From: a virus
Length of the DNA stretch: 55,777 nt
Reading direction: 5' to 3' (one strand)
IMG/VR virus record: IMGVR_UViG_3300025280_000039
Coordinates: 1-55,777 of that record
Part shown: piece by piece, positions 1-55,777 of the stretch
Position numbering within the stretch: the first letter of the stretch is position 1
How the letters are laid out: each line of letters opens with the position of its first letter
The notes under the pieces: model-generated
Databases searched by the model: none
Seen by the model: only the letters and a program-made list of their open reading frames with translations
What the model was told of the DNA's origin: nothing
Translations under genes and position numbers: made by a program

Positions 1-273
1 CGACAACGCACCACCAACCCCGATTCCCCCGACCTCAAACCATTGACCACGAGCTCCCGACCCTGCTCCCCCCCGAATAAATACAGGTTGGGGGAGGAGA
101 GAGGGTGGGCTAAGAAGAAACTTACCCCGCCAGATCGGTAAAAAGCGTAGTGCCACGCAATTTGGTGAGACGACAGATTTAGCCGGTAATTTTTAGTCGT
201 TTTGAGCTCAATCCAAAATGGCACTCCCTCGGCGCACACAAAAACGTCTGGAATCCCTCCTCCAAAGCGGTTT
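1..273. other. Non-coding left end of window
   Basis: I see no supported gene. The first 80 bases are C-rich with broken copies of the 'CCCCGA' motif that fills the right end of the window, so the two window ends probably belong to one repeat-rich region of a circular or circularly permuted map. The rest lies downstream of terS and holds a purine-rich stretch near 90-115. No clear terminator was found. Confidence 0.5.
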
Positions 274-864
274 TCAATCCGCGTCAAGTGCCAATCTTGA
301 GGTATTTTCTTCTTCAGCCGATTCCACAACAGCGTCTCCGGTTTCTGCGACATCTACCACCTCGTATTGTGCCTCGAGAAAGACTGATGGATGCTGCCGG
401 CGCAGCTCGAGCAGCCGCACCTCTATCTCCTCGCGGCTCATACTCTCGACAGCGTGGTAATGATTCGTCTCACGTCTATCTACAGTCAAGCCGCCCAAGG
501 CCGAGCGGGTTTTCTCGGCGTTAATGGCCGCCGAGAATTTCCCACCTTCCTCAGCACCAATCGAGAGCTCGCGCAGTCGCTTAAGCTGGCCCAGCAGAGT
601 TACGCCATATTTCCTTTGTCGATCCTCACGGAGCTCATTGATATATTCCGCGACGTGGGGAAACAAGCCAGGGTCAAGAAGTTTATACGCCTGGGCCTTA
701 GCCACCCCGGGTCCATCACTGTAGCCGGCGAGGCGCACGCACTCCGCGTTTGAGTTCTGGCCATCCACATAATATCGCGCGAACTGTTTCTGACGGTTCG
801 TTAGCGTCCGCCCAGTTTTTTCTTCGATTGCTTCGGCTCTTCGAGCCATTCCAGGTTTACTCAT
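274..864 (-). CDS. terS: Terminase small subunit
   Basis: A 196-residue protein that should recognise phage DNA and hand it to the large terminase for packaging. The N-terminal half has the usual TerS pattern: 'LTNRQKQFARYYVDG' (residues about 21-35), then an Ala/Gly helix with 'AGYSDGPG', a 'HVAEYINELRE' helix, and a later segment 'KFSAAINAEKTRSALGG' typical of the oligomerisation region. Length fits the family. The ATG at 864 has only a weak Shine-Dalgarno and lies just inside one arm of a 29-bp inverted repeat. The gene is alone on the minus strand, about 6.6 kb around the circle from terL, which is unusual because the two are often adjacent. The pac or cos site may lie in or next to this gene (inference). 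Confidence 0.8.
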   Translation of the reverse strand: MSKPGMARRAEAIEEKTGRTLTNRQKQFARYYVDGQNSNAECVRLAGYSDGPGVAKAQAYKLLDPGLFPHVAEYINELREDRQRKYGVTLLGQLKRLRELSIGAEEGGKFSAAINAEKTRSALGGLTVDRRETNHYHAVESMSREEIEVRLLELRRQHPSVFLEAQYEVVDVAETGDAVVESAEEENTSRLALDAD

Positions 865-871
865 TAGGTTT

Positions 872-900
872 GCCCCGTATAGCAGGTAAAATATGAAAAC
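872..900. repeat. 29-bp inverted repeat, left arm
   Basis: This arm pairs with 1216-1244 in opposite orientation with 2 mismatches in 29 positions. Its core is 'GCCCCGTATAGCAGGT'. It overlaps the untranslated leader of terS. Confidence 0.85.
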
Positions 901-1215
901 AGTTTTCAGATCTTAGTTCAACGCCTCTTCGCACGACTAGAAATTTTTATTTGATATAAATCATTACAAACAAGTACTTACATTACAAACAAAGCATGAA
1001 ACACGTAATCATAAAACATGACAAAAAGTGTTACGAATGAAAATCTGTAGAAACAATGACTTACAGACCTAAAAATTACGAAGTGTTACAAGTGTTACGA
1101 AAACAGCGAAAAGTGTTACGGATCTTTTGTCCATGTTTCAATGACTTACGGCCGAAAACCCCAAATCCGTAACACCGTAACACTTTTTTTGACCAAAAAA
1201 ACGTTTTCAAAAAAC

Positions 1216-1244
1216 GTTTTCAGATTTTGCCTGCTATACGGGGC
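1216..1244. repeat. 29-bp inverted repeat, right arm
   Basis: Reverse-complement partner of 872-900, with core 'ACCTGCTATACGGGGC' read with one change. It ends 13 bp before a promoter-like TTGATC at 1258, so it is well placed as an operator for the rightward operon. Confidence 0.85.
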
Positions 1245-1257
1245 GAAGTCATTTTCC

Positions 1258-1286
1258 TTGATCCTATGTCCCCCATCATTTATTAT
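1258..1286 (+). promoter_or_regulatory. Sigma70-like promoter for the 1323 operon
   Basis: TTGATC at 1258-1263, a 17-bp spacer, then TATTAT at 1281-1286 (5 of 6 to TATAAT). It is about 36 bp upstream of the first plus-strand gene and directly beside the inverted-repeat arm at 1216-1244. Confidence 0.5.
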
Positions 1287-1322
1287 TAGGTTGTAGTTCC
1301 AGAAAGCAGAGAGGAGAGCATT

Positions 1323-1607
1323 ATGAAAGACCCTACCCCAGACATCAAAGAGATGCCGCTGCAAGACGTGCGCGTTGAGTTCGAGCGCCTTGGCGGTATG
1401 TTTCTGGACGTCGATGTCAGTTACCACCTTGAATTTGAAGCCGGCGAGCGTTACCCCATCGTCCACGTGGACGATGTCATAGGGTTCGTTGCTCGGTTGC
1501 AGAAATACATCAGCGTGAAGCACGAGGTCGTTAACATGGCCGGCCTTGAGCAGCGTCTCGAGGACCAGGTCATCGAAAACATGTGGGCGGATGGAGAGCT
1601 GCCATGA
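1323..1607 (+). CDS. Hypothetical protein, first gene of left operon
   Basis: A 94-residue acidic soluble protein. No family was recognised. It has alternating hydrophobic and acidic segments ('FLDVDVSYHLEF', 'YPIVHVDDVIGFVARL') and ends in an acidic helix. The start is supported by a strong purine-rich Shine-Dalgarno (GAGAGGAGAG) 4-5 bases upstream of the ATG. It opens a chain of overlapping small genes leading to the Tas-like gene, and its stop overlaps the next start as ATGA. Confidence 0.65.
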   Translation: MKDPTPDIKEMPLQDVRVEFERLGGMFLDVDVSYHLEFEAGERYPIVHVDDVIGFVARLQKYISVKHEVVNMAGLEQRLEDQVIENMWADGELP

Positions 1608-1798
1608 GAACAAAAGAGCGCACCCCAGAGCATTTGTTTGCGGAGGCTTGTCTCAGCGACAACACGTTGGAAGAGCTCCAGGTGGCCGTTGCGTTGCCGC
1701 CGGACAGCTATGACATGGCCGAGTTTGGCATACCCTCAGCGGCTGCGTATTACGCTGCACTGAGGGACGCTATCGAATGGATGGAGGAGAGGACATGA
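1604..1798 (+). CDS. Hypothetical small acidic protein
   Basis: A 64-residue protein whose ATG at 1604 overlaps the previous stop (ATGA), with GGAGAG about 5 bases upstream. An earlier in-frame ATG at 1583 was rejected because it lies inside the previous gene without a ribosome site. Predicted mostly helical ('HLFAEACLSDNTLEELQVAVAL', shown here in part, and 'AAYYAALRDAIEWMEE'). No family was recognised. It is probably translationally coupled to its neighbours. Confidence 0.6.
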   Translation: MRTKERTPEHLFAEACLSDNTLEELQVAVALPPDSYDMAEFGIPSAAAYYAALRDAIEWMEERT

Positions 1799-2250
1799 AA
1801 ACAATCACGATCAACAAGACTGAGCTGAACATTTCGGCAGCCGAGCAACGCGCGTTGGGCATCTTGGCGGACCACGATTTTACTGTGCCACTGAGCGCAT
1901 TTGAGGAGGGGCGGTCATGGCGGCACAAGAAATTTATTTTGCCGCGAGGATCTAGAGCGAAGAAACTCGGCATTGAGGTTATTGATCTGGATATTTTGTG
2001 TAATCTTTTTGGCGGTATTTCGCACCAGAGAAACATGAGAAAGGACGTTATTGAGAGAGGAACGGCAGCGATTATTCGATTTTGGGCTGCCGGCGCCGGA
2101 ACGTGGATGGGAACACCTCCATGCTCTCAGCAAGCAGCAAGCAGGCTTAAACGCTTTTTTCGTGAACATCCGCGTCACAAGAAATGTGTGCTTGGTGACC
2201 CCCGAAAAATAAATCTCATTTTGGCAAAGTGCGGGGGAGCGTTGTCATGA
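1795..2250 (+). CDS. Hypothetical protein
   Basis: A 151-residue protein starting at the ATG at 1795, which overlaps the previous stop (ATGA) and follows GGAGGAGAGG. The N-terminus 'MKTITINKTELNISAAEQ' looks like a compact domain. The C-terminal half is basic and cysteine-poor ('RLKRFFREHPRHKKCVLG'). No family was recognised. Base composition drops in GC from about 1930 to 2080 compared with its neighbours, so the C-terminal half may be foreign or decayed. It is overlapped by the next gene at its stop. Confidence 0.5.
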   Translation: MKTITINKTELNISAAEQRALGILADHDFTVPLSAFEEGRSWRHKKFILPRGSRAKKLGIEVIDLDILCNLFGGISHQRNMRKDVIERGTAAIIRFWAAGAGTWMGTPPCSQQAASRLKRFFREHPRHKKCVLGDPRKINLILAKCGGALS

Positions 2251-2447
2251 GCCCTGGACCGTGCGAGAGGTGCCACCAACCGATTTTGGATGAGGATGAT
2301 TACCATTCGGATGATTCGGGCGAACATCACCAAGCCTGTTTTGACGAGTGGTTCAAGGAGGAGGGGGCCTATTGGCGTCCGATTTACGATCGGGAAAAAC
2401 GTGCTGGACTGATACCGAAACGAGGAGATGATAGTGACCGTATTTGA
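2247..2447 (+). CDS. Small zinc-finger-like protein
   Basis: A 66-residue protein starting at ATG 2247 (overlap ATGA with the previous stop). Residues 6-37 carry a CxxC...HxxxC pattern ('CERCHQP' then 'HHQACFDEW'), the layout of a small zinc-binding knuckle. The rest is acidic and charged. It ends inside the start region of the downstream Tas-like gene (overlap about 14-20 bp), so the two are probably translated together. A regulatory or partner role for the next gene is only inference. Confidence 0.6.
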   Translation: MSPGPCERCHQPILDEDDYHSDDSGEHHQACFDEWFKEEGAYWRPIYDREKRAGLIPKRGDDSDRI

Positions 2448-3300
2448 TGAGAGTAAAATTGAGCAGAATGTTCGTGACAGGTTTGCAGCGGAAGAAGACG
2501 CAATCCGGATACCAGTACGAAAACTGGACCGGGACATACTCAAGGCCGCTTCGGAGTTGACATCGACGGAGGCGAGATTTCTGGTCGATGCTTATTACTC
2601 GATGCAAGCTGGGCGCATCCGCGCCAACAACCAGATTCGTGCCCTCACGGAAAGCGGGGAACCGCATGAGAGCATCGGTTGGCTTTCAACCGAGAGCCGT
2701 GTGCTGGAGGAGAGTGTCAAACGCGCCTTGGACGTCTACTCGGATAACCACCCTGTCGGAACCAGAATGCGGACCGTCGTGGGGGTCGGGCCTGTTATTG
2801 CAGCAGGCTTCCTGGCCCACATCGATATAAACCGAGCGCCAACAGCGGGTGCAATCTGGCGCTATGCAGGACTCGACCCAACCAGCGAATGGCGCAAGGG
2901 TGAGAAGCGACCCTTCAACGCGGCGCTCAAAACCTTGTGCTGGAAACTCGGCGAGTCCTTTGTGAAGGTGTCAAACCACCCCGACTCTCTTTACGGACAA
3001 ATCTATAAGGAACGCAAGGACATCGAGCTCAGCAAGAACGAGGCCGGCGACTTTTCCGACCAGGCTGATGCTAAATTGGAAAGGTACAAAATCGGGAAGA
3101 CTACCGACGCCTATAAAGCGTATTCCATTGGCAAACTGCCACCGGCCCACATTCATGCGCGCGCCAAGCGGTATGCTGTGAAAATGTTCATCTCACACCT
3201 CCATGAAATCTGGTACGAGATCGAACTTGGGAAACCGGCACCCGTTCCCTACGTCATGGCGCACGGCGGCCATGTCCATAAGATCGAGCCGAACTGGTAG
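2434..3300 (+). CDS. TasA-like Nop/IS110-type protein (TIGR-Tas candidate)
   Basis: A 288-residue protein. The start is placed at GTG 2434 because GAGGAG (2422-2427) is 6 bases upstream; the ATG at 2428 directly abuts that site. Residues about 30-110 are a long helical, coiled-coil-like segment. Residues about 115-132 form a helix-hairpin-helix motif ('VVGVGPVIAAGFLAHIDI'), followed by 'WRYAGLDPTSEWRKGEKRP' and a basic helix. This order and wording match the C-terminal domain of IS116/IS110/IS902 transposases, which is related to Nop domains. The N-terminal DEDD RuvC-like domain of IS110 is absent and no HNH is visible. Ser151 lies where IS110 enzymes keep a serine. A conserved His/aromatic tail ('AVKMFISHLHEIWYE') ends the protein. 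The stop codon runs directly into an 18-bp periodic array. In the published TIGR-Tas family, Nop-domain proteins without a nuclease (TasA) sit beside such arrays. A stray transposase fragment is the alternative. Confidence 0.8.
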   Translation: MTVFDESKIEQNVRDRFAAEEDAIRIPVRKLDRDILKAASELTSTEARFLVDAYYSMQAGRIRANNQIRALTESGEPHESIGWLSTESRVLEESVKRALDVYSDNHPVGTRMRTVVGVGPVIAAGFLAHIDINRAPTAGAIWRYAGLDPTSEWRKGEKRPFNAALKTLCWKLGESFVKVSNHPDSLYGQIYKERKDIELSKNEAGDFSDQADAKLERYKIGKTTDAYKAYSIGKLPPAHIHARAKRYAVKMFISHLHEIWYEIELGKPAPVPYVMAHGGHVHKIEPNW

Positions 3301-4120
3301 CATCATCCACGAACCAAGATGGGAGAGAGGTCCAGGCAAGCAGAGCGAACCAACGCGTGAGAGAGAATCATGGGTGTTGACAGAATCAATTGGAGAAAAT
3401 GATCCAACCGGAGACGAGGGAACCAAGTGAGAAGAGAGATCCACACTTGGCAAGCAGGGCGAGAGGTCCATTGAAGGAGAGCGAACCAATGGGTGAGAGA
3501 GAATCAGGATCCAGGGAACGAATCAGGTAAACAGAATGATCCAGGGAACGCGAGCAGTTTTACATGCGGAACGAGAGGTCCATCCGAGGCGAGGGAACCA
3601 TCTGCGAAGAGAGAATCAAGAATGTTGAACGAATCAACAACTCCGAATGAATCAAGCTTTTGTGAACGAATCAAAGGTTCGGAATGATCCAGTTCCATCT
3701 GAGCGAATTTTGCCAATCAAGAAGAGAGAATCAAGGTAGATGACTCAGAAGCAGTCAGACCGACGTTTTAAATCCACTCTTGGAGACCAGAACCACCAAT
3801 GATGAGAGATTCAAATCCATTAGAGGAGAGAGATCCAAATCCATATCCACGGAGAGATCCATCCGGGGCGAGCGAACCACAAACCAAGAGAGATTCAAAT
3901 CCACTCGACAAGAGAGAACCACCTTCTCTGAGAGATCCATTTACCGGAGAGCGAGCCAGTGCCAGAGAGAGAATCGAAGAACAGGAACGAATCAGGTACC
4001 ACGAATGATCCATGAAAAAAGAGGGAACCATCCGCGAAGAGAGATCCAACGGTCTACAGGGAACCAACGATGACGAGAGATCCACCCAGTCAGAGGGAAC
4101 CAATTGAGAAGAGAGAACCA
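3301..4120 (+). repeat. TIGR-like array (18-bp units, 36-bp higher-order period)
   Basis: About 38 recognisable repeats of consensus GANNGAWYCA, separated by about 8 variable bases, fill the whole gap between the Tas-like gene and the RHH gene. The unit is 18 bp. Two repeat classes alternate: class 1 (GAGAGGTCCA, GAGAGATCCA, GAGAGAATCA, GAATGATCCA) and class 2 (GAGCGAACCA, GAGGGAACCA, GAACGAATCA). Class 1 copies start (counting the 9-nt core) at 3326, 3362, 3398, 3435; 3462, 3498, 3535; 3574, 3610, 3646, 3683; and 3968, 4004, 4040, 4076, 4112, so they recur every 36-37 bp. Spacers vary and all frames contain stops, so the array is probably transcribed but not translated. A 36-nt period with two short spacers is the layout described for tigRNA precursors. 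Degenerate units lie at 3444-3461, 3553-3573, 3702-3724 and 3743-3795; 24-bp units lie at 3805-3912. The transcription strand is assumed to follow the upstream gene. Confidence 0.85.
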
Positions 4121-4134
4121 TTTAGGAGTGTGAA

Positions 4135-4530
4135 ATGATAACTGAGCGAAGTTTCGATCGCAGCATTAAGAGGATTATTTCCGGCGTGACATACAACACC
4201 GAGACAGCGACGGAGGTCGCGGGGGTGGTTGGTGAGGCACTCTTTAAAACTCGGTACGGTTCTTATTTCATCGCTTACGAAAACTCGGAACGTGAATGTG
4301 ACAGGGGGCTGTCCCCGATATCTAGGGAAGAGGCTAGAACGTGGCTAAAAACCCACTATCGGCGGGAGTTGCCGCCATGGACGTCCAACGCAGAGCGTCG
4401 GATTACGCTGCGCATGCCGAGCACGCTAGGAATCCAAATTGACGCTCTGGCGAAGAGCAATGATCAATCGACAAATGCTTGGATCATCCGGTGCCTCGAG
4501 CGCTGTGTCCGAGCTCAAGGAACTAACTGA
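4135..4530 (+). CDS. Ribbon-helix-helix (Arc-like) DNA-binding protein
   Basis: A 131-residue protein. ATG 4135 follows AGGAGTG at 4124, immediately after the last array repeat. The N-terminal 80 residues are of unknown type. Residues about 88-128 ('RRITLRMPSTLGIQIDAL' then 'NAWIIRCLERC') match the Arc/MetJ or HicB-type ribbon-helix-helix fold: a beta strand, then two helices, with an Asn-Ala-Trp turn. Such proteins usually act as dimeric repressors. It may regulate the left operon or the array (inference from position). The stop overlaps the next start as TGATG. Confidence 0.7.
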   Translation: MITERSFDRSIKRIISGVTYNTETATEVAGVVGEALFKTRYGSYFIAYENSERECDRGLSPISREEARTWLKTHYRRELPPWTSNAERRITLRMPSTLGIQIDALAKSNDQSTNAWIIRCLERCVRAQGTN

Positions 4531-4622
4531 TGGGATTACTAGGAAAAAGCAGCAGAGGTCGTACCTACTGCAATGTCATATGTTATGTGCAGTTTTCATC
4601 CACTTTACATTTCAGGGGATAA
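4530..4622 (+). CDS. Possible 30-residue coupled peptide
   Basis: A 30-codon reading frame whose ATG overlaps the RHH stop (TGATG) and whose TAA overlaps the next ATG (TAATG). AAGGAA at 4517-4522 is correctly spaced upstream. The peptide is Cys- and Ser-containing ('YCNVICYVQFSS'). It may be a true micro-gene or just a bridge for translational coupling. No family was recognised. Confidence 0.4.
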   Translation: MGLLGKSSRGRTYCNVICYVQFSSTLHFRG

Positions 4623-4837
4623 TGATGAGGGACATAAAAAGCACCCGCGACATGCGCGGTTTCCTGCTTGAGCAAATGCAGGGAGTGGCCGAAGGAACTA
4701 CCGATTTGGGGACGGCCAAGGGCGTTGCCAACATCGCGCAACAGGTCTACAACACAATCAACATCGAGCTTAAGGTGGCCCAAGCCAAGGAAAAGCTTAA
4801 AGGACTGACAATTGACTCTGTCAACTTTGACGATTAG
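4622..4837 (+). CDS. Conserved-type small phage protein, unknown function
   Basis: A 71-residue protein starting at ATG 4622 after AGGGGAT, rather than at an upstream ATG at 4439 that would overlap the RHH gene. The sequence pattern 'MRGFLLEQMQGVAEGTTDLGTAKGVANIAQQVYNTINIELK' (residues 10-50, here given for its composition) is one helical bundle with a Gly-Thr-Ala turn. I have seen similar small proteins in tailed phages, but no function is known to me. It overlaps the next gene. Confidence 0.65.
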   Translation: MMRDIKSTRDMRGFLLEQMQGVAEGTTDLGTAKGVANIAQQVYNTINIELKVAQAKEKLKGLTIDSVNFDD

Positions 4838-5462
4838 TGGCGTTGACGCCGATATCATCGCCGACGCTATTGCGTCCGCCAAAGCCCAGCAGGATAGCAG
4901 GAACCTAACCAAGAAAATTTTGGAGTGCGATGAAGCATTTGCTGAATACATAGCGAAAACCTCGTTCAGGAGAGAGCCGTGCGTTCGGCAGGGCACCTAC
5001 GGAGGGAGGCAGATGCCCATTTATTGTCACTGGTACGGCTTCCCCTGGGAGGACCCCCGCAGTCCTGTCGTGATGCTGGGGTCACGCTATAGTTTGATTC
5101 GACGATTTTCTTGGAGCACCTCCGCCTGCGCCAACGGTTGGGCCTATGAGGTTTTTCTGCGCTACATGCGACGGTCCAAATTCACCTCTATGGACAGACG
5201 TGAAATTTCCAATTTCATAAGGGATGTGGAACACAGACTCTATAGAAAATTTTCGCTTTCGTATCATTTCGACAATCGCGTCGCGCCTCTCGTATATGAA
5301 CATTGGTGGATTGGCGGGGAGGCTTTTTTTCGGCAAGGCCCCATCAGTGAGACGATGATGCGGCTACTAATGCAGGTGTACAAAAAGTTTGGCACGTTGA
5401 GCGAGAAGGCTCTCCGGTATGCCGAGAAGGCGTCGGCTGAGGAGGTGGAGAGTGAAAAATGA
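4812..5462 (+). CDS. Hypothetical protein
   Basis: A 216-residue protein, probably starting at TTG 4812 with AAAGGA 7 bases upstream (4799-4804); TTG 4827 is an alternative. The N-terminal 60 residues are helical. The middle is rich in Trp, Tyr and Arg ('YCHWYGFPWEDPRSPVVMLG', 'WAYEVFLRYMRRS'). No transmembrane segment or known motif was seen. Context is between left-operon small genes and the SleB lysin. Function unknown. Confidence 0.6.
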   Translation: MTLSTLTISGVDADIIADAIASAKAQQDSRNLTKKILECDEAFAEYIAKTSFRREPCVRQGTYGGRQMPIYCHWYGFPWEDPRSPVVMLGSRYSLIRRFSWSTSACANGWAYEVFLRYMRRSKFTSMDRREISNFIRDVEHRLYRKFSLSYHFDNRVAPLVYEHWWIGGEAFFRQGPISETMMRLLMQVYKKFGTLSEKALRYAEKASAEEVESEK

Positions 5463-5922
5463 GCTGCTTGCAGCATTGTTAATGCTTCCGCTTTGTGTGG
5501 CGGCGGTGGACGACTTTCCGCCGGTGACAAGTGACGAGCAGTACTGTATGGCCGAAGCCATGTATTTTGAGGCTCGAGGCGACGGTTGGCGGGGGATGGT
5601 AGCTGTAGGAGCGGTGGTGATGAACCGTGTGGCTGACCGCCGTTATCCGGACACGGTGTGTGAGGTAGTGCACCAGGGAGCGGAGCGCAATGACCGGCTC
5701 TGCCAGTTCAGCTACTTTTGTGATGGGCTTCCGGAAGCGTTTGGTGACAGTGAGCTCCGGGACTTGGCATATCGGATGGCTGATGCGGTCTTGAGCAGTG
5801 GGCGGGTGTCGGTGGTCGGCGTAGCCAACGCAACACATTACCACGCAATGCGCGTAGCACCGTGGTGGGCCGACACTCTCGAGCTCCAGGGATGCGTGGG
5901 CGACCACGTCTTCTACCAATGA
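5452..5922 (+). CDS. SleB-type cell wall hydrolase (endolysin) with signal peptide
   Basis: A 156-residue lytic enzyme of the SleB/Hydrolase_2 family. GTG 5452 has a perfect GGAGGTG five bases upstream and overlaps the previous stop. Residues 1-19 ('KNELLAALLMLPLCVAA') are a signal peptide or signal-arrest segment, so export through the host Sec system is likely. The domain follows: 'YCMAEAMYFEARG' with candidate catalytic Glu at 35 or 40, 'AVGAVVMNRV', 'YPDTVCEVV', 'CQFSYFCDG' and 'ATHYHA..V.PWW', ending 'GDHVFYQ'. It should cut glycan strands of peptidoglycan at lysis. It is far from the holins at 48 kb, and a second muralytic enzyme is at 17076-17522. The stop overlaps the next ATG. Confidence 0.85.
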   Translation: MKNELLAALLMLPLCVAAVDDFPPVTSDEQYCMAEAMYFEARGDGWRGMVAVGAVVMNRVADRRYPDTVCEVVHQGAERNDRLCQFSYFCDGLPEAFGDSELRDLAYRMADAVLSSGRVSVVGVANATHYHAMRVAPWWADTLELQGCVGDHVFYQ

Positions 5923-6440
5923 AAAACATGGACTTTGACCGAGATGAGTGGCGCACTCCAGCGTGGCTGTTTCGGGTTGCCTCTCGAAACTTCGGCCCTT
6001 TTTCGCTGGATGTCGCGGCAACTGACGAGAATACGCTATGTCCATCCTTTTTTACCAAAGACACAGATGCACTGTCGCAAAAGTGGCCTTCCCAAGATGA
6101 AGAGGACGATTTTGGGATTGACGTGGTCTGGTGCAACCCGCCTTATTCCAACATTACACCTTGGCTCGAGCACGCTATTGAGTGTCGATCTGAGGTGGTG
6201 TTTCTCTTGCCGACGCCGAACGGTGAGAAGCGTGACAGACTGATTTTCGGATACGCCACGGACATTTTGTTTTTCGACAAGAGAGTGGCTTTCGTGCAGC
6301 CGAACGGGACGCCCAGAATAGGCAATCCCCGAGGTTCGTGTTTAGTGAGGTTTGCGCCTCTGGTCCCTGGCCGTTACGGTTGGCGTCCCAGGCACAAAAA
6401 AGACAGGGTCAGAGCAGATTTATATGAGGGTGCCAGCTAG
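5919..6440 (+). CDS. dam: Phage DNA N6-adenine methyltransferase (Dam type)
   Basis: A 173-residue protein starting at ATG 5919, which overlaps the SleB stop (ATGA). It has the compact phage Dam layout: 'DEWRTPAWLF' near the start, 'FSLDVAATDEN' for AdoMet binding, the catalytic DPPY-like 'NPPYSN' at residues 73-78, 'VVFLLPTP' and 'RGSCLVRF'. It probably methylates adenine in phage DNA to evade restriction, which fits the ArdC-like protein at 50752-51687. It converges with the minus-strand cluster, overlapping the XRE gene by 4 bp. Confidence 0.85.
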   Translation: MKNMDFDRDEWRTPAWLFRVASRNFGPFSLDVAATDENTLCPSFFTKDTDALSQKWPSQDEEDDFGIDVVWCNPPYSNITPWLEHAIECRSEVVFLLPTPNGEKRDRLIFGYATDILFFDKRVAFVQPNGTPRIGNPRGSCLVRFAPLVPGRYGWRPRHKKDRVRADLYEGAS

Positions 6441-6685
6441 CTTCCTCGATCTTTGTGGCCGGCCCCTTCTCCAGATGTTTTGATTGCATCCAGATCGTAG
6501 TTCATGGCTGCCAGCAATGCCTCCATTTTATAGATGGAGGGCTCGAGGATCTTCTTTCTTTCGTAGTTTTCAATGGTTGAGATGCCGACCCCAGACCGCC
6601 TGGAGAGCTCGGTGCGCGTGAGCCGAGTCTCTTTCCGAGTCTCCAGCAGAATGCTGGACCAGTGGTCTGGAATCGGTCCCTTCAT
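6437..6685 (-). CDS. XRE/Cro-like helix-turn-helix regulator
   Basis: An 82-residue protein whose ATG at 6685 overlaps the upstream stop (TGATG). Residues about 13-62 form an HTH_3 fold: 'WSSILLETRKETRLTRTELS' then 'RSGVGISTIENYERKK'. Such proteins bind operator DNA as dimers. It is the last gene of the minus-strand SNF2 cluster. Candidate targets include the inverted repeats near 872/1216 or the dyads near 50137-50264, but this is inference. Confidence 0.8.
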   Translation of the reverse strand: MKGPIPDHWSSILLETRKETRLTRTELSRRSGVGISTIENYERKKILEPSIYKMEALLAAMNYDLDAIKTSGEGAGHKDRGS

Positions 6686-6948
6686 CAATGCGTCGTGTGG
6701 TCTTCTTCGCCCTCGAACTCTTCAAGAATAGACGCATAACTGGTGTAAGGCGACCCGCGGTCAAATGCGAGTGTAATGGCCAAAAGCCGACTCATCATGT
6801 ACCCCAGCGTGGGAACGCCCATGTGCGAGGCACCGTATTCAATGGCAACTCGGAATAGAGCAATGGTCTTGGCCGTGGGCGATACGTCCTCGGAGCATTT
6901 GTCGGTCAGATCGCAAACATTTTCGTAAAATTTGTCTAGATCGTTCAT
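6685..6948 (-). CDS. Hypothetical protein in SNF2 cluster
   Basis: An 87-residue acidic, mainly helical protein ('DKFYENVCDLTDKCSEDV', 'AKTIALFRVAIEYGASH'). No family was recognised. Its ATG overlaps the stop of the upstream gene (ATGA) and its own stop overlaps the XRE start (TGATG), so translation of the three small genes is coupled. Confidence 0.6.
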   Translation of the reverse strand: MNDLDKFYENVCDLTDKCSEDVSPTAKTIALFRVAIEYGASHMGVPTLGYMMSRLLAITLAFDRGSPYTSYASILEEFEGEEDHTTH

Positions 6949-7184
6949 GAGATAAAGCTAACGTTGTCGGGAAGAGAATCTTGCTCTTTGTGAATCTCGG
7001 CATAGAACTCCAAGACTTCTTTGTTGCTAGGGAAATCCTTAGCCAAATTCACCAAAAAAGCAATCTGTTGTGCCGGCGAGCGGTGGTCCGTTTGCGCCAT
7101 TTGCCACAAATCGGCCCACACCTCGAGAGGCACTGCCACGGATCGGAACTTCCGGTTTTCTTTCTCTGATACAGTTTTCACCAT
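6945..7184 (-). CDS. Small RHH-like or unknown protein
   Basis: A 79-residue protein with a good ribosome site (GGAGAAG) before the ATG at 7184. The segment 'RSVAVPLEVWADLWQMAQTD' followed by 'SPAQQIAFLVNLAKD' has a beta-strand/helix/helix pattern resembling ribbon-helix-helix proteins, but the match is weak. It sits 10 bp after the SNF2 gene in the same transcript. A regulatory role is only suggested. Confidence 0.55.
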   Translation of the reverse strand: MVKTVSEKENRKFRSVAVPLEVWADLWQMAQTDHRSPAQQIAFLVNLAKDFPSNKEVLEFYAEIHKEQDSLPDNVSFIS

Positions 7185-7194
7185 TGTACTTCTC

Positions 7195-8640
7195 CTATTT
7201 AGTCAACCAGTTTCTAAGATTTTCGCCCAGCACTTCGCTGGCGATGTCCATTTTGTTGCGGAGGGCCTTGACGATCCGCTCGTCAATGGTTTTCTCCGCA
7301 ATGAAATCAATGTAAGTGACGCTTTTGTGTTGCCCAATTCTGTGAGCTCGGTCCTCGGACTGCATTCGCACTGCCAGGTCAAAACTATTGCTGAAGTAGA
7401 TGACCGTCTGGGCTGCCGTTAGAGTGATGCCGTACCCGCCGGTCTGGGGGTTGCCTACGAAATACATGGCCTTCCCGTTTTGAAATCGCTCGATGCCCCG
7501 GGTCCGTTCTTCGTCGCTGGTGTCCCCATAGTAGAGAACGGTGGAGTCGGCACCATATTTTTTGATAAGGGCTTGGCTGATGCGCTGCACGTCGTAGCGG
7601 AACCGCGACCAGATAATGACTTTGCCTTCCATTTCTTCGAGGCAGGTCAAGAGCTCGTTCAGGCGGTTGTCATTGATCTCGATCAGGTCGCCACCGTCGG
7701 ATTTGGTATGGCCGCTCAACACCTGCTGTAGGCGTAGGAGCTGGGTCATGACGTTTGTGGTGGTCATAAATTCGTCATCGCCTATTTGCGCCAACGCAAA
7801 TTCTCGGAGCTCGTTATATATACGAGCCTGGTCCTCGCTCAGCGTGATGTTTCTCTGTGTATAGATCTTCGGAGGAAGATCGAGGCACTCATCCTTGCGG
7901 ATACGGTGGCTGAATCGCTTCAGCAGCCAGGAAAGTCTGTCCAGGTCGCGATATCCGACCACCAGGTTAAATTCGTGAGTGCCCACCTGCCGGCGCTTCA
8001 TGACAGCGTAGCGATATTGGTACTGGTAGAAGTTGTTTCCCACCTCCCCCAGCAGGTGTTTGTCCAGAAATCGGCATTGAGACCACAGATCCAACGGAGA
8101 CTGGGTCACCGGTGAGCCGGTCAAAATCCGCCGATACTTGGCCAATTCCCCCAGTTTGATGACCGCTTTGGTGCGTCTCGCCTTCGGACTCTTGATGGCG
8201 GTGGACTCGTCAATGGCCAATAACGCCTGAGACTCTCTTAAAAGCTGCCCAAGGAACTTTTGTCCTTTGGCAGTGGATAGGGACTCTATATTCATAACGA
8301 GGATTCTGAGGCTTTCTGAGGGCTCTAAAACCTTCAGCAGCGTCTGCTTCTGAGCTTTATTGGGGGTTGGGGTCCAGACAGCCAAATGCCTGTCGATTGA
8401 GTCGGGCAGGTGCTTTGGGATCTCGAGGACAGCCCAGTTGCGGTAGACGCCTTTCGGGGCCACCACCACAAAGGTGTCAATGAGATCGTGTTGGAACAAC
8501 ACGGCGACGTTGTCGATGCATATTTTGGATTTACCGGTTCCCATGTCCAGGAACAGAGCCCAGTTTTCATGAGCCCAGCATTCTTTGAGAACGGTGGATT
8601 GATGAGCGAACGGTTTCGTTTTGAACTTATACGAGTTCAT
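7195..8640 (-). CDS. SNF2-family superfamily 2 helicase/ATPase
   Basis: A 481-residue enzyme with both RecA-like domains. Motif I is 'LDMGTGKS' (residues 31-38), motif II 'IDES' (143-146) and motif III 'LTGSP'. The C-terminal half has 'VIIWSRFRYDVQRI', 'YYGDTSDEERTRGIERF', 'GGYGITLTAA' and 'RAHRIGQHKSVTYIDF', the typical SNF2 motif VI block. It should translocate on double-stranded DNA using ATP. AAGGAGAAAG precedes the ATG at 8640. It heads a leftward operon with two small proteins and an XRE regulator, and is divergent from the replication operon. Its role may be replication, recombination or displacement of host proteins. Confidence 0.9.
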   Translation of the reverse strand: MNSYKFKTKPFAHQSTVLKECWAHENWALFLDMGTGKSKICIDNVAVLFQHDLIDTFVVVAPKGVYRNWAVLEIPKHLPDSIDRHLAVWTPTPNKAQKQTLLKVLEPSESLRILVMNIESLSTAKGQKFLGQLLRESQALLAIDESTAIKSPKARRTKAVIKLGELAKYRRILTGSPVTQSPLDLWSQCRFLDKHLLGEVGNNFYQYQYRYAVMKRRQVGTHEFNLVVGYRDLDRLSWLLKRFSHRIRKDECLDLPPKIYTQRNITLSEDQARIYNELREFALAQIGDDEFMTTTNVMTQLLRLQQVLSGHTKSDGGDLIEINDNRLNELLTCLEEMEGKVIIWSRFRYDVQRISQALIKKYGADSTVLYYGDTSDEERTRGIERFQNGKAMYFVGNPQTGGYGITLTAAQTVIYFSNSFDLAVRMQSEDRAHRIGQHKSVTYIDFIAEKTIDERIVKALRNKMDIASEVLGENLRNWLTK

Positions 8641-8714
8641 TCTTTCTCCTTTCAGGGTCTGACATCACAATACATGATACAGCAGGTCGACGGAGGTTGT
8701 ATAGGAGGTACGTC
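8641..8714. promoter_or_regulatory. Divergent intergenic region between SNF2 and replication operons
   Basis: A 74-bp gap that must hold the leaders of both divergent units. GGAGG at 8704-8708 serves the TTG start at 8715, and AAGGAGAAAG serves the minus-strand gene. No clear -35/-10 pair was picked out. Confidence 0.4.
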
Positions 8715-9212
8715 TTGGAACCACATTGGGTACGTCTTGGAGCCATATTCCAGGTCCAAAACGTGGTAGACGCCTTCTCAAGAGAATTTGCGTTGACGGA
8801 CGCTGCACCGCAGTCCATAATAAATGGCGTGAGGGAACTCTTTTCCATTCCCTTACAATCAGAGAGGAGAAAGCAGTTGGAATCGACCGTCTTTGTAGTG
8901 CAGGAAAACCCCCGAGTCGATGTGGTATCGGCGGCTCAGTGGGGCAACCTCATTGCCCTCTCGAATCCTTTCGACCAAGTTCATCTCAATCCAGGTCGGA
9001 TCGTTTCTCAGTTCCGTCGCAAGCTACGCCGATACAGTGATAATGACTGGCTGTTGCCCTTGGGCGACCCAGCCATGATCGGTATTGCGTTTGCTGTTGC
9101 CGCGGATGCCAATGAGGGGCGAGTAAACTTACTCAAATGGGACCGACTGGAGAAGCACTACTACCCTGTGAAAATCAGTGTACGTGGAGGAATTGAGGAA
9201 CTCACAACCTGA
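8715..9212 (+). CDS. Conserved-type phage protein, unknown function
   Basis: A 165-residue protein. I chose the TTG at 8715 because GGAGG (8704-8708) is 6 bases upstream; a TTG at 8697 lacks a site. It contains 'NPFDQVHLNPGRIVSQFRRK', 'DWLLPLGDPAMIGIAFAVAA' and 'GRVNLLKWDRLEKHYYPVKI'. Its place as first gene of the replication operon suggests an accessory replication or nucleotide role. No known motif was recognised. It overlaps nothing; the next ATG is 13 bp on. Confidence 0.65.
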   Translation: MEPHWVRLGAIFQVQNVVDAFSREFALTDAAPQSIINGVRELFSIPLQSERRKQLESTVFVVQENPRVDVVSAAQWGNLIALSNPFDQVHLNPGRIVSQFRRKLRRYSDNDWLLPLGDPAMIGIAFAVAADANEGRVNLLKWDRLEKHYYPVKISVRGGIEELTT

Positions 9213-9225
9213 CGAGGATAAACGT

Positions 9226-9795
9226 ATGAGCACGAACGATGTCTGGGAGACCATTACAGCGGACGCATCGGCTTTTGAAGGGTTGACCACCGAGGGTGGG
9301 TCGGAGCTTTCAGATTTGGTCCGGCAGATTGGCCGTGTCAACAAAGAAGTTTCGGCACTGGATGAGCAGCTCAAGGCGCTGAAGCGCAAGCGCGACCACT
9401 ATATCTACGATCTCATTCCCGCAAAAATGCAGGAAACCGGCTTGGACAAGGTTGTGGTGGGAGACAATACCGTCAGCCTGTCCACGTTTGTTTCCTGCAC
9501 AATGCCGAAAGATCCAATGCAGAAGCAGGTAGCCCTGCAACATTTGCGGTCAATTGGCGCTGGGGATTTCATCAAGAACACAGTCAGTGTTGATTTTGGT
9601 GTCAGTCAGGACAAGGAGGCCAAAAGTTTCCAAGCTGACTTGAGTGATCGTGGGCTACAGCCAGAGAGCAAGACTTGGGTTGAACCGATGACGCTGAAGA
9701 AGTTGATCAAAGAACGTGCGGAGAATGGCCAAGAAATAGATTTGGAACTTTTTAACGCATATATCGGAACAGTAGCGAAGATCAAAGGAGCATAG
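9226..9795 (+). CDS. Coiled-coil protein of replication operon
   Basis: A 189-residue protein starting at ATG 9226 with GAGGA 7 bases upstream; an earlier GTG at 9178 was not used. Residues about 25-65 form a coiled coil ('RQIGRVNKEVSALDEQLKAL'), followed by a domain with 'LIPAKMQETGLDKVVVGDNT'. The layout resembles phage Gam-like or nuclease-inhibitor proteins and some SSB-linked proteins, but similarity is too weak to name it. It lies 2 bp before the ssDNA-binding gene, suggesting joint action. Confidence 0.6.
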   Translation: MSTNDVWETITADASAFEGLTTEGGSELSDLVRQIGRVNKEVSALDEQLKALKRKRDHYIYDLIPAKMQETGLDKVVVGDNTVSLSTFVSCTMPKDPMQKQVALQHLRSIGAGDFIKNTVSVDFGVSQDKEAKSFQADLSDRGLQPESKTWVEPMTLKKLIKERAENGQEIDLELFNAYIGTVAKIKGA

Positions 9796-9797
9796 AG

Positions 9798-10559
9798 ATG
9801 GCAAAAGGTAATGGGAAAGACGCTGCACTGAAACGTGCATTCGAAGCGGATGCAGGAATCGGGTTTGAGGAAGTCACATCATCAGACATCCAAATCCCCT
9901 TTCTGCGAATCATTCAGGCATTGTCGCCTCAAATTAAGAAGAGTGACCCAGCGTTCATTGAAGGCGCGGCACAAGGCGATATTTTCAACACCGTAACCAC
10001 TACGGTGTGGGATGGGGGGGACGGTGTTTCCGTTTTGCCCGTCTATTTCGAAACCAAGATGCTCGAGTTCGTGCCCAGGCATCAAGGTGGAGGATTTGTG
10101 GGGGAACTGTCCACCGGGAGTGATGAAGTGCGCCGGGCAGTGCGAGACACGGACAGTGGTTTGGAACTGCTGGAAAACGGAAATGAACTGGTCAGGACTG
10201 CCAGTCACTACATCAAGATTGTGCATGACAACGGCGATCTTGAGAACGCAATCGTGGATATGAAAAAGACCCAGCTTAAGAAGTCCCGGCTGTGGTTGTC
10301 CATGATGATGATGCAGAAGCAGAACGGCGTCACTTTGCCCAGTTTTGCCAACACCTACCGTTTGAAAGCGGTCGAGGACGGCAACGACAAGGGAAGTTGG
10401 TTTACATGGAGTATCAGCTTGGAGGGCATGGTGCCGACTCTTGAGGCTTACACCGAGGCAAAGGAACTGCACGGCAGCATCAAGCGCGGTGAAATGCGCC
10501 TCACGCCTCCTCCAACAGAGGCGGTACTCGGGGCACCTTCAGAAGACTTGCCGTTCTGA
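9798..10559 (+). CDS. Single-stranded DNA-binding protein (putative)
   Basis: A 253-residue protein with a basic N-terminus, a beta-rich core ('IPFLRIIQALSPQIKKSDP', 'VSVLPVYFETKMLEFVPR') and an acidic-aromatic C-terminal tip 'SEDLPF', the hallmark of bacterial and phage SSBs that recruit partner proteins. The primase two genes on ends similarly ('DDEVPF'). It is followed by a strong intrinsic terminator, as expected for an abundant protein made in excess of downstream enzymes. The fold was not identified with certainty. Confidence 0.7.
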   Translation: MAKGNGKDAALKRAFEADAGIGFEEVTSSDIQIPFLRIIQALSPQIKKSDPAFIEGAAQGDIFNTVTTTVWDGGDGVSVLPVYFETKMLEFVPRHQGGGFVGELSTGSDEVRRAVRDTDSGLELLENGNELVRTASHYIKIVHDNGDLENAIVDMKKTQLKKSRLWLSMMMMQKQNGVTLPSFANTYRLKAVEDGNDKGSWFTWSISLEGMVPTLEAYTEAKELHGSIKRGEMRLTPPPTEAVLGAPSEDLPF

Positions 10560-10566
10560 TTTGTGA

Positions 10567-10594
10567 GCCCCCCGTTCGCGGGGGGCTTCTTTTT
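10567..10594 (+). terminator. Intrinsic terminator after SSB gene
   Basis: Perfect 7-bp stem GCCCCCC / GGGGGGC (10567-10573, 10580-10586) with loop GTTCGC, then a T-rich tract (TTCTTTTTC). It sits in the 37-bp gap before the primase gene, so it may set SSB levels above the polymerase genes. Confidence 0.85.
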
Positions 10595-10596
10595 CG

Positions 10597-12126
10597 ATGT
10601 CAGAACTCGAACGTTTCTTCCGCTTGTTTCGCGGCTACTCTAACGCCTACGGCACAACCACCGTAACTGGGACCGAGGCGAATGGGAAGGCTAAGGCCAA
10701 CTCGTTCATTGTCCGTGAGCCGTTGACGCTGGAGCTCATGGAGCAGCACCTCGGTGGTTTTATGGGAATTGGTGCCATCCCCATTGATGAGAAGAGTCTT
10801 AGCTTTTTCGGTGCGCTCGACATTGACGATTACAATTTAGACCTAGTCGGGTTGCTCGAGAAGATACGCAGATTCAAGTTGCCCCTAGTTTTGTGTCGGT
10901 CGAAAAGCGGCGGGGCACATTTATATTTGTTCCTGTCGGAAGCCATTCCAGCGGTTGAGATCAGAGACAAGCTCGCCGAGTTCGCATCGATTCTGGGCTG
11001 GGGTACTTGTGAGATTTTCCCTAAGCAGGATGAGGTCCGCACCGAACGTGGAGACGTTGGTAACTTCATCAACCTGCCTTACCACAACGCAGAGTACACA
11101 ACGCGATACGCGCTGGATAAAGACGGTGAACCGCTTACTCTTGCCGAGTTTTTAGATCTGGCTGAGTCTTGCTGCTGCACACCGGATGCGTTGAGGTCCA
11201 TCAAAGAAGACAAGGAGAGTGTCCTGCCGGACGGCCCTCCTTGCTTGCAGCAACTGAGTTGTGGCGGGATCCCAGAAGGTGGCCGAAACAACACTCTTTT
11301 AAACGTGGGCGTCTACTTCCGCCAAGCTCATCCGGAGACGTGGGCTGAGAAGCTCGAGGAATACAATCGAGACTTTTGTTCTCCTGCGCTGCCGGCCAGG
11401 GAGATTGTCACCATACAGAACCAGTTGGAGAAGAAAGACTATTACTACACCTGCAAGCAGGAGCCGTTGCACAGTCATTGCAATCGGGCTAAATGCAGAC
11501 TGCGCAAATTCGGTATAGGCAATGGCCAGGCTCTTCCAATGCTCAGTGGCTTGACCGTCGTGGAGTCTGAGCCGCCGGTATGGTTTTTGGATGTGGATGG
11601 TTCGAGGCTCGAGCTCTCCACCAAGCAGTTGCAAATGCAGCAGGAATTTCAGCGTGCTGCGATGGAGCAGATGTACAAGATGCCGGCCAAGATGAAAGAG
11701 GCCGAGTGGCGTGATTTGGTTGACGGTCTTCTCGAGAATGCGACCAAGATAGATGTTCCGGATGAGCTTACGCACAAAGGGCTTTTTGTCGAGCTCGTGG
11801 AGAATTTCTGCATCAGCCGGCTGCAAGCGCATTCCGCAGAAGAGTTAGTGGTGGGCAAACCGTGGACAGAAGACGGTTACACATACTTCAAGTTGAGTGC
11901 ATTACAGGACTTTTTAAAACGACACAACTTTACGCATTACACCCGCGGACAAATCACTGAACGTTTGAAGGAAATGAACGACGGTGATAAGGCGATGCAC
12001 CAGTATCGCTATAAAGATGACCGTGGCGAGTGGAGAAATGTGCGTGTTTGGGGTGTTCCGGAAGTTAACAAGGGTGATGTAGAGCTCCCCGCCGTGGAGG
12101 TGGAAGATGACGAGGTACCGTTCTGA
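10597..12126 (+). CDS. Archaeo-eukaryotic-type primase (TOTE/Prim-Pol-like)
   Basis: A 509-residue protein. Residues 70-170 show an AEP catalytic core: 'ALDIDD' with DxD at 75-77, 'SKSGGAHLYLF' (102-112), and 'CEIFPKQ' with 'GNFINLPYHN' (138-164). These match primases of TOTE conflict systems and phage Prim-Pols. Residues about 290-310 hold a Cys/His cluster ('CKQEPLHSHCNRAKCR'), a likely zinc site as in PriCT domains. The C-terminal 150 residues are of unknown fold and end with an SSB-like acidic tip 'DDEVPF'. It should make primers, and possibly fill gaps, for the PolA at 13648. The stop overlaps the helicase start (TGATGG). Confidence 0.8.
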   Translation: MSELERFFRLFRGYSNAYGTTTVTGTEANGKAKANSFIVREPLTLELMEQHLGGFMGIGAIPIDEKSLSFFGALDIDDYNLDLVGLLEKIRRFKLPLVLCRSKSGGAHLYLFLSEAIPAVEIRDKLAEFASILGWGTCEIFPKQDEVRTERGDVGNFINLPYHNAEYTTRYALDKDGEPLTLAEFLDLAESCCCTPDALRSIKEDKESVLPDGPPCLQQLSCGGIPEGGRNNTLLNVGVYFRQAHPETWAEKLEEYNRDFCSPALPAREIVTIQNQLEKKDYYYTCKQEPLHSHCNRAKCRLRKFGIGNGQALPMLSGLTVVESEPPVWFLDVDGSRLELSTKQLQMQQEFQRAAMEQMYKMPAKMKEAEWRDLVDGLLENATKIDVPDELTHKGLFVELVENFCISRLQAHSAEELVVGKPWTEDGYTYFKLSALQDFLKRHNFTHYTRGQITERLKEMNDGDKAMHQYRYKDDRGEWRNVRVWGVPEVNKGDVELPAVEVEDDEVPF

Positions 12127-13679
12127 TGGATAAAACAGAAATTACATATCTAGGTCCGCCGGGCACTGGTAAGACGCAAAACAATTCCAACTTGGTGCGC
12201 AACTGCATTGAAGAGGGCATAGCGCCAGACAGAATAGCTAATGTGTCTTTTACCAGGCGTGCGGCTCGTGAATGTCGGGAGCGCGTGCATAAGGATTGGG
12301 GCTTGGAGCAAGATACTCTTCCCTTTTTCCAAACGCTGCACAGCATGGCGTTCAGGGCAGGCGGGTATAAGAAGGATGATGTGATAGGCGTCAAGGATCT
12401 AAGAGCCATTGGCGACTATTTGGGACTGACCTTCAGTTTTCCGGACAGGAGTGCTGAGACAGACATAGACCGGTTCGGAATGATTACGGAGGGGGACAAA
12501 TACCTAAACCTGTACAGTTATGCTCGAAGCATCTGCCAGAGCTATGAGGAACGCTTCAGACTTCTTGGAGATTATGATCTGAAGTGGCCCATTCTGAGTC
12601 GGTTTGTCACAACGTATGAAGACTACAAGCGGACCAATCAAAAGATAGACTTCACCGACATGATAGAGGAGTTCATTGCAATGGATGAGTGTCCGCCCAT
12701 TGACGCTCTCTTTGTCGACGAGGCTCAAGACCTTTCGACTTTGCAATGGAAAATGATTGATGTTCTTAGAAGGAGGGCGCTCACCCAGGTTTTCAGTGGC
12801 GATGATGACCAAGCAATCATGTCGTTTGCCGGCGCGGACGTGGGTGCATTTCAGCGATGCACAGAGAAAAAGCAGGTTCTCACGCAGTCGTACCGAATAC
12901 CTAGGGCCATTTATGAAATAGCCAACATGGTTTCCAGCAGGATCGTCAACCGTGTTCCAAAGGAGTGGAGGCCCACAAAAGAAAAGGGCGCTATCTTCGA
13001 GCATATGGGTTTGGACAGCATTCCTCTCGAGCAGGGCGAGTGGCTCCTGATGACTCGAACCAACAGACTTGCCCATGCCTATGGAATACGGCTAAGACAG
13101 CAGGGACTGATCTATCAAGATCGTCACGGTAATCCTTCTATCCCCTCCAAGTTGTTTGATGCGATCGTTGACTGGGAGGCTTGGTTGCGGGGGGCGAAGA
13201 TACTTCCTTCCCAGATAAAAGGCATCTACTCCTATATGAAGTCCGGCGTTGGGTATTGCCGGGGTTTCGGACCCAATTCGAAAAACTTGTTAGAGCTCGA
13301 TGCCAATATTCCTTTGACCATGGAAGAAGCTCGTACGTCGGCGGGTCTCACAGCTCCTAAAGAGATGTGGAAACTGGTAATGACGGGCCGCAACATTGAT
13401 GAGGAGACCAAGCAGTACATCCTCAGCGCCCGGCGCCGTGGAGATAACGTAAAGAAGCCTAGGATTACTATCAGCACTGTCCATTCGATGAAGGGCGCGG
13501 AGCGCGACAACGTGATTCTGGTTCCGGAGTTGAACTGGAGAAGCTACAAGGGATATCAGACGGACCCAGACCCGGAGCATAGGGTGTGGTATGTGGGGAT
13601 CACCAGGGCCAAGGAAACCCTGCACATTTTGAATCCCACATACACGAATGGCCAAAAAACATACAAGTACGATATTTAA
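12126..13679 (+). CDS. Superfamily 1 (UvrD/Rep-like) DNA helicase
   Basis: A 517-residue helicase. Motif I is 'GPPGTGKT' (residues 10-17), Ia 'NVSFTRRAARECRERV', II 'LFVDEAQDLS', III 'VFSGDDDQAIMSFAGA', IV 'LTQSYRIP', V 'ISTVHSMKGAERDNVIL' and VI 'VWYVGITRAKETLHIL'. It probably unwinds the phage replication fork 3' to 5'. With the AEP primase it replaces the DnaB-type helicase-primase of many phages. It overlaps the primase stop by one base and its 3' end overlaps the polymerase start by 32 bp. Confidence 0.92.
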   Translation: MDKTEITYLGPPGTGKTQNNSNLVRNCIEEGIAPDRIANVSFTRRAARECRERVHKDWGLEQDTLPFFQTLHSMAFRAGGYKKDDVIGVKDLRAIGDYLGLTFSFPDRSAETDIDRFGMITEGDKYLNLYSYARSICQSYEERFRLLGDYDLKWPILSRFVTTYEDYKRTNQKIDFTDMIEEFIAMDECPPIDALFVDEAQDLSTLQWKMIDVLRRRALTQVFSGDDDQAIMSFAGADVGAFQRCTEKKQVLTQSYRIPRAIYEIANMVSSRIVNRVPKEWRPTKEKGAIFEHMGLDSIPLEQGEWLLMTRTNRLAHAYGIRLRQQGLIYQDRHGNPSIPSKLFDAIVDWEAWLRGAKILPSQIKGIYSYMKSGVGYCRGFGPNSKNLLELDANIPLTMEEARTSAGLTAPKEMWKLVMTGRNIDEETKQYILSARRRGDNVKKPRITISTVHSMKGAERDNVILVPELNWRSYKGYQTDPDPEHRVWYVGITRAKETLHILNPTYTNGQKTYKYDI

Positions 13680-15627
13680 AATGCCTGAAGATCTCTTTGA
13701 CGAATCGGTTTGGACTCCTCCCGCGGAGCTCCCAAACCTGTCGGACGCGACAGTCATGGCGATTGACGTAGAGACACGAGATCCACATCTCAAAACGCTT
13801 GGGCCTGGATGGCCCAGGAAGGATGGCAATCTGATTGGGGTGGCTGTGGCCGTTGATGGATGGAATGCCTACCTGCCCTTCGGTCATGGGCCTGTTGGCG
13901 ATAATCGCGGTCATGGAAACATGTCCAAGACGCTGGTGCTGCGATGGCTGAGGGATCAACTGTCGCACGGTATGCCGGTAGTGTTTCACAACGCCCAGTA
14001 TGATTTGGGTTGGCTGCTGACCGAGGGGGTAGAGGTTAAGAACCCCATACTGGACACAATGATTGCTGCCCCGTTGCTCGATGAGAACCGCTTCAGTTAC
14101 GCATTGAATTCGCTGGGCGCTAGCTATCTAGGTGAGCGTAAGCAGGAGGAGGACTTAAGACGGGCCGCGGCACAGCACGGCGTGGATGCAAAGGCTGAGA
14201 TGTGGAAGCTCCCGGCGGCCAGGGTTGCGTTGTATGCCCAGACAGATGCCCGGTTGACCTTGGACCTTTGGCATGTGTTGAACCGCAAGCTCCGTGAGGA
14301 CGGCTGCCAGTCCATCCTGGACCTAGAGCTCTCGTTGTTGCCGGTGGTGTTTGAAATGCGCCGGCGTGGAGTGCGTGTTGATTTAGAGAAGGCAGCGCGC
14401 ACCAAGAAGGGACTTCTGGATCTAGAGAATTCACTGCTAACGGAAGTTAAAAAGCAGACAGGTATCTGGCTGGAGCCATGGAACGCCCAGAGTTTGGCCA
14501 GTGTTTTTGACAAGCTTGGGCTAGAGTATGGCCGAACGGCCAAGAGCGGAGCTCCAAGCTTTACAAAGCATTTTTTGAAGACGCACGAGCACCCTATCGC
14601 CAAGACCATTCTTGAGATCCGCGAGTACAACAAGGCGAATACGACTTTTGTCGATACGATCTTGAACCATCAGCATGAAGGCCGTATCCATTGTGAGTTC
14701 AATCAACTGCGCTCAGACGGCGGCGGTACGGTGACGGGGCGGTTTTCTTCGAGCCATCCTAATTTGCAGCAGATGCCGGCAAGGCACCCTGAGATCAAGA
14801 AGTTGATACGAGGGCTGTTCCTGCCGGAAGAGGGCTGCCAGTGGGGGAGCTTTGACTACTCAGCCCAGGAGCCACGGTGGCTGGTGCATTACGCATGCCA
14901 GACAAAGATAGGTCTCGAGGACGATAAGGTCCAAGAGATAGTGAGGCAGTATCACAAGGACGATTTGGACTTCCACCAAAAGGTCGCTGACATGGCCGGG
15001 GTGGATCGAACATTGGCCAAGACCCTGAATTTGGGAATCATGTACGGGATGGGTGTGGCGAAGATGGCGACGGTGCTTGGGGATATCTCCTTTGAGGAGG
15101 CCAAGGCCCTACGCAACGAGTATGAAAGGGAGGTGCCGTTTATCAGAGAGTGCGCCACCTTGGTTATGGAGAGGGCAAAGAAGCGCAAGGAAATTAAGAC
15201 ACTGCTGGGGCGTAAGTGCAGGTTTCCAATGCGGGAGAAGCACGGTGAGAAGCTCTCACTGATTCACTACGAAACGGTAGAGGCGCAGTGGAAGGAGATT
15301 ATGGATACGCCCGGCGATGAACGAGAGGCCAAATACGGCCCTCTCTGGAAGTGGAGAGATCCAGACAAGCAGAAAGTAGCGTTTGTATATAAGGCGTTGA
15401 ATAAGTTGATTCAGGCGTCAAGCGCCGATCAGACAAAGCAGGCAATGGCCGATTGTAGCAGTAATGGCTATTTACCCATGCTCACTGTTCATGACGAGCT
15501 CTGCTTTTCAATTGAAAGCGATGAGCAGGCAGCTCATATCAAGCAGCTCATGGAGACGTGCATCGAGATGAAGGTGCCGTCAAAAATAGACATTGGTATT
15601 GGCGATAATTGGGGAGAAGCAAAATGA
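13648..15627 (+). CDS. polA: DNA polymerase I (family A) with 3'-5' exonuclease
   Basis: A 659-residue replicative polymerase. The exonuclease domain has Exo I 'AIDVETRD' (D40, E42), Exo II 'NAQYDLGWLL' and Exo III 'YAQTDARLTLDLW'. The polymerase domain has motif A 'DYSAQEPRW' (D403), motif B 'RTLAKTLNLGIMYG' (K458) and motif C 'VHDEL' (D616). All key residues are intact, and there is no 5'-3' exonuclease domain. The ATG at 13648 overlaps the helicase gene by 32 bp; the ATG at 13681, just past the helicase stop, is a possible alternative. Neither has a clear ribosome site, suggesting translational coupling. Confidence 0.95.
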   Translation: MAKKHTSTIFKMPEDLFDESVWTPPAELPNLSDATVMAIDVETRDPHLKTLGPGWPRKDGNLIGVAVAVDGWNAYLPFGHGPVGDNRGHGNMSKTLVLRWLRDQLSHGMPVVFHNAQYDLGWLLTEGVEVKNPILDTMIAAPLLDENRFSYALNSLGASYLGERKQEEDLRRAAAQHGVDAKAEMWKLPAARVALYAQTDARLTLDLWHVLNRKLREDGCQSILDLELSLLPVVFEMRRRGVRVDLEKAARTKKGLLDLENSLLTEVKKQTGIWLEPWNAQSLASVFDKLGLEYGRTAKSGAPSFTKHFLKTHEHPIAKTILEIREYNKANTTFVDTILNHQHEGRIHCEFNQLRSDGGGTVTGRFSSSHPNLQQMPARHPEIKKLIRGLFLPEEGCQWGSFDYSAQEPRWLVHYACQTKIGLEDDKVQEIVRQYHKDDLDFHQKVADMAGVDRTLAKTLNLGIMYGMGVAKMATVLGDISFEEAKALRNEYEREVPFIRECATLVMERAKKRKEIKTLLGRKCRFPMREKHGEKLSLIHYETVEAQWKEIMDTPGDEREAKYGPLWKWRDPDKQKVAFVYKALNKLIQASSADQTKQAMADCSSNGYLPMLTVHDELCFSIESDEQAAHIKQLMETCIEMKVPSKIDIGIGDNWGEAK

Positions 15628-16238
15628 AAGATTACTTAATTCAGGTCCGCGTCAAGAACGGCTATTTGCATAGGAGAATGCGCGAAATGGGCTTTCCCTC
15701 AAACGCAGCCCTGAGTCGAGAAAGCGGGGTCAGCTCGTCGCGTATCGGGGAGTTTTTGAACCTCAAAAGCTACCCGATGAGCAGAATTACGGGACAATGG
15801 CTTGCGGGCGTGCAGGCGCTGGCCGACACACTCAATTGTCTTCCAGAGGACCTGTTTCCGCCGCAGCACATTCAAGACCCGCTCACAAAAAATAAAGTGG
15901 AGTTCGAGATGAATTTGGATGAGGTGCGGTTGCTGGAAAGACAAAGCGACCCTGAGGCCCTCTTGCTTGAAGATGAGTCTCGGACCCTGGTCCATGCGGC
16001 GTTGGCCAGCTTGGCCAAGAAAAATCCCAGGGAAGCGCAGGCTGTTCAGCAGCGGTTTTTCGAGGACGCCACTTTAAAAGAAATCGCCGATAAACTGCCA
16101 TACACAATTCGGCCCCCTAGCGGGAGCGGTCCCCGAGAGACAAAAACAGTGTCTGTGGAACGAGCACGACAGATGGTTAAAAGCGGTATACGAGACCTGA
16201 AAAAAATTCTGGAGATCCCACAGGAGTTTTGGCGATGA
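15624..16238 (+). CDS. XRE plus sigma70 region 4-like regulator
   Basis: A 204-residue protein starting at ATG 15624 (GGGGAG about 8 bases upstream), overlapping the polA stop. The N-terminal half resembles an XRE domain ('NAALSRESGVSSSRIGEFL'). The C-terminal half resembles sigma70 region 4: 'REAQAVQQRFFEDATLKEIA', then 'SVERARQMVKSGIRDLKKIL' as the recognition helix. Regions 2 and 3 are missing, so it is not a full sigma factor. It could steer host RNA polymerase towards late promoters (inference). The HTH is interrupted by an unusual insert 'YTIRPPSGSGPRETKT'. It ends the replication operon. Confidence 0.7.
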   Translation: MKDYLIQVRVKNGYLHRRMREMGFPSNAALSRESGVSSSRIGEFLNLKSYPMSRITGQWLAGVQALADTLNCLPEDLFPPQHIQDPLTKNKVEFEMNLDEVRLLERQSDPEALLLEDESRTLVHAALASLAKKNPREAQAVQQRFFEDATLKEIADKLPYTIRPPSGSGPRETKTVSVERARQMVKSGIRDLKKILEIPQEFWR

Positions 16239-16317
16239 CTAGGGGAAGCAGAGAAATTATTTTCGTCAGGCCATGGCGCTAAAGAAGTTTCCGACAAATT
16301 GGGTGTGGAGAAGCAAA

Positions 16318-16548
16318 ATGAATTGCACGTACACGTACAGCTTTCCTGTAGATGAGTGGGGCCGTCTCGGTGGTTTGTATTCGACGGCAGATGTGCCGGT
16401 TGCCAAGTTCCAGGACTTGACTCGAGACGGCATTATCATAGCGCAGAATGAAAAAGGGTCTGCGTACAAGGTTCGGGATGTGAAGGAGGGATTTGTTCGG
16501 TGGATTCCCTCAAACAACGTGGAGGTTGAGGACGATTCGTCTATATGA
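16318..16548 (+). CDS. Hypothetical small protein
   Basis: A 76-residue protein. The ATG at 16318 has GGAG 7 bases upstream, in a context (GGAGAAGCAAAATG) identical to the leader of the preceding regulator gene; an ATG at 16273 lacks such a site. Beta-rich ('TYTYSFPVDEW', 'GSAYKVRDVKEGFVRWIP'), perhaps an SH3-like fold. It overlaps the converging gene by 8 bp. Function unknown. Confidence 0.55.
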   Translation: MNCTYTYSFPVDEWGRLGGLYSTADVPVAKFQDLTRDGIIIAQNEKGSAYKVRDVKEGFVRWIPSNNVEVEDDSSI

Positions 16549-16960
16549 ATTCGTCAGGATAATTTTCATCCAGCCATTTTCCGTAATTCTTTTTAGATCG
16601 GCTCCATTCATCGTGGCACGTTAGGTTTAAATCAATTTCGGTGCCACCTTCCCAGGTAACGCCATAGCAGATGAATGAGTGGTTACCCTCGGTATTCCCT
16701 TTGCCCCAGTATCCGTAGCAATAACCATCCTTCTTTGCCTCCTCAATCATGGTAGACAGCATTTCAGGAGACAGCATTCTATTGGTGTGCTGATGGAAAG
16801 ACAGGACATGAGCTTTTTTACATAGCTCGATGCCTTTTTCCAGGCTGTCAGTGTGCTTGATTGATGGCCCGGGATACGTGGACTTTACCCTGTCCCGGGG
16901 ATACGTGGGGATAGCCCACAATGTCAAAGTGACCGCGATAGCTAGGACGATGCGTAGCAT
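16541..16960 (-). CDS. Secreted hypothetical protein
   Basis: A 139-residue protein with an N-terminal signal peptide ('MLRIVLAIAVTLTLWAIP'), followed by a Cys-containing domain ('DGYCYGYWGKG', 'HSFICYGVTWEGG', 'LNLTCHDEW'), which suggests disulphides and a periplasmic place. It is the leftmost gene of the long minus-strand block, near the M15 lysin. A lysis accessory or superinfection role is possible but unproven. It overlaps the converging gene at 16541-16548. Confidence 0.65.
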   Translation of the reverse strand: MLRIVLAIAVTLTLWAIPTYPRDRVKSTYPGPSIKHTDSLEKGIELCKKAHVLSFHQHTNRMLSPEMLSTMIEEAKKDGYCYGYWGKGNTEGNHSFICYGVTWEGGTEIDLNLTCHDEWSRSKKNYGKWLDENYPDEFI

Positions 16961-16990
16961 CAGAGTTGCTCACTAGTACCGTCATCACGA

Positions 16991-17143
16991 CTACGTAGAA
17001 GTTTCAGTGCAAGTGCAGGTCTCGCAGCGGTAACGGCCTTCGATAAACACTATCTTGGGCTTAGTGCAGCCACACTTAGGGCAGACTGCTCCATGTGAGT
17101 CCGTCGTACCTTCCAGATTTTCTTCGGTTTTCTTCTCCGACAT
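16991..17143 (-). CDS. Small zinc-ribbon protein
   Basis: A 50-residue protein (if started at ATG 17143) with two CxxC pairs, 'CPKCGCTKPK' and 'CETCTC', the pattern of a zinc ribbon. It overlaps the end of the M15 gene by 68 bp. A GTG at 17176 next to GGAGG would add 11 residues, but its spacing is too short. Function unknown. Confidence 0.5.
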   Translation of the reverse strand: MSEKKTEENLEGTTDSHGAVCPKCGCTKPKIVFIEGRYRCETCTCTETST

Positions 17144-17522
17144 AGCTACAGTGAACCCATCCAGAACTAGGTTCACCCTCCTTGTAAAATTCCAGAATCA
17201 GTTGATCGAAATCCAGCACGTTCTTCAGCCATAGACCTATTTCTAGGTTAGATACGCCAGGTAGCTCGAAGTCCACAGCTTGTCCATTGATATGTTGGCT
17301 GGTATCAGAGGAACCAATCTGTCTATTCAGAAGCACGCAGCGATAGCCGCTCGAGGGGCTGAAGGGCTTATTATAATACTTCCTGACTGGCTCTAGGATG
17401 TGGAGGCACAGTTTCTTGAGGTTTTCGATGTGTTCTGGGCCAGGGACATTAGCTATCCCATATCTTTGAGCTATCTGGGACTTGGTGAGCTCTTCAAGAG
17501 TGAAGTGCCTTGAGAGCCTCAC
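17076..17522 (-). CDS. M15 family peptidase (endolysin, D-Ala-D-Ala type)
   Basis: A 148-residue enzyme. The start is placed at GTG 17522, which overlaps the previous stop (TAGTG), because the family typically begins with the pattern seen here, 'RLSRHFTLEELTKSQIA'. The zinc site is complete: 'SGYRC', then 'SQHINGQAVDF' (H77, D84) and 'GWVHCSY' (H124). It should cut cross-bridge peptides in peptidoglycan. With SleB at 5452 this gives the phage two wall enzymes of different bond specificity. Placement after internal virion proteins means it might be virion-borne rather than a lysis enzyme. Confidence 0.85.
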   Translation of the reverse strand: MRLSRHFTLEELTKSQIAQRYGIANVPGPEHIENLKKLCLHILEPVRKYYNKPFSPSSGYRCVLLNRQIGSSDTSQHINGQAVDFELPGVSNLEIGLWLKNVLDFDQLILEFYKEGEPSSGWVHCSYVGEENRRKSGRYDGLTWSSLP

Positions 17523-20500
17523 TATTGTGTGCCATAAATTTTTTGCCACTCTTCTGCCGCAAGAACTTCTTTGGCTCGTCCAACGGCGCTACGTGGACCC
17601 GTGAGGGCTTCACTAACGCTTCCTGGTCTTTCTCCCCCTATGCCAAAAAGACCTTCCGGAACAACGCTTGCGACACCTTGCAGTTTTGGTAAGGCTACTT
17701 GTGCGGCTTTCTCAATGACGGGACCGTATTCCTCAATGGCCCGATCGAGTTGCTCCCCGGAGGCGGAAGTGACATCAATGCCCATTGCGGCGGCGATCAT
17801 ACGAGCTTCTTGAGCCACTCTTTCCCTGAGCTCAAGGAGTGCCGGACCTTGCTTCAACCCCATAAAAGGAGGCAGATTTATATCGATGCCTTGTTCCACG
17901 GCCCTTTGGTACATTCTTCTACCGCCTCGAGTGAGTACCGGCATTTTCCCTTTGCGAGTGACCCCCCAAAAACCGGCGCGTAGATTAGGTTTAAGAAGGC
18001 TGTTCAAAAACCATTTCTGACGCATGATACGACCCACGGTGTAAATGCTGGCCGCTTCCCCGGCAAACGCAAGCGGGTTAGTCAGGAATCTGACAAAAGC
18101 ACCGGCAGCAAACGCCGCTGGCGCTAAAGCTGCTTGGCTTTTTAATGCTTTGTTGGAGATGCCTTCTCCAATTCTTGATAGTTTCAGAAGATCGTCAATC
18201 GTGTCTTGTCCTAAGATTTTGCTCAAAGCGCCATTAGAGTTAAGAGTAGTTATGGCTTTCTTCATCGCGGGAGCCCATGCGCCAGTAGCGACTCTGTCAA
18301 GACCAGGCTCCCCCACAATCCCTTCGGGAAAAGCAACCTCCATGATTCTCGCCATTGTCATATCTTTGAAGCCCATAGGAACATCGAGCTCGGTTTCCCC
18401 AAATTCATTTTTTATGCGTTCGTAGTACTTGGGGTTCTTCAACACAGCCGTGACCACTTCGTCAGCGTTACTGAGATTTCCTTTTGCAACGGCTTGGAAA
18501 AACTCATCTTCGCTCTGCTCCAGAGCGGTTTTTGCTACCTGCTGTAAGTTACTTATTTCATCCGCTAGGGTTCGACCGCCTACTATGTCTTCAGCTCCGG
18601 CCCTTAGAGCCGCGCCTTCTGCCGTTTGTATAGGGGCAGCCGCTTCCTCTACAAACCGCTTATTGTTAAAGCCCATCCGGTAGTAATCCCGGGTAAGCTC
18701 CCTAATGGCGGCAGCCTTCGTATCTCCAAACAGGAGGTTTTGCATTTCCAGGTCAAGACCGTCAAATTTTGTTGCGAAGCTTGGTCCTGAAAAAACCCCA
18801 TTTTTCAAGGAGCTTCTTTCCGCTTGTTTTAACCATTCTGCTGCAAGCCTATCCCTTGCTGCGTGTTTAAACTTTTCTGGGTTAGCTCGTTGGGCAGCGT
18901 ATCTTCCAAAGGTTTCTAGAGTTTCTTCGAATTGTTCAGTTAGTAAAACTCGATACGCATCGTTTCGTGGTAAGTTTTCTACAAAATCAGGTATTCTTTT
19001 AATTACTTCTTCAGTTAACCCAGCGTTTGCGAGAACTTCATTGGCTTGTTTAATTTGACCTTGTTTAGCGAAAGCTGCTGCTTGTAGAAATACCCTCTCA
19101 TTAGTTCCCGCTAAAAGACCTGCTTTGCTTGTAGAAGGAGTAACTCTATCTAGGAAAAATTTAAGTTTATCAGCACTCCCGGGAGTAACTATTGCCTCCA
19201 GTACATCTTTGTCTGCGACAGTTACTCCGGTTTTAATATCTTTAAAGAGTTTTTCAGTAGAAAAAGCTGTGAATTTTTCCATTCCCTCAGAGTAGAACTT
19301 GTCGGCTTGTTTTCTAGCATGCAAACCTTTTGCAAAAAGGGCCGCCGTCTCTTTGTCAAACCCCGGAGGATACTTATTATTTACTTTAAACTCATTAAGA
19401 TATCCTAGTTTGTCGTCTACAGTTTCGTTAATTGATTTTATTATTTTGCCAATATGGCGATCACTAACTGCCGGCATTAAACTAGGATCTTTTCCGGTAA
19501 GTTGTAAAGCGGAACGTAAAGACATTAGTTCCTTAAATGAGAAATCTTCTTCTCTTCCCAGCATTTTTTTGAAAAAGCTTGAGTTAAAAAGATCTCCGCT
19601 AATATCCTTGGCCATTCTGGTGTCATCTCTAACTTCCGTAACTGCTTTTTTTATTAGCTCAGGAGAAAACCTAACTAAACTTTGTCCTCGCGAATCTACA
19701 ACTTGGTCAAAAAGGTCATCCGCTTTTCGGTACAGCCAAGCTGAATCTTGGTCAAAAAGTCTTCCGGCATCTGAAAGAGCCTGAAGCCATGTTGTAGTCA
19801 CACCTTCAGTTGGGTTGTAGAAATCTCTAATTAACCTAAATTCATTTTCTATAACTTTTTCCAAATGCCGGTATGCTAATTTAGACGCTTCGTCTACATT
19901 AGCTTCCTTCATATAGGCATTGATGTTTTTACTGATTTGCGCGGAAACATCATCGAGTATTCGCTTACTGGCCCCAACGGAAACGCCATCGTCATCGAGC
20001 ATGTTAAGACGCTCTCTGACATACCTGAAGTTTTTCTCGGCAGCCGCGTTATTGGGAAAGATACCCTCATAAATCGCTTGTATTCTTCCCGTGATAGCTT
20101 TGCCGCTAATGGTACGTATAGTCGGCCTTGCGCCTTCTTTTATGGCTTCTCGATAAAGGCCCTTGGATTTTTCTCTAGCAAGAATCGCAGCCTGTTTGTT
20201 TGAAAATCCCTGCCTTTTAAAAGCGTCAACTGCAACGGGATCTACGACCGGACCCTTCCCTTTCAGTAGATATCGTCCTATGCCAAAAAGAGCGCGTCCA
20301 ACGCCCTCGCCTAAACCATAATATAAGCCCCACTTGCCGATATCTCCGTATATCTCTTCATCGGTCTGCTTTTGATGACCTTCTGCTTTTTCAACTATCA
20401 GTTCATCAATCGCCTTTCCGCCAGCGCCAGCAGCGGCCATAAAAAGCATTGAAGGAATTATCCCAGTACCACCGGTAAGAACCCCTACACCAAGGGCCAT

Positions 20501-21052
20501 GCCTAGGGGTAGGGCTTCCTCACCAAAAAAGGTAGCCACGTCATACCCGCTAAACCCGGGTTGGTTGACCATGATTGTGCCTTCCTCTGGAAGGCCGTGA
20601 TCTTCTTTGATTTGCGGGTCTATATTATCCAGCAGCAGTGCATACTGGTTGCCGCCGACATTTTTAAAGGTTCCGGGGCCAAAGCTTTCTGTTAGACGAG
20701 ATTCACGTTCTTCGTTGTCGTCAGCCCTTCCATATTTAAAGTGAAACCAAGCGTTCTGTACCTCTCCCTTGTGGTCAGGAACAAAGGAAGTGGAGCCTTC
20801 TTGCCCAGAGAGTTGAGCTCGAGCTTTACGCCGTTGTTTTCTTCTCGCTTGTCTTTGAGCAGATAAAGCTTCAAGATTTGGCAAACCACTCTCTCTTTCT
20901 TGCGGAAGAGACTGAGCCAGTTTCTCCCTAGCGATTTCCTTTACTAAAGAACTAATGTCGCCAAGTTCTTTCTCAGTCGGTTTTTCGCCTCTGATCTCAA
21001 ATTCCGAGAATCCAGACTCGGTCCAAGGAGTTTCTACTTTAATGAGATTCAT
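17522..21052 (-). CDS. Large internal virion protein
   Basis: A 1176-residue protein, the largest in the window. The N-terminal region is charged and basic. Residues about 168-225 are hydrophobic and Gly/Ala-rich ('LPLGMALGVGVLTGGTGIIP'), able to insert in membranes. Most of the rest is predicted alpha-helical with Asn, Lys and Glu. Its size, position after fibres and connectors, and helical content fit an ejection (internal core) protein that helps form a channel through the host envelope, as gp15/gp16 do in T7. No lytic transglycosylase motif was seen. GC content is lower than in the flanks, especially 18900-20000. Confidence 0.6.
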   Translation of the reverse strand: MNLIKVETPWTESGFSEFEIRGEKPTEKELGDISSLVKEIAREKLAQSLPQERESGLPNLEALSAQRQARRKQRRKARAQLSGQEGSTSFVPDHKGEVQNAWFHFKYGRADDNEERESRLTESFGPGTFKNVGGNQYALLLDNIDPQIKEDHGLPEEGTIMVNQPGFSGYDVATFFGEEALPLGMALGVGVLTGGTGIIPSMLFMAAAGAGGKAIDELIVEKAEGHQKQTDEEIYGDIGKWGLYYGLGEGVGRALFGIGRYLLKGKGPVVDPVAVDAFKRQGFSNKQAAILAREKSKGLYREAIKEGARPTIRTISGKAITGRIQAIYEGIFPNNAAAEKNFRYVRERLNMLDDDGVSVGASKRILDDVSAQISKNINAYMKEANVDEASKLAYRHLEKVIENEFRLIRDFYNPTEGVTTTWLQALSDAGRLFDQDSAWLYRKADDLFDQVVDSRGQSLVRFSPELIKKAVTEVRDDTRMAKDISGDLFNSSFFKKMLGREEDFSFKELMSLRSALQLTGKDPSLMPAVSDRHIGKIIKSINETVDDKLGYLNEFKVNNKYPPGFDKETAALFAKGLHARKQADKFYSEGMEKFTAFSTEKLFKDIKTGVTVADKDVLEAIVTPGSADKLKFFLDRVTPSTSKAGLLAGTNERVFLQAAAFAKQGQIKQANEVLANAGLTEEVIKRIPDFVENLPRNDAYRVLLTEQFEETLETFGRYAAQRANPEKFKHAARDRLAAEWLKQAERSSLKNGVFSGPSFATKFDGLDLEMQNLLFGDTKAAAIRELTRDYYRMGFNNKRFVEEAAAPIQTAEGAALRAGAEDIVGGRTLADEISNLQQVAKTALEQSEDEFFQAVAKGNLSNADEVVTAVLKNPKYYERIKNEFGETELDVPMGFKDMTMARIMEVAFPEGIVGEPGLDRVATGAWAPAMKKAITTLNSNGALSKILGQDTIDDLLKLSRIGEGISNKALKSQAALAPAAFAAGAFVRFLTNPLAFAGEAASIYTVGRIMRQKWFLNSLLKPNLRAGFWGVTRKGKMPVLTRGGRRMYQRAVEQGIDINLPPFMGLKQGPALLELRERVAQEARMIAAAMGIDVTSASGEQLDRAIEEYGPVIEKAAQVALPKLQGVASVVPEGLFGIGGERPGSVSEALTGPRSAVGRAKEVLAAEEWQKIYGTQ

Positions 21053-21054
21053 AG

Positions 21055-23913
21055 CTAACCTTTAGTAAGCACGTAAACGCCTTTATCATTAAGCTTGTAT
21101 GTTCCCGTAGCATCAAGTATTTCCTGTATTCTGGTCAAGTGCTCTACCGGTACGCTAGTACCAAATTGTCCTTCTTGGGCAGCAAAGGCAAGAATATTTT
21201 CCCGAGTAGGATTGACAACAACTTCTTGCACAGTCGGTCTAGGCAAAGGAAGTCCTGCTTCGTCTGTTTTTATCGGACCCACACTATAAGCTCCCCACTG
21301 ATCTTCAAACTGATTCATTTTGGTAACTGAATTGGTGTAGGATTTCCTAATTCCTAGCTCTATTGCCATCAATCTTTCTTTTAAAACCTCGGGGTCAGCG
21401 AACAGGTAGTCTTCATAAAGACCCACTATCTGTTGTGCCAAGTCTCTGTCTATGTTCGATATGTTTTTAGATCCTTCTCCCAATAACTCCCTAATCAGGA
21501 GGTTAGCAAGACGCTGCTGTTGCATCTCGTACATCGCAATATTCTCTCCGGTTCGCACATTTTCCTCAAACCAGGCCCATAGACTTCTCTGCTCTTTATA
21601 ATCATTAAGACGCTCGTCTGCGTTTCTCCAGTGTTGCTCCTCATGCTCCCCGGCTTTTATAGCTGCTTCCGCGAGTTGTTCGTCAGTGGCGCCTGCCATA
21701 CGGCTACCCAAACTGTTCCCTGCGTCTTCATCTTTTCTTCTCAGCTCCAAGTTGAGAAAGTTCGCACCTTGATTTAAAAGTTTCGCAACGTGCCCCTTAA
21801 AACCCGTGATAGTATAGTCCTCCGCTATATCCAAAGAACTACTTATAAGGCCGAACATATTCAACTGTTTCTGGACGTTCTGAGCGGCTTCATTGTAGTC
21901 TTTCGCCGCTGTCGCATACTGTCTCACTTTCTCTGCTGTATTACCCCCCGCTTGCTTAATAGCTGCTTCTATTACTTCCGTAAAAGCAGTCGCGTTTTTT
22001 ACGCGGGTGTCTATCGCTGCTTGTATTGCTAACTCTCCTCCAAACAATTCCGGATTGCCTTGAACCGTAGAATAAGGAACGTAAGCGATCTTGCCTTTTT
22101 TGTATAGTACGTTTCCGTCCTCGTCCGTGATGTCCCTCACAGGCATTACTTCTATGGGTTTTTTGCCCTCTAATTCCAACGCTCTTGTGTCTTCTCTTCT
22201 CTTGTTGTTCGCGGCAAGCGCGTACTCTGCGGCAGAAAGTTTAATCTGGCGTTCATACTCACGCTTTTCTTTAGCGCCCTCTGTATGATCATCTATTGTG
22301 GCAAGAAACCCGTCCGCTATGTTTTTAATTGCGAAAGGGCTTGTGCCGGCGGCAATCGCCAATCCGGTTTTTACCCAAGCCATTGACTTTTCAAAATCAC
22401 TTGCGCCCTCGTACTCAGGAGCTGTCTCTATAAACTCTTCCTTAAAGGTCTTTAACCAATCTTTCAGATCCTCCGGGTCGTCGTCCTTCGCCGTTGTTAA
22501 TATTCCCTCCGTAACTACTTTCTCACTACTAATAAGTTTTGGTCTAACCCCTTGCTGGCCGCTGTCTTCGTCTTCGGCTTCGTTTTTCAACTTCTTTAAG
22601 TTAGTTTCCGCCTGTTCGGTTAAGTTACTTTGGTCGTCGCTTAAACCGGCTATTATTTTCTTTTTTACCCTAGAGGCTATATGGGATGCTCGTTCGTCTT
22701 CAAAAGCAGAAGAGGCTACCGCAGCTTCGGCTTCATCCTCTTCGGTAAATCGGTCCTCAAGGTCCATATAAGCATTAGGATCTATTACAACAGGTCCTGG
22801 AGCTAACTGAGGAGGTAACATAGCATCTTCGATTCGTTCAGATGTTGTCTTTCCGGTAAATCGGTCCGCGGGATCCCTACCTACAGCATGTCTACCGGCA
22901 CCTATGAACGGTTGACTGTCCGAGCCCCAAGAAATTTGTTCGTCACCTGTTACAAAATCCTGCACGTTCTCGGCAACTGTCGGATCGGGATAATACCGTC
23001 TCACGGGTTCCTTAATACCTGTAGGATCTTGCGCGAAAGGTGGTAAGCCGGTTTGACGTATTAAATTGGCAGCGGCTTCATCACCTAGCTTCATAGCTTC
23101 GCCCCTTATCTGCGTGGCCATGTCCGTTGTAGTTGGTCTGCCCACAGCTTGAAGAGCCGCATCATATGGATGCTGATGCTGACCCAGTCCCTCCGACCAT
23201 CCAGTGGCCTGTCTCAACAACTCCCCGGGAACAATCGTCTCGCCAGAATGGAGCGTTGCCGCTCTGCCTGGGTCCTCTCCGGCATACGCGATCGGATCGG
23301 CAACATAATCATAACGTGCTTGTAGGGCTTCTTGTGACGGGGGCTGAGTTGCGCCTATTTCCAAAGCTACTTCGCCACCGGGAAAATCAAGAGCATTTGC
23401 CTGCGCCGAACCGGATTCGCCTAATGTAAATGTCTCCTCACCAGGCCCTGGTAGCACGTCGCCTGACCAAAGAGCATCTTGTGCATCTAGGCCACGACGC
23501 CAAGCTTCTTTTGCCGTTCCGGCTGCTACGTCCGTTACTTCTTGAACAAGACTGGCGGCATTATCTAGACTTTCTCCCGTCACACTGGCCACATGCGTAA
23601 CTACCTGCTCAAATGTTTTGGCACCAGCGGCAAACGCCTGCTGTATTAACTGAGACAACTGAGCTCGACGTTGTTTTGCGTTTTCCGCACTTCTTTGGCT
23701 GAACTCAGCGATTGTGCCACCTAATGCCTGCGGAGGAGTGCCCATAGCAAGACCCCCGGTTTGAAAATTAACCGGTCCACCCTCGTTCATGGTCACTGAA
23801 TCTATGAGAGGCGAAGAGGAAGCCAGGATGCCTGCCGCTTGACTGGGAGGGACGAGCCCCCCACCACGGAACATCATACGGTTAGCCAGGATTGATTTAA
23901 TAAGCTTTGCCAT
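21055..23913 (-). CDS. Internal virion protein
   Basis: A 952-residue protein. The N-terminus has Gly-rich turns ('MMFRGGGLVPPSQAAG', 'NEGGPVNFQTGGLAMG') seen in other genes of this block. Residues about 220-235 contain 'HSGETIVPGELL', a motif echoed in the 24959-26275 gene. The middle is acidic and helical with 'SDFEKSMAWVKTGLAIAAGT', and the C-terminal third is helical. It is probably a virion core or ejection protein, by size and context. The start ATG 23913 lacks a clear Shine-Dalgarno, suggesting coupling. Confidence 0.55.
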   Translation of the reverse strand: MAKLIKSILANRMMFRGGGLVPPSQAAGILASSSPLIDSVTMNEGGPVNFQTGGLAMGTPPQALGGTIAEFSQRSAENAKQRRAQLSQLIQQAFAAGAKTFEQVVTHVASVTGESLDNAASLVQEVTDVAAGTAKEAWRRGLDAQDALWSGDVLPGPGEETFTLGESGSAQANALDFPGGEVALEIGATQPPSQEALQARYDYVADPIAYAGEDPGRAATLHSGETIVPGELLRQATGWSEGLGQHQHPYDAALQAVGRPTTTDMATQIRGEAMKLGDEAAANLIRQTGLPPFAQDPTGIKEPVRRYYPDPTVAENVQDFVTGDEQISWGSDSQPFIGAGRHAVGRDPADRFTGKTTSERIEDAMLPPQLAPGPVVIDPNAYMDLEDRFTEEDEAEAAVASSAFEDERASHIASRVKKKIIAGLSDDQSNLTEQAETNLKKLKNEAEDEDSGQQGVRPKLISSEKVVTEGILTTAKDDDPEDLKDWLKTFKEEFIETAPEYEGASDFEKSMAWVKTGLAIAAGTSPFAIKNIADGFLATIDDHTEGAKEKREYERQIKLSAAEYALAANNKRREDTRALELEGKKPIEVMPVRDITDEDGNVLYKKGKIAYVPYSTVQGNPELFGGELAIQAAIDTRVKNATAFTEVIEAAIKQAGGNTAEKVRQYATAAKDYNEAAQNVQKQLNMFGLISSSLDIAEDYTITGFKGHVAKLLNQGANFLNLELRRKDEDAGNSLGSRMAGATDEQLAEAAIKAGEHEEQHWRNADERLNDYKEQRSLWAWFEENVRTGENIAMYEMQQQRLANLLIRELLGEGSKNISNIDRDLAQQIVGLYEDYLFADPEVLKERLMAIELGIRKSYTNSVTKMNQFEDQWGAYSVGPIKTDEAGLPLPRPTVQEVVVNPTRENILAFAAQEGQFGTSVPVEHLTRIQEILDATGTYKLNDKGVYVLTKG

Positions 23914-23927
23914 TTTAAGTATTCGCG

Positions 23928-24959
23928 TTAGGTGGGGGTAAAGAAACTACCCAAGGGATTTCCTAGAGCTTCATTCAACTTAATGCCGGCGATACCTGCG
24001 CCAATGCCTTGGGATAAGAAACTTGGTGAAGGAGCCGTTGACGCAGCCAACGTGGATTGACCGCTACCTATTTGAGGTTTGAATATGTCGCTCATAAAGC
24101 TTAGTCGCTGGAAGGGCTCGCCTTGCTGCTGTAACTGGGACTGTCGCGCTGCATCGAGTTCTCGTTGCGCTTGAGTCTGACCCAGTGCGCCCAGTTGTGA
24201 CTGGATCTGTGCTTGCTGGCCGATTAAGCCTTGGCCGGCACTGGCAATCCCTAGCTGCTGGGCGCCAAGCTGCCCTATGCCCTGAGCGCCAAGAATGCCT
24301 GTTTGAGCCTGCCCTTGGCCAACGTTGGTGAGTAATTGCGAAATGTTCTGTTGGCGCTTCTGTTGATTCTCAAACGCCGTCTGTGCGGCGTTCTGCGCCT
24401 GGTTAAAGTTCCGTGACAAGTCTTCAAAAATGCGACGGCTTTGCAGATCGAGAAGGTTGCGGTTCAGCTCTTGCTGCGCAATCCCCTGCCGGCTACCACC
24501 CAGAGCTCCGGTTGCTGCTGCTTGAGCGCCAAGTTGGTTTTGCTGAAAACTGGCCTGACGCGCCATCTCACGAAGCGCGTCTTGAGTAACCAGTTGCTGG
24601 AACGGGTCCATAAAAGGCGCAACTTGCGTTGCCGGGTCAAACGCACCCCCAGTTGCCTGTGCCGCCTGTGCCGCATCCAGAAGAGATTGCTGCGCTACTG
24701 GTAGTTGCTGCTGCAAGCCAGCAAGACCACCGGCAATGGTCCCTGCACCGGTTTGCAAGAACGGCTGAAACTGGCCGATACCTTGTCCGGTTGCAATCGC
24801 CTGCTGAGTGAGGGGGTCAAGTCCAGCAACCTGTATGGGCGGAATGGCAGCCGGCGTCTGCCCTCGAGCTGCTGTTAGGTCAAGCAGCCTCCTTTGAAAG
24901 TCCTCAAGAAAAGGAGCTTGCCTAAGAATTTGCGATTGGGTTGTGGTATCAGTAGCCAT
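23928..24959 (-). CDS. Gln-rich virion protein
   Basis: A 343-residue protein with strong Gln, Ala and Gly bias (for example 'AQQLGIASAGQGLIGQQAQI'), helical and repeat-like. Its ATG overlaps the upstream stop as TAATG. Similar Gln-rich proteins precede internal virion proteins in marine podovirus-like genomes (general knowledge, not searched). A structural core or ejection role is likely; no enzyme motif is present. Confidence 0.55.
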   Translation of the reverse strand: MATDTTTQSQILRQAPFLEDFQRRLLDLTAARGQTPAAIPPIQVAGLDPLTQQAIATGQGIGQFQPFLQTGAGTIAGGLAGLQQQLPVAQQSLLDAAQAAQATGGAFDPATQVAPFMDPFQQLVTQDALREMARQASFQQNQLGAQAAATGALGGSRQGIAQQELNRNLLDLQSRRIFEDLSRNFNQAQNAAQTAFENQQKRQQNISQLLTNVGQGQAQTGILGAQGIGQLGAQQLGIASAGQGLIGQQAQIQSQLGALGQTQAQRELDAARQSQLQQQGEPFQRLSFMSDIFKPQIGSGQSTLAASTAPSPSFLSQGIGAGIAGIKLNEALGNPLGSFFTPT

Positions 24960-26275
24960 TACGCGACTCTCTCAAATTGGTGCATTAGGTCATACATTCT
25001 CGCGGCACCTCGTTGTCTATTGCCGTTACCTGCGCCCCTGACGGCATCTGCCGTCATGACAAACTCTCCGTCTGAAAGACGGGCCGGGATATCGTCGGAG
25101 GTTCCCGTGCCGGGTCCGCTTATCGCTCCACCGTGCGCCGCAAGCGCGGTCTGGTTTCCAAATTGGCCAAGGTACGCTAAGGCTTCTGACAACGAAATCC
25201 CCGTTGCGTCTGCTATCTGCTGTGCGTTAAATAATGGACCCACGCCGGCTTGTTTAAGGAGATCTTGACCAATCGAGCTCTGCTGGTCTTGCGTGGAAAG
25301 TGCTAGGAATTTGTTGTAAGCTTCAATCTGTGGGTCACCCGCGGCTTGGTTCTCCTCATCTTCTTTCTCATCGAAAGCACCAACAGCCAAAGCGCCGAGG
25401 CCGAGACCACCGCCTATAAGGCCGGCTTGTTGCCAACCGCCAAGGTTACTGAACCAGTTGCCTTTGTCTGGTATCGTTCCGCGTGTAGAGTCACGCAATC
25501 CTCCCACACCTTTAAGAGGGCTTGGCGCGTATTCTCCGGTCCAAAATTTAGGATCACCTCCGCCTCCATGAATACGTGTGTTAATTGGCGCCCTACTTAG
25601 CCCGATGTTAGCGTCACTTAAAGGATGAGCTGCAAGAACCGGTGCTCCAGATGTACGAGCCGCGCCCGGTATTCCTCTCCCCATAGTGGCCCCATAAGCA
25701 CTGCCTAAGGTACCACCGCCAAAAATGCCCTGCTGCCATGCGGCTGATGGTGACCTGAACATCTGTCCTAACGATGATTGAGCACCTTTCATGAACCCTA
25801 CCCCGTTCTTGCCCATACCACCAATGCCGCCCATTAAGGCTTGCGTGCCGCCAGCAAACAACCCGGCCATAAGCGCATCTTTGGTCGAACCCCCGGTTAG
25901 TTTAGTCGCCAGAGCTGAAGCAATAGGACCACCCATGCCAGGCAAAATCAGGTTGCCTATGATGGGAGCCGCTATGGGGAGAATCTTCTTGAAAAGCTTC
26001 TTGAAGAAAAACTCAGGCTGCCCTGTTACAGGGTTGATTGAATTCAGGTCATTCCCAACCACGTAACGATTGGGGTCTTCCACCCCCATCATGCGCATCT
26101 GCTGGAACAGAGCTTCCTTTAGCGGGGGGTTGGCTTCTAGAACATCACCAGGAACAACGGTCTCGCCGTCACTGGCGTGAACCATGTAGTTGTCGCCATA
26201 GCGCCCCAAGGTGCCTAAGCCGGTTGCTATTGATTTATAGGTAGGCTCACCAATTAACTTCGGTCCTGTTCTCAT
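24959..26275 (-). CDS. Virion structural protein with GETVVPG motif
   Basis: A 438-residue protein. The ATG at 26275 overlaps the previous stop (TGATG). The N-terminal part has 'YMVHASDGETVVPGDVLEAN' and 'NRYVVGNDLNSINPVTGQPE' followed by 'FFFKKLFKKILPIAAPIIGN', a basic-hydrophobic segment. The middle is Gly-rich with a hydrophobic stretch 'AGLIGGGLGLGALAVGAF'. The C-terminus has 'GTSDDIPARLSDGEFVMTAD', another motif recurring among phage virion proteins. It is probably part of the internal core or tail channel. Confidence 0.6.
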   Translation of the reverse strand: MRTGPKLIGEPTYKSIATGLGTLGRYGDNYMVHASDGETVVPGDVLEANPPLKEALFQQMRMMGVEDPNRYVVGNDLNSINPVTGQPEFFFKKLFKKILPIAAPIIGNLILPGMGGPIASALATKLTGGSTKDALMAGLFAGGTQALMGGIGGMGKNGVGFMKGAQSSLGQMFRSPSAAWQQGIFGGGTLGSAYGATMGRGIPGAARTSGAPVLAAHPLSDANIGLSRAPINTRIHGGGGDPKFWTGEYAPSPLKGVGGLRDSTRGTIPDKGNWFSNLGGWQQAGLIGGGLGLGALAVGAFDEKEDEENQAAGDPQIEAYNKFLALSTQDQQSSIGQDLLKQAGVGPLFNAQQIADATGISLSEALAYLGQFGNQTALAAHGGAISGPGTGTSDDIPARLSDGEFVMTADAVRGAGNGNRQRGAARMYDLMHQFERVA

Positions 26276-26595
26276 CAAGAAAGCTCCAATACGCTAGCAA
26301 AGACGTAAATTTTACTTGCGGTGTCGCAATTTAATTGCAGCGTATCGCCGGCCTCGAGGACAAAAGGACCGGTGAGAGACGTTTCGGCGTCTGACGCCAT
26401 GCTGGTACTATCCAGCGTTATCAATGTCGAGGCGGAGCTATCGTTTATTTTAGTCAAAACAACGATTGCCCCACTATGACTATTGAACAAATTGATGTTT
26501 TTTACAATAGCCTCAGTGGCCGAGGGGCAGGTGTATATGGTGACATTTCCGGTCGCCCCTACCAAAGCAGCCGCATTTTTGTAGGCGGAGGCCAT
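26275..26595 (-). CDS. Small beta-rich virion protein
   Basis: A 106-residue protein of mostly beta strands ('TIYTCPSATEAIVKNINLF', 'AIVVLTKIND', 'LQLNCDTASKIYVFASVLE'), like small tail or decoration proteins. Start and stop overlap both neighbours (TAATG upstream, TGATG downstream). No family name was assigned. Confidence 0.6.
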   Translation of the reverse strand: MASAYKNAAALVGATGNVTIYTCPSATEAIVKNINLFNSHSGAIVVLTKINDSSASTLITLDSTSMASDAETSLTGPFVLEAGDTLQLNCDTASKIYVFASVLELS

Positions 26596-26762
26596 TACTC
26601 AATGAACCAGGTCATTGAGTTGGTGTCATCCACGCCGCTGACTATTTCGGGGAACTCAATCTTGGTCAGGGCCATCTCCAAATCCCTCATGATTCTGGCG
26701 AAAACGTCAGGATCGTAGATTTCAGGGACTTCAGGGAAATTATGGTCAAGTAGGGAAGCCAT
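26595..26762 (-). CDS. 55-residue coupled phage protein
   Basis: A short gene whose ATG (26762) overlaps the upstream stop and whose TAA overlaps the next ATG, both as TAATG. It encodes 'MASLLDHNFPEVPEIYDPDV' and continues with 'FARIMRDLEMALTKIEFPEI'. The double overlap and the compact acidic/helical sequence support a real gene. Similar short proteins are common at this position in marine phages, to my knowledge. Role unknown, probably in virion assembly. Confidence 0.7.
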   Translation of the reverse strand: MASLLDHNFPEVPEIYDPDVFARIMRDLEMALTKIEFPEIVSGVDDTNSMTWFIE

Positions 26763-29032
26763 TACCTTCTCCCATCCGGGCGTATATCAAGCCTGGTTTC
26801 GCCCAACGTCCAAGCCGTAGTCGTGCTGGCGCTGGATATCCTTAAAACCGCCGTTCGACCACGGGCGCGTACGTCGGCCTTTGTAGTCGCGGCCAGCACG
26901 GAGGCCGTCGCCTCGGTAACCGCTGTGCTGCTGGGGAAGTCCCGGGTTTTAAGGATGTAACTGACTTCCGCATCCGTCCCGGAGAGCTCTATGTCCGGAA
27001 TAATCTTGCTTACGAACATGAAGTTGTTGCCGTCTTGAAGGTCAAAGTCAGAGGACTCTATATAAGAGGTCATGGCTGAGCCGTCATCGCTCTCGGCATT
27101 CTCGTGAATGAATACAAACGAGGTCTCGCTGACAAGCCCAGCTCCTCTCGGCTTTTGGTGGATACCGGCATCAACCCAGGCGGTTCTGGCCAAAGTACCT
27201 ATGTCCCAGGTTCCTTCGGTGTAGTTGAACTTGACGTACCGGTCTATCTCGGTAGCCGAGGAGGACACATAGAAAAAGAAGATCTCGTCAAACAAGCGAT
27301 TGGGAGCAGCAAAGAATTTTCTGGCCTGCTCGAGGTTAATGTCATCGAACACGTACCGTAGGACGGTGCACGAAAGCGTCTGCAAACGCCCCGTGTAGGC
27401 GTAAAAGTTCTCCAAGTCCATCCAGAAAACCTTGTCGCCGATGCTCGCAATGGCGTTGGGGGACAGCACTGATACGTTGTTGGAAATCATAGCGAAACCA
27501 AACGTAAAAGGTGGACCCACAAACCGCATGGAGTACAAAGACGTGTCGGTGAGAATCAAGGTTTCCTGCCGAGTTCTAATCCCGGCAATAATCTCAGACC
27601 CTGCGGAAATACGCTGGCTGCCAGCGGTGTTGGTGGCCGTAGGCGTCCAGTCAAAAGGTGATTCCTGGTCGGACCAGCGAACCATCATCAAATCCTGAGC
27701 AGTTTCCGAAATGGGGTTGCACCCTAAGCAGATGATATGGCGGTCTACGCTGGAAACCAGAATCTGCCTGGTAAGGGTTGGAGCATCCGAGGCCCCGGTT
27801 TGGGAGGCAAAAGTAGTGGCTCTGGTGTTAAGGCCCAGGGTTTTGTCCCAGTAATAAGGAGTGCTGTCGGCGACGCAGAAAATCAGGTCTTCTCCCCAGT
27901 TGTCCTGGGGCCAAAGTCTTAGAATATCGGTGATATTAACAGCTGACGCACCGCCAAAAGTGACAAAAGAATTAGCTTCCTTCACAGCATCACCATCACT
28001 GTGGGCCACTGCGGTCGTGCCTCTTACCCCCCTTACAACACCAGCATCCAGAGTCTGGCTGGTTTTTCCGGTGTATTGGATAAGCTCCTGGTCAATTAAA
28101 ATCAGCCCAATGAAGGTTACACTCGCACTACTGCTATGCGCGGCTGCGGTTGTGCCATCCGCTCCCCTACTTAAATCATTTAAGACATTCCCTGATTTGC
28201 TGGCATAGCCAATGTTTTCGCTTCCTATCTTTATGGTCCCTATGTCAGGGAGCCCGGAAGCGTCCGCCAGGGTTATAGCCCCTGTTTCATCTATAGCCAC
28301 ATTAGCGGAAATTGACGTGGAAGCCGTTTCAAACAGAGCCGCACTTGTCAGAATTATCGACGTAGCCGAATCGGAAATGTCCCCGTTCAGCGTGGTTTCT
28401 GAAAAAGATGTCGTTACGCCGCCAAAAAGACTTGCCCCAAAGCCTGTTCCACTGGAGGCCGTCACCAGACCGATGCTCAACTGATATTTGGCTACGGTGC
28501 TGCCACCACCGGTACCGGTGTCAGATGCGTTGGCTGTAGCGGTTGCCGTAATCGTATAGGTGTTGGACGTTGGAACCGTCTGAATCTCGTATTCCTGGTT
28601 CAACACTGCTGCCGTGATATTGCCTCCCAGGGAGGCCGCACTGTTATAAGTTACGAAATCCCCGGCGATGGCTCCATGAGAAGCATCCGTAACCGTCAGG
28701 GTCGCAGAGCCATTGGTCGCGGCAAAAGTCGCGGTTCCCGTGGTTGTGGAACGCAAAGGTGTAATGTCGTTATAAGACCCGCCTTCCTCTACATAAAACT
28801 TGGAGTCAGTGCCAACGCCCATGAATTTGGAGGCATCGAGAGCCGACCATGCGAACAAAGACCTGACGGTCCCTTCAATGGTACCGCTGCTAAGCTTGGT
28901 CCAGCCGCCGATTTTCTCCGGTCGACCTTTCCTGAACCGTATCAAGTCGGAGTCGTACCAACCCTGCTCATTGGCATAGGAGGTGCTCTCTCGATTGACA
29001 CCCGGCTTGAAGGAGATTTTAAATAAAGGCAT
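26762..29032 (-). CDS. Large tail/virion protein
   Basis: A 756-residue protein starting 'MPLFKISFKPGVNRESTSYA' with 'GWYDSDLIRFRKGRPEKIGG'. The first 300 residues are Thr/Ser/Gly-rich beta repeats ('SATLTVTDASHGAIAGDF', 'TASGLPDIGTI-like' blades with 'RGADGTTAAAHS' and 'RGVRGTTAVAHS'). Later parts include 'DNWGEDLIFCVADSTPYYWD', 'RHIICLGCNP' and 'VRWSDQESPFDWTPTATNTA'. The layout is like a tail nozzle or hub protein of podoviruses with propeller-like blades. Position beside connectors and fibres supports this. An exact homologue is not claimed. Confidence 0.65.
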   Translation of the reverse strand: MPLFKISFKPGVNRESTSYANEQGWYDSDLIRFRKGRPEKIGGWTKLSSGTIEGTVRSLFAWSALDASKFMGVGTDSKFYVEEGGSYNDITPLRSTTTGTATFAATNGSATLTVTDASHGAIAGDFVTYNSAASLGGNITAAVLNQEYEIQTVPTSNTYTITATATANASDTGTGGGSTVAKYQLSIGLVTASSGTGFGASLFGGVTTSFSETTLNGDISDSATSIILTSAALFETASTSISANVAIDETGAITLADASGLPDIGTIKIGSENIGYASKSGNVLNDLSRGADGTTAAAHSSSASVTFIGLILIDQELIQYTGKTSQTLDAGVVRGVRGTTAVAHSDGDAVKEANSFVTFGGASAVNITDILRLWPQDNWGEDLIFCVADSTPYYWDKTLGLNTRATTFASQTGASDAPTLTRQILVSSVDRHIICLGCNPISETAQDLMMVRWSDQESPFDWTPTATNTAGSQRISAGSEIIAGIRTRQETLILTDTSLYSMRFVGPPFTFGFAMISNNVSVLSPNAIASIGDKVFWMDLENFYAYTGRLQTLSCTVLRYVFDDINLEQARKFFAAPNRLFDEIFFFYVSSSATEIDRYVKFNYTEGTWDIGTLARTAWVDAGIHQKPRGAGLVSETSFVFIHENAESDDGSAMTSYIESSDFDLQDGNNFMFVSKIIPDIELSGTDAEVSYILKTRDFPSSTAVTEATASVLAATTKADVRARGRTAVLRISSASTTTAWTLGETRLDIRPDGRR

Positions 29033-29034
29033 AT

Positions 29035-29988
29035 CTATTCACGTCCACCTTGCGGGTCCCTGTAAACGCGGGGAGGTGGAAGTCCCTGCACGGCAGGAAG
29101 CCCTAGTCTGTCCCTGATATTCGCCCCCGTAAGGAACTGCTTTCGTCCTTGCCCCTCTTGACGTACCACCCGTGGTACGAATAAGCCTTCCCGTTGGTCA
29201 CCTTTCTCTCCACCAATATTAAATTGTATGCCCCCGATACCTTGTTGCAGTTGCGGTAAAAGCAGATCCCCAGCTCCCTGGTTCTGAGCAAATAAGGCGT
29301 TCTTCATCATTTGCTTTAAGAACTTGCTTTTAGGGTCGACAAACGGACCGCCTCCGCCAGCACCGCCTTCCCGTCGGAGATCGCGTACATCCGGGCGCAT
29401 GTTGAGGAAGTTCTGGTAATCCCAATTAGCTTTCTCCGCCCGTTGTTTAGGGGTTATTTTAGGAGCCATGGCTGCTTGAAGAACCAACAGACCAACCCCC
29501 AACCCAGGCAAAGCTGCCGCAAATGGCGCTGCCGCAGGACCGGCCATCGATAGCGCTCCTGCTGGTCCATACAAACCCCCGGCAAAAGAGGCGGGCATAG
29601 ACCCAAAAGCCGCCCCCGGAAATAGGGGAGCGGCGGGAGAAACCAATCCCAACTTAGTCCCAAGACTGCTTATCCCTCCACTGACCTTGGTACCTATATT
29701 GCTCAGGCCGGAAATAAGAGGATCTAATCCCAGTTTGGAAATAGCCCCGGCAGGTATTTGTGAACCAATAAGATTTAAGCTCGGACCTATAAGAGGATTC
29801 GACTTAACTGTAGGTGCCGGCACGGTGAGTCCCTGCGCCACAGTGGTCCCTTGCGGCACGGTATCTGTCGACCCTTCCTCGAGAAGGGCTAATTGCCCAG
29901 CAGCCTGCTCTGGCGTCAAGCCAAGATTTATAAGATCGGCCTCGGTCACAGGACCACCGGCCTGGTATCTCTGAATGGGTCTAAACAC
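29035..29988 (-). CDS. Gly/Pro-rich virion-associated protein
   Basis: A protein of about 317 residues. I prefer GTG 29988, which overlaps the previous stop by 8 bp and gives 'FRPIQRYQAGGPVTEADL', a start like its neighbours. ATG 30045 would overlap the upstream gene by 65 bp. The middle has hydrophobic Ala/Gly/Pro stretches ('AAPFAAALPGLGVGLLVLQA'). Then come 'KANWDYQNFLNMRPDVRDLR' and a Gly-rich linker. Probably an internal or tail protein; function unknown. Confidence 0.55.
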   Translation of the reverse strand: MFRPIQRYQAGGPVTEADLINLGLTPEQAAGQLALLEEGSTDTVPQGTTVAQGLTVPAPTVKSNPLIGPSLNLIGSQIPAGAISKLGLDPLISGLSNIGTKVSGGISSLGTKLGLVSPAAPLFPGAAFGSMPASFAGGLYGPAGALSMAGPAAAPFAAALPGLGVGLLVLQAAMAPKITPKQRAEKANWDYQNFLNMRPDVRDLRREGGAGGGGPFVDPKSKFLKQMMKNALFAQNQGAGDLLLPQLQQGIGGIQFNIGGEKGDQREGLFVPRVVRQEGQGRKQFLTGANIRDRLGLPAVQGLPPPRVYRDPQGGRE

Positions 29989-30268
29989 TTTTCGGATACT
30001 TATCTTTAATGGCTTTGATGCTCGCTTTCCATCCATCAAAATCATGATATATCTGGTCGAGCTGTTCCTTCAGTTCAGGATATTCATCTTTTCTTTTGCT
30101 GAAATACTGGAAAGATTCCACCTTCGCCAAAATATCCGCCTTTGAAATCACGTCAGCTTCGTTGTCCCAGGTGATTCTGTCGGGGTCGTTGTCAACGACA
30201 GAGCATCCCGCGTCTGGGTTAATCGCCTTGATGGCTTCAATTACCGAACCTGTCTCTAAATAACTCAT
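29981..30268 (-). CDS. Fibre-linked small protein
   Basis: A 95-residue acidic protein ending 'IYHDFDGWKASIKAIKDKYP'. The pattern 'YPELKEQLDQIYHDFDGWKA' is typical of small proteins encoded beside tail fibre genes, sometimes called assembly chaperones. Its ATG overlaps the fibre stop (ATGA). It may help fold or attach the fibre at 30265-31869. Confidence 0.6.
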   Translation of the reverse strand: MSYLETGSVIEAIKAINPDAGCSVVDNDPDRITWDNEADVISKADILAKVESFQYFSKRKDEYPELKEQLDQIYHDFDGWKASIKAIKDKYPKSV

Positions 30269-31869
30269 GCTCCGATCTCCACTAAAACGATTGTTGATTT
30301 ACCCGCCGAACCACTGGAATTTTTTTGAATGTTAATGGTCCCTACCTGATCATATCTCGACATCTGTGTTTTATATGTGGTCGCACTTGTCGTAGATGGA
30401 GAATCCAAAAACGCCGCAAAATGTAACGTGCGCTGATCGTCGGCATCACCAATTTGTATGGTGTCATAAATATTTGTTGTGGCTCTCAGAAGGACCAGTC
30501 TGCCTTCTGACCGGCCAAAATGAGACACACTTTGAGAGACTAAGCATAGGACTTTACTGGATGTGGCAGAGGGGGTAATCGCCGCACTAAGCCCAGTGTC
30601 AACAAGAGTCGTACTGTCTGTGTCGACTTGAGTAGTCGTTGTTCCGGTAACAACCTGTAGTACCTTACCCCCCGCAACACTTGCCCAGGTAGTGCCATCA
30701 GAAGTCAAAACATTGCCGGATGTCGATGGGGCTATCATCTGGGGGGCAGAGGTCCCATTCCCAAGCAACACGGAATTAGCCGTTAGCGTAGATGCTCCAG
30801 TTCCCCCATTGGCTACGCTCAGATCAGTTCCCAAAGTCAACGCGCCAACTATCTCTACGCCCGTTCCACCCGTTGCGATTTTAATAACCGCTGCGTCAGC
30901 GTCATTTTTGATGGTTACGTCGTTGGTCGAGCCCTGCCCGGTTAAAATTAGCCCTTCTGCGGCGGTATATCCCATTGCTGCATTATCTGCCGCAGCCGTA
31001 TCTCCATCAGCATTTACTGTGGAGGCAGTGACATCCCCTACGATATCTACGTTTGTTGCACCAGTCGCAATCGTAATTACATCGGCATCGGCATCGTTTT
31101 TAATCGTTACATCGTTAGTGGACCCTTGGCCGGTGAGGATTAATCCCTCGGCAGAGGTGTAACCAATAGCAGCAGTGTCGCTAGCGGAGGTATCCCCATC
31201 CGGTTTGAATGTCGCGGCGGTAGCATCTCCAACGATATCTACATTTGTCGCGCCCGTTGGAATAACCAGGACAGCCGCATCCGCATCGTTCTTTATTGTG
31301 ATGTCGTTCGTCGATCCCTGCCCGGTCAGAATAAGACCTTCCGCGGCGGTATATCCCATCGTCGCATCATCACCAGCAGCGGTGTCAGCGTTAGCACTTA
31401 CCTTTCCAAAAACAGGATTCAATAAAGCGTTGACAACAGCGGCTCCGCTACCGGCCCCATCACAATACACAATGGCGCTCGCCCCATTAGTGATGGTTAT
31501 ATTTGCCCCACTGCCTTGACTGATGACTACGCTGTAGGGACCGCTGGACCCGGAATCAGTAGTTGAGTTGGTAAAGATAAAGAAAGCCGCAGACGTGTTG
31601 GGGGCCACAGTGACCGTGTTATTTGCACCAAGAGCACCGGTGAATTTAATAACCCGGTACATACCATCTTGAAGGTTTTCTGTGCCTTGGCCCGGGGAGG
31701 CTTCCCTGACTGTTAAGGTATGTGTAGTACCGGAGAGAGCGACTGACCCGTAAGAAGCTATTCGATCAAGAATGTCAAAATTGAAGTTGGTGGTTACCCC
31801 CCAAGTCCCTGACTGTTCTCCAGTAGCTACTTCTTCGAAGCCGAAATTAGTTGTAAATGTGGAAGCCAT
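30265..31869 (-). CDS. Tail fibre-like protein 1 with three internal repeats
   Basis: A 534-residue fibre. The N-terminal 150 residues (start 'MASTFTTNFGFEEVATGEQS', 'NFDILDRIASYGSVALSG', 'LTVREASPGQGTENLQDGMY') are shared with the fibre at 32339-34300 and probably anchor it to the tail. Residues about 160-330 hold three copies of a roughly 55-residue block containing 'GYTAAEGLILTGQGSTNDVT' and 'IATGATNVDIVGD'. Then comes a shared linker 'GGTGASTLTANSVLLGNGTS' and a unique C-terminal receptor-type domain. TAGGAACG precedes the ATG, as in the other fibre gene. Confidence 0.75.
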   Translation of the reverse strand: MASTFTTNFGFEEVATGEQSGTWGVTTNFNFDILDRIASYGSVALSGTTHTLTVREASPGQGTENLQDGMYRVIKFTGALGANNTVTVAPNTSAAFFIFTNSTTDSGSSGPYSVVISQGSGANITITNGASAIVYCDGAGSGAAVVNALLNPVFGKVSANADTAAGDDATMGYTAAEGLILTGQGSTNDITIKNDADAAVLVIPTGATNVDIVGDATAATFKPDGDTSASDTAAIGYTSAEGLILTGQGSTNDVTIKNDADADVITIATGATNVDIVGDVTASTVNADGDTAAADNAAMGYTAAEGLILTGQGSTNDVTIKNDADAAVIKIATGGTGVEIVGALTLGTDLSVANGGTGASTLTANSVLLGNGTSAPQMIAPSTSGNVLTSDGTTWASVAGGKVLQVVTGTTTTQVDTDSTTLVDTGLSAAITPSATSSKVLCLVSQSVSHFGRSEGRLVLLRATTNIYDTIQIGDADDQRTLHFAAFLDSPSTTSATTYKTQMSRYDQVGTINIQKNSSGSAGKSTIVLVEIGA

Positions 31870-31884
31870 AACTCGTTCCTATAA

Positions 31885-32325
31885 TTATGCGGGCGCTACA
31901 GGCCAAGTAGGATTAGCTGGATCAGGGGTATTGGCAGGCAGATCACGAAGAGCTTGGCGATAAGTTTTCCAATCGCTCGGGATCTCTGTCCCAGCATCGG
32001 AAGCCCTAATAGACACCCAATCAGTATCTTCTAAAAAGTGATTTCTTTCGTCTCTAAGATATTTGAATTGCTGCGCAAGAGTATCTGCTGATTCTTGCGT
32101 AGCACTATATGTAATCGTTTTTGTAGATGGATCAACAACAACATACTTAATATCCCATCCTTTTGCTGGCATCTCCACATAAAAAGAATTGGGTGCTCTT
32201 TTAGCTACTGGTAATTCATTGATTAATCTATTTACAAGAGCCTGTGCGTTTTCTTCTGTATCCACAGTATTACTTCTAGTCACATGAAAAGATTCATCCC
32301 AATCAGCTACAATTAAATATCTCAT
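31885..32325 (-). CDS. Tail fibre assembly chaperone-like protein
   Basis: A 146-residue protein. ATG 32325 has a good AAGGAGAG site; an upstream in-frame start would overlap the fibre gene. The C-terminus 'LRDERNHFLEDTDWVSIRAS' with 'WKTYRQALRDLPANTPDPAN' is the hallmark of phage tail assembly chaperones (Phage_tail_APC-like). It lies between the two fibre genes and probably serves one or both. Confidence 0.75.
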   Translation of the reverse strand: MRYLIVADWDESFHVTRSNTVDTEENAQALVNRLINELPVAKRAPNSFYVEMPAKGWDIKYVVVDPSTKTITYSATQESADTLAQQFKYLRDERNHFLEDTDWVSIRASDAGTEIPSDWKTYRQALRDLPANTPDPANPTWPVAPA

Positions 32326-32338
32326 TTTTCTCTCCTTT

Positions 32339-34300
32339 TTATGCTGAATTCTTGAATCCGTACATATGGATAAAACAATCTCTGAAATCAACTGGATCGG
32401 TGGAGTTATCTACTTCTAATTTAAATTTAACGGCATCTACTACAAAAGTGAGACCGGCTCCTCTACTATTACCTACACCTATGTATCTAAAAGCTTGCCC
32501 CCCACTATTAATAAACCCATCAAAAACTACTTGGGCTTGCGCTAAATATGATGTAGTACCGGGGCACTCAGGATGTTCCATTGTAATTTCCATAGATAGA
32601 TAACGACCAGTGGTTGAATCCAATTGTTGAGCACCGGCCATAGTCAGGCGTATGGCCGAGTCACCATTTGAATATTCAGCATTCTTCCAATTGTCATTTG
32701 CACCACTAACGTCACCCAGCGTTCCAAGCTGCCATATATAATTAGACGAAACATAACTTGATCCATTGTCTTCACTGAACTGCATAAGTAATTTTGAGGC
32801 GGAGTCTGGGGCTATATACAGATGCCATTTATATGCAAAATAAACGGAGTCATCTATCAAAGAAGTAAATGTAACTTCTGAACCAGTTGTAACTACTTGA
32901 CTACCTAACCATACACAGGAACCACCACCACCCGCCGCAGCGCTTGCCCAAGTACTGCCATCAGAAGTCAAAACATTTCCCGATGTCGACGGTGCGATCA
33001 TCTGGAGTGCTGAGGTGCCATTTCCGAGTAATACAGAATTCGCCGTTAAGGTACTTGCCCCCGTCCCTCCATCAGCTACAGGAACATCCGTCCCTCCCGC
33101 TCGATAGATGGCATTACCCTCGACAGTCAAATCTCCCGCACCCGACCTCGCTAGAGTTGTGTCAGTAGCAGCACCAATATTTACTGCTGTAAATTGCGGA
33201 CTATCTCCTGTTCCAACCCCAATCGAGGTCCGTAAGGTAGCTCCTGACTCGGCCACTGGATCAGTGGAACCATCCCCAACGATCATTTGTCCATCACTCA
33301 ATACTGACATCGCCGTAATGGCACCAGTACCTGAGCCCAGCAGGACACCCCCGTCGGTTAATGAGCTTGCCCCCGTTCCCCCATCAGCTACAGGGACGTC
33401 GGTGCCACCGGCTCGATAAATTGCGTTACCTTCTACCGTTAGGTCACCAGCACCTGATCTAGCCAGGGTTGTATCAGTGGCAGCTCCAATGTTCACCGCC
33501 GTGAATTGCGGACTATCTCCTGTTCCAACTCCAATTGAGGTCCGCAGGGTAGCTCCGCTTTCGGCAACGGGATCCGTGGAGCCATCTCCAACAATCATTT
33601 CGGAGTCGGCCAAAACGGCCAAGGCAGTCACCGCTCCGGTTCCCGAGCCCAGCAACACGCCACCATCGGTTAAGCTGGTTGCCCCCGTACCTCCGTTCGC
33701 TACGGGGAGGGTTCCGGTTACTCCTGCCGTCAAACTTACCTGTCCCCACGAGACATCAGTCCCATCCGTCAGCACTACATTGCTTGCCGAACCTACGGCC
33801 AAACGGGCCGTTAAATTGGAGGCATTTCGTACAACGATGTCCCCCCGTGTGGTCAACGGTTCCACAAGGGCTGGGGCAACTACCGCGCCGCTTCCTGCTC
33901 CATCACAATAAACCAGGGCACGAGTGCCACTGGCTAACGTGTAATTAGCTCCGCTGCCTTGGCTAAAAATTAAAGAGAAGCCGCCAGAAGTTCCATCGAT
34001 GAAAACAAAAAAGGCAGTCGTGGTATTAGGCGCTATCGTAATTGTGCAGTTCTGACTTAACGACCCGGTAAACTTAATGACTCTGAACATCCCATCCTGA
34101 AGATTTTCAGTGCCCGATCCGGGGGAAGCTTCTCGAACAGTGAGGGTGGCTGTCGAGGCATCGGACAAGGCAACCGCCTTGTAAGCCGTAATGCGATCGA
34201 GGATGTCAAAATTGAAGTTGGTAGTGGTTCCCCAATCTCCGCTTTGATCACCGGTTGCCATCTCCTCGATGCCAAAATTTGTCGTATACGATGAAGCCAT
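32339..34300 (-). CDS. Tail fibre-like protein 2 with duplicated block
   Basis: A 653-residue paralogue of the 30265-31869 fibre, with matching N-terminal anchor ('MASSYTTNFGIEEMATGDQS', 'LTVREASPGSGTENLQDGMF'). The middle has a nearly exact duplicated block of about 110 residues containing 'VAESGATLRTSIGVGTGDSP' and 'AATDTTLARSGAGDLTVEGN'. The linker 'GGTGASTLTANSVLLGNGTS' is shared, and the C-terminal about 190 residues are unique, likely receptor-binding. TAGGAACG precedes the ATG. Two fibres with one anchor suggest wider or switchable host range. Confidence 0.75.
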   Translation of the reverse strand: MASSYTTNFGIEEMATGDQSGDWGTTTNFNFDILDRITAYKAVALSDASTATLTVREASPGSGTENLQDGMFRVIKFTGSLSQNCTITIAPNTTTAFFVFIDGTSGGFSLIFSQGSGANYTLASGTRALVYCDGAGSGAVVAPALVEPLTTRGDIVVRNASNLTARLAVGSASNVVLTDGTDVSWGQVSLTAGVTGTLPVANGGTGATSLTDGGVLLGSGTGAVTALAVLADSEMIVGDGSTDPVAESGATLRTSIGVGTGDSPQFTAVNIGAATDTTLARSGAGDLTVEGNAIYRAGGTDVPVADGGTGASSLTDGGVLLGSGTGAITAMSVLSDGQMIVGDGSTDPVAESGATLRTSIGVGTGDSPQFTAVNIGAATDTTLARSGAGDLTVEGNAIYRAGGTDVPVADGGTGASTLTANSVLLGNGTSALQMIAPSTSGNVLTSDGSTWASAAAGGGGSCVWLGSQVVTTGSEVTFTSLIDDSVYFAYKWHLYIAPDSASKLLMQFSEDNGSSYVSSNYIWQLGTLGDVSGANDNWKNAEYSNGDSAIRLTMAGAQQLDSTTGRYLSMEITMEHPECPGTTSYLAQAQVVFDGFINSGGQAFRYIGVGNSRGAGLTFVVDAVKFKLEVDNSTDPVDFRDCFIHMYGFKNSA

Positions 34301-34309
34301 AATCCGTTC

Positions 34310-34645
34310 CTATGCAGCTATTTGTGTCCAATCCGGTGTTTGTGCCGCATCGATCTCGCTAAATCCGGACGTTTGCGAAGCATCAATTATGCCCCAAACA
34401 TTAACCGTACTTATTGCACCTGTGGCAGAAACTCCAGTTACAGTAACTTCAATACTTGGAGTAACGGTTGCGGTTCCAACGGCTCCAGTTGCACTGACAC
34501 CTGTCGGAACTGTAACGGAAGTTCCCGTCGCATCGGCGGTTCCAACAGCCCCAGTTGCACCGACACCGGTAACTTCAACAGGAAGTTGTTGCCCCCACGA
34601 GGAGGACCCCCAAGTACCTCTTCCCCAACCAGTGACACTAGCCAA
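34310..34645 (-). CDS. Small repetitive virion protein
   Basis: A 111-residue protein starting 'MASVTGWGRGTWGSSSWGQQ', followed by three repeats around 'VTGVSATGAVGTATV'. The Trp-Gly start and Val/Thr/Gly repeats are typical of small fibre-linked or tail-tip proteins in marine phages. It sits between fibre 2 and another structural gene. Exact role unknown. Confidence 0.6.
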   Translation of the reverse strand: MASVTGWGRGTWGSSSWGQQLPVEVTGVGATGAVGTADATGTSVTVPTGVSATGAVGTATVTPSIEVTVTGVSATGAISTVNVWGIIDASQTSGFSEIDAAQTPDWTQIAA

Positions 34646-34659
34646 AACACTACTACCCG

Positions 34660-35115
34660 TTAAGCAATTCGAATAATTGCGGTAGAAGCAGCGGCGGCAG
34701 GAAACTGCACAGTGAAAGTGCCTGCCGTACTTGTCTTATTGCCACCAAAATCCAACGCACAAACGGCCTTGTTAGAATCAGTGTCGTTATAAATAAGAGC
34801 CCCGCGAGCCGTTATAGTAGCCGTAGTGTAACTATGGTCAGCAAAATCCGTTATCCCCGTGGTTCCATCAAGACTTGGGTCTATACGGGTAAGTGCCGTT
34901 CCACCTGTAACATACGAGCCACTACTAGCCACTTCTCCCGTAGTAACAAAAACTGTAGTTGCGGCACCAAGAGTAGCTGTCGTACTACTTTTGCCCCCGC
35001 TGCCAATAGCATATAGGGCCAGATTGAAGGTGTCCCCTCCACTCAGTTTGAAGTTATGCACAGCCTCTAGAAGCTCTTTCTTAAAGCTGCTGCACATTGC
35101 GTTAGTTATTGCCAT
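34660..35115 (-). CDS. Virion structural protein
   Basis: A 151-residue Thr/Ala-rich beta protein. It starts 'MAITNAMCSSFKKELLEAVH' (helix) followed by 'DTFNLALYAIGSGG' and strands such as 'YTTATITARGALIYND'. The layout resembles phage tail or baseplate-like proteins carried next to fibres. No enzyme motif. Confidence 0.6.
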   Translation of the reverse strand: MAITNAMCSSFKKELLEAVHNFKLSGGDTFNLALYAIGSGGKSSTTATLGAATTVFVTTGEVASSGSYVTGGTALTRIDPSLDGTTGITDFADHSYTTATITARGALIYNDTDSNKAVCALDFGGNKTSTAGTFTVQFPAAAASTAIIRIA

Positions 35116-35116
35116 T

Positions 35117-35407
35117 TCACAAACTCCTTAAATGATTAGCTAAATCTGAGTGTCCTGATTTTCTCAGCTTATAGCACAACGTAGCCCTATCTTGTTCAAC
35201 TGCCATTTTAATATAAAAATCCAATACTCCTCTAAGACTTGACCTAAAAGCAAAAGCTTGGTCTCTAATAGGAGCCGGAGCCCCCTCAGAAACATTTATC
35301 AGCTTGTTTAACGCCATATCCACCACTTTCTCTAATGGAAAACCTCCATTATCGCTAGTTACAACATCAACCATCCCCGTCTTTGCGGAAGCGTCAATAG
35401 TAAGCAT
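35117..35407 (-). CDS. Hypothetical helical protein
   Basis: A 96-residue helical protein ('VDMALNKLINVSEGAPAPIR', 'LDFYIKMAVEQDRATLCYKL'). No family was recognised. Its ATG overlaps the stop of the Rossmann-like gene (TAATG-type overlap at 35407). Confidence 0.55.
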   Translation of the reverse strand: MLTIDASAKTGMVDVVTSDNGGFPLEKVVDMALNKLINVSEGAPAPIRDQAFAFRSSLRGVLDFYIKMAVEQDRATLCYKLRKSGHSDLANHLRSL

Positions 35408-36168
35408 TAGGAAACTGCTTCAAAAGGAACAATTTTATCGTTCCTGTCATAAAGCCCTTTAAGTGAATCAACGGGCTCGGGGGGAGAAGCTTCCGACTGT
35501 TTAGTTACCGTAAGCTGGTTGTTTTCTATTTGCATTACCATAGGATCTTCAAGTCTGTGATACCCATATAATCTTTCATTTTCTGGGACATTTGTATCCA
35601 ACAAAGATGAAGAGAAAGCTACTTCAATTTTCATCCCATAATTAACGCAACACGCCAGCCAAAATTCCGTACACGCTCGGCCAGCCTCAGCCATATGAAC
35701 ATCGGTTTTATAGGAGTAATCAATCCCGTAAAGAAATATTTTTTCAACTTCTTGAAACAGGGCAAACGCAATCGCATAAGGAACTGTATTGTTAAAATAA
35801 CAAAGACCCGTCGCCTTCACTATTTCTTCCAAAGGGTACAAAACACACCCTGGCACTCTTTTATCCAGAACACATGTGTAAATTGGTCCTGGATGGATGG
35901 CCAAACATTTTCTAAGGGCTACTGTCTGGTTCCCAGCATTTTCTGTATCTAAAAATCTAGAGGGAGGGTCCATCATAAAAACTCGATCATGCTTTATAGG
36001 AGCCATCATTGAGTTGATAGCCCACACTTCATCATAATCTTTCCCATTGGCTACTGAAGAAGTAAATATCCCTTGAGAGCCCCCTAAACCTACAATCGCT
36101 ACTGAAGAACCTTTTAAAGAAGGGTCCTTAGAAGATATTTTAGGTAACTGGTTTTCTAATGCAGGCAT
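35407..36168 (-). CDS. Rossmann-like protein, possible glycosyltransferase
   Basis: A protein of about 253 residues with uncertain start. ATG 36168 follows GGGGACAGGT and lies just after the previous stop; longer forms to 36297 overlap the adaptor gene by up to 107 bp. The core has 'SSVAIVGLGGSQGIFTSSV' (nucleotide-binding-like loop), 'DYDEVWAINSMMAP', 'HDRVFMMDPPSRFLD', 'KIFLYGIDYSYKTDVHMAEA' and 'FWLACCVNYGMKIEVAFSSS'. This order resembles DUF115/MptE-like or CST-type sialyltransferase folds. It may modify virion or host surface sugars; this is inference. An enzyme inside the connector-fibre block is odd. Confidence 0.5.
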   Translation of the reverse strand: MPALENQLPKISSKDPSLKGSSVAIVGLGGSQGIFTSSVANGKDYDEVWAINSMMAPIKHDRVFMMDPPSRFLDTENAGNQTVALRKCLAIHPGPIYTCVLDKRVPGCVLYPLEEIVKATGLCYFNNTVPYAIAFALFQEVEKIFLYGIDYSYKTDVHMAEAGRACTEFWLACCVNYGMKIEVAFSSSLLDTNVPENERLYGYHRLEDPMVMQIENNQLTVTKQSEASPPEPVDSLKGLYDRNDKIVPFEAVS

Positions 36169-36190
36169 ACCTGTCCCCAAGGTTTTTAAC

Positions 36191-36835
36191 CTAAGCCACA
36201 TCCCTTCTAACACGGTCATACCTGTACTCATCTCTAGTCTGCATACCTTCCCCAAGATTTTTAAGCCATCTGATGGATTCCTGGAAGCGGCTTTCATACG
36301 CAGACAAAATATCCTGTTCCCCTTTCATGAAGATATATGCCTCCACTAAAGCTCCATACAACAAGGCGAGCTCGGCATTGTCCCCAAGCCATGTCGTACC
36401 ACTACTGGCCGCCGTTATGGATTCCGGTCTATAAAAGTAATGCAGCTCGACATTTAAGGCGCTGCTTGGGGTTGGGGCTACAAGCAGAGTTTCATCATTC
36501 CAATCGGCGTAATAAAGAGGGACACCCTCCGTAGCCGGATTGGGTGTGTAATCCTGAGCAAACGTCACTTGCTTATACAGGAGAAACTCATTATTTGAGC
36601 TATTTACAACGCTCAAGGAAAAAGGAGCCAAGAAATCAGTGGGTTTCGTTAAAAATTTATTTGACGCAGTTAAAGAGCCGGCAACATTTTTGCGAAACAC
36701 ATCCAGTTGGCATTCTTTTAGAATTCTCTCTTCTGCGTTTAGAATAAACCTGGTCAATTGACTAACAAACGTAGACTCTGAGTTATCTGTGTAGTCTTCT
36801 ATCGCAGTTTTTAATGTCGTAAATGTAAAGGCCAT
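36191..36835 (-). CDS. Head-tail adaptor (connector) protein
   Basis: A 214-residue protein starting 'MAFTFTTLKTAIEDYTDNSE' with 'FVSQLTRFILNAEERILKE', 'PTDFLAPFSLSVV', 'VPLYYADWNDETLLVAPTPS' and 'VELHYFYRPESI'. This pattern matches adaptors of podoviruses such as phage SU10, which ring the portal. It fits its place between the capsid and tail genes. Confidence 0.75.
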   Translation of the reverse strand: MAFTFTTLKTAIEDYTDNSESTFVSQLTRFILNAEERILKECQLDVFRKNVAGSLTASNKFLTKPTDFLAPFSLSVVNSSNNEFLLYKQVTFAQDYTPNPATEGVPLYYADWNDETLLVAPTPSSALNVELHYFYRPESITAASSGTTWLGDNAELALLYGALVEAYIFMKGEQDILSAYESRFQESIRWLKNLGEGMQTRDEYRYDRVRRDVA

Positions 36836-36836
36836 T

Positions 36837-37340
36837 TTATGCGCTCACGGTTACCGGGCCAGCGGAGGCGAAACCTCCTCCCCCTCTAGTATTACCTACA
36901 GTGGCAGTTCCACTGCTCGCGGTAAAAGTATATGTGTCGTCATCTACCTTGGTTATAGTTCGACCAGCAGCAATCTCAAGAACTGCTTCCGTAAACCCGT
37001 CAAAAGCTTCCGCATCTCTAAAGCGTACGGTGTCCCCTGTGCTTCTACCGTGCCCGGGTTCCGTTACGGTTATTACATCTGACCCACTCGAGGAAGATTC
37101 AAACGGGTTAAAGGGCAACAAAACCGTTACCGGAGGTTCCGTACGATCCGGCCTGCTGATTCTTAAAGCTTGAGGATCTGACCTGTGAGGACTTGGAGTT
37201 AACTGAGGCTGTTTAGGCTCGTATTCATCCCTTCCTACTAAAAGACCGTTCCACTCCTTAATCATATCGTTAAGGTGGTAGGCCCTTCCGGATCGATCTG
37301 AGATCCCTAATGCATGTTTCCCACTGGCGAATCTAGGCAT
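36837..37340 (-). CDS. Virion structural protein
   Basis: A 167-residue protein starting 'MPRFASGKHALGISDRSGRA', with a Pro/Arg-rich linker ('SPHRSDPQALRISRPDRTEP') and a C-terminal Ig-like beta domain ('DVITVTEPGHGRSTGDTVRF', 'ITKVDDDTYTFTASSG'). It is probably a decoration or connector accessory. The same beta signature occurs in the fibre-side gene at 26762-29032. Confidence 0.6.
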   Translation of the reverse strand: MPRFASGKHALGISDRSGRAYHLNDMIKEWNGLLVGRDEYEPKQPQLTPSPHRSDPQALRISRPDRTEPPVTVLLPFNPFESSSSGSDVITVTEPGHGRSTGDTVRFRDAEAFDGFTEAVLEIAAGRTITKVDDDTYTFTASSGTATVGNTRGGGGFASAGPVTVSA

Positions 37341-37341
37341 C

Positions 37342-38244
37342 CTAAATCCTCAATGAAGCGTAACTTGGAACCAGTCTAAGAGGTACGCCGTGGTCTATGT
37401 CTTCAGAGGAAGCCCTTTGGAACTCCTCTTCATACATCATTTTTAACGCATCAATCCTCTGGGGGGAACGTTTAAGAGCTATCTGGTAAGAGAGACCAGC
37501 AACCAGGCAGGGCAGGAATCGGAAAGGTATCTGGGCTGTGTTGACCGCAGCATCCGCATCTTCCAGGCGTTTCATGCGGTAATAAATTATCGTATCCGTA
37601 GAATTCTCTGGTACGGGCCATACGGTAATAGTTGGGGTTATCTGTCTATCAACATAGAACTCCGTTGGCCGACCTTGTGTAGTCTTTTTAGGAATACTCA
37701 AATACTCTTGCCGGCTCATCCTCGTTATAGACAAATCCTCACTATCTCTTTGGATTACAGCCTCGAGCACATCAACCGTGGCCTGCACATCAGCAAGAGA
37801 CGGATCGGCACTGATGGTAGTGCTAGCGGAACTACTTGATCCGGTAATTGTCTCGGATGTGGTAAAAGCCCCACTGGGGACCGTCAAGGTCATGGTCGTA
37901 CCGGACGGCTTAGTGATAATTTCGGCGGTTACCCCACTGCTGCCGCCAGTAATGGTCTCTCCAATAGAAAAACTGCCAGAGGCGCCAACGGTGGCGGTTA
38001 TGGTTCCTATGGGGTAAGTAGCAACGGCGGAGGAAGTAGACAATTGAGCCATCGCTTGGGAAATCTGCTCAACTGTCCATAAGTTAAGCCCTCTGTTCGC
38101 CCAATCAGCGAACAGGAGGTTTAACGACCTACGAGCTGTTTTTGAATCATATCCAGTACGAAGTTCAAGGCCGCATCGCTCAAAGGCTTCCTCGGTAACT
38201 TCCGCCATATCTAGGTTGAAGTCGACCGATCCAGATGTCGCCAT
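37342..38244 (-). CDS. Head-tail connector-like protein with Ig-like insert
   Basis: A 300-residue protein. The N-terminal 'NLDMAEVTEEAFERCGLELR' plus 'RRSLNLLFADWANRGLNLWT' and C-terminal 'RMSRQEYLSIPKK', 'PTITVWPVPENSTDTIIYYR' and 'FLPCLVAGLSYQIALKRSP' look like a tail-completion or adaptor protein. Residues about 75-150 are an inserted Gly/Ser/Thr beta segment ('GSFSIGETITGGSSGVTAEI'), likely an extra Ig-like decoration. GAGGAAAC precedes the ATG. Confidence 0.6.
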   Translation of the reverse strand: MATSGSVDFNLDMAEVTEEAFERCGLELRTGYDSKTARRSLNLLFADWANRGLNLWTVEQISQAMAQLSTSSAVATYPIGTITATVGASGSFSIGETITGGSSGVTAEIITKPSGTTMTLTVPSGAFTTSETITGSSSSASTTISADPSLADVQATVDVLEAVIQRDSEDLSITRMSRQEYLSIPKKTTQGRPTEFYVDRQITPTITVWPVPENSTDTIIYYRMKRLEDADAAVNTAQIPFRFLPCLVAGLSYQIALKRSPQRIDALKMMYEEEFQRASSEDIDHGVPLRLVPSYASLRI

Positions 38245-38253
38245 GTTTCCTCC

Positions 38254-38469
38254 TCAAGGCCAAATAGCGAGGCGGATTGCGATCACTAATTGTCCTACTA
38301 TCAAAAAGCCCACTCCCCATAGAACTTTTGACATGGTGTCAATAGATCTTTGAAGATGAAAAATGTCGTTGGTTTTCAAAACCTCGATCTTCTCTGACAT
38401 CAATTTAAGCTCGCCTTTGATCTTGACGAGTTCCAGCTCATTCCGGCGTTCTAGGCTGTCATCAGCCAT
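38254..38469 (-). CDS. Coiled-coil protein with one membrane segment
   Basis: A 71-residue protein with a charged coiled coil (residues 5-45) and a C-terminal transmembrane helix ('VLWGVGFLIVGQLVIAIRLA'). It could be a holin, antiholin or spanin-like protein, but no family was recognised. Lying inside the structural block is unusual. The start overlaps the upstream stop by one base. Confidence 0.55.
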   Translation of the reverse strand: MADDSLERRNELELVKIKGELKLMSEKIEVLKTNDIFHLQRSIDTMSKVLWGVGFLIVGQLVIAIRLAIWP

Positions 38470-38876
38470 TAGAACTCTTTCACCATCTCCAGAACTATGG
38501 AGTAGGTGTCCCCAGATGTGTGTCCAACAGTTGTAAATTGAATATCCCCGGTCTTTCCGGAACCCGATGCATTGGGTAGCCCACCGAAAGAAGAGAAATC
38601 TAGAGTGTCGCTCCAGTCAGCCTGGAGTTGAAGCGCAATAACATCTGCGGTTGCATCCCACAGAACCTTAACTCCCATCCCTACAGTGGAATACCAAACC
38701 TTGGTTATACGAACTCCGGTGCAGGTAACACCTGCACCATCCGGATAAGCGCCCAAGGCGGATACATCTACCTTTGTAACGGCAGATTCCCCAGTCCCGT
38801 CGCTGGTATTGGTGAAGTACATAACGGCCTTTCGAGGGCCGTCATCAACGGTCGTTGAAGTAACAGCGTCAGCCAT
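38469..38876 (-). CDS. Virion structural (decoration-like) protein
   Basis: A 135-residue beta-rich protein ('RKAVMYFTNTSDGTGESAVT', 'GVRITKVWYSTVGMGVKVLW', 'DTYSIVLEMVKEF'). AAGGAGC is well placed before ATG 38876. Probably a head or tail decoration; it lies between terminators of the capsid side and the connectors. Confidence 0.6.
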   Translation of the reverse strand: MADAVTSTTVDDGPRKAVMYFTNTSDGTGESAVTKVDVSALGAYPDGAGVTCTGVRITKVWYSTVGMGVKVLWDATADVIALQLQADWSDTLDFSSFGGLPNASGSGKTGDIQFTTVGHTSGDTYSIVLEMVKEF

Positions 38877-38887
38877 TTTAAGCTCCT

Positions 38888-38914
38888 TTTAAAAAGGAAG
38901 GGGGCGAGCCCCCT
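38888..38914 (-). terminator. Intrinsic terminator after 38922-39470
   Basis: On the minus strand, GGGGGC / GCCCCC stem (38908-38913, 38900-38905) with flanking A-T pair and 2-base loop, followed by TCCTTTTT. The T tract overlaps the ribosome site of the next gene, so partial read-through is likely. Confidence 0.75.
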
Positions 38915-38921
38915 AACCTAG

Positions 38922-39470
38922 TTATGCAACCTGCACATACTCAATGACGAACGTAAAAGAGCCTGCCGTAGTGGCATCCACTGTGTTGGTGATATTGCAA
39001 TAAATAGTTCGTTCAGCAGAAGCGTATTGCACAGAAGCTGGGGCAGTTGTCGTATTTTGGGTCTGAACAACCAAAGTAGTCGTAGTTACGTTGCCTACCA
39101 CAACGGTAGTTCCACCATCCAGAATCTCATCTGTTATGGCCGCAACAATCTGAGCGCCAGAGCTACTAGTACCTACCTCATATCCAATATCCCCCGTTCC
39201 AATAACCGGAGCAGTGACACAGAAAATCTTGATATCGGTCATGATGGTATTGGCAGGCTGCGTAAACTCGCCGATAGCGGGACTATCGCCAGCAGTCGTA
39301 TTGACCGTTACGCCTGTAGCCAAACCAACATGCTTTATGTATTTGTCAGTTACAATTCCCGTAGAGGCAATGTCAAAAGTATTCGTGACAGCACCCGTTC
39401 CTGACGCAATATTGATTACTTCGAATCCGTTTTCTGAACGAACCGGACCATTAAAAGTTGTATTAGCCAT
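38922..39470 (-). CDS. Virion structural protein (decoration-like)
   Basis: A 182-residue Thr/Val-rich beta protein ('FDIASTGIVTDKYIKHVGLA', 'IMTDIKIFCVTAPVIGTGDI', 'TAGSFTFVIEYVQVA'). It lies next to the capsid gene between two terminators, which suggests high, separately tuned expression. Probably a head decoration or fibre-like protein. Confidence 0.6.
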   Translation of the reverse strand: MANTTFNGPVRSENGFEVINIASGTGAVTNTFDIASTGIVTDKYIKHVGLATGVTVNTTAGDSPAIGEFTQPANTIMTDIKIFCVTAPVIGTGDIGYEVGTSSSGAQIVAAITDEILDGGTTVVVGNVTTTTLVVQTQNTTTAPASVQYASAERTIYCNITNTVDATTAGSFTFVIEYVQVA

Positions 39471-39559
39471 CTCGGCTAACCTCCTTACAAAGGTTTTGTT
39501 CTAGCGTCTTGTAAGCGTCTGCTGGGGCAGTCTCTAGAACTTATAGTTCCCAGTTAAAT

Positions 39560-39584
39560 GAAGGGGGCGAAGAACGCCCCCTTC
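39560..39584 (-). terminator. Terminator-like hairpin after capsid gene
   Basis: Perfect 10-bp stem GAAGGGGGCG / CGCCCCCTTC with a 5-base loop, just downstream (minus strand) of the major capsid gene. The following sequence ATTTAAC is only weakly T-rich, so it may attenuate or stabilise the capsid mRNA rather than stop all transcription. Confidence 0.65.
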
Positions 39585-39597
39585 GATACATCACAAA

Positions 39598-40506
39598 TCA
39601 CGCACCAGGCGAACCGTAGACACAACGTGGATCTGAGTACCCGAAGCTATAACGCTCTCGAGCCTTAAATCGTACGTTACCAGTATCAAAGTCACCTTCC
39701 ATCTTGGTGGACATGGACATCCGCTCAAAATGGATAAACCCACGAGGTGCATCAGTTTTGATGAACCAAGCATCGGTATCAGTGAGATAGTGGTTAATGA
39801 CATAACCCTGCGGCAACATTCCCATGTTGCGAACAGCGTTGATGTCATTGTCTGCCGTACCCGGACGAAGAGTGGACTCAAGCAGTCGATCCGCTATGAA
39901 CTGTCCTGCCGGCGGAACAACCAGTTTCATTCCACGAACACTTACCTTCAAACCACGCTCATCAACATATGCAGCAATGTCGATCAGGCCGTTCTCGAGG
40001 CTAGTCTCGTTCAGGTCAGCGGCGGTGCTAGGCTCATTCCGAAGAGTGTTACCACTCACCAGAGGATGGTCCGTCGCACACAGCTCTTTGGCATCGCCGC
40101 CTGGGAAACTGCTATCAAAAGCATTGTTCAGCGTAGCTGCACCCTTCACCTGTTTGGTGTTGGCCATGCTACGAGCCAAAGCTTTCGTGTAACGTGAAGC
40201 AAGACGGTCATACAGATTATCTTCAATTGCTTCCTCAGTAATTGAGAATGCAAGAGCGATAGTCTCATGCGTATATCTTGCCGTGTAGGCTTCCTGCGCA
40301 TCATCAAAAGAGATCGCCGTCCCTTCCGACTTCACAGGAGCCGCCCCAAAGCCAGAGAGCATCACTTCTTCTTCGAAAGCACGTTCCGAAGATTCAGTGT
40401 CATAAATCTCTTTAGCTTCATTGTCATACCTGGCGTACTCCAAACCAAACAGAGCATTAAGGCCAGGCTCTAGCTCTTTAGCTAGTTGAGCTCTACTAAT
40501 AGCCAT
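39598..40506 (-). CDS. Major capsid protein (Mu gpT-like)
   Basis: A 302-residue protein: 'LAKELEPGLNALFGLEYARY', 'ERAFEEEVMLSGFGAAPVKS', 'FSITEEAIEDNLYDRLASRY' and 'CATDHPLVSG'. These match the Mu gpT/HK97-fold capsid family, including the conserved Phe-Glu-Glu opening and the DHPL segment before the A-domain. Length is usual for the family. It lies 12 bp after the next structural gene, near scaffold, GroES and portal, and is followed by a strong hairpin. Confidence 0.85.
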   Translation of the reverse strand: MAISRAQLAKELEPGLNALFGLEYARYDNEAKEIYDTESSERAFEEEVMLSGFGAAPVKSEGTAISFDDAQEAYTARYTHETIALAFSITEEAIEDNLYDRLASRYTKALARSMANTKQVKGAATLNNAFDSSFPGGDAKELCATDHPLVSGNTLRNEPSTAADLNETSLENGLIDIAAYVDERGLKVSVRGMKLVVPPAGQFIADRLLESTLRPGTADNDINAVRNMGMLPQGYVINHYLTDTDAWFIKTDAPRGFIHFERMSMSTKMEGDFDTGNVRFKARERYSFGYSDPRCVYGSPGA

Positions 40507-40518
40507 TTCTCAATACTC

Positions 40519-41163
40519 CTATATGCCAGTGGTTGAAACAGTACCACCAGCAGCAGCGCCGTTAGGACTGTTGAAGTGGTTGTTCAACCGTACGATGGCA
40601 CCAATGCCGGCTGCGCCAAAATCTGCGTTCTCTGGATCGTCCACCCACCCCATGATTCTCATATTAAGAGTATTGGTGGTATTGATCGTACTGATAGCCA
40701 ATCGCCCCAGAGAAATGCCAGTTGAATCTGTGCCAGTTATTGCCGTGGAAAAATTAGCATTCGCAAACCTAGCTGCCAATGCTGTGGCCTTACTAGTCCA
40801 CGTAGCGTCCGTTGCAACTACAAACAGTTGCATCGGATCATCAGCAATAAACGCCTTTACGGGATGATTGCTGTCCGCTCCGCTGCCAGGCCAATAATTT
40901 TTCCATACCGTTTTTCCAGTGGTGGAATCTACATACTCACAACCCTGAAAAGCGCCCAACAACCCAACAGTCCCACCAGCAGCCGCCCCGCAAAGATCTA
41001 TGTACCCCGTAGATAGGGGTATGACGGGCATGCCATGATAAAGCTTGTTGGTATTGCCGTTTGCAATTTCATACATTGTGTAGCCAGATACACCAGTGGA
41101 ATTGGCATTCGACCCCAGTTTACTTAGAGGTCTCAGGCCAAAACTACCATTGATGTTAGCCAT
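40519..41163 (-). CDS. Head structural protein
   Basis: A 214-residue protein starting 'MANINGSFGLRPLSKLGSNA' with 'GAFQGCEYVDSTTGKTVWKN', 'VKAFIADDPMQLFVVATDAT' and 'MRIMGWVDDPENADFGAAGI'. Similar proteins sit beside capsid genes in marine phages, to my knowledge. It is probably a decoration or minor capsid protein. Confidence 0.65.
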   Translation of the reverse strand: MANINGSFGLRPLSKLGSNANSTGVSGYTMYEIANGNTNKLYHGMPVIPLSTGYIDLCGAAAGGTVGLLGAFQGCEYVDSTTGKTVWKNYWPGSGADSNHPVKAFIADDPMQLFVVATDATWTSKATALAARFANANFSTAITGTDSTGISLGRLAISTINTTNTLNMRIMGWVDDPENADFGAAGIGAIVRLNNHFNSPNGAAAGGTVSTTGI

Positions 41164-41176
41164 TTAAATTAACTCC

Positions 41177-41668
41177 CTAGTCCTCTTCTTTACGAGGACC
41201 GCCTAAAGTCACACTTGAACGCCGCTCAGGTTGACTGATCGGCATCGCCGGATGCTGCTCACGAGCAAGGTCGTTATCGACAGCAGTCATTTGATCGCGG
41301 GTCATACCCTGAAAATAACTTTTGCGTTCTTCAACGATTTCGAGAGGAACCCTGGCTAGAAGCAATCCTCCTACTCCAATCACACCGGCATGTTTCCCAT
41401 CTTCGATGGTCGGCGCTTCGAAGTCCGGATATTCATCACCGCGAACAAGCTCATAGCCTTCACGAATACGAGCGGCTATGTTCTTGCGGTCATCAAAACC
41501 CATCACTTCGGCTCTCACCCACCTGTGCTTGTAGCCCTCAGGTGGAGGGGGAGCGTCCAATATGGACGGTGGTTTCCAAGGTTCTCTGCGTGCTTGCTTT
41601 GCACGAGTTTGATTTGCGCGTGGCGTCCTAGTGGTTTTCTGGCTAACTGTGTTTTCAATTTCATTCAT
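41177..41668 (-). CDS. Conserved-type head-region protein
   Basis: A 163-residue protein with a basic N-terminal tail ('RTPRANQTRAKQARREPWKP') and a core 'GYKHRWVRAEVMGFDDRKNI', 'EGYELVRGDEYPDFEAPTIE', 'GVIGVGGLLLARVPLEIVEE'. I have no named family. Between scaffold and capsid genes; likely an assembly factor or minor head protein. Confidence 0.6.
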   Translation of the reverse strand: MNEIENTVSQKTTRTPRANQTRAKQARREPWKPPSILDAPPPPEGYKHRWVRAEVMGFDDRKNIAARIREGYELVRGDEYPDFEAPTIEDGKHAGVIGVGGLLLARVPLEIVEERKSYFQGMTRDQMTAVDNDLAREQHPAMPISQPERRSSVTLGGPRKEED

Positions 41669-41670
41669 GG

Positions 41671-42537
41671 CTAATCCCTCACGTATTTTGCATATTCTTC
41701 AAGAGGCACATTCAGCCTCTTGGCAATCGCAACCTGTGAAGGCGATAGCCGCACAGTTTTTCGTCCACTGCTCTTATTGCGGGATGCAGAAGCCTCGGCT
41801 GACGCAACCTTACGGCTTCCCCCGTTTGACCTAGGTTTCTGGTCGAACTTATGTGGGAACTCCGACCTCATCCTACTGTCAAGTTCAGAATAATACTCGT
41901 CAGAGGAGGGATCAAACCCATCATCCTCCACTAACCGTCTATGCACACCAAAAGCGGCATATGTCATAACTTCATCCTGGCCAAACCAGTTATTTTTGGC
42001 AGCCCACGCTTCCGCCTTAGGATCTGGCGGTGCAGGGGTCTGTGGCTGAGATGGAGTCTGTGGCGCAGATTGTGCAGGTTCTTCACGTTGCGCCCTGGCT
42101 AAAGTGCCTTTTTCATAAGTAAGACTGGAAAGGGCCTCTTGAGCCTCTACAAGCTTATCTACATCACCGCTTTCATGCGCTTCTTTTAAAATTCTCTTAG
42201 CCGTGTCCAACTGAGACTCGACACGATCTCCAAACTGCTTTTGATAACCCTTATCTAGGTCATCTATGCGTTTTTTAAGAGAATCGTTTTCTTGCTTGAC
42301 GTTTTCCGCAAACTGAATGGCGCTCTGCTTCTGGCGCTCTTCTTCACGAAAACGTTTGGTGAGTTCGCCTATTCGAGTCTTAACCCCAACACTATATTCC
42401 TCCAACTCTTCATCTTGAGTGGAGACTTCTAGGGCTTCGGTTTTCGGCTCTTCGGCTTCGGTCTCGGGGTTTAAATCAACATTTACTGAGGATTCTTCAG
42501 AATCCCCTACATCAATATCTTTTTCTTCAGGAGGCAT
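41671..42537 (-). CDS. Capsid scaffold protein
   Basis: A 288-residue protein with a very acidic N-terminal 50 residues, a long coiled coil (about 55-140, 'KTRIGELTKRFREEERQKQS', 'NDSLKKRIDDLDKGYQKQFG'), a Pro/Gln linker and a basic C-terminal segment ('SGRKTVRLSPSQVAIAKRLN'). This is the standard layout of phage scaffolds, whose C-terminus grips capsid protein. It lies two genes from the major capsid gene. Confidence 0.75.
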   Translation of the reverse strand: MPPEEKDIDVGDSEESSVNVDLNPETEAEEPKTEALEVSTQDEELEEYSVGVKTRIGELTKRFREEERQKQSAIQFAENVKQENDSLKKRIDDLDKGYQKQFGDRVESQLDTAKRILKEAHESGDVDKLVEAQEALSSLTYEKGTLARAQREEPAQSAPQTPSQPQTPAPPDPKAEAWAAKNNWFGQDEVMTYAAFGVHRRLVEDDGFDPSSDEYYSELDSRMRSEFPHKFDQKPRSNGGSRKVASAEASASRNKSSGRKTVRLSPSQVAIAKRLNVPLEEYAKYVRD

Positions 42538-42567
42538 GTCATTTTTCCCATAGCTCCTTTCTGCTTT

Positions 42568-43029
42568 CTAGACATGTTTAATATCATCAGGATCGATAAT
42601 AGTAGCAATGACCTCATCATCATTGATGATACGCACTTCGCCATCATCTAGCTTAAACCTAGAACCGGCATAACGACCAATGCAAATCCATTGGCCTTCC
42701 TCGCACCACGAACCCATATCCCCAAATTTTGCGGAATCTTTATAGGCCAATGGACCAATTTTAAGAACATAGGCAACAACGGTACCTAAAGCTTCCCTTT
42801 CTCGTACAACATCTGGAATGTGGATGCCACCGTCTGAGGTGGCTCTGCCCATATAGGGCATTACCAAAACCCTCCAGCCCGTAGGCTGCGGCAGACGTTC
42901 CTTGAGGTTTTTCGATAATCTGGAAGGGTCTAGATACCTATCTTTCTCTTCAACATAGGCATTTGCTATCGAATGTTCGGCTTTCTCACTTTCTGCGATG
43001 TGCTCAGGTACTAATAAGGGACTACTCAC
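42568..43029 (-). CDS. GroES-like co-chaperonin
   Basis: A 153-residue protein starting at GTG 43029, which overlaps the previous stop (GTGA). Residues about 47-150 follow the GroES fold: 'PQPTGWRVLVMPYMGRATSD' (first strands), 'GGIHIPDVVREREALGTVVA' (mobile-loop region), 'VLKIGPLAYKD', 'CEEGQWICIGRYAGSRFKLD' and 'VRIINDDEVIATIIDP'. It should cap host GroEL to fold the capsid protein, like gp31 of T4. A 45-residue N-terminal extension is atypical. Confidence 0.8.
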   Translation of the reverse strand: MSSPLLVPEHIAESEKAEHSIANAYVEEKDRYLDPSRLSKNLKERLPQPTGWRVLVMPYMGRATSDGGIHIPDVVREREALGTVVAYVLKIGPLAYKDSAKFGDMGSWCEEGQWICIGRYAGSRFKLDDGEVRIINDDEVIATIIDPDDIKHV

Positions 43030-43220
43030 TCGTCATCCTCCGATCTCAGGGTGTCCTTGACCTCTTGCTCGGCAAACTCGAGCCCTGACAGCTCGCCGAC
43101 CAATTGGCGGTAACTCTCCATGTCCTTGGGAGTACCGTGTAAAATCGCATCTTCAGTCAACTTTATCCTGCCCTGGATGGCCCTGAGGACAGAATATGCA
43201 AACGTTACGGGGTCAGCCAT
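43026..43220 (-). CDS. Small helical phage protein
   Basis: A 64-residue protein starting at ATG 43220, overlapping the previous stop (TGATG). The sequence 'MADPVTFAYSVLRAIQGRIK' then 'DMESYRQLVGELSGLEFAEQ' is a two-helix coiled unit. Similar short proteins occur next to portal-region genes in many phages. Function unknown. Confidence 0.65.
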   Translation of the reverse strand: MADPVTFAYSVLRAIQGRIKLTEDAILHGTPKDMESYRQLVGELSGLEFAEQEVKDTLRSEDDE

Positions 43221-44191
43221 CAAAAATTCCTTTCATACAAAGGCTTGTCTACAAAACCGCCGTGGGCTTTAGTTATATCCAGACTTTCTGATTGTTCCGG
43301 GTCATATTCTGCCGAAATACTAGAACGGATATTTTTGGGGTTTAAAATGCCTATGGTTTTCTGGCCCTGCTCTGTCATTTTAATCGAATCAAACCCAGCC
43401 AGTCTCATTAGGTCACGAATTGCCTGCGCCCCGCCTTCGCCAAATATCTCTTCTGGTTCAAACCAAAAGTTATGTCTGTCAAATTTCTGGTTAACTCTCG
43501 CCGCCCGCCTTTGGGGGCTAAACGACTCAACCCAATCGTCACCGTACTTCTCTCGGTTTTCCTCATCATTGACGATCCGCATTATCGCTTCGTCGTCTTC
43601 TCGCATAAATGCGGCGCGTATCTTCGCCAATTGTTCCTTTGCTTTTGGCATGTCCACCTTGTGTCCCGCATTTAGCGCCTGCGTTATCAATTCGTTAGCA
43701 AACAAGTTTAGGGTCAGATATTTGGGCAGCGTGTCGGCATCAAACGATTTGCCCGGCTTTATCCTGATTGGATACACAACGTCATCGCCGCCCATGCTGC
43801 CTCGCGTCGCTGCGTATTTATTAGCTAAAAGCGGCTCTTCGCTACTCCACGTTATCCCCTTAAACTTATCAATATCCGCCCCCGTTCCATGATACAAAAC
43901 CTCTTCGCCAAACCCCATGCGCCGCGCCCGTTCCATCCGGCTTGCTTTGTCCATTGGCAGAGAAGTTATGCCGGTCTCTGCCGCCTGTGCTAAGTCCGCG
44001 ATACCTCCGGCGGCATCTTGCGCTGCTTTCAACCGCAGTTCCGCGGCTTTCTCCCGTGATTTGTCCCATATGGATTGGCCCCTCTGACCGCCCCGGCCCG
44101 GGGGATTGGACCCCCCACCGATAGTGGGAGTATGTGGGTGCGCTCCGGGGGGGAGTTTCACTCCACCTGGGGGTATCCATCCTCTAGCCAT
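43220..44191 (-). CDS. ADP-ribosyltransferase-like domain protein
   Basis: A 323-residue protein. ATG 44191 is preceded by AAGGAA and overlaps the small upstream gene's stop (TGATG). The N-terminus is Gly/Pro-rich. The core has 'RARRMGFGEEVLYHGTGADI' with the ART-type Tyr-His-Gly, 'DVVYPIRIKPGKSFDADTLP', and 'DLMRLAGFDSIKMTEQGQKT' with 'IGILNPKNIRSSISAEYDPE'. Such ART domains occur in phage MuF or structural polyproteins and are often injected or act on host proteins. Catalytic Glu cannot be fixed without an alignment. It sits between capsid and portal genes. Confidence 0.65.
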   Translation of the reverse strand: MARGWIPPGGVKLPPGAHPHTPTIGGGSNPPGRGGQRGQSIWDKSREKAAELRLKAAQDAAGGIADLAQAAETGITSLPMDKASRMERARRMGFGEEVLYHGTGADIDKFKGITWSSEEPLLANKYAATRGSMGGDDVVYPIRIKPGKSFDADTLPKYLTLNLFANELITQALNAGHKVDMPKAKEQLAKIRAAFMREDDEAIMRIVNDEENREKYGDDWVESFSPQRRAARVNQKFDRHNFWFEPEEIFGEGGAQAIRDLMRLAGFDSIKMTEQGQKTIGILNPKNIRSSISAEYDPEQSESLDITKAHGGFVDKPLYERNF

Positions 44192-44316
44192 CAAAAATTC
44201 CTTAGATAGGTAGACGGCTCCGTGTCTACCCAATCGTCACTAGGAAGCTGTACAAAATTTCCTTGCCTATACCGCATCAGAGGCGTTGATACTGGTGGAG
44301 CGCCACGTCCTGGCAT
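44191..44316 (-). CDS. 41-residue small protein MPGRGAPP
   Basis: A short gene with GAGGA 7 bases before the ATG and a stop overlapping the next ATG (TGATG). It encodes 'MPGRGAPPVSTPLMRYRQGN' and ends 'DDWVDTEPSTYLRNF'. The good ribosome site and the overlap support it. Similar short proteins occur between portal and capsid genes in marine phages as far as I recall. Role unknown. Confidence 0.65.
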   Translation of the reverse strand: MPGRGAPPVSTPLMRYRQGNFVQLPSDDWVDTEPSTYLRNF

Positions 44317-44328
44317 CAGCTTGTCCTC

Positions 44329-44553
44329 TTAGTAGGAACCTGAAAAGCTCTTACCTTTGACCGCCCCACCTTTGGAGTATTTGATAGGGCCACGCTTTTC
44401 ATGCACCATTCCACCGCCCATGTAACCTAGTTCGTCTACTTCATCTACTTCGACAGTAAAGCCATCGGGGGAACTTTCTACTCTTCCACCTGGAACTGTG
44501 GCTGCATATTCTTGCGCGGAAATCTCGTCATCGTAAATAACACCTTTTGGCAT
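44329..44553 (-). CDS. Small acidic virion-region protein
   Basis: A 74-residue protein, acidic at the start ('MPKGVIYDDEISAQEYAATV') with a Gly-rich, basic C-terminus ('KYSKGGAVKGKSFSGSY'). The tail resembles that of the 44708-45142 protein ('HGGMAYDV', 'KGTF'). No family named. The ATG overlaps the upstream stop (TGATG). Confidence 0.55.
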   Translation of the reverse strand: MPKGVIYDDEISAQEYAATVPGGRVESSPDGFTVEVDEVDELGYMGGGMVHEKRGPIKYSKGGAVKGKSFSGSY

Positions 44554-44708
44554 CAGAATGTCCTCGTAGGCTTTTTAGCCCTCTTACGGTCCTGATCAGA
44601 TATGGTTCTACCGCTTTCGTTAAGCTTCTTCTTAGCCAAGGCTTTAGCCCTCTTACGGTCCTGATCAGATATGGTTCTACCGCTTTCGTTAAGCTTCTTC
44701 TTAGCCAT
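44553..44708 (-). CDS. 51-residue basic protein built from a perfect tandem repeat
   Basis: A basic protein of two identical 21-residue blocks containing 'AKKKLNESGRTISDQDRKRA'. The DNA copies 44574-44638 and 44643-44707 are identical over 65 bp, with 4 bp between, so the duplication is recent. ATG 44708 and TGA overlap both neighbours. It may be a DNA- or scaffold-binding peptide; function unknown. Confidence 0.65.
   Translation of the reverse strand: MAKKKLNESGRTISDQDRKRAKALAKKKLNESGRTISDQDRKRAKKPTRTF
44574..44707. repeat. Perfect 65-bp tandem duplication (69-bp period)
   Basis: Two identical 65-bp copies at 44574-44638 and 44643-44707 inside the small gene 44553-44708. Identity at silent positions shows very recent duplication; the reading frame is kept. 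Confidence 0.9.
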
Positions 44709-45142
44709 CAGAATGTCCCCTTACCGTCATTGTTGTTGAAATAACGACCACGAACCTGAAATTCAGTACTTTGGATAAGCTGCTCAGTACCGCTATCTAG
44801 CTTCTTACGACCCCACTCCATGGGAACGTCCTCGGACCCATGCGTGACGTCATAAGCCATTCCACCATGCTCCATTTCCTTTGGCTTTTTCACAAGACCA
44901 CCTCTGTTCAGTTGTGTTCCACGTGGAACATCCACCGTTCCACCTTCAGCAAAGCCACTCACATTCTTGGCGAACTGCGCCCTTTTACGAGTAGTCGGCG
45001 AAAAATCATCAGGGTTTGCCAATACCTCGTTAGCATACCCCGCGGTGGACTTATCTGCGCGTTTTGCTGCCGCACTAAAGGAGCCAGTAGTCCCCTTCCG
45101 CTTCATTTCCCTCGTAGCTTTCTGAATCCACTTCTTAGCCAT
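44708..45142 (-). CDS. Conserved-type basic phage protein
   Basis: A 144-residue protein starting 'MAKKWIQKATREMKRKGTTG' with 'FSAAAKRADKSTAGYANEVL' and 'FAEGGTVDVPRGTQLNRGGL'. The N-terminus is very basic and the centre Gly-rich. Similar proteins are found beside portals in marine podovirus-like genomes, to my knowledge. Probably a minor head protein. Confidence 0.6.
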   Translation of the reverse strand: MAKKWIQKATREMKRKGTTGSFSAAAKRADKSTAGYANEVLANPDDFSPTTRKRAQFAKNVSGFAEGGTVDVPRGTQLNRGGLVKKPKEMEHGGMAYDVTHGSEDVPMEWGRKKLDSGTEQLIQSTEFQVRGRYFNNNDGKGTF

Positions 45143-45144
45143 GT

Positions 45145-47571
45145 CTATTCTCCTCGACCAGCGCTTCCCATCTCGCCAATCCTTTCCAAGTTAACATCGG
45201 CCCTGAGCAGGGCAATATCCTCCTGCGAATCCATCTTCTCGCGGGTCAAGTCCTGACGTTCTGCCTCGCGTTGTTCCTCAAACGCTTGCTTAGAAGAAAA
45301 CTCATCGGCTTTACGCTGCATGTCCAAAGCCTTAATGTCGAGCTCCTTATCACGTAACTGCACAAGCGGGTCAATCTCGCCGGCAGGCGGCGGCAGCAAT
45401 ACGGCCATAACCTCTTCGGTGTATTGCGCGATGTACTGCGCAACCTTGGCCTCCACGTCCACCTGCATTTGCTGCTGGGCCTCCTGCGGAGAAATCTGCC
45501 CCGTAGCCTGCATCTGTTGCATCTGCTGAGCTTGCTGCATCATCTCGGCTTGCGCAACTCCTCTGGCCTTAAACGCAATATGCTCGCACAAATGCGCCTG
45601 TAGTAACGCAAAAATAGCGGGTGTAGCAGCAGGCGTTGGCGTCTTCATAAACATAAGGTGAGCGGCTATGTGCGCGTCATGATCCTGCGTCGGAAACGCC
45701 TGTAATGTCTCCTGAATGATGGATTTAGCATTCTCTATCGCCGGATCGGTGGGCTGCGGAGGTGTCGGTGTCGGTAAAACACCCTCGATGTTCGGAACGC
45801 CAATGGCTTCATAAATACGCCGGTAAGCCTCATACAAATTGTGCATTTGCGGGTTGGTCTGAGCCAACTGCAACTGCGTCTGCGCAAGTGCCAACCTTTG
45901 CGACATCGAGAAGATGTTGGGGTCGCTGACAGGCATGATATCGATACGATCGTCAAAATCAGCCTGTTTTATCAGCGTCTCAGCACCCCATACGTTGTAG
46001 GGGTACATGGGCGGCAAAGATTCGGCAAATACTTTGGCCAACATCTGAAATTCAAGCTTTTGAGCGTAATGCAACCGCTTATGGACCGCCGACATCACCT
46101 TAGAACCGCGCTCGAGGAGTGCCACCGTGGTCCCAACCGCCGCCTGCTGGTTGCCATCGCCTACCTGCAAGTCCGCAATGGCCGCAAACCGCTGGCCAGC
46201 AGCAACTACAAAGCCCAAAAGCTGCATTAAGGTCTGAGACGGCTCCTTATACGGCAACGGGAGGATACTTTGACTGAGAACTCCACCAGGAACGTCAATA
46301 TCACGAAATTCACCAGGAGAAAGAGGTACATCAGCATCACGAATGCGGATGCCGCGAGCTTTGAAGCCAGCAGGAAGATTTGCCAAGGTGCCTGCATCAA
46401 TAAGTTGCCTCAAAATGGAGGTTGCGGAACGCCCCAACCCCCCAATCATGTGCAAAAGGCCAAAACCGTAAAATCCAAGCCCCGGGAGGAACTTGTAATG
46501 AGTGAAATAAGGGATTTTGCGGAAAAGATCGTCACCTTCACGCCAATTTCGCCGGATAGAGAGGATTTTCGAGCTTCCTTCGTCCATTGTGACGATATAT
46601 GGCAGCTTTATGCCCGTCGGCTCGCCATCGATAGGGTGCATATGCTCAAAACCAGGTAGATCCAGGTCCGTATGCACCTCTAAAAGCGTACAATCCTTGT
46701 CATCTGTGGTTTTTTGAATACCGGACAGCTCTCTTTCCTTGTCCCTGACCTCATCGTCCTCGTCATACGGCACCAATTCCACTTCCCGGTAGAACATACC
46801 GGCCTGAAACTTACGAACATCGTTCTCCGACATGCGAATTACATGCGTAATCCGGGCCGCGGAGTTCAAATCGGTCGCGTTATAAGGAACCACCAGGTCG
46901 TCCGCCGGCACAAACCGTGCCACCGCCCGGTCCAAAAGGTCATCGAAGTAGATTTTCTTGAAAGCACTCCCGGCTAACGGCAAATAAAACAACAACCGAT
47001 CAGTCTCAGGGTCGAATTCATCCATCACATGGATGATCTGGTAGTTCATGAACTCCTTGACGCGCTCGGACTGAGCCTCAGTCTCAGGAGTGGAAACCCC
47101 TATAATCTGTGTGCGCACCGGCCCTGAACTGGGCAAAAGCTCCTTGTAGGCTTGTGCCTGGAACTGGGTGACCGCCTCAGCAATCAACGGGTGGGTAACA
47201 CCGCTCGAACCCCTGAACGGCTCTTCACGCTCCTCATACTTAATGCCTAGCAACCCTAGACCATTTACATAGGCGTCTTCCCAGTCATCACGACTGGCAC
47301 GATCGTCCTTATACAAACCAAGCAGATCGTTGGCAATCCTCATGAGCTCCCGCTCATCGAGAACCTCCGCCAGATTGGCGTCAGGCTCAGCCTGGAGCTG
47401 CTCCTGCATCTGCTTTTCAAAATTCAAAACAACAGAGCCGTCTTCCTCCTCAATCATCCCGGTCGGCTCTTCTATCTGCTCAACCTCGATGTCCTCCTCC
47501 GTCATGCCACCAAGAGGCATTCCCTGAGCAGGCATGATTTCGTCTACAAGAGAGGGTCTTCCATTAGCCAT
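45145..47571 (-). CDS. Portal protein (P22-like)
   Basis: An 808-residue protein; ATG 47571 is preferred over an upstream in-frame TTG. The core shows the large podovirus portal pattern: 'YVNGLGLLGIKYEEREEPFR', 'GVTHPLIAEAVTQFQAQAYK', 'FDPETDRLLFYLPLAGSAFK', 'VPADDLVVPYNATDLNSAAR', 'TVALLERGSKVMSAVHKRLH' and 'IMPVSDPNIFSMSQRLALAQ'. The C-terminal 150 residues are Gln-rich and helical ('EMMQQAQQMQQMQATGQISP'), like the barrel of P22 gp1. It should form the dodecameric DNA channel. It lies close to terL, separated by holin genes. Confidence 0.85.
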   Translation of the reverse strand: MANGRPSLVDEIMPAQGMPLGGMTEEDIEVEQIEEPTGMIEEEDGSVVLNFEKQMQEQLQAEPDANLAEVLDERELMRIANDLLGLYKDDRASRDDWEDAYVNGLGLLGIKYEEREEPFRGSSGVTHPLIAEAVTQFQAQAYKELLPSSGPVRTQIIGVSTPETEAQSERVKEFMNYQIIHVMDEFDPETDRLLFYLPLAGSAFKKIYFDDLLDRAVARFVPADDLVVPYNATDLNSAARITHVIRMSENDVRKFQAGMFYREVELVPYDEDDEVRDKERELSGIQKTTDDKDCTLLEVHTDLDLPGFEHMHPIDGEPTGIKLPYIVTMDEGSSKILSIRRNWREGDDLFRKIPYFTHYKFLPGLGFYGFGLLHMIGGLGRSATSILRQLIDAGTLANLPAGFKARGIRIRDADVPLSPGEFRDIDVPGGVLSQSILPLPYKEPSQTLMQLLGFVVAAGQRFAAIADLQVGDGNQQAAVGTTVALLERGSKVMSAVHKRLHYAQKLEFQMLAKVFAESLPPMYPYNVWGAETLIKQADFDDRIDIMPVSDPNIFSMSQRLALAQTQLQLAQTNPQMHNLYEAYRRIYEAIGVPNIEGVLPTPTPPQPTDPAIENAKSIIQETLQAFPTQDHDAHIAAHLMFMKTPTPAATPAIFALLQAHLCEHIAFKARGVAQAEMMQQAQQMQQMQATGQISPQEAQQQMQVDVEAKVAQYIAQYTEEVMAVLLPPPAGEIDPLVQLRDKELDIKALDMQRKADEFSSKQAFEEQREAERQDLTREKMDSQEDIALLRADVNLERIGEMGSAGRGE

Positions 47572-47582
47572 TACATCACCAC

Positions 47583-47933
47583 TCAATAGTTAACTTGCAG
47601 TTCACCACTTACACCGGCGTCATCAGATCCGTTGACCGACCATATCTTAATAGTGATCTTGGTTTCTCCAAAATTGGTTTTTATGTCAAATGTCTCAGAC
47701 TGCCCGGTGGGAATATCATCGTACTCCTTCTTCCACCCCTGGCTCGAGGATACCTTGATGTTCCAATCATACCCGGCGGGACTCGTGATGGTACCAGTAA
47801 CCTTGATAGTGGTCCCCACGGTCGGATAGGTTTTGTCGTCTTCCCATTCTCCCGTGGAATCCAATGTGAATTTCATGCTGTCAGAAGAACCTAGCAACCC
47901 ATCAGGCAACTCGTCCCACCACATAATCGTCAT
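47583..47933 (-). CDS. Small beta-sandwich protein
   Basis: A 116-residue protein starting 'MTIMWWDELPDGLLGSSDSM' and continuing with beta strands ('TTIKVTGTITSPAGYDWNIK', 'GETKITIKIWSVNG'), Ig-like in look. Its ATG overlaps the holin stop (ATGA). Perhaps a virion decoration; no family recognised. Confidence 0.55.
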   Translation of the reverse strand: MTIMWWDELPDGLLGSSDSMKFTLDSTGEWEDDKTYPTVGTTIKVTGTITSPAGYDWNIKVSSSQGWKKEYDDIPTGQSETFDIKTNFGETKITIKIWSVNGSDDAGVSGELQVNY

Positions 47934-48334
47934 TTAGTAATTCCCTTGTACTTCTCCCAGCTCCTCAAACCCCCAAGACCCAACATCCCCAAAAGTACCG
48001 GCATCATCGCCCCTAAGTCCACGGGGGGAAGGTCCACGTACACCCCCCGCTGAACCAGAACAAATGTCAACACGGGCTGAGCCAGATAAGTATAAAACAA
48101 CGCCAACCCACACGACCATCCTATAAATGGCCGCCAGCCGGCTATAAAGATATTGCGATGAGCCGCTTCCTGCTGGTTAACCTGTATCTGCGCAAGATCG
48201 ATATTTGCAAGATGATCGGATAACCGCGCCTCAATCTCCCGCTGCGCTTTCGCCTTCTCTTCCTTGTTCGGAAAAAACCGGTCGAGTACATCCCCCACAA
48301 TCGGCAATAACCCAGGAAGTATGGCCCCCAGCAT
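47930..48334 (-). CDS. Holin, GTA-type three-TM family
   Basis: A 134-residue protein: amphipathic start ('GAILPGLLPIVGDVLDRFFP'), a charged helix, then 'RNIFIAGWRPFIGWSCGLAL', 'FYTYLAQPVLTFVLV' and 'GAMMPVLLGMLGLGGLRSWE'. This is the pattern of the GTA_holin_3TM family, including the 'AGWRPFIGW' signature. It should permeabilise the inner membrane to release the lysins. It is far from SleB and M15 but close to terL. Confidence 0.85.
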   Translation of the reverse strand: MLGAILPGLLPIVGDVLDRFFPNKEEKAKAQREIEARLSDHLANIDLAQIQVNQQEAAHRNIFIAGWRPFIGWSCGLALFYTYLAQPVLTFVLVQRGVYVDLPPVDLGAMMPVLLGMLGLGGLRSWEKYKGITK

Positions 48335-48495
48335 TATTTCTTGCCCCGCTCTCTAACCAACATGGCAACACCAGCCACCGCAATCCCTACAAAAATAACC
48401 AACTCAACCTGACTGATAACACCAACCCCTACCAGGGCACAACCAACCCCGGCCCAAGTGGAAGGCTCGCACAACCTCTGTCCCATCCATTCCAT
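48334..48495 (-). CDS. 53-residue membrane protein next to holin
   Basis: A short gene (ATG 48495, AGGGGG upstream, stop overlapping the holin ATG as TAATG). It encodes 'MEWMGQRLCEPSTWAGVGCA' and a long hydrophobic run ('LVGVGVISQVELVIFVGIAV'). It is probably a second holin or antiholin. Similar small membrane proteins accompany the GTA-type holin in marine phages. Confidence 0.7.
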   Translation of the reverse strand: MEWMGQRLCEPSTWAGVGCALVGVGVISQVELVIFVGIAVAGVAMLVRERGKK

Positions 48496-48507
48496 TGCTA
48501 TTTCCCC

Positions 48508-49992
48508 CTAATAATAAACACGCGGCCTTAAATCATAAAAAGGCTCCACATCTTCCTCATCAGTGTCAAGTCGTAGAAACCCGCCTTTACGATACCTTAT
48601 TAAAGCCATGCTCATCGAATCACAGTAATCGTCATAATCCCCATTGGGAAAAGCCGCACACTCGTCAATCACTTCCTCAGAAAAACGCTTCTGCGGAGCC
48701 CATACCTTCCCGCTCTCGAAAATAGGAGCCACCATGTGCATCCGCGTGTGCTTGTCCTTCCCCTTGGATGGAGTGTAGTTCACAACCGGTATGCCTATGT
48801 TCCGCAGCTCATCAGTCAACGGCGTACCCGTCGCCTTGGCCTCAATCAATACCATGTCCGGCTCCCAATACTTATACTCCTCGAGCGCCTTGGCCTTCAA
48901 CTCAGGAAAATCCCAACGACCACGCTGCGCATCCATCAAAATAAGACTGTCAGGACCATACTCGTTAGGCTTGAATACCCCCCACGTCGTAATGGCCGAA
49001 TAATCCGCCGTCTCCTTCTTCGAAAACGCCGTATCGTAACTCTGCATGATGTAACTGACCGCCGGCGCCTCCTCCTTCTCCCACTTGTTCCACCACTCCT
49101 TCTTTATAATCGCCCCCTCTTCAGCCGTGGGATTCTGCTGCCACTGCGCATTCCACTTGCTAAGCGATAACGACGCCTTGACCTTGAGCAACTCGTCCTT
49201 GTTCCAAAACTCAGGCCAAAGAATAGAACCACTAGGCAGTATCGCCGGGAACTCCACCAAGTCCCACTGGTCCGCCATTACATCCGTCGCCTGCGCCCTA
49301 ACCAACTTCCCAGTCAAATCCTTCAACGACCACCGGGTCATTACTATAACTATCGATCCCCCCGGCTGTAATCTCTGACGCGGTCCAGACGTGTACCACT
49401 CGTACGCATGCTCCATGGCCGTCTCAGAAAGTGCATCCTGCTCCGAATGCGGATCATCAATGATGAGCAAATCAGCACCACGACCAGTAATCGCGCCTCC
49501 AACACCAGCCGCATAATATTCACCCCCCTGCGCAGTCTCCCACCGACCAGCAGCCTTAGAATCGGCACGTAAATCGACATCCGGAAATACCTCTCTGTAC
49601 TCCTTCATCTCCATCAGATTCCTCACCTTACGACCAAACCTAACCGCTAACTCAGCCGTGTGAGTAGTCTGAATAATCTTTAACTCGGGATTCTTACCTA
49701 TCAACCACGCCGGCAACAGATAACTCGCAAACTCACTCTTAGTATGCCTCGGCGGCATGTTCACAATTAACCGTGAACCATGATCCACCGCCAATTTCTC
49801 AAAACACTTCGCTACCTGTATGTGATGCGACCCCTGTATAAATCCAGGATATACATGCCTGACAAATGTCAAAAAATCACTCTGACGCTTGTCCCGCTTG
49901 CTAAGCGTGCGCTTCGCTTCCTCCAAAACAAGTACTTCACGAACAACCTCGTCAGGCGCATTCAGCACAAATAACTCCAGGCTCCCAGCCAT
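48508..49992 (-). CDS. terL: Terminase large subunit
   Basis: A 494-residue packaging motor. Walker A is 'NMPPRHTKSE' and Walker B 'LLIIDDPHSE', with 'VMTRWSLKDLTGKL' as coupling motif. The nuclease domain has 'QSYDTAFSKKETADYSA', 'DMVLIEAKATGTPLTDEL' and 'GDYDDYCDSMSMALIRY', giving the three acidic residues of an RNase H-like nuclease. ATG 49992 is preferred to an upstream in-frame TTG at 50007; neither has a clear ribosome site. The family is that of P22/T4-like TerL (Terminase_6). First gene of the long leftward block, after a repeat-rich control region. Confidence 0.93.
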   Translation of the reverse strand: MAGSLELFVLNAPDEVVREVLVLEEAKRTLSKRDKRQSDFLTFVRHVYPGFIQGSHHIQVAKCFEKLAVDHGSRLIVNMPPRHTKSEFASYLLPAWLIGKNPELKIIQTTHTAELAVRFGRKVRNLMEMKEYREVFPDVDLRADSKAAGRWETAQGGEYYAAGVGGAITGRGADLLIIDDPHSEQDALSETAMEHAYEWYTSGPRQRLQPGGSIVIVMTRWSLKDLTGKLVRAQATDVMADQWDLVEFPAILPSGSILWPEFWNKDELLKVKASLSLSKWNAQWQQNPTAEEGAIIKKEWWNKWEKEEAPAVSYIMQSYDTAFSKKETADYSAITTWGVFKPNEYGPDSLILMDAQRGRWDFPELKAKALEEYKYWEPDMVLIEAKATGTPLTDELRNIGIPVVNYTPSKGKDKHTRMHMVAPIFESGKVWAPQKRFSEEVIDECAAFPNGDYDDYCDSMSMALIRYRKGGFLRLDTDEEDVEPFYDLRPRVYY

Positions 49993-50136
49993 GAGACCAC
50001 GGACCAATGATAAGTGCTTGTGATCGTTTGTTCAAAACCCTTCGGCTACACCACTACCCGAAGGAGGCCCGGGCCATGCTGCGATCGAGGTGGTTTCTGA
50101 TCGATTCACTTTGTTGTCGATCGGTGTAAGTACCTA

Positions 50137-50264
50137 GGGTAGTGAGTACTTACTAACATCGATGCTCCCGACATAGATCTGGGTTAGTGAGTACTTACTA
50201 ACATCGATGCGCGCAAGGTCGACTCAAGCGGGGTTAGTGAGTACTTACTAACATCGATGCGCGC
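50137..50264. repeat. Three copies of a 29-34-bp dyad repeat
   Basis: Copies at 50137-50165, 50181-50214 and 50231-50264 share GGGTTAGTGAGTACTTACTA plus ACATCGATGC; copy 1 lacks one T and the GCGC tail. Each contains the imperfect palindrome TTAGTGAGTACTTACTAA. Spacing is 44-50 bp. They look like operators for a dimeric regulator or iterons. Confidence 0.85.
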
Positions 50265-50309
50265 TCGAACCAATGGCGAAAGCATGTTGTTTCTACCCTA
50301 ACATGGACG

Positions 50310-50415
50310 CTGTAAGTTGTTGATATCTCTACTGTTTTTCTTGAGAAAACTGTCAGAAAAGAAGAAACTGAGTCGAAAAAAGTACCTGTAAGTCGTTGAT
50401 ATATCTACTGTTTTA
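50310..50415. repeat. Two copies of a 30-bp direct repeat
   Basis: 50310-50339 and 50386-50415 share CTGTAAGTYGTTGATATMTC followed by TACTGTTTT (Y and M are the two differences in that part). The second copy ends 8 bp before a sigma70-like promoter, so they may be operator or upstream activator sites. Confidence 0.8.
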
Positions 50416-50422
50416 TCAGTTA

Positions 50423-50452
50423 TTGACACCATATGGTAAATCATGGTCTAAT
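50423..50452 (+). promoter_or_regulatory. Sigma70-like early promoter
   Basis: Consensus TTGACA at 50423-50428, 18-bp spacer, TCTAAT at 50447-50452. About 300 bp upstream of the ArdC-like gene and right after the 30-bp repeat. It would be read by host RNA polymerase directly after infection. Confidence 0.6.
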
Positions 50453-50680
50453 CTACCTACAGACACGGCAAAAGGAAAACTTATAGAACAGCTCACGCGC
50501 GACACCCCCAGGGGTCCAGACCCTGACATTAAAAGACCTGGCGACACTTGATAACTCTGATCCTTGTTATAGGGGTAAGACCTGACCAAGATGACGAAGC
50601 CCTCCCAGAGAATCTAGCGAGAATGGCGCTGAAGTCTAAGGTAGCTACTCGGGAATTAATCAACTTATGCATGGCAAGCT

Positions 50681-50718
50681 TGTCAGCCATAACGTCTTCT
50701 CGGGCGCTATGGCTGACA
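50681..50718 (+). other. Hairpin in ArdC leader
   Basis: Perfect 11-bp inverted repeat TGTCAGCCATA (50681-50691) / TATGGCTGACA (50708-50718) with a 16-base loop, 33 bases before the ArdC ATG. Could regulate translation or bind a protein. Confidence 0.55.
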
Positions 50719-50751
50719 TGTTTGTCAGGTACACAAGCAAGGGGATAGCAA

Positions 50752-51687
50752 ATGAAGAAACGCAAAGATGTGCGCGCACTTGTTACGGCGGCACTTATCG
50801 AGCAACTAGCCGCCGGCACAAAACCTTGGTCAAAGTCGTGGAGTATCTCTGGCACTGGGTTACCCAAACGCCACACTGGCGACTTGTATCACGGGATCAA
50901 TCGGCTGCTACTTATGATGCTAGGTTACGATAACCCATATTTTATGACGTTCAATCAAGCTGCAATATTGTCTGGAATGACAAAAGATAAGGGTTGCAAT
51001 TGGATACGCGAAAACGGTAAAGGTGTTAGGTCAGGTGAGAAATCACCTGCTCACGTTGTCTACTCTGCACAGAAAACGGTCCGCGACTATGACAGCGATG
51101 CGCCAGACGCCAAGAAAGAAGTCTACTTATACTGTCAAAGTGCGGTTTTCAACGCTTCGCAGATCGACGGTTTGCCAGATCGATATTATCCAGCAACTAT
51201 CGAGATCGATGCTAACAAGACACTGGAACATCACACTGCAGCGGACGCACTAGTCAAAGCAATGGAAGATGAAGCTCCTATTGAATATCAAGGTGACAGT
51301 GCATTCTACGCACCAAGTCGAGACACAATTCGATGTCCAGTGCCACAAGCTTTCGAAAGCATGGACGCATTCTACGCAACCCTGTTACACGAGGGTGTGC
51401 ACCGTACTGGCCACAAGTCTCGGCTAGATCGGACACACGACTACTCTGAGAAAACTGGCAGAGCTCGAGAGGAGTTAGTGGCCGAAATTGGTGCAGCGAT
51501 GTTGTGCTGTGCAATTGGACTCAGCGATAAGCCTAGAGAAGACCATGCGAGTTATATCCATAGTTGGATCCAGTTATTGGAAAATGACAAGAATGCGATC
51601 TTCTCAGCCGCGAAACAAGCCGATAGCGCTATGGCCTACATGCTGGATCAAGCAAACCAGTTTCACGGACGTGTCATAGCGGCGTAA
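50752..51687 (+). CDS. ArdC-like antirestriction protein
   Basis: A 311-residue protein. AGGGGATAGC precedes the ATG. The N-terminal half resembles the ArdC ssDNA-binding domain ('LIEQLAAGTKPWSKSWSISG', 'NPYFMTFNQAAILSG', 'KGVRSGEKSPAHVVYSAQK'). The C-terminal half is a zincin-like metallopeptidase domain with 'LLHEGVHRTGHKSRLDR' (HEGVH at 213-217) and a downstream 'REELVAEIGAAML' giving a third ligand. Such proteins protect incoming DNA from restriction. As the first gene after the promoter it is probably the first phage protein made. The Dam-like methylase would add later protection. Confidence 0.88.
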   Translation: MKKRKDVRALVTAALIEQLAAGTKPWSKSWSISGTGLPKRHTGDLYHGINRLLLMMLGYDNPYFMTFNQAAILSGMTKDKGCNWIRENGKGVRSGEKSPAHVVYSAQKTVRDYDSDAPDAKKEVYLYCQSAVFNASQIDGLPDRYYPATIEIDANKTLEHHTAADALVKAMEDEAPIEYQGDSAFYAPSRDTIRCPVPQAFESMDAFYATLLHEGVHRTGHKSRLDRTHDYSEKTGRAREELVAEIGAAMLCCAIGLSDKPREDHASYIHSWIQLLENDKNAIFSAAKQADSAMAYMLDQANQFHGRVIAA

Positions 51688-51689
51688 TC

Positions 51690-51755
51690 CTACTGATGAC
51701 CTGGGATGGTAACCCAGCGAAACCAGCCGCATAGCGGCTGGTATAGGAAAACCAA
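51690..51755 (+). ncRNA. Structured leader repeat, copy 1
   Basis: A 66-bp element nearly identical to 51956-52023. It holds hairpin CTGGG/CCCAG (51701-51717) and hairpin CCAGCCGC-ATA-GCGGCTGG (51723-51741), followed by TATAGGAAAACCAA. It lies between ArdC and the next small gene. It may be an RNA processing, stabilising or translation element. Confidence 0.65.
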
Positions 51756-51770
51756 AAGGGGAGTAGAAGC

Positions 51771-51950
51771 ATGAAACCCAAGAAGCGCAAGCCTGGTGCC
51801 TGGTGCCTGGTGCCTAGTGATAGCCAGTTGAATGAGGAAGAAATAGACGCGATCGTAGAGCTCTACCGAGATCGATTTAACGGACAATGGAATAACTCTA
51901 CTGAGCTCAGAATTCTATGCATGAATGCATACGAACGGCAATTGGATTAA
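51771..51950 (+). CDS. Small hypothetical protein (59 residues)
   Basis: A short gene with AAGGGGAG about 8 bases before ATG 51771. It encodes a basic start ('MKPKKRKPGAWCLVPSDSQL') and an acidic helix ('NEEEIDAIVELYRDRFNGQW'). Codons 9-15 lie in a tandem TGGTGCC triplication. It sits between the two structured leader repeats. No family recognised. Confidence 0.6.
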   Translation: MKPKKRKPGAWCLVPSDSQLNEEEIDAIVELYRDRFNGQWNNSTELRILCMNAYERQLD

Positions 51951-51955
51951 TCGTT

Positions 51956-52023
51956 CCTACTGACGAGCCTGGGATGGTGACCCAGCGAAACCAGCCGCTA
52001 TGCGGCTGGTATAGGAAAACCAA
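51956..52023 (+). ncRNA. Structured leader repeat, copy 2
   Basis: Near copy of 51690-51755. The second hairpin is CCAGCCGC-TAT-GCGGCTGG (loop ATA became TAT, stem unchanged), showing that the structure is kept. It leads directly into ACCAACCAAGAAAGGATA before the next ATG. Confidence 0.65.
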
Positions 52024-52043
52024 CCAAGAAAGGATAGAGACAG

Positions 52044-52379
52044 ATGCTTATACCGAAACTGACAATCGAATGGGTAGAGTCGAGGACAGCGAACAAGTCT
52101 GCGAGTATCCACTACGAAAACACTGTGGCTATGAAGAAAGTATCTGAGCACCAACCCAAGATTCTGGGATGGATTGCGCCACGGGAAACGGACTTGATGA
52201 GCCGGTGGGGATTCGGCGAAGTAAAGGAATTCTCACGGAAAACTCTCAATACGAAGAGTGTCAAACCTAACTTGCAGAATCAATTAGCGATCGGCGCGGT
52301 AACATCACAAGAGTTTGACGGATTTTGGAACACCAGCATTATTCCCGCGCGCTACACGCTCAAGAACAGAGACGTTTAA
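52044..52379 (+). CDS. Hypothetical early protein
   Basis: A 111-residue basic protein starting at ATG 52044 after AGAAAGGATAGAGAC. It has 'MLIPKLTIEWVESRTANKSA', 'KVSEHQPKILGWIAPRETDL' and 'NTSIIPARYTLKNRDV'. No motif recognised. It shares the leader module ACCAACCAAGAAAGGAWA with two downstream genes, hence co-regulated. Confidence 0.6.
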   Translation: MLIPKLTIEWVESRTANKSASIHYENTVAMKKVSEHQPKILGWIAPRETDLMSRWGFGEVKEFSRKTLNTKSVKPNLQNQLAIGAVTSQEFDGFWNTSIIPARYTLKNRDV

Positions 52380-52390
52380 CCAGCACCATT

Positions 52391-52413
52391 GAGGGCGAGC
52401 AATGCTCGCCCTC
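52391..52413 (+). terminator. Strong hairpin after 52044-52379
   Basis: Perfect 10-bp stem GAGGGCGAGC / GCTCGCCCTC with loop AAT. There is no T tract, so it may be an mRNA 3' stabiliser or processing site rather than a terminator. Confidence 0.55.
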
Positions 52414-52439
52414 ACCACCAACCAAGAAAGGATAAAGAC

Positions 52440-52589
52440 ATGACCAGATTTATAGACAGTCCAGAGATTATCAATCGTAAACGGTTTCATTTTCTCGGTT
52501 ACGTGCTAGCTGTAGTGCTAGCACTAATAAGCGGTTTCATCTTGTACCCATTAACCGCTTGGATCTTTGATCGCATAGGAGGATTCTAA
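52440..52589 (+). CDS. 49-residue single-pass membrane protein
   Basis: ATG 52440 follows AAGAAAGGATAAAGAC. The protein is 'MTRFIDSPEIINRKRFHFLG' plus a transmembrane helix ('YVLAVVLALISGFILYPLTA'). Likely an inner-membrane early protein, perhaps for superinfection exclusion; unproven. Confidence 0.6.
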   Translation: MTRFIDSPEIINRKRFHFLGYVLAVVLALISGFILYPLTAWIFDRIGGF

Positions 52590-52590
52590 C

Positions 52591-52830
52591 GTGGCTGTTA
52601 CCATGCAACGATACCTCAAACTTGCTACCGGATATGATGGTAGCGCCTACACGATTGGCGATCGAGTGGAACTTCATCCCGGTACAGATCTTTGGATGAT
52701 GGGCGCTCGCTATGGTGAGGTAATCGGCATGAGCTTAACGCCTAACGATAGAGTGCGCGTCAAGCTTGACGCATTCCCAGATAGGAAAACTCCATTCGCT
52801 GGATCTGCGGATACCTTTAGAAAGATATAA
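52591..52830 (+). CDS. Hypothetical small beta protein
   Basis: A 79-residue protein from GTG 52591 with GGAGG about 8 bases upstream. It has 'YTIGDRVELHPGTDLWMMGA' and 'RYGEVIGMSLTPNDRVRVKL', similar to SH3/KOW-type barrels. Function unknown. Confidence 0.6.
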   Translation: MAVTMQRYLKLATGYDGSAYTIGDRVELHPGTDLWMMGARYGEVIGMSLTPNDRVRVKLDAFPDRKTPFAGSADTFRKI

Positions 52831-52857
52831 GCTGACCAACCAAGAAAGGAAAAAGAC

Positions 52858-52998
52858 ATGGCGAAACATAGAAATCCTAGGAAGAAGTCAAGCTTAGCGC
52901 GTAGAAGAAAAGGGAAGAAATCACAATGGTCTATGCGCTCACTCGACAAAAGCGGCACCATTGTGGAAGTAGAGATGCCATTTACTAAGCAATTGTAG
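52858..52998 (+). CDS. 46-residue basic protein
   Basis: ATG 52858 follows ACCAACCAAGAAAGGAAAAA. It encodes a very basic N-terminal half ('AKHRNPRKKSSLARRRKGKK') and an acidic/hydrophobic end. It may bind nucleic acid. It is followed by a strong terminator, closing the early operon. Confidence 0.6.
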   Translation: MAKHRNPRKKSSLARRRKGKKSQWSMRSLDKSGTIVEVEMPFTKQL

Positions 52999-53013
52999 CC
53001 AGCCTACCAACCT

Positions 53014-53050
53014 AACGCGCCTAGGCAACTAGGCGCGTTTTATTTTGTCT
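53014..53050 (+). terminator. Intrinsic terminator of early operon
   Basis: 11-bp perfect stem AACGCGCCTAG / CTAGGCGCGTT with stable GCAA loop, followed by TTATTTTGT. It ends the rightward early operon from 50752. Confidence 0.9.
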
Positions 53051-53295
53051 GGAGCCCAGCTGGGCTCCGGCTCGGCAACCAACGCCGGCGAGCTCGACTC
53101 GAGGTAGCTTAGCATTCACCAGGTCACGGCAGCCGCGGCGACCAATGCCGGCTTTGCCCCGACCCCGACCGTCCCGACCCCGACCGTCCCGACCCCGACC
53201 CCGATTTAAGGGTATGCTAGGGTATTGCCCCGACCGAGATCGTCGCTCACAAGGCAACTGGTGAGGTCGGATCTTGCCCCGACCCCGAAAAAAGA
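53051..53295. repeat. CCCCGACC repeat cluster 1
   Basis: Non-coding. 53156-53205 holds repeated CCCCGACC units, with more at 53228 and 53276. The other strand is G-rich (GGTCGGGG) and could form quadruplexes. It lies between two converging operons. No gene is seen. Confidence 0.7.
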
Positions 53296-53321
53296 CAAAA
53301 AAATGCCCCGACTAGCGGGGC
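53292..53321 (-). terminator. Intrinsic terminator of minus-strand pair
   Basis: On the minus strand GCCCCG / CGGGGC stem (53305-53310, 53316-53321) with 5-base loop, then ATTTTTTTGTCTTTTTT. It ends the 53348-53853 operon. Confidence 0.88.
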
Positions 53322-53347
53322 TAAGGTAATAACGATCGATGACCGCT

Positions 53348-53575
53348 TTAAAGCATCGCTCTCAATTCTTTCTTTATGCGCCTCGCATCGTCGCCTCGAT
53401 AGGATCCGGCATTACATAGAAATCTAATAACCTGCTCCTTAGCACTCTCGTACATATAATTATCATCAATGGAACTGATCTCCCGCATAGCATCCAAGTA
53501 CGGGACAGCCGCATAATTTACCTTCTTCCAAGTACGGCGGATTTCACTTGCTATCTCATATATAGGTCTAGCCAT
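53348..53575 (-). CDS. Conserved-type small protein (PYLDAM motif)
   Basis: A 75-residue protein; ATG 53575 has GGGAG 5-6 bases upstream. It has 'MARPIYEIASEIRRTWKKVN', 'YAAVPYLDAMREISSIDDNY' and 'FLCNAGSYRGDDARRIKKEL'. The pattern W..V...A.PYLDAM...FL.NA..(W/Y)RG..A..IK.EL is widely seen in actinobacterial and phage/plasmid proteins without known function. It forms an operon with 53590-53853, opposed to the flanking early genes. Confidence 0.7.
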   Translation of the reverse strand: MARPIYEIASEIRRTWKKVNYAAVPYLDAMREISSIDDNYMYESAKEQVIRFLCNAGSYRGDDARRIKKELRAML

Positions 53576-53589
53576 TTTAACTCCCATTG

Positions 53590-53853
53590 CTATTTGTTGC
53601 GTTGCATTGCGCGAACATTGAACTCGTCGTTGCACTCACGCTCTTTGAATATCAACTCAGCCCTCTCACCAACCGCACGGATGAAAATTCCGGCGTCGCA
53701 ATCTTCTTCTAAATAAAGGTCGACCCCATCAGTGTAGGAATACTTCGAGAAGTGTTGCGGCGTCAATTCAAAATCTTCGAGCGTTTGCCTGTTGACTTGT
53801 AACCAAGCATGCCCGGGATCGGAAAACCAAGTGCAGGTTATTTCACGTTCCAT
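53590..53853 (-). CDS. Conserved-type small protein (GHAWLQV, YLEED)
   Basis: An 87-residue protein; ATG 53853 has CCGGAG upstream. It has 'WFSDPGHAWLQVNRQTLEDF', 'FSKYSYTDGVDLYLEEDCDA' and 'GIFIRAV'. Similar small proteins occur in phages and plasmids ('HGYL.V' and 'YLEED' signatures). Role unknown; co-transcribed with the PYLDAM protein. Confidence 0.7.
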   Translation of the reverse strand: MEREITCTWFSDPGHAWLQVNRQTLEDFELTPQHFSKYSYTDGVDLYLEEDCDAGIFIRAVGERAELIFKERECNDEFNVRAMQRNK

Positions 53854-53924
53854 TTTGATTACTCCGGTTAGTTGACGAACTGCAATTGTCTCATGATGCT
53901 TTACCATGGGTCAAGCATTACATC

Positions 53925-54066
53925 GGTTGGCCAGAGCTCGGGACATCGGTTGGCCGGGGTCGGGACGCCGGCTGGCCAGAGCTCGGGACACCATCTGGCC
54001 GGAAGCTCGAGACATCGGTTGGCCAGGGCTGCCGTGCCGTTCGGTTGGCCAGGGCTCGAGACATCG
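53925..54066. repeat. Tandem 23-bp repeats with TTGGCC and GAGCTC
   Basis: About six imperfect units of a 23-bp repeat with core GGTTGGCCAGAGCTCGGGA, each joined by CATC or similar. It lies upstream of the 54215 gene in a gap with no supported gene, although all frames happen to stay partly open. GC-rich and hairpin-prone through GAGCTC and CTCGAG. Confidence 0.8.
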
Positions 54067-54083
54067 AAGCGCCGGCAATGTCT

Positions 54084-54214
54084 CCCCGACCCCGACCCTA
54101 GCTTGACTAGATATGGATCTCCCGACCCCGACCGACCCGACCCTAGCTTGACTATTGTATGGTTTACCATGTCGTGGTAAGATCGGATCTCGTCAACGAT
54201 CGGGGTCTAATATC
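54084..54214 (+). promoter_or_regulatory. CCCCGACC cluster 2 and leader of 54215 gene
   Basis: CCCCGACCCCGACC at 54084-54098 and 54121-54140. Each is followed by CCCTAGCTTGACTA with TTGAC, so the pair looks like duplicated promoter upstream parts. The second copy runs into a TTTACCATG...TGGTAAGAT dyad near 54160-54180. GGGGT serves the ATG at 54215. Confidence 0.5.
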
Positions 54215-54931
54215 ATGAGTTTAAATTGTGTAACCATGTCTGGCGCGAAGAAAACTGCCGGATGCGCCGTAACGTATCGGTCAGGCGATCAAAACATGTT
54301 CGGCACGTGTCCTGATACATGCAAGCTTAAGCCTGCTGACAAGTGTGGATCGCCTAAACTGGATCGCGCTTATTGGAAAGCGGTACGCAATGCCAAGCCT
54401 AGGCGCGGCGCTTCGTTTACTTACTCTCATTTCTCACCAAGCCTGTGGCCAGACGCTAACCGCGATGGTGTAACTACCGTTAACTATTCTGCCGATACGC
54501 CACGCGCCGCGGCCATGCATACCGCCAGCGGTACCGCTAGCGTTACGGTGGTTCCGCAAACATGGTGGGGATCGAACCACAAGCATACGTTTGTCGATGG
54601 CGTTCGAGGCGTTAGATGTTTGGCCGAGTACATAGACAATGTGACATGTGCTAATTGTGGTGGTGGGGATCCATTGTGCGCGCGGTGGGATCGTGACTAC
54701 TTTATAGTATTCACGGCTCACGGTGCATCAAAGCGGTTAGCCGAAACCTTAGACGAGGACGGCGGTTGCTATGGTAACGGTGGCAACGTGCGGCTGCATT
54801 GGGATCGGTTGTCGAAAACCCAGCAAACCGAAACGGACGCCCAAAAGCTAAAGCGATGGGTACGCGATGAACTACCGGCGCGTGCTATTCTCCGTCACCA
54901 CGTAGTCGGCGACATGGGGAAAGAATCGTAA
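54215..54931 (+). CDS. Cys-rich conserved-type protein
   Basis: A 238-residue protein starting at ATG 54215. Cys pattern: 'GCAVTYRSGDQNMFGTCPDT', 'CKLKPADKCG', then 'RGVRCLAEYIDNVTCANCGG' with 'GDPLCARWDRDYFIVFTAHG'. The clustered Cys suggest a metal or iron-sulphur site. Similar proteins appear in marine phages (DUF-type). An in-frame upstream ATG at 54155 lies in the dyad region and is not preferred. Function unknown, maybe radical or zinc chemistry. Confidence 0.65.
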   Translation: MSLNCVTMSGAKKTAGCAVTYRSGDQNMFGTCPDTCKLKPADKCGSPKLDRAYWKAVRNAKPRRGASFTYSHFSPSLWPDANRDGVTTVNYSADTPRAAAMHTASGTASVTVVPQTWWGSNHKHTFVDGVRGVRCLAEYIDNVTCANCGGGDPLCARWDRDYFIVFTAHGASKRLAETLDEDGGCYGNGGNVRLHWDRLSKTQQTETDAQKLKRWVRDELPARAILRHHVVGDMGKES

Positions 54932-54938
54932 GAAACGT

Positions 54939-54968
54939 AGCCGGCGCCTCGAGCTCGAGGCGCCGGCT
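54939..54968. other. Perfect 30-bp palindrome
   Basis: A perfect 30-bp palindrome, AGCCGGCGCCTCGAG followed by its complement, ending GGCGCCGGCT. It lies 8 bp after the 54931 stop. Could be a transcription barrier, protein site or cruciform. Confidence 0.9.
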
Positions 54969-55070
54969 TGACCTGGCAGCCAAGCTCGAGTTAGATTGCT
55001 CCCCACTCCTCTGCGCACCGTTGGGGACCTTCAAGCACACGCTGCCTTAAGGCCCCGACCTGCGCCTTCG

Positions 55071-55098
55071 GCCCCGACTCACATCGGGGCCTTTTTTT
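55071..55098 (+). terminator. Intrinsic terminator
   Basis: Stem GGCCCCGA / TCGGGGCC with 5-base loop followed by seven T. Strong plus-strand terminator for the 54215-54931 gene. Confidence 0.88.
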
Positions 55099-55200
55099 GC
55101 CCCGACCCCGACCCGAAACGCCAGCGATGAATCCCCGACCCCGACCCGAAACGCCAGCAATGAATCCCCGACCCCGACCCGATTTGACGGGATATGTGAA
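55099..55200. repeat. CCCCGACCCCGACCCGA repeat cluster 3
   Basis: Three near-identical units of CCCCGACCCCGACCCGA at about 55100, 55133 and 55166. The first two continue as AACGCCAGCRATGAAT, giving a roughly 33-bp period. The third passes into TTTGACGGGATATG, a promoter-like TTGACG followed 17-18 bp later by TAAAGT. Confidence 0.8.
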
Positions 55201-55211
55201 ATCGTGATAAA
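55182..55211 (+). promoter_or_regulatory. Promoter-like site before 55243
   Basis: TTGACG near 55184 and TAAAGT near 55208, spaced about 18 bp, right after the CCCCGACC units and 32 bp before the next ATG. Confidence 0.4.
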
Positions 55212-55242
55212 GTGGGCGCTCGTCAACAAACCGGAGTTCGAA

Positions 55243-55506
55243 ATGAAAAACTACAAACAAAAGATTAAGGAATTGGGCTTTTCCGTTATGCGCGGTGGTT
55301 ATCACGGCACCACCGATGACCGCATTGACCGGTGGTACGTGGAGCACCCGGCCACAGACTGTGTAGACCATCGTGGATCTGGATTCAAAACATTGCGAGA
55401 CGCATATCACGCCACCGCTGAGGTAGTAATGATGTGGAGAGTCGATGAGGAGGAAATCATCAGGTCAGAAACTTGCTCGACGTCAGCAAGTTCTCGGAGA
55501 CCTTAA
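55243..55506 (+). CDS. Hypothetical early protein
   Basis: An 87-residue protein with CCGGAG well before ATG 55243; an earlier in-frame start at 55204 overlaps the promoter. It has 'KNYKQKIKELGFSVMRGGYH', 'RWYVEHPATDCVDHRGSGFK' and 'TLRDAYHATAEVVMMW', like small host-takeover or Arc-binding proteins. No family recognised. Confidence 0.55.
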   Translation: MKNYKQKIKELGFSVMRGGYHGTTDDRIDRWYVEHPATDCVDHRGSGFKTLRDAYHATAEVVMMWRVDEEEIIRSETCSTSASSRRP

Positions 55507-55777
55507 GATGTGAGACTATTCCAAGCACAACCCGGTTTTGCCCCCCTCCGGTTGTTGACGCTACTTAAAGGGGGCAATCGGCCACCGGGGTTTCTATCCC
55601 TTCCCCGGTGGCCCGGTCGGAGCTCTCAGCCCCTTGCTAGAGCTCCGACCACCTTTTCCTCACCCAGCTACGCTACCCCGCCGGCGCTACCTGGCCTCGA
55701 GACTCTGAGCCCGACCCCCGACCCCGACTCCCGACCCCGACCCGACTATTACGGTTCCCGAACCCCGACCCCGACTA
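55507..55777. other. Right end: two strong hairpins and CCCCGACC repeats
   Basis: No gene seen. GGCCACCGGGG / CCCCGGTGGCC forms an 11-bp stem (55580-55590, 55603-55613). GGTCGGAGCTCT / AGAGCTCCGACC forms a 12-bp stem (55615-55626, 55639-55650). Then CCCCGACC repeats run from about 55710 to the last base. The hairpins may end transcription of the 55243 gene or form a structured RNA. Ending in such repeats suggests the window edge is an assembly break rather than a true end. Confidence 0.6.

What the first reader, a model, noticed from the sequence alone, without database searches (positions are those of the whole stretch)
2434..4120. Candidate TIGR-Tas system: Nop/IS110-like protein plus 18-bp guide-like array
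A gene for a protein with the IS110-type C-terminal (Nop-like) domain is followed at its stop codon by about 800 bp of non-coding 10-nt repeats (GANNGAWYCA) and about 8-nt variable spacers. As I know the described TIGR-Tas family, Nop-domain Tas proteins sit beside tandem interspaced arrays that are cut into 36-nt RNAs with two short spacers, which bind DNA by a two-spacer code without a PAM. Geometry and neighbour match. That this phage uses it against rival phages, host genes or for its own regulation is inference.
Basis: partly seen in the sequence, partly recalled or inferred. Interest (0 to 1): 0.96.

Follow-up and report, generated by a model that had tools for sequence, protein, structure and literature searches.

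The report
Phage TIGR-TasA guide-RNA array system
This phage carries a genuine TIGR-Tas system, a small RNA-binding protein beside an array of short paired guides that should steer it to matching DNA; it is a new example of a system described in 2025, and its relatives show that phages change these guides very quickly.

Summary
Window 2428-3300 encodes a 290-aa Nop-domain protein without a nuclease (TasA type). It matches NCBIfam TIGR_Tas_endo at 210 bits (cut-off 100); TasH and TasR are the 11 best PDB matches to its predicted fold. From its stop codon to 4120 lies a non-coding TIGR array: 10-nt repeats, 8-nt spacers, 36-nt units, about 20 guides, some worn. The repeats are of two alternating kinds. 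Edge repeats pair positions 7-8 with positions 4-3 of the NEXT edge; loops pair 8-3 within themselves. Where neighbouring edges differ, next-edge pairing holds 5/5 and 5/5 here (same edge 0/5, 0/5), and 181/204 and 168/186 over 143 related arrays (same edge 19 and 17). This supports the published tigRNA unit from sequence alone. Most relatives, on varied phage backbones, carry such arrays. Arrays beside near-identical tas genes are collinear but differ by many whole 36-nt units. No spacer pair hit its own phage, and no target class emerged from 1.66 Mb of TIGR-phage DNA, an IMG/VR scan with control, or 275 Halomonadaceae genomes. Guide processing, DNA binding and role are inferred, not shown. 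New member of a known kind.

The parts
2428..3300 (+). tasA: 290-aa Nop-domain TIGR-Tas protein without a nuclease domain
   Evidence: NCBIfam NF052498 209.6 bits, cut-off 100; Pfam Transposase_20 at residues 113-153 only; phmmer hits TasR 9mty and TasH 21kl; AF2 model pLDDT 81 with TasH/TasR as best folds
3301..4120 (+). TIGR dual-repeat array, about 40 repeat copies
   Evidence: 30 exact GANNGAWYCA against 7 in the rest of the window; stops in all six frames; edge/loop alternation and pairing
3325..3443 (+). array block 1: 7 regular repeats (edges at 3325, 3361, 3397, 3434; loops at 3343, 3379, 3416); mixes G-C type and A-T type units
3461..3543 (+). array block 2: 5 repeats (edges 3461, 3497, 3534; loops 3479, 3516)
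   Evidence: edge/loop assigned by hand with the rule
3573..3691 (+). array block 3: 7 regular repeats (edges 3573, 3609, 3645, 3682)
3692..3851 (+). worn stretch with irregular spacing (23-38 nt) and broken repeats
3912..4120 (+). array block 4: 12 regular repeats; complete units start at edges 3930, 3967, 4003, 4039, 4075
4135..4530 (+). context gene with a HicB/ribbon-helix-helix-like C-terminus; its ribosome-binding-like AGGAG lies in the array's last spacer; among the TasA loci held it occurs only in the identical contigs, so it is probably not part of the system
   Evidence: Pfam HicB just under cut-off; weak PHROG partition/Arc-like hits; tblastn

Best explanation
A phage-borne TIGR-TasA system. 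The tas gene and array are probably co-transcribed. TasA dimers bind the array RNA through the box C/D-like ends of the edge and loop repeats, and a host RNase cuts in the middle of each edge repeat to give 36-nt guides (half edge, spacer A 8 nt, loop, spacer B 8 nt, half edge). Spacers A and B pair with opposite strands of a roughly 16-bp DNA site (target strand = A + 0-2 nt + reverse complement of B), without a flanking motif. As there is no nuclease, the complex should occupy and bend DNA rather than cut it. The most likely use is to block transcription, replication or maintenance of competing mobile DNA (about 50% likely on its own). Shown here: family membership, array anatomy, the pairing rule, rapid unit turnover. 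Inferred from the published relatives: processing and DNA binding. Inference only: the role. The confidence below is for identity and for the mechanism up to guided DNA binding, not for the role.
For: Curated family match; fold match to TasH/TasR; profile match to TasR at 2.6e-19 and TasH at 6.3e-12. Alternating repeats with next-edge pairing: window 5/5 and 5/5 against same-edge 0/5 and 0/5; 143 arrays 181/204 (7-4) and 168/186 (8-3) against 19/204 and 17/186. Arrays lie beside the gene in 84 of 93 loci parsed. A and B spacers are inherited together: 192 both-shared against 48 and 83 one-shared, while the wrong phase gives 122 against 179 and 111. Mechanism of tigRNAs and the tandem-spacer rule: PMC12045711.
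Against: No transcript or small-RNA data. No target found: no self match at 0-1 mismatch for any array in the DNA held, and exact matches among TIGR-phage DNA are near chance (8 against 0-6 for shuffled pairs). The window's array is partly worn (3692-3851), so not every unit need be active. No terminator-like 3' end was seen; the array runs into the next gene.
Confidence: 0.9

Rival explanations
1. The guides serve the phage itself: TasA and its guides regulate the phage's own genes or help integrate or package its DNA.
For: TasA lacks a nuclease; Faure et al. suggest DNA bending could help integrases.
Against: No spacer pair matches its own phage exactly or with one mismatch in the DNA held, the window being 55.8 kb and most other loci 10-20 kb stretches. 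Units change quickly between near-identical tas loci, which does not suit a fixed self target.
Confidence: 0.1
2. The guides aim at host chromosomal genes (host take-over or counter-defence).
For: Phage-borne systems often act on host genes; TasA could block transcription.
Against: Three spacer pairs of the Halomonas sp. NO4 prophage have no exact A+N0-2+rc(B) match in 275 genomes of its family, its own host included. Only three pairs and exact matches were tested; the window's host is unknown.
Confidence: 0.2
3. An IS110 transposase remnant beside an unrelated repeat.
For: Pfam and PHROG call the protein a transposase.
Against: No DEDD domain found; IS110 model far below its cut-off; IS621 only 12th in fold ranking; array kept beside the gene over dozens of phage loci with pairing rules that fit a guide RNA.
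Confidence: 0.01
4. A formerly active TIGR-TasA system now decaying in this phage.
For: The worn block 3692-3851 and irregular gaps.
Against: The gene is intact, and identical loci are held from two other samples (L002, L003). In the regular blocks all 11 successive edge pairs keep both base pairs.
Confidence: 0.07

Closest known systems
TIGR-TasA (Faure et al. 2025, PMC12045711), e.g. the Flavonifractor plautii locus
   Same: Solo Nop-domain Tas protein beside a dual-repeat array of 36-nt units; no nuclease
   Different: 8-nt spacers (16 nt per guide) instead of 18 nt per guide in FpTIGR; repeats read GA..YCA where the TasR repeats read UG..CCA; two unit types (G-C and A-T) mixed in one array
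SpTIGR-TasH of Salicola phage CGphi29
   Same: Phage-borne, 16 nt of spacer per guide; TasH structures are the best fold matches
   Different: TasH has an HNH nuclease; the window protein does not
TaTIGR-TasR (PDB 9mty)
   Same: Nop fold, edge and loop repeats with box C/D pairing
   Different: RuvC nuclease and 9-nt spacers in TasR
IS110 / IS621 bridge-RNA recombinases
   Same: Related RNA-binding C-terminal domain
   Different: No DEDD domain, no single bridge RNA, IS110 model not met

Membership tests
TIGR-Tas | Nop-domain protein of the Tas family | tested here: met
   NCBIfam NF052498 209.6 bits, cut-off 100; Foldseek ranks 1-11 TasH/TasR
TIGR-Tas | Adjacent array of two alternating 8-12-nt repeats | tested here: met
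TIGR-Tas | Variable spacers of about 8-9 nt, 36-nt unit | tested here: met
   window steps mostly 18 nt; 1133 of 1189 A and 1158 of 1189 B spacers are 8 nt over all arrays
TIGR-Tas | Box C/D pairing: edge pairs between successive edges, loop pair within the loop, with covariation | tested here: met
TIGR-Tas | Array begins and ends with truncated edge repeats, then a terminator | tested here: inconclusive
   ends are ragged by eye; 3' end runs into the next gene
TIGR-Tas | Array transcribed and processed to 36-nt tigRNAs | not testable with these tools
   needs RNA sequencing
TIGR-Tas | RNA-guided DNA binding by two spacers on opposite strands | not testable with these tools
   needs binding assays; no natural target found
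TasA subtype | No HNH or RuvC nuclease domain | tested here: met
   Pfam reports only Transposase_20; only helices ahead of the matched region in the model
TasA-TasParB operon | parB-like gene in the tas operon | tested here: not met
   the neighbours scanned are a HicB/RHH-like gene and genes without a Pfam match
IS110 transposase | Passes the IS110 family model | tested here: not met
   25.5 bits against a cut-off of 140
IS110 transposase | Conserved catalytic serine after the GL.P motif (the serine is recalled from memory) | tested here: not met
   the residue after DPT reads S, S, K, S, V, M, S, L, N in A1

The most novel reading that the evidence does not exclude
Phage TIGR-TasA arrays are fast-evolving guide collections whose evolving unit is the tigRNA itself, running mid-edge to mid-edge, gained and lost at internal positions without any adaptation genes, and kept in step with changing rival mobile elements.
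Probability: 0.35. Interest if true: 0.75.

Novelty: new member of a known kind. Interest (0 to 1): 0.45.

Why it matters
The biology of TIGR systems is open: natural targets, array growth and the role of nuclease-less TasA are all unknown (PMC12045711). This family supplies dozens of phage arrays related closely enough to watch guides come and go, a sequence-only rule that assigns edge and loop repeats and thus the right spacer pairing, and an isolated phage with a named host (Microcystis phage Mvi-JY20) that bears an unannotated array suited to bench work.

Tried and rejected
Targets in 1.66 Mb of TIGR-carrying loci under six geometries: A+rc(B) gave 8 exact, wrong phase 5, shuffled 0-6; one-mismatch counts level with controls. 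IMG/VR scan of a unit shared by five loci: 35 stretches against 27 for the A+B control. Halomonas prophage units: none in 275 genomes. Two Mvi-JY20 18-nt targets in IMG/VR: 5 and 1 stretches, two of the five being relatives of each other, about what chance gives. A seeming excess of changes in spacer A over spacer B (70 against 32 over 200 aligned units) was not kept as a finding: the pairs share history and two of five independent groups go the other way. Translated repeats: rejected by stops in all frames. Known RNA family: none in Rfam. Known defence family: none in PADLOC 2023. A tree of Tas proteins was not built, and the supplementary locus table of Faure et al. could not be read, so whether this very locus was listed there is unknown.

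Full report
OBSERVATION. The window (a 55,777-base virus record) has an ORF at 2428-3300 and, from its stop codon to 4120, a non-coding repeat array. GANNGAWYCA occurs exactly 30 times in the array and 7 times in all the rest of the window on both strands. All six frames of the array contain stops.

PROTEIN. Pfam gives only a short Transposase_20 match at residues 113-153. phmmer against the PDB hits TasR (9mty, 1.2e-14) and TasH (21kl, 5.6e-12). A profile of nine relatives gives 2.6e-19 and 6.3e-12, with IS621 at 0.0014. The AlphaFold2 model (pLDDT 81, pTM 0.73, nine sequences) matches TasH and TasR in ranks 1-11, then IS621. NCBIfam NF052498 TIGR_Tas_endo scores 209.6 bits against a cut-off of 100, and the IS110 model 25.5 against 140. 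The name 'endonuclease' does not fit this member: no HNH or RuvC domain was detected, so it is of the TasA type. PHROG 4285 'transposase' matches the same protein over its length and seems to be this family under an outdated name.

ARRAY ANATOMY. My parser found arrays in 84 of 93 loci that encode a clear relative (copies of the same record and the 11 weak, distant matches L115-L125 left out): 143 distinct chains, 2685 repeats. In nearly every chain one set of alternate repeats pairs position 7 with position 4 of the next repeat of that set and the other set does not. These correspond to the edge and loop repeats of Faure et al.. The phase was chosen by the 7-4 pair, so the 8-3 pair is the less biased check. 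Where neighbouring edges differ at position 3, position 8 pairs with the NEXT edge in 168 of 186 cases and with its own edge in 17; for 7-4 the numbers are 181 and 19 of 204. In the window it is 5/5 against 0/5 for both pairs. Loops pair 8-3 within themselves in 1175 of 1353 and 7-4 in only 177. Edge repeats such as GAGAGAATCA are therefore chimeras: the first half belongs to the upstream guide, the second half to the downstream guide. This matches the cryo-EM pairing described for TasR and supports, from sequence alone, a functional unit running from mid-edge to mid-edge. The window mixes G-C type and A-T type units; ten of its eleven clean units have matching edge and loop types.

RELATIVES. 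tasA sits on varied phage backbones: the window's neighbours 1777, 2229, 4135 and 4812 occur only in the identical contigs and its terminase is close only in L033 and L049 (83%), yet tasA matches 105 of the sequences held, some of them overlapping copies. In isolate genomes it lies in Halomonas sp. NO4 and Acidobacteriaceae KBS 96. One of 275 genomes in the Halomonas family has it, so it is sporadic. The window itself is a tailed-phage record with terminase, SU10-like portal, capsid and DNA polymerase genes.

ARRAY TURNOVER. Loci whose tas genes differ by a few per cent at the nucleotide level have collinear arrays in which many whole 36-nt units are present in one and absent in the other, at internal positions and without one growing end. 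For L074/L075 the tas proteins are identical over the compared stretch and only 4 units align among 12 and 44. A and B are inherited together (192 both-shared against 48 and 83 one-shared); the wrong phase gives 122 against 179 and 111. Half-unit replacements also occur. These alignments are my own dynamic programming over parsed units, without a shuffled control, and the pairs are not all independent.

TARGETS. Using A + 0-2 nt + rc(B), which I derived from the published cut pattern, no spacer pair matches its own phage with 0 or 1 mismatch, and matches to other TIGR phages are close to the wrong-phase and shuffled counts. One IMG/VR scan with its control and three scans of 275 Halomonadaceae genomes gave nothing of note. 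Spacers of 8+8 nt are too short to pick single targets from such collections; same-sample data are needed.

VERDICT. A new member of a known kind, confidently placed. Processing, DNA binding and role rest on the published relatives and on inference.

Noticed in passing
L013 about 5633-5990 (PP438412.1 about 22092-22450): Microcystis phage Mvi-JY20 has an unannotated TIGR array (edge ATGCGAGCC, loop ACGAAACCC, 9-nt spacers) after its Tas-like gene XAI95461.1, ending in a terminator-like hairpin; the annotated minus-strand ORF XAI95462.1 lies inside it.
   Followed up: partly
L190 7002-7020: One Mvi-JY20 guide (TGACGTTCT/TTCAATGGA) matches what reads by eye as the D-arm of a tRNA gene in an IMG/VR contig; may be chance.
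   Followed up: no
L008, 2096-3239 of the reverse complement: A second TIGR array of 38 plus 9 repeats on the strand opposite to tasA and several kb away.
   Followed up: no
50752-51684: ArdC N-terminal domain plus zincin-like metallopeptidase, a possible anti-restriction protein of the phage.
   Followed up: no
33054-33688: Two 312-bp direct repeats, 76% alike, inside the long minus-strand ORF 32339-34300.
   Followed up: no
44574-44707: A perfect 69-bp tandem duplication between two minus-strand ORFs.
   Followed up: no
50140-50268: A 50-bp unit repeated 2.7 times in the gap between opposed gene blocks, perhaps a control region.
   Followed up: no
53157-53204, 55100-55182 and 55710-55743: CCCGAC-rich short tandem repeats near the window's right end.
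   Followed up: no
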